Positions 1 through 14,309 of a stretch of DNA of 14,309 nucleotides are shown one piece after another. The notes under the pieces are model-generated. The model saw only the letters and a program-made list of their open reading frames with translations, made no database searches and had not been told where the DNA came from. The stretch is from a bacterium. Lineage in GTDB: Bacteria; T1Sed10-126. Location: NCBI GenBank assembly GCA_003557545.1, contig PWOD01000166.1, forward strand, positions 1 to 14,309, in the 5' to 3' direction. The first letter of the stretch is position 1. Each line of letters begins with the position of its first letter. Position numbers and translations under genes: made by a program.

Positions 1-2
1 AA

Positions 3-851
3 CATAACCCTACCGACTATACAACCAGAATACTCGACATCATCGCGCCTATTGGTAAAGGTCAACGTTGTCTGTTGGTCTCACCCCCAAAGGCTGGAAA
101 AACTACCATACTAAAGAAAATTTCCGATGCCCTTTCTAAAAATCATACAGAAGTAGATCAGATAGCACTACTGATTAATGAACGTCCAGAAGAAATCACC
201 GACTTTAAACGTTCAACCAACGCAAAGGTCTACCACTCCTCCTCGGACCGATCACCCGAAGAGCATGTCAGGGTTGCTGACAAAGTTTTAAAAATCGCCC
301 GGCGATCACTGGTAGATGGCAAAGATTTAGTAATATTGCTGGATTCGATCACCCGGCTGGCGCGAGCTCACAACCTATTTTCCGACTCGGCCGGCAAAAC
401 CCTCTCTGGAGGTTTAGACTCCAAAGCTATGGAAAAACCTCGCCAGTTTTTTGGTGCAGCCCGAAATGTTGAAAACGGGGGAAGTTTGACCATCATCGGA
501 ACCTCACTGGTAGAAACCGGTTCCCAGATGGATCAGATAATTTTTCAGGAGTTTAAGGGGACCGGTAATATGGAGCTGGTTCTGAGCCGCCACCTGGCCG
601 ACCGGCGCTTTTACCCAGCGGTTTCTGTTAACCGGTCCGGCACCCGTAAAGAAGAAGTTCTGTTTAATGACAATGAATATAGAATAATCAGTCGGTTACG
701 CCGCTATCTTGGTAGTCTTGATGACGAACTTGCCTTAAGATTTTTGCTGGATCAGATGGAAGTTTTCAGCTCCAATGGAGAGTTTCTCCAGGCTATTGCC
801 ACCGGCGATCTGGATCTAGAACAGTTTCTTCCCAGCAGTAGACGTCGCTAA
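3..851 (+). CDS. rho: Transcription termination factor Rho, 5'-truncated by window edge
   Basis: Rho is the hexameric RNA-dependent ATPase/translocase that ends transcription at untranslated C-rich RNA. The reading frame is open from base 3 and gives 282 residues, covering essentially the whole C-terminal ATPase domain; the N-terminal RNA-binding (CSD) domain lies outside the window. Seen: the pre-Walker segment RILDIIAPIGKGQR, Walker A PPKAGKTT (bases about 84-107), Walker B region LLDSITRLARAHN, the FFGAARNVENGGSLTIIGT block, and the Q/R-loop stretch EEFKGTGNMEL-type (here QEFKGTGNMEL) followed by NRSGTRKEE. A TTG at base 75 could be misread as a start, but homology clearly continues upstream of it. 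The tail ends in SSRRR. It is the only plus-strand gene here and converges on the HD-GYP gene with just 12 bp between stop codons. No hairpin terminator is visible after it. Confidence 0.97.
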   Translation, partial: HNPTDYTTRILDIIAPIGKGQRCLLVSPPKAGKTTILKKISDALSKNHTEVDQIALLINERPEEITDFKRSTNAKVYHSSSDRSPEEHVRVADKVLKIARRSLVDGKDLVILLDSITRLARAHNLFSDSAGKTLSGGLDSKAMEKPRQFFGAARNVENGGSLTIIGTSLVETGSQMDQIIFQEFKGTGNMELVLSRHLADRRFYPAVSVNRSGTRKEEVLFNDNEYRIISRLRRYLGSLDDELALRFLLDQMEVFSSNGEFLQAIATGDLDLEQFLPSSRRR

Positions 852-863
852 TAACCAACCACG

Positions 864-2240
864 TCAAGCCAATTCAAAGGGATCATAATGGTGTTCAGAA
901 CTATTCAGCATCCTATCTATGGACTGATCTGAATTTGTTAAATATAACCTGTATGGATTGGTCAGATCTTCCCCCTGACAGTCGGTTAAAACCCTTATCA
1001 CTGGATTTAGATGATCATTTGGACAGGGCCTTATTACCAGCGCGTATCTTCCAGATTTCAACCGAACAATCGTCCCTGGAGGATAAAACCCAATAACCTC
1101 AAGAAAAACTTCCAGGATTTCAGGATCGAACCGCTTACGATTTTGCAAAATCACCCGTTTTATAGTTCCTCTTTCCCCATGTTCAGCCCGGTTATAGCGG
1201 GGCTGATTTAAAGCCACATAGTTCATCGAAAGATTTATTATCCTGGCAAACAGACCAATATCATCATCCTTCAGCCCCTGAGGATAACCGGTTCCATCAT
1301 AACGCTCATGATGCTGAACTATCGCCCGTAAAATAGTTTGATCGATACCCTCAATCTCTTTCAAAAAATCAATGCTTTTAGCTAAATGCTGCTGCATCGT
1401 TCGTCGTTCAACGGCACTAAATTTACCTGGCTTTTTCCGGAGTTTTTGGGGGATCATCAACATTCCAAAATCATGAATCAAAGCTGCCGCACCCAGTTTC
1501 CAAAGCTGCCGCTTAGGCAGTTCCATACGATCCCCTATAAGCAATGAGACAATTGCAGTATTGAGGCTATATTTATAAATATAATCTTCTTCTAATTGCT
1601 GCCTGACAGTGTAATATAAAACCAACCAGCGATGACGGCGGACACAATGCAGTAGCGTCCTGGTCAACTCCATAACCGGCTCCAACTCCAGCAGTTTCCG
1701 ACTGCTCAAACCAACTAAAATGTTTTCAATATCTACACAACACTTTTTATAAGTTTCCCGGACAAATTCCCGCGCTGCAGCCTGCCGGTAAACTGGTGGT
1801 TCGATTTCCAGATCGTCATCACCTGCCGGACGTTTTTTTTGACCAGCATCCCGAATTTTGGCAGGTTTCGGACAGGTGCGACTCAAAAGTTTTTCTATAC
1901 CCCAAAGTGTAAGCTGCTCAATCTGTTCCTCACTAAGCTCAACCCCTCCTTTCACTAGTTTTTTCTTGTCCTCCGTCAGCAAAGAAAACTCACAGACCAT
2001 CCCGGGCTGTAAATGATCAACTGTGAACTGTTTCAACGAACTCTTGCGACGTGGATTGCTTTCATCTGTGAATGGCTCTTCTTTAGCAATAAGTTCAGTT
2101 ACGCCCCAGTTTAACAGCTGAATTTTTTGAGGAACTGAAAAATATATTCCAGACCGGGCCAATTTCAAACCATCTGTAGTATAGACAGGGCAGGTAAACC
2201 TTACCCTCTCCGAAAGTTCTTCAAGTTTAAAGCTCTTCAT
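864..2240 (-). CDS. HD-GYP domain protein with tandem N-terminal modules, probably degenerate
   Basis: HD-GYP proteins are c-di-GMP phosphodiesterases or their non-catalytic relatives. I chose the ATG at 2240 (458 aa) because AGGAG sits 9 nt upstream; a longer frame would begin at TTG 2258 without support. Residues about 4-55 and 73-124 are two copies of the module common at the front of HD-GYP proteins (hydrophobic core, a D-rich turn, KxG or RSG, then a helix ending LxxWG). A helical linker follows, then the HD-GYP domain at about 225-400: HD at 256-257, H285, HHE at 310-312 and DGTGYP at 315-320. Two departures from the family are visible: HDIGK is HDFGM, and the later D-x-x-D-A-L motif reads MNYVAL (339-344), losing an expected metal-ligand Asp. 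It has no membrane segment or receiver domain. Its start overlaps the upstream small gene by 14 nt, suggesting translational coupling. Confidence 0.88.
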   Translation of the reverse strand: MKSFKLEELSERVRFTCPVYTTDGLKLARSGIYFSVPQKIQLLNWGVTELIAKEEPFTDESNPRRKSSLKQFTVDHLQPGMVCEFSLLTEDKKKLVKGGVELSEEQIEQLTLWGIEKLLSRTCPKPAKIRDAGQKKRPAGDDDLEIEPPVYRQAAAREFVRETYKKCCVDIENILVGLSSRKLLELEPVMELTRTLLHCVRRHRWLVLYYTVRQQLEEDYIYKYSLNTAIVSLLIGDRMELPKRQLWKLGAAALIHDFGMLMIPQKLRKKPGKFSAVERRTMQQHLAKSIDFLKEIEGIDQTILRAIVQHHERYDGTGYPQGLKDDDIGLFARIINLSMNYVALNQPRYNRAEHGERGTIKRVILQNRKRFDPEILEVFLEVIGFYPPGTIVRLKSGRYALVIRPCPNDHLNPVIRVLTDCQGEDLTNPYRLYLTNSDQSIDRMLNSSEHHYDPFELA

Positions 2241-2424
2241 TAAGAATATCTCCTGCAAGTTGATCTAAAATTTCTATTGAAGAATCGAAAAAATCCTCTG
2301 ATAGATTAAATTTCAATAACAACGAAATTACTCTTTTATCTTTGTATAGAGGAAGTTCCAGCTGGTCGGCAAGATATTCAACCCGCTCTGCTCTGGCTTT
2401 GTCGTGATCCCCTGGTTGTTTCAT
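2227..2424 (-). CDS. Small orphan FlhB C-terminal-domain-like protein (YlqH-like)
   Basis: This 65-residue protein resembles the soluble C-terminal (post-cleavage) domain of FlhB/EscU/YscU, the substrate-specificity switch of flagellar and type III export. The recognisable stretch is residues 13-60: a helix with ADQLELPLY, then KDKRVISLLLKF, then LSEDFF and a final helix, matching the family pattern 'A..N.IPi.eD..La..L.k...g..IPeelY..vaevla'. It lacks membrane segments and the NPTH autocleavage motif, as does B. subtilis YlqH (about 93 aa), so it is a free-standing domain and shorter than usual at the N-terminus. The ATG overlaps the preceding stop in an ATGA arrangement. A stop lies four codons upstream in frame, so no longer start exists. 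Position directly after a FliK-like gene supports the assignment. Function of such orphans is not established. Confidence 0.75.
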   Translation of the reverse strand: MKQPGDHDKARAERVEYLADQLELPLYKDKRVISLLLKFNLSEDFFDSSIEILDQLAGDILNEEL

Positions 2425-3623
2425 GCCATGTAGTCAACTCCCGGACCACCCTTACGAGGTTCACGTGGAAAAACTGCCAGGGGATCGGCCAGAGGTTCCG
2501 GTTCTGTACTCTGCCGCACTATCCGCGTCCTGTATCCCCGACTCTTGAGCTGTTTAACCGAAGAGAATATCTGCCGGTCGATTCGATTTAATAATTTATC
2601 CGAAGCCATACGCAACTTAATCCCCAGGTACTGCTTCTTATGCTCAACCTGAAGCCCAACCAGCGGATAGTCAGTTGCACCAAGTTGTATGTGTGCCTGC
2701 CAGTTACAACATGGCTTATGGCCGATCGCTGCCGGTTTAACAAAGAACAATTGTAAATATTTCCACCGTTTACCGGGCGGAACCGGCAACAGAATATTCA
2801 GCTGATTTGAGTCAGAACAATTATGTAAAGCAATAGCCAGAATCAGGGCCAGAGCTTGCCGATTCTTTCCCGAGTCGGCCTCCGTAGTTTTTCGCAATAG
2901 TTTCGCATGTAGAGTATCACAGGCCTGTTGGCCCGCCGTCAACAGCCGGCCAGGAAGATCGAATCCCACCTGCCGAAGCAGTTTGAAAAGTGCAAACCCA
3001 CCTCCACTCGAATTACCATACAATACCCGTGCCAGATAATCCCAATCGATCAGGTGACGGTCAAACGATAAAAATGACAGGTGGTTGAGCAAGCTGCTCC
3101 TCAGGGGTAAATCACGGTTTAATAGAAAAATCGCCGCCTGCAAACGGGCGGCGGTCAGCTTGCCCTGCGGGTCAATCAAAAGAGCCCAGTTATCAGCCAG
3201 GCTGGTCAGCACCGACAGATCGGGGAAAATATCTGTCTCAAGCAACAACCTGGTAAGTTGGGTAAGTTTACTGGTTGGAGTTAGCCCCATTGATCCAACA
3301 ATCCGATCAAGTTGACGGTCAGTTAATTCGGTTCCAGCATCCCGTGGCCGGTAGATTTTTAATTCTATTGGATGTTTGAGAGAAACCACCTTAACAACAA
3401 GAGAATCACCGGGTGATACATTAGGCTGACTGGCGGCCACTACCTGCTGACCTTTAATGTTCAACAACAACCGTCGATGAGGGCCAGGAAGAATAGTTTC
3501 TACTTGAGCATAGAGCAACTCCCCCTTACGAAGTTTCAAACTTCTTGCCAGCCCACCCCCGGGGGGCCACTCATATTGACTATTTTCAAGTTCGCTACGA
3601 GAGTCGGAAAATCTTTCCGACAA
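2421..3623 (-). CDS. FliK/YlqG-like hypothetical protein
   Basis: This 400-residue protein is similar in plan to flagellar hook-length-control FliK and to YlqG of the Bacillus rplS region. Residues about 30-90 look like the small beta domain of FliK-like proteins (KGELLYAQVETILPG, then NIKGQQVVAAS, then PGDSLVVKVV). The middle (100-275) is helical and leucine-rich. Residues about 285-370 resemble the FliK C-terminal domain: an LGATDYPLVGLQVE strand region, then KLRMAS and a long helix ending LKSRGYRTRIV. A polar tail follows. The start is TTG at 3623: a stop codon immediately precedes it in frame, no other initiator occurs nearby, and GAGG inside the last rplS codons lies about 10 nt upstream. 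Only 5 nt separate it from the rplS stop. Assignment rests on architecture and neighbourhood (FlhB-like gene next), not on strong motifs. It may be unrelated to flagella. Confidence 0.62.
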   Translation of the reverse strand: MSERFSDSRSELENSQYEWPPGGGLARSLKLRKGELLYAQVETILPGPHRRLLLNIKGQQVVAASQPNVSPGDSLVVKVVSLKHPIELKIYRPRDAGTELTDRQLDRIVGSMGLTPTSKLTQLTRLLLETDIFPDLSVLTSLADNWALLIDPQGKLTAARLQAAIFLLNRDLPLRSSLLNHLSFLSFDRHLIDWDYLARVLYGNSSGGGFALFKLLRQVGFDLPGRLLTAGQQACDTLHAKLLRKTTEADSGKNRQALALILAIALHNCSDSNQLNILLPVPPGKRWKYLQLFFVKPAAIGHKPCCNWQAHIQLGATDYPLVGLQVEHKKQYLGIKLRMASDKLLNRIDRQIFSSVKQLKSRGYRTRIVRQSTEPEPLADPLAVFPREPRKGGPGVDYMA

Positions 3624-3628
3624 CTATT

Positions 3629-4153
3629 TTATTCCTCTTTTTCAGGCTGCTCTTCGTCGGAAGACTCAATCAGTTCTTCCTCCGACTGCTCAACAGCAGC
3701 AGTTTCTGCATCAGCCGATGGCTCAACTGCTTCAGAGCTCTCATCCTCTTCTTTCTCCACAACTACTGCTTTCCCGGAAGCATTCCGATTTAATTCCTCA
3801 AGATTGGCACGTCTTTCCTTAATCCGCGCATCACGGGATGATTTTTCTGCCAGATAACTCAATTTGGCACGCCGTACAATACCCTTACGAATAATTTTAA
3901 TTTCTTCAATAGCCGGTGAATGAAGGGGGAAAACTCTCTCTACACCAACTCCAAAACTATCTTTCCTAACAGTAAACGAACGATTGGGGCCTTCTCCCTT
4001 TCGATCAATACAAACCCCTTCAAAAAAACGCCGGCGCTGCTGGCCACCGATCTCTTCACGGGTTTCAACTCGAATTTTATCTCCCGGCTGAAAGGCTGGA
4101 TAATCCGCCTCAGGCAGCTGTTTTTTTATTGCATCACTAATCGATTTTTTCAT
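3629..4153 (-). CDS. rplS: 50S ribosomal protein L19 with acidic C-terminal extension
   Basis: L19 is a 50S protein at the interface with the 30S subunit. Residues 1-116 are a full-length L19: FQPGDKIRVE, FFEGVCIDRKGEG, SFTVRKDSFGVGVERVFPLHSP, GIVRRAKLSYL, and a basic end near RIKERR. The family normally stops there at about 115 residues; this protein goes on to 174, with residues from about 133 onward being almost entirely Glu, Asp, Ser and Ala. The start ATG at 4153 has a strong CAGGAGGA Shine-Dalgarno at 4161-4168. It has a candidate promoter and structured leader of its own (see 4154-4279), so it can be expressed separately from trmD. The FliK-like gene follows after 5 nt and borrows its ribosome binding site from the last codons of the acidic tail. 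Confidence 0.96.
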   Translation of the reverse strand: MKKSISDAIKKQLPEADYPAFQPGDKIRVETREEIGGQQRRRFFEGVCIDRKGEGPNRSFTVRKDSFGVGVERVFPLHSPAIEEIKIIRKGIVRRAKLSYLAEKSSRDARIKERRANLEELNRNASGKAVVVEKEEDESSEAVEPSADAETAAVEQSEEELIESSDEEQPEKEE

Positions 4154-4245
4154 AAAACTATCCTCCTGTTAAATGTCAGTTTATAAACTTTCTCTCTGGT
4201 TTTCCCCGAATTTCCTGTGAAAAGGCACAAACCACCCGGAGAAAG
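4154..4245 (-). promoter_or_regulatory. Structured 5' leader of rplS
   Basis: This untranslated stretch precedes the L19 start. Two nested complementary segments are visible. The outer stem pairs 4239-4245 (mRNA CUUUCUC) with 4188-4194 (GAGAAAG). The inner stem pairs 4229-4233 (GGUUU) with 4198-4202 (AAACC), with a small internal loop between them and a further short GUG/CAC hairpin (4226-4228 with 4217-4219) inside. The candidate promoter at 4251-4279 would start RNA almost exactly at the foot of the outer stem, so the hairpin would sit at the 5' end. An L19 leader RNA is known in low-GC Gram-positive bacteria at this position. Whether this is a member, and whether L19 binds it, is inference. 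Confidence 0.5.
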
Positions 4246-4250
4246 CACAA

Positions 4251-4279
4251 ATGATACCTTAATCTAACCTGTCCTTCAA
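4251..4279 (-). promoter_or_regulatory. Candidate sigma-A-type promoter for rplS
   Basis: On the minus strand TTGAAG (4274-4279) and TATCAT (4251-4256) are separated by exactly 17 nt, each matching four to five of six consensus bases. It lies in the unusually long 183-bp gap between trmD and rplS. Transcription would begin around 4244, at the base of the leader hairpin. Confidence 0.55.
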
Positions 4280-4336
4280 GCTTTAGCGAACAAATTCTGC
4301 AAAAGCAGTTGCGCTGACCACCGCGAATTTTACCGA

Positions 4337-5020
4337 CTAATCCAGCAGTTCAGAGCGATTTTCACGAGTTCGTTTTTCAGCCTGCTCCTCCCGCCACCGG
4401 GACACTGCACCATGGTCACCTGATAATAACACGGGCGGGACCTCCAGCCCCCGGTAACTGGCCGGCCGTGTATACAGGGGTGGGGCAAGCCCTTTACCCT
4501 GATAGCTATCCAGCTCGACCGACTTCTCATTTCCCACAACCCCCGGCAACAGCCGGGCAATAGCGGAAATTATTACCATCGCCGGGAGATCTCCATCCGG
4601 TGTTACAAAGGGTCCCAATGAAATCGCTTCATCAACCAGATGATCTTTTACTCGTTGATCAACACCTTCATAGCGACCTGTGAGAAAGATTAAATGTTTA
4701 GCTTGACTGAGTCGCCGGGCAACCGACTGATCAAACTGCCGTCCACCTGCATCAGTAATTATCACCTGTGATTGATCATTATCCGGGCCATATTCCCGAA
4801 GCTTTTCAACCCCTTTAAAATAAGGTTCCGGACGCATCACCATCCCCTTAACACCACCATAAGCGCGATCATCAACCTGGTTTGGGGATTCACCAGCAAA
4901 CCGCCGTAAACTCCAGCTATAGAACTCCAGCCGGTTCTGTTTGACAGCCTGACCGACCATACCATAGCGCATCCAGGGACGATACAACTGAGGAAACAGG
5001 GTTAGTAGATCAATTCTCAT
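4337..5020 (-). CDS. trmD: tRNA (guanine37-N1)-methyltransferase TrmD
   Basis: TrmD uses S-adenosylmethionine to methylate N1 of G37 next to the anticodon and prevents +1 frameshifting; it is a SPOUT-fold dimer. The protein is 227 aa from the ATG at 5020, which begins with the typical MRIDLLTLFPQLY and has GGAAG 8 nt upstream. A longer frame from 5062 overlaps the end of rimM and is not homologous. Seen: DDRAYGGVKGMVMRPEP near residues 50-70 (the family usually has GGGPGMVM, so VK replaces GP), the knot motif LTGRYEGVDQRV, DGDLPAMVIISAIARLLPG, and the C-terminal LLSGDH-type segment followed by SRWREEQ. The gap to rimM is 5 nt. A 183-bp gap separates it from rplS, larger than the spacing elsewhere in this cluster. 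Confidence 0.97.
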   Translation of the reverse strand: MRIDLLTLFPQLYRPWMRYGMVGQAVKQNRLEFYSWSLRRFAGESPNQVDDRAYGGVKGMVMRPEPYFKGVEKLREYGPDNDQSQVIITDAGGRQFDQSVARRLSQAKHLIFLTGRYEGVDQRVKDHLVDEAISLGPFVTPDGDLPAMVIISAIARLLPGVVGNEKSVELDSYQGKGLAPPLYTRPASYRGLEVPPVLLSGDHGAVSRWREEQAEKRTRENRSELLD

Positions 5021-5025
5021 TAATC

Positions 5026-5553
5026 TTACTTCCGTTTCTTTGAACGAGCCAGTTTTTCCCATCCGCGCGGTAGATGGACAATAATTTTTCCGGCATCTCT
5101 ATCAACCGAATCAATCAACTGATAATCAGCCGGAAAATCAACAGTTCCATGTTGTTCAGAAACTATCTCCAGTACAGCCTTATCTCCCAGTGGATGTACA
5201 TCTTTGATCTCACCGACAAATTCACCGGAAATACCATAAACCTTGAGACCAATCAGCTCAAACCGGTAAAACTCACCTTCATCCAGAGCAATCATATCCT
5301 GCTGGTTAATTACCAGTTCAAAATCTCTAACCCGCTCGGCCTCAGATCGATCATTTAATTCCTCAAACTGTACGATCAGACGCCCCCCATGGGGACGGGC
5401 TTCCGCTACAGTCAACTGCTGATGATCGACAGAGCCACTAAGCCGCAGAGAAACACCTGAAGCATAGCGCTGATCAATAAAGTCTGTAGTAGGTTTAACT
5501 ATCACCTCACCCTTAAGACCATGCGGTTTGATTATTACACCTACTGTAACCAA
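5026..5553 (-). CDS. rimM: 16S rRNA processing protein RimM
   Basis: RimM assists late 30S assembly (head domain, S19 binding) through an N-terminal beta-barrel and a C-terminal PRC-barrel. The 175-aa frame shows VGVIIKPHGLKGEV at the start, FYRFELIGLKVY and GEIKDVHPLGDKAVLEI in the PRC-barrel, and a basic end. The start is uncertain. TTG at 5553 gives MVTVGVII but has no clear Shine-Dalgarno. In the same frame a CTG at 5580 has GGTGAG about 5 nt upstream, formed by the end of rpsP, and would add nine residues; the frame is closed by a stop just before that. No ATG exists in frame. It sits 29 nt after rpsP; the KH-domain gene (khpA) that usually lies between them in Firmicutes is absent. Confidence 0.94.
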   Translation of the reverse strand: MVTVGVIIKPHGLKGEVIVKPTTDFIDQRYASGVSLRLSGSVDHQQLTVAEARPHGGRLIVQFEELNDRSEAERVRDFELVINQQDMIALDEGEFYRFELIGLKVYGISGEFVGEIKDVHPLGDKAVLEIVSEQHGTVDFPADYQLIDSVDRDAGKIIVHLPRGWEKLARSKKRK

Positions 5554-5582
5554 CTGTTCATCGGCATTTTCAAGCTGCAGTT

Positions 5583-5837
5583 TTACTCACCCGTAATTCC
5601 CGAACGCCGCAGAAGATCCCGCACCGAATCACTGGGCTGAGCGCCGTTGTCAAGCCAGTATTTAATTCTCTCTTTCTCCAGCTTTAACTCCTGCTCATCA
5701 CCGGATGCTACCGGTCTATAATAGCCAAGGGTTTCAATCGACCCGGCATTAGTACCAGCTGTACGATTTGTAGCTACTACCCGATAATAAGGTTTCTTCT
5801 TCTTTCCACGCCGCTGTAAACGTAACCTTACAGACAT
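5583..5837 (-). CDS. rpsP: 30S ribosomal protein S16
   Basis: S16 is a primary 30S body-assembly protein. The 84-residue product has the family opening MSVRLRLQRRGKKKKPYYRV, the IETLGYYRPV motif and the helix KLEKERIKYWLDNGAQPSDSV. Length is typical. I prefer the ATG at 5837 over the TTG one codon upstream at 5840 because homologues begin at this Met; GAGGAG lies 7-10 nt upstream and could serve either. It follows ffh by about 54 nt. Confidence 0.96.
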   Translation of the reverse strand: MSVRLRLQRRGKKKKPYYRVVATNRTAGTNAGSIETLGYYRPVASGDEQELKLEKERIKYWLDNGAQPSDSVRDLLRRSGITGE

Positions 5838-5891
5838 CAAACATCAACTCCTCAAAAAATTAAATACCGCTTATCTCCAACATTTCTCTAA

Positions 5892-7244
5892 TCAAAGTCC
5901 AGGAAACCCACCCATGCCCATGCCGGACGAAAGTTTTTGAATCATTCCCTGATTTTTTCGCAAATCATCCATCATCTTTTTCATCATTTTAAACTGTTTA
6001 AGCAGTTGATTAACCAGTTCCCGTGAAGTTCCGCTTCCCTCGGCAATACGCCGGCGACGGGATCCATTAATCATCCGTGGATTTTCCCTCTCCTCTGGCG
6101 TCATAGAACGGATTATCGCCTGCATTCGATCAATATCTCGGGCATCAAAATTCTGATTTTGCATCTGGTTTTTAAGTTGGTATCCACCGGGAAGACGTTC
6201 CAGAAGTCCTTCCAGAGGGCCCATTTTCTTCAACTGATCAAACTGCTTATCAAGATCGGCCATGGTTATTTTACCCTTCATAAAACGTTCCTGAAGAGCT
6301 GCCTGTTCCTCCGCATCCGCTGCTTTTTCTGCATCTTCAATCAAGCCAAAAACATCACCCATTCCAAGAATTCTAGAGGCCATCCTCTCGGGATGAAACG
6401 GTTGAAAATCAGCAGCTTTTTCTCCAGTTCCGATATACAAAACAGGCACACCGGTTACCTCCCGAGCACTGATCGCCGCACCGCCCCTGGCATCCCCCTC
6501 CATCTTGGTCAAAATCAATCCATCCAGCTGAACTACTCCGGCGAAATCCTCAGCCACCTGGAGGGCTTCCTGACCCATCATCCCATCGATCACGAGCAGC
6601 ACCCGGGACTCAGGTAGCAACCTCTGGAAATCACCTATCTCCTCCAGCATTGGTTGATCAATATTTAACCGGCCGGCAGTATCGATTATCACCGGATTTA
6701 AACTTTTATTTTCTGCATACTCTACCAGTTCTGGCAGATCATCTCGCGGATCCTCATATTGTTCTGGATAAAACTCCAGCTGATTTTCTTCGGCCAGCTG
6801 CCTCAGCTGCTCTCGGGCCGCCGGACGCCTGTAATCTGCCGAGTAAAGTATCGGAGTTTTCTTTTGTTCCCTATAATGCAGGGCCAGTTTACCTGCTGTT
6901 GTTGTTTTCCCCGTACCCTGAAGACCAACTAAAATTATTGGTGTGGGACCATGCTGATGCAGCCCCAGTTCCTCCCGCTGACCTCCCAGTAACTCCTGCA
7001 ACTCTTCACGAACTATCTTAATTATCTGCTCACCCGGGGTTAAACTTTTTAAAACCTCTTCCCCAATAGCTTTATTTTCCACCCGCTTAACAAATTTTTT
7101 GACAACACTATAATGCACATCAGCTGCCAGCAAAATCCGTCGGATCTCCTTCAAACCATCCTTTACCTGCTCTTCGGACAGTTTGCCCCGACCACGCAGT
7201 TTCTTGAAAGCACTGTTTAACTTTTCTGTTAATCTATCAAACAT
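5892..7244 (-). CDS. ffh: Signal recognition particle protein Ffh
   Basis: Ffh is the GTPase subunit of SRP: it binds 4.5S/6S RNA and signal peptides of nascent membrane proteins and docks with FtsY. Length 450 aa is normal. Order of domains: N helical bundle (1-95), G domain (100-295), M domain (320-450). Seen: G1 GLQGTGKT (107-114), DYRRPAA (137-143), DTAGR (188-192), GTGEK (272-276), FHPERMASRILGMGD, the RNA-binding SRRRRIAEGSG (395-405) and VNQLLKQF, then a methionine-rich end. G4, normally TKxD, reads TKME with Glu at 249 (GAG, bases 6498-6500). The ATG at 7244 has AAGGAG 6 nt upstream. It follows ylxM by 29 nt, the standard pairing in Firmicutes. Confidence 0.97.
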   Translation of the reverse strand: MFDRLTEKLNSAFKKLRGRGKLSEEQVKDGLKEIRRILLAADVHYSVVKKFVKRVENKAIGEEVLKSLTPGEQIIKIVREELQELLGGQREELGLHQHGPTPIILVGLQGTGKTTTAGKLALHYREQKKTPILYSADYRRPAAREQLRQLAEENQLEFYPEQYEDPRDDLPELVEYAENKSLNPVIIDTAGRLNIDQPMLEEIGDFQRLLPESRVLLVIDGMMGQEALQVAEDFAGVVQLDGLILTKMEGDARGGAAISAREVTGVPVLYIGTGEKAADFQPFHPERMASRILGMGDVFGLIEDAEKAADAEEQAALQERFMKGKITMADLDKQFDQLKKMGPLEGLLERLPGGYQLKNQMQNQNFDARDIDRMQAIIRSMTPEERENPRMINGSRRRRIAEGSGTSRELVNQLLKQFKMMKKMMDDLRKNQGMIQKLSSGMGMGGFPGL

Positions 7245-7273
7245 AGTTAACTCCTTACTGACTGATGATAGTT

Positions 7274-7591
7274 TTAATCAAGATTTTCAAGCAGTTTCAG
7301 CGCCGCCTCTATATTACCGGACCCCAGCTGATTTTTTATTCTGTTTAAAAGTTCTTCCCTCTGACGGCTGATTTTTACCATCCCCAACGATAGCTCATAC
7401 TCTTCAAGACGAACCGCCGAACGCTGCAGGACATCCAATACCGCCTGTCTCGAACAGTTCCGCTGTTGGGCTATTTCCGACAGACTATAATCCTGATGAT
7501 AATAGAGATCTAAAATCTGTTGCTGACATTCAGTCAATAGTTTTCCATAAATATCAAGCAGCCGGTTTATCTTTACCGTTCGTTCCAACAT
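7274..7591 (-). CDS. ylxM: YlxM-family helix-turn-helix protein (SRP operon)
   Basis: YlxM/p13 is a small sigma-70-region-4-like protein encoded beside ffh in Firmicutes and Mollicutes and linked to SRP function. The 105-residue sequence has the family layout: LLDIYGKLLTECQQQILDLYY at about residues 11-31, DYSLSEIAQQRNCSRQAVLD (about 34-53) forming the helix-turn-helix, and a trailing helical region. The last 25 residues (GSGNIEAALKLLENLD end) are variable in the family. The ATG at 7591 gives the expected N-terminus, though its Shine-Dalgarno is weak (GGGGAA and GTGG only). It is the first gene of the minus-strand cluster running to 864. Confidence 0.92.
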   Translation of the reverse strand: MLERTVKINRLLDIYGKLLTECQQQILDLYYHQDYSLSEIAQQRNCSRQAVLDVLQRSAVRLEEYELSLGMVKISRQREELLNRIKNQLGSGNIEAALKLLENLD

Positions 7592-7874
7592 CAGCTTACC
7601 ACGTTCCCCAAAGATTAACTTTATAAAATCCAGCTTGCTGTAAAGTATAACTACTTAACAGTATCAAAATTTTAGCAGCCAGACAAGCTAATTAATAAAC
7701 TGTTTTTTTCTCGGTCAACAATTTAGCCGGGTAGGATAGTCTCAGAAATCCCCACAAAAATAGTATACCTACGGCTTTAAAAAGCTTCTCATTTAAGAAC
7801 AGTAACGGTTTCAAAAATGAAACACAGCGGAGGATAGATTACAGCTTAATCCGGTTCAGGTAGAAAAAATATTC
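7592..7874 (-). other. Intergenic region upstream of ylxM; possible promoter elements and one perfect hairpin
   Basis: No coding sequence is supported here. It must hold the promoter of the ylxM-ffh cluster, but no candidate is convincing. One is TTGACC (7713-7718) with ATTAAT (7691-7696) at 16 nt; another is a good TATACT -10 (7644-7649) without a recognisable -35. A perfect 6-bp inverted repeat with a 4-nt loop, GTTTCATTTTTGAAAC, occupies 7808-7823, between the oxidoreductase stop and ylxM. It has no following T tract, so it could be an RNA hairpin or a protein-binding palindrome. Confidence 0.35.
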
Positions 7875-9200
7875 TCAGCGATTTTGCAAAAATTTTCGGG
7901 CTGGTATAGCCAGTGCATGGTTCATCGAATTAAGCTCGGGGTGATAAATTGCTTCTAATTGAGCTAATTCAGCAACCGTAGCATGTTTCTGCAGATAAAA
8001 GGCCAGGGGAGCCAACAAGAAGCCGGCCAGGTTAGCCTCGGCAGCAATTTCTCCAGCCAGCAACTGGCCGGTAGTTTTATCGATTGCTATCCGACTATAA
8101 ACCTCACGCCATTTTTGATAAAACCGAACTTTGGTGGTAGACTCCAACCAGACCGAGGTGGTCGGTAGATCGGACGGCATCATCCCAATTCTGGCGATAC
8201 TTCGATTGGTCAGAGCCAGACCCAATTTTTTAACCCCTTTAGCCCTGTCCTGACCACGACCGGCAATATCCAACCCGGCTATCCAACCGTCCAGTGAGGC
8301 GGCACTGGCCACCGGCCAGGAGGCCCGTGAATTGTCAAACTGGGGTCGTAAAATAATGTCGCCCACAGCATAAATCCCCTGCACACCGGTTCGCATCCTG
8401 TTATCAACAGGAACCGCCCCCGAACTATCAAGGTTGAAGCTGGGATCATTAAGATAGTCGGTCAGTGGTCTGGTCCCCAGCGCAGCTATCACCGTTCCAG
8501 CACTAAACTGTGCGCTGTCAGTAGTTATCTGAAATCTTCCATGATTCTTTTGTATATCTTTAACCATCTGTCCTTCAAACAGCTTCACACCAGCGGCAGT
8601 CAACTCCTCAGCCACCAGACGGCTAAAATCTCTACTGAAGGGAAGCATCAACCGCTCACCCTCAATAACTCCCACAGTATAGCCCTTTTCCGAAAGGGAA
8701 TCAGCGGTTTCGACCCCCACAACACCTCCACCAATAATAAACACCGGTTCTGTTTTACGCAGACTACTATTGAGCTCCTCAATCTCATCTACCCGGTTAA
8801 TCGTAAATATTTCATCGGCCGCTGTAAAAGATGGAGGAACCACCGGTTCGGCTCCCGTAGCCAGTACCAGTTTTCCATATTCCAACTCAGCCGTTTGACC
8901 ATTCTTCCTCCTGCAAAGCACCGTTTTACGAGCCGTTTGCACCCTGACAGCTTCGGTTTCTAATAAAAAATTTACATCATATTTTTCAGCAAACTTTTCA
9001 GGGTCACGATGAATCAGATCAGCCTTTTTAACATCCATCTGGCCGGCAGCATAGGGCAGATCACAGTGAGCGTGACCTAAAAAATCATTTTTTTCAACTA
9101 CCGTAATCGGTCGATTATCGTTACAACGGCGTACTGCCAGTACCGTTGATAATCCCCCATCATTTCCGCCAAGAATTACTAGATGTTCACGCGAACTCAT
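7875..9200 (-). CDS. FAD/NAD(P)-dependent oxidoreductase, CoA-disulfide reductase/NADH oxidase type
   Basis: This belongs to the single-cysteine pyridine-nucleotide-disulfide oxidoreductases (CoA-disulfide reductase, NADH oxidase/peroxidase, persulfide reductase), soluble flavoproteins that move electrons from NAD(P)H to disulfides, polysulfide or oxygen. Start: ATG at 9200 (441 aa) is preferred because AGGTGA lies 5 nt upstream; the GTG at 9209 overlaps that site. Seen: FAD-binding VILGGNDGG (8-16), the redox Cys46 in HCDLPY, ATGAEP (114-119), NAD-binding FIIGGGVVGVE (155-165), second FAD motif GIYAVGD (275-281), and a dimerisation domain ending near AIYHPELNS. The motif around Cys46 is unusual: family members commonly have N-C-G/A-LPY where this has H-C-D-LPY. 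There is no rhodanese fusion. It stands alone, 95 bp or more from its neighbours, so substrate cannot be set from context. Confidence 0.88.
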   Translation of the reverse strand: MSSREHLVILGGNDGGLSTVLAVRRCNDNRPITVVEKNDFLGHAHCDLPYAAGQMDVKKADLIHRDPEKFAEKYDVNFLLETEAVRVQTARKTVLCRRKNGQTAELEYGKLVLATGAEPVVPPSFTAADEIFTINRVDEIEELNSSLRKTEPVFIIGGGVVGVETADSLSEKGYTVGVIEGERLMLPFSRDFSRLVAEELTAAGVKLFEGQMVKDIQKNHGRFQITTDSAQFSAGTVIAALGTRPLTDYLNDPSFNLDSSGAVPVDNRMRTGVQGIYAVGDIILRPQFDNSRASWPVASAASLDGWIAGLDIAGRGQDRAKGVKKLGLALTNRSIARIGMMPSDLPTTSVWLESTTKVRFYQKWREVYSRIAIDKTTGQLLAGEIAAEANLAGFLLAPLAFYLQKHATVAELAQLEAIYHPELNSMNHALAIPARKFLQNR

Positions 9201-9304
9201 AGTTGTCACCTTTTCTATGAAACATTAGATAAACTTTTTTAACAGCTCAGGTGGAATAGATAAAATTTCCCGGGGGGTAAGAGCTACCATTAACTTATAA
9301 ACCA

Positions 9305-10621
9305 TCAAAGCACATTCAACATTTGCTGTGCATAATCATCTCCGGGATCAATTTCCAGCACCTCTTCAAAGCGCTGGCGAGCTGCATCCATATTACCCAG
9401 CTGATATTCAGTAACTCCTAACCAGTTGAGGTTATCTGTATCTTCAGGTTCCTCTTCGTAGCAGAGCAAAAACAGGTCACGAGCCTCCTGATAATTTCCA
9501 GCTTCAAAAGCCTCTATTCCCTGATCATAGGTGGCTTCCCAGTCAAATGGTTCGGGCTCTGGTTCGGGCTCTGGTTCGGGCTCGGGCTCGGGGTCAGGTT
9601 CTGGCTCAGGCTCGGGTTCTGGTTCAGGATCTGGTTCTGGTTCAGGATCGGGCTCAACCACCGGAGCGGGTTCCCTATCACCAAAACTATATTTAAAAGC
9701 TAACCGGTGAAGATCACCAAAAACACCGTAGGGTATATAGGCATAGTCCAATCCCATTCGCTGATCCAGATTAAAGCCAAACCCGGCGGTCAGACCGCTA
9801 CTTATTTCATCCAGACTGCCATCATATCCAGCTCTGATCGCAATCTCATCGGTGGCTTCCCACTCCATCCCCCAGAGGATCCCCAGCTCACTACTGTGAA
9901 TCTGGTATTCAAAGTCCAGGTGAGTTTTCAAATCTATATTCAGTTCATTAATCAGATTATAGCTAATCCCCAACTGGGTCAGCAGGGGAAGATCTTCACT
10001 CTCACTATCAAATTTCGGCTGGGTCCCCAGGTTGGCCAGAATAATGCCGGCCGAAAGAGGCAATCCAGGATCAGATGAATGCCACTGCAAACCGCCGTCA
10101 ACAGCAACTGCATTAGCTGACACCTGACCAACCTCCAGGTGGATAATTTTACCGGCAGCCCCCCAGCTCCAATCACCCATTCTTTCAGCATAACCAAAAC
10201 TGGCAACCAGGTCAAAATCACTAAATCGACCTGTACGGGTCAATTGACCACCAACCAGCTCCGTACGCTCTTCAGATCCATAATTAAGATATCTTATACC
10301 ACTCGCCATCATTCTATTCGGACCAAATCTATGAGTATAATCAATGTTTCCGTAACTGATATCCTCCACCATCTGCTGATATGTAAACTCCAGATCCCGC
10401 CCCTGACTAAAAGCCAGACCAGCCGGATTATAATGCAGAGCAGACGGTCCCCTGACCGCAGCAACTCCCGCTCCTCCCATCGCCGGATTAACTGCACCGG
10501 GACCGATTCGAAGCACCTCCCCTGTGGTCTGTCCGGCATCTCCAGCCAATAGTTCCCCCATCGGTGACAGGATAAAGACCATTACCCCCAGTAATAACAG
10601 GAGTTTAAAACCTGTTTTCAT
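9305..10621 (-). CDS. PorV-like outer-membrane beta-barrel with Pro-Glu linker and C-terminal TPRs
   Basis: Start ATG at 10621 (438 aa) is chosen: it opens a clear signal peptide ([12 protein letters not shown], cleavage probable after LLA at 26) with GAGG about 8 nt upstream; a TTG at 10657 would overlap the preceding gene. Residues about 30-315 fit the PorV/UPF0164 family of outer-membrane barrels: NPAMGGAG (45-52), YNPAGL (64-69), and alternating amphipathic strands such as SGIRYLNYG, the last ending [10 protein letters not shown] linker of repeated Glu-Pro and Asp-Pro (about 324-358) then leads to two TPR units (about 360-430). This suggests a barrel with a periplasmic TPR arm held off by a stiff spacer. 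In type IX secretion PorV binds cargo at the cell surface; whether this protein does so is inference. It follows the secreted GLUG/FlgD-Ig gene by 25 bp. Confidence 0.83.
9548..9652 (-). repeat. In-frame Pro-Glu/Pro-Asp coding repeat
   Basis: About 35 codons alternate CC-Pro with GA-Glu/Asp, so the DNA is an imperfect run of 6-bp units (GAGCCC/GAACCA and variants). Third positions vary between units, showing the run is not a freshly expanded identical repeat. It forms the spacer between the barrel and the TPR domain. Confidence 0.85.
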
Positions 10622-10646
10622 TAAAACCGCCTCACTTTCAATTATT

Positions 10647-12170
10647 CTAACGGACAATTGCCAGTCTACCGCGCCTGGTATCTCCAGTTGAACGCTGAGT
10701 TACCTGGTAAATATAATGCCCACTACTCAGCCTATCTCCAGCATTATTTCTCAAATCCCAGTTATACGGATCATCATCTGTCGTAGTCGAATAGACCAAT
10801 CCACCGGTTATCGTATAGATTTCTAAATGATAGGGTCCCACACCTACCTGATCAAACTTAAACTTCATCTCTTCTTCCGCAACTTCATCATATCGAAAAG
10901 GATTAGGGCCCACTATAAAATCATTTAGCCCACCTACTATCGGGTCATCGGAGGCTTCACCAAACCTGGCTTCTATCCTATAAAAGTTCTCGGACGGATC
11001 AATATAAAGCTGAAGTTCAGTATCCTGCTGCACGGTCATCCCCGTCGGATCGACCGTCCATCTAAGAAAAGGATAGGTTTCCGAATCAACCGCCTGCAAA
11101 ACTATCGTATCTCCGGGAACCAGCCCCCGCGTATCAATCTGATTATAACTTACCCCATCCAGCAGAACCTCGCCCTGACCCGTTATCTCAAGGGTCAGCT
11201 GATTACTGATCAACCATACCGGAGAATCCTTACCGGCTGTCCCGTAAGCCTTTGTATCAGGAGTCAAATAGGGAAAACCATGACTGCCAATCAACCCCAC
11301 TCCCTGACGTTCAAAATCATAAACGGCAGTTCCTCCAATATCCCAGCCTGCCTCTTTAAATGTATTCATATTACGTAATTCAACGGTGGTCCTGCCTGCG
11401 CCCGGAGCTGCTTGCTCCCCCTGGTTATTAAATAAATCACTATTCCAAAAATTCCCCGTGTCACTACTGTTTGTAAATTTTCCAACTATTGGCCCAACTG
11501 ATGTTTCCCCCTCAACCACAGCCTGGACCAGACTATGTTGAATGCTACCCTGGTTTAATTTCCCGGCCAGACCACCAACAATCTGCTTCCCCTGCACATC
11601 ACTGCCAATTACTTTGATATTTTTTAGCCGGACCCCCTCAACATCACTGAACAGACTGCCTACATAAGAATCTCCACGAACAGTAAAATTTTTAATGTAA
11701 AAATCTCTTATAACGGCTGTATCATGGGGCGGTCGAACATATCCGAAATAAGCAATATAGCTGCTATCCGGCGAATCATTACACCAATTACTGATTATCT
11801 GGCCTTGACCATCAATACTTTGTGGCGCAGGAAAGGGACTATCCGGGGTTCCCAGAATGGGATCATTACAATCATTGGCCAGCGGGGATAACCGACCGGG
11901 GCCCGGCCTGGAACCAAAATCAATATCATCCACCAAGGCGTAGTGGGCGGCTTGATGGCGCTCCGGGTAAGCCCTACCAAACTCCGCCATATTTGTTAAC
12001 TGTTCAGCAGTCATGATAAGATAAGGATCGTCCAGCGTACCCGATCCACCGGCAAACAACTCTGCTGCCAGCGAATCCGCGGCAATCAGCATCCCGGGTC
12101 TCATCATTCCCACACCCCAAAACAGCAGAATTAATCCCACCGCAACCAGAATGAGCCAGGTTTTCTCCAT
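10647..12170 (-). CDS. Secreted GLUG-repeat protein with FlgD-Ig-like C-terminal domain
   Basis: The 507-residue protein starts at ATG 12170 with AAAGGA about 9 nt upstream. Residues 1-31 are a signal peptide or N-terminal anchor. From about 40 it has the [17 protein letters not shown] opening typical of surface beta-helix proteins, then GLUG-type units: [12 protein letters not shown] (169-180), [17 protein letters not shown] (197-213) and a weaker SVGPIVGKF (224-232). Residues about 325-405 look like a bacterial repeat beta domain ([10 protein letters not shown] ... YRIEARFGE). Residues 418-507 form a FlgD-Ig/type-IX-sorting-like domain: PNPF at 422-425, [15 protein letters not shown]471 [19 protein letters not shown], ending RRGRLAIVR. 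Two cysteines only (101 and 130) could form a disulfide. No catalytic motif is visible; adhesion or a surface-layer role is possible. It is the first gene of a pair with the PorV-like barrel. Confidence 0.8.
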
Positions 12171-12224
12171 AAATTCATCCTTTATTAGTGAAAATTAAAT
12201 TTAAATAGAGCTGTGTCCACTATC

Positions 12225-12252
12225 AGCATAAGATATTTCTCAAAAAATTCAA
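12225..12252 (-). promoter_or_regulatory. Candidate promoter for the GLUG/barrel gene pair
   Basis: TTGAAT (12247-12252) and TATGCT (12225-12230) are 16 nt apart on the minus strand in the 179-bp gap between copA and the secreted-protein gene. Each hexamer matches four of six sigma-A consensus bases. The resulting leader would be about 48 nt. Confidence 0.4.
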
Positions 12253-12265
12253 GAAATTACTCTTC

Positions 12266-12312
12266 AAAACAAACTGGTTTCTTACCCAATCATCGACCCG
12301 CCAGGCAACCAG
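12266..12312 (-). terminator. Weak possible terminator downstream of copA
   Basis: A 6-bp inverted repeat pairs 12307-12312 (CTGGTT in the RNA sense) with 12274-12279 (AACCAG), followed by TTTGTTTT. The loop is long (27 nt), so this is a marginal call. No better terminator is visible in the gap. Confidence 0.25.
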
Positions 12313-12349
12313 CTAAACCGTCAATTGGAGCAGATTATTTACTGAAAAA

Positions 12350-14309
12350 TTATTTATAATGTAAAAGTGTGGCGTTAGTAACCACAGTCAGCGAACTAAT
12401 CGTCATTGCCACAACTCCAATCAATGGATGCAACAATCCGAGAACAGCGACCGGAATAGCTACTGTGTTGTAAATATAGGCCCAGAATAGGTTCTGCTTG
12501 ATTTTTTTAAAGGTCTCCCGGGATAACTCCAGGGCCCGCACCATAACGGTCAGACTGCTGCGTACCAGGGTAAGATCTGCAGCCTCAATAGCAATATCGG
12601 TTCCGCTGCCAATAGCCACGCCAACATCTGCCTGGGTAAGAGCGGGCGCATCATTGATCCCATCGCCAACCATGGCCACACAACTGCCTTGTGACTGAAG
12701 CTGCTTAATTTTTTCTGCTTTATCACCGGGTAATACCTCGGCGAAGAAATTTTTGATGCCAACTTCTTCAGCTATCGCTTCAGCTGTCCGCCGATTATCT
12801 CCAGTCAACATATAAACTTCCAGCCCCAAATTCTGTAGCGCTTCAATAGCAGACCGAGAATCCTCCTTGATTCGATCAGCCACGCCAAATACAGCAACGG
12901 TCTCCTCACCCTGAGCAGCATAAATCGCAGTCATTGCCTGCCGTTCAAACTCTCGGGACTTAGTTTGACAATCTTCGGTTATTCTAACCTGATACTGTTC
13001 CATCAGCCCCCGGTTTCCCACCAGATACTGCTGGCCATCAACCTGTCCCCAAACTCCATGACCGGTATGAGACTTAAATTCGCTTACTTCCCGAAACTCC
13101 ACCTGACGCTCTTTTAATGCCTCGACAATAGCTGTTGCCAGTGGATGTTCCGACTTTTCCTCAATCCCGCCGACCACAGCTAACAGATCCTCCTCCAGAG
13201 AGTCCTGCCGTAGATATAACTCAAGTACCCGAGGTTGACCCTCCGTGATCGTTCCGGTCTTATCAAGAACCACTGTATCTATATCCTTGACCAGCTGGAT
13301 AGCCTCACCGGAACGGATCAAAATTCCTTCTCCGGCACCTTTGCCGGTACCAACCATTAATGCCGTAGGGGTGGCCAGACCAAGCGCGCAGGGACAGGCA
13401 ATAACCAGCACGGTTATTGCTGCAATCAGGGCATGAATTATTTGCTCACCAAAAGCCGCGGCGGCAAGATCTGCAGGAACATCAACCCAGGGCAACCAGC
13501 CCTCAAGGGCCACCGCTACGCTGCTAAATAGATTGGGCAGCAGCAACCAGCCGACCATGGTCAACAGAGATATTAGCAGAATCGTCGGAACAAAATAAGC
13601 TGTCACCTTATCAGCAAAAGCCTGAATCGGCACCTTGGTCCCCTGGGCCTCGCGAACCAGCTCGACAACCTGCGAGAGAAAACTATCTTCCCCAACTCTG
13701 GTTGCTCGAACCTTGAGATGTCCCTGTTGATTAACAGTAGAACCTATCAGTTCATCTCCAGGCTGTTTAGTCACGGGCATCGACTCACCGGTAGCCATCG
13801 ACTCATCAACACCGGATTCCCCCTCTATGACCACACCATCGGTGGGAATCTTCTCCCCCGGCTTAACAAGCATAACGTCACCCTCGGATACCTCTTCAAG
13901 CGGTATCTCAACAACCTTGCCATCCACCTCAATTCGGGCAGTATCAACTTCCATCTCAAGCAACTTTTGGATGGCTCGCGAAGTCCGCCCCCGGGAACGG
14001 CTTTCAACATAACGGCCGATTAAATGAAAAGCCATTATCATACCGCCGATCCCGGCATAATTCATGACGGGAAACCCCAGCAGTACCAAAATACCGGTAG
14101 AAAATGCAGCCAGTGCACCAAGCCCGATCAGAACATCCATATTAGGACTGAGATTGCGACTGCTTTTCCAGGCAGAAGCCAGTGTTTCACGACCGGGAAT
14201 TAAAATTATTAAAGCCGCAGAAATTAACATTATCCAGTCGTAAACCGGGCGGGCAAAAATAGATTCTTCCAACCACTGGCCAAAAAAAATATTGGGTATC
14301 ATCATGCCA
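12350..14309 (-). CDS. copA: Cu(+)-exporting P1B-type ATPase, 5'-truncated by window edge
   Basis: P1B-1 ATPases pump Cu(+) (or Ag(+)) out of the cytoplasm using ATP. At least 651 residues are present and the frame stays open to the edge, so the N-terminal metal-binding domain and first helices are missing; the ATG at 14305 is internal. In numbering from that Met: TGES (172-175) in the actuator domain, CPC (304-306) in the transport helix, DKTGT with phosphorylated Asp348, HP at 387-388 in the N-domain, TGDN (501-504) and GDGINDAP (547-554). The Cu(+)-specific residues of the last two helices are seen as YN (612-613, YNTVAIP) and M634 with SS (637-638). The extracytoplasmic loop before the CPC helix (about 257-288) is longer than in compact CopA proteins and has [12 protein letters not shown]. 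It reads toward the GLUG gene but is 179 bp away with a candidate promoter between, so they are probably separate units. Confidence 0.96.

Follow-up and report, generated by a model that had tools for sequence, protein, structure and literature searches.

A PorV/PorQ-family barrel gene directly downstream of a C-terminal-domain adhesin-like gene: a probable cargo-carrier pair of a divergent type IX-like secretion pathway

Introduction

In F. johnsoniae, the C-terminal domain (CTD) of a type IX secretion system (T9SS) substrate enters the SprA pore, binds the loops of PorV and exits together with PorV through a lateral opening, and release of the substrate needs a motor (PMC10994853). The CTDs of PorU and PorZ are reported to escape cleavage and to stay attached to PorV and PorQ, respectively (PMC10202324), and adhesins of the SprB type stay on a dedicated carrier that is encoded directly downstream and whose periplasmic tail links to the energy track (PMC12618676, PMC12635249). 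The T9SS and its CTD proteins are described as restricted to Bacteroidota (PMC10202324, PMC12618676), and elsewhere the system is described as restricted to the FCB superphylum (PMC11205867). The part of the literature that we covered on T9SS in Halanaerobiales, Elusimicrobia, Gemmatimonadetes and candidate phyla describes no pairs of the kind reported here, which is weak evidence.

Here we analyze a bacterial contig of 14,309 nucleotides (PWOD01000166.1, assembly GCA_003557545.1; hereafter the window, also contig C231), which belongs to a 2.15-Mb assembly that is 92% complete and comprises 239 contigs. With a probability of roughly three in four, two genes of the window encode the cargo and the carrier of a divergent outer-membrane secretion pathway akin to type IX. 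This pair resembles the P. gingivalis PorZ-PorQ/PorU-PorV attachment complex in that its CTD is nearest to PorZ and PorU in both fold and profile; the CTD is retained on its cognate barrel there (PMC10202324) and would be here. It differs in that its cargo appears to be an adhesin and not an attachment enzyme, that there are seven pairs per genome as opposed to one of each, that no catalytic part of PorU was found in the window's genome, and that the barrel, while scoring higher with the PorQ model than with the PorV model, misses both equivalog cut-offs. With SprB-SprF of F. johnsoniae, a type B CTD on a PorP/SprF carrier, it shares a carrier gene directly downstream of the adhesin gene, several dedicated carriers accompanied by additional orphan cargoes, and a C-terminal carrier tail that is probably periplasmic here as well. 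However, the window carrier is of the PorV/PorQ family, its CTD resembles type A/PorZ rather than type B, the tail is a TPR domain in some copies in this genome, and GldLM was not detected in it. The SprA-PorV core of the T9SS is paralleled by an SprA-like protein matched over most of its length, a PorV-fold barrel and CTD substrates, whereas the SprA of this genome is divergent, about 1700 aa long and under the curated cut-off, several PorV-family proteins are present, the genome lies outside Bacteroidota, and searches of it found neither GldL/M nor the PorU catalytic part. The pair is filed as a divergent system of the T9SS kind with a core-like working, not as a complete T9SS.

Results

Both genes are open frames on the minus strand, at 10647-12170 and 9305-10657. 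The CTD cargo gene (10647-12170) is an intact ORF with an ATG start, encoding 507 aa with a hydrophobic N-terminal signal or anchor. Within the second frame the likely true start is the ATG at 10621, giving a barrel gene at 9305-10621 and a protein of 438 aa with a signal peptide. The cargo stop codon lies at 10649-10647 and the barrel ATG at 10621-10619, leaving 25 bp between the genes (10622-10646) in which no terminator-like site was found; in several other CTD-barrel pairs the genes overlap by 4 bp instead. These positions, together with a family match of 161 bits, confirm the preliminary description in placing a PorV-like barrel 25 bp downstream of a gene for a secreted protein. The same description had called the gene context Firmicutes-like, which did not hold: a Firmicutes/Halanaerobiales affinity is rejected, the phylum being represented by two genomes in the collection searched.

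The barrel protein passes the cut-off of the NCBIfam PorV_fam model NF033709 (161.1 bits against 90) and misses those of the PorV equivalog NF033710 (64.5 against 250) and the PorQ equivalog NF033711 (117.7 against 220), while a profile search matches PorV 6h3i at E 1.3e-31. Barrel and CTD structures were predicted singly. The AlphaFold model of the former (pLDDT 86) is a 14-stranded beta barrel (9680-10522, aa 34-314) whose best fold match is F. johnsoniae PorV, at Z 33.2 and 32.9, with FadL and its relatives at 30.3 or below. By sequence and predicted fold, the protein belongs to the PorV/PorQ family. The barrel is followed by an acidic Pro/Glu/Asp-rich linker (9548-9673, aa 317-358) and a C-terminal TPR domain (9308-9547, aa 359-438), which has Pfam TPR matches, is helical in the model and matches TPR folds at Z ~15. 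Barrel topology would place the TPR domain in the periplasm. Linker and tail together (9308-9673) occur in the barrels of contigs C231, C119 and C136, three of the six clear paralogues, and are a possible periplasmic handle.

The cargo protein opens with a putative signal/anchor segment (12078-12170, aa ~1-31), recognized from its hydrophobic sequence. The passenger region (11211-12071, aa 34-320) has no Pfam match of its own and shares homology with repeats found in giant adhesin-like proteins encoded by the same genome; aa 34-392 are matched in open frames of up to 5487 aa, and sibling proteins of the passenger score with GLUG (PF07581). A B-repeat-like domain follows (10992-11198, aa 325-393), for which PF18998 gives E 0.014, under the cut-off, in the window cargo and up to 296 bits in sibling cargoes.

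The CTD itself (10650-10952, aa 407-507) bears the motif GPNPF...G.Y.Y...GRLAIVR and ends at the stop codon. By single-sequence HMM it falls under all curated CTD cut-offs, with 18.9 bits for CHU_C (PF13585) and 17.8 for FlgD_ig (PF13860), both against a Pfam gathering score of 27, and 18.0 for Por_Secre_tail type A (TIGR04183) against a curated cut-off of 23. We nonetheless accept it as real because of the profile and structure comparisons. A sequence profile search ranks PorU (1.9e-9) and PorZ (1.9e-8) ahead of FlgD (1e-3), as does Foldseek (PorZ 7.6e-7, PorU 1e-4, FlgD 4.5e-3). The AlphaFold model, built from 13 sequences (pLDDT 77), is a seven-stranded Ig-like beta sandwich at the extreme C-terminus, and when 999 PDB chains were re-aligned by VIA-align, T9SS CTDs took all six top places (Z 11.8 for PorZ, 10.6 for PorU, 10.1 for mirolase, 10.0 for NucA, 9.2 for RemA and 9.1 for FspA). 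The domain is predicted to fold like T9SS CTDs, with PorZ and PorU nearest and FlgD clearly weaker. The terminal PNPF...RRGRLAIVR region had initially been likened to either sorting or FlgD-Ig domains; profile and fold favor the former, and identity with an ordinary FlgD-Ig domain is rejected on the rank of FlgD behind PorZ and PorU. A residue near the C-terminus is basic in 25 of 25 CTD copies, as Lys in 11 and Arg in 14, including the window cargo. Type A CTDs have a near-invariant Lys near the C-terminus, and the Arg in 14 of 25 copies counts against the reading as a dedicated pair.

Each of the six clear PorV-family genes in the window's genome lies immediately downstream of a CTD gene in the same orientation, as does a seventh, weaker one on contig C198. 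If placement were independent (about 30 CTD genes among about 2000 genes), six of six would occur with a chance of ~1e-11, a figure that overstates the case for adjacency because duplicated pairs are related. The matrix of pairwise identities among the six barrels correlates with that among their partner CTDs (Mantel r 0.73, p 0.003), an indication that pairs duplicate or evolve together. No clustering of the barrel-adjacent CTDs in a single clade was found in a CTD tree that is poorly resolved. Most CTD proteins of the genome lie without an adjacent barrel, so that either carriers are shared or only some cargoes are anchored in this way.

The two genes also co-occur in relatives. In the sister genome, the other genome of the phylum, nine of ten PorV-family genes directly follow a CTD gene in the stretches examined, several with a 4-bp ATGA overlap, and the tenth follows another PorV-family gene. 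The order CTD gene, then PorV-family gene, is found in records named Hydrogenedentota, Elusimicrobia and Gemmatimonadota and in one labelled Nealsonbacteria (loci L104, L105, L110, L117, L125, L128 and L130), and in genomes of further families, where some cases look like PorU-PorV operons. At Elusimicrobia and Ignavibacteria loci the PorV-family gene often has other upstream neighbors; the members of the family are therefore not all cargo carriers. The idea of a dedicated two-gene export or surface-anchoring pair, raised from the window alone, gains from the adjacency, the matrix correlation and the PorV and T9SS-CTD folds; what does not stand is a pair working in isolation, given an SprA-like translocon and some 25-30 CTD cargoes in the same genome.

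Several of these records are of separate interest. Locus L104 (PWGJ01000035.1) is labelled Candidatus Nealsonbacteria, a group without a known outer membrane; it has a CTD-PorV pair with a barrel that shares 45% identity with the one in the window, and the record is probably mis-binned. At the Ignavibacteria/Bacteroidetes-labelled loci L118, L119, L120 and L122, the PorV-family gene overlaps by 4 bp a gene of ~945 aa with a C-terminus that looks like a TonB-dependent receptor. In a Margulisiibacteriota protein (L126:9992-12406), a weakly PorV-like N-terminal region is joined to a peptidase S49 domain.

The search proposed beforehand for other proteins ending in this CTD was productive, with 25 aligned proteins in the window's genome and about 30 when weaker copies are counted. 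Many of these are giant proteins that carry GLUG motifs, InlB B-repeat-like domains or BspA leucine-rich repeats and are adhesin-like by sequence. The parallel search for Sov and Gld homologues succeeded in part: an SprA/Sov-like translocon was found, but GldL and GldM were not detected. The translocon gene is broken between two contigs, at the ends of C23 and C86. Its product matches TIGR04189 at E 2.9e-21 (74.5 bits, below the curated cut-off of 200), and a profile of 19 SprA relatives matches at E 1.4e-96 (model positions 156-1095) and 7.6e-15 (1180-1362), in collinear order on the two pieces, the pattern that a single protein of ~1700 aa would give. Neither phmmer against the PDB nor Pfam returned a match for the halves. 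A homologue in the sister genome (52% identity over 122 aa) is likewise a fragment at the edge of a contig. The SprA-like contigs resemble the window in GC and tetranucleotides (correlations 0.81 and 0.92, foreign loci ~0); contamination as their source is unlikely on grounds of composition and the sister homologue, less firmly so for the 3-kb contig. In this genome, 92% complete, the GldM HMM gave no match at E<=10 and GldL reached a best E of 0.74; the GldM HMM is Bacteroidota-built and the assembly fragmented, and very divergent motors could escape it. The PorU catalytic part was likewise not found in the genome: of 24 PorU HMM matches, 23 fall on CTDs and one, short and weak, just before a CTD. 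An outer membrane is supported by Kdo and heptose genes (KdsA, KdsB, KdsC and a heptose kinase-like HldE domain) and by a secretin-family protein. Beside the SprA-like gene lie genes of a Tad-type pilus, among them one for a secretin-family protein.

Distribution was surveyed in 98 genomes, the relatives being a single member of the same family plus 96 genomes that represent other families of the domain. In 30 genomes a strong PorV-family match (E<1e-30) accompanies an SprA match (E<1e-5); strong PorV stands alone in 2, SprA alone in 3, and 63 have neither (Fisher p 1.7e-19, the families not being statistically independent), and at least three CTD hits against SprA give the same 30/2/3/63 table. 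One of the two exceptions with strong PorV is the sister genome, which carries the SprA fragment, and none of the 63 genomes with neither has more than one CTD hit. Judged by these sequence matches, PorV-family barrels, SprA and CTDs co-occur almost perfectly across families. GldM was detected in none of the 33 SprA-positive genomes, although its HMM reached 362 bits in one genome of the set. That sole GldM-positive genome of the 98 (L167, G062:C1:3473543-3475060) has no SprA match at E<=1e-5.

Discussion

The two genes and their families, the repeated adjacency, the co-occurrence with SprA and the presence of an SprA-like protein are supported by sequence or structure prediction. Secretion, binding of the CTD by the barrel, permanent anchoring, the source of energy and the role of the TPR tail are inferred. 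The 507-aa cargo protein would be exported by Sec, after which its CTD would enter the SprA/Sov-like translocon and bind the PorV/PorQ-family barrel docked there. The complex of barrel and CTD would then exit through the lateral opening together with the cargo. The uncut CTD would remain on its own barrel, which would serve as a surface anchor in the manner of PorZ/PorQ, PorU/PorV and SprB/SprF; retention is the simplest reading because a sortase was not detected. Where a carrier has the Pro/Glu linker and TPR tail, these presumably periplasmic extensions may connect its barrel with a partner in the periplasm. Counting against the pair reading, the SprA-like gene is split and below the curated cut-off, GldM and GldL were not detected, and the majority of CTD proteins in the genome have no barrel next to them.

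A complete T9SS of the Bacteroidota type could underlie the same observations if the PorU sortase and GldLM were too divergent or unassembled, with the CTD cleaved after export. The SprA-like protein and ~25-30 CTD cargoes would fit such a system, and an assembly that is 92% complete over 239 contigs leaves room for missing genes. Yet the PorU HMM matches fall on CTDs and never on the catalytic part, GldM and GldL went undetected, and GldM is missing from every one of the SprA-positive genomes under an HMM that is capable of a strong score; dedicated carriers, moreover, argue for retention of the CTD. We consider a complete system unlikely. That the barrel anchors the CTD while the cargo reaches the surface by another route, the SprA-like protein having a different job, seems more improbable still. 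The Tad-type pilus genes with their secretin-family protein adjoin the SprA-like gene, and no motor was found, both of which would suit this explanation, but SprA is found in the same families as strong PorV-family barrels and CTDs, and substrates of SprA-PorV are known to carry this CTD fold as their signal (PMC10994853).

The barrel might instead be a FadL-type transporter or a BAM accessory (BamG-like), next to an ordinary FlgD-Ig domain with which its adjacency is incidental. FadL/TodX and BamG folds do match the barrel at Z 25-30, and the Pfam FlgD_ig score of the CTD is close to that for CHU_C. PorV nonetheless comes first in both sequence and fold, the CTD has its closest matches in PorU, PorZ and other T9SS CTDs and not in FlgD, and the adjacency recurs across genomes, leaving this explanation only a very slim chance. 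The cargo-carrier pair of a divergent type IX-like pathway is the reading that we prefer.

Our findings suggest that the T9SS core recurs in a phylum of two collection genomes, against the restriction to Bacteroidota or the FCB superphylum given in reviews, and that in ~30 bacterial families without detected GldM, SprA is accompanied by strong PorV-family barrels and CTDs. Whether a core type IX system (SprA, PorV/PorQ-type carriers and retained CTD adhesins) lacking GldLM and PorU is a widespread secretion and anchoring route beyond Bacteroidota, energized differently and perhaps via the periplasmic tails of the carriers, is a broader proposition that we advance tentatively and regard as less likely than not. 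How an SprA-type translocon is powered without GldLM becomes testable, as does the question of whether CTDs originated as permanent anchors on a cognate barrel and became subject to cleavage afterwards. For a lineage that is uncultured, the pairs further yield a set of predicted surface adhesins.

Other observations concern the same genome. At L038:13215-16542, TolQ/TolR/TonB-like genes are followed by a TPR protein, and within the TonB-like gene, positions 14543-14707 of this locus share 71% identity with the window barrel's acidic Pro-rich linker region; the cluster is a candidate energy source only. Two tandem TPR proteins lie at L037:585-3560, one with a weak outer-membrane beta-barrel match. 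Elsewhere in the window, 7875-9209 encodes an FAD/NAD-dependent oxidoreductase near CoA-disulfide reductase, scoring 212 bits where the cut-off is 579, and a 400-aa minus-strand ORF with no Pfam match (2421-3623) lies between rplS and an HD-domain gene. An HD_5 (HD-GYP-like) domain protein at 864-2258 adjoins rho and is convergent with it.
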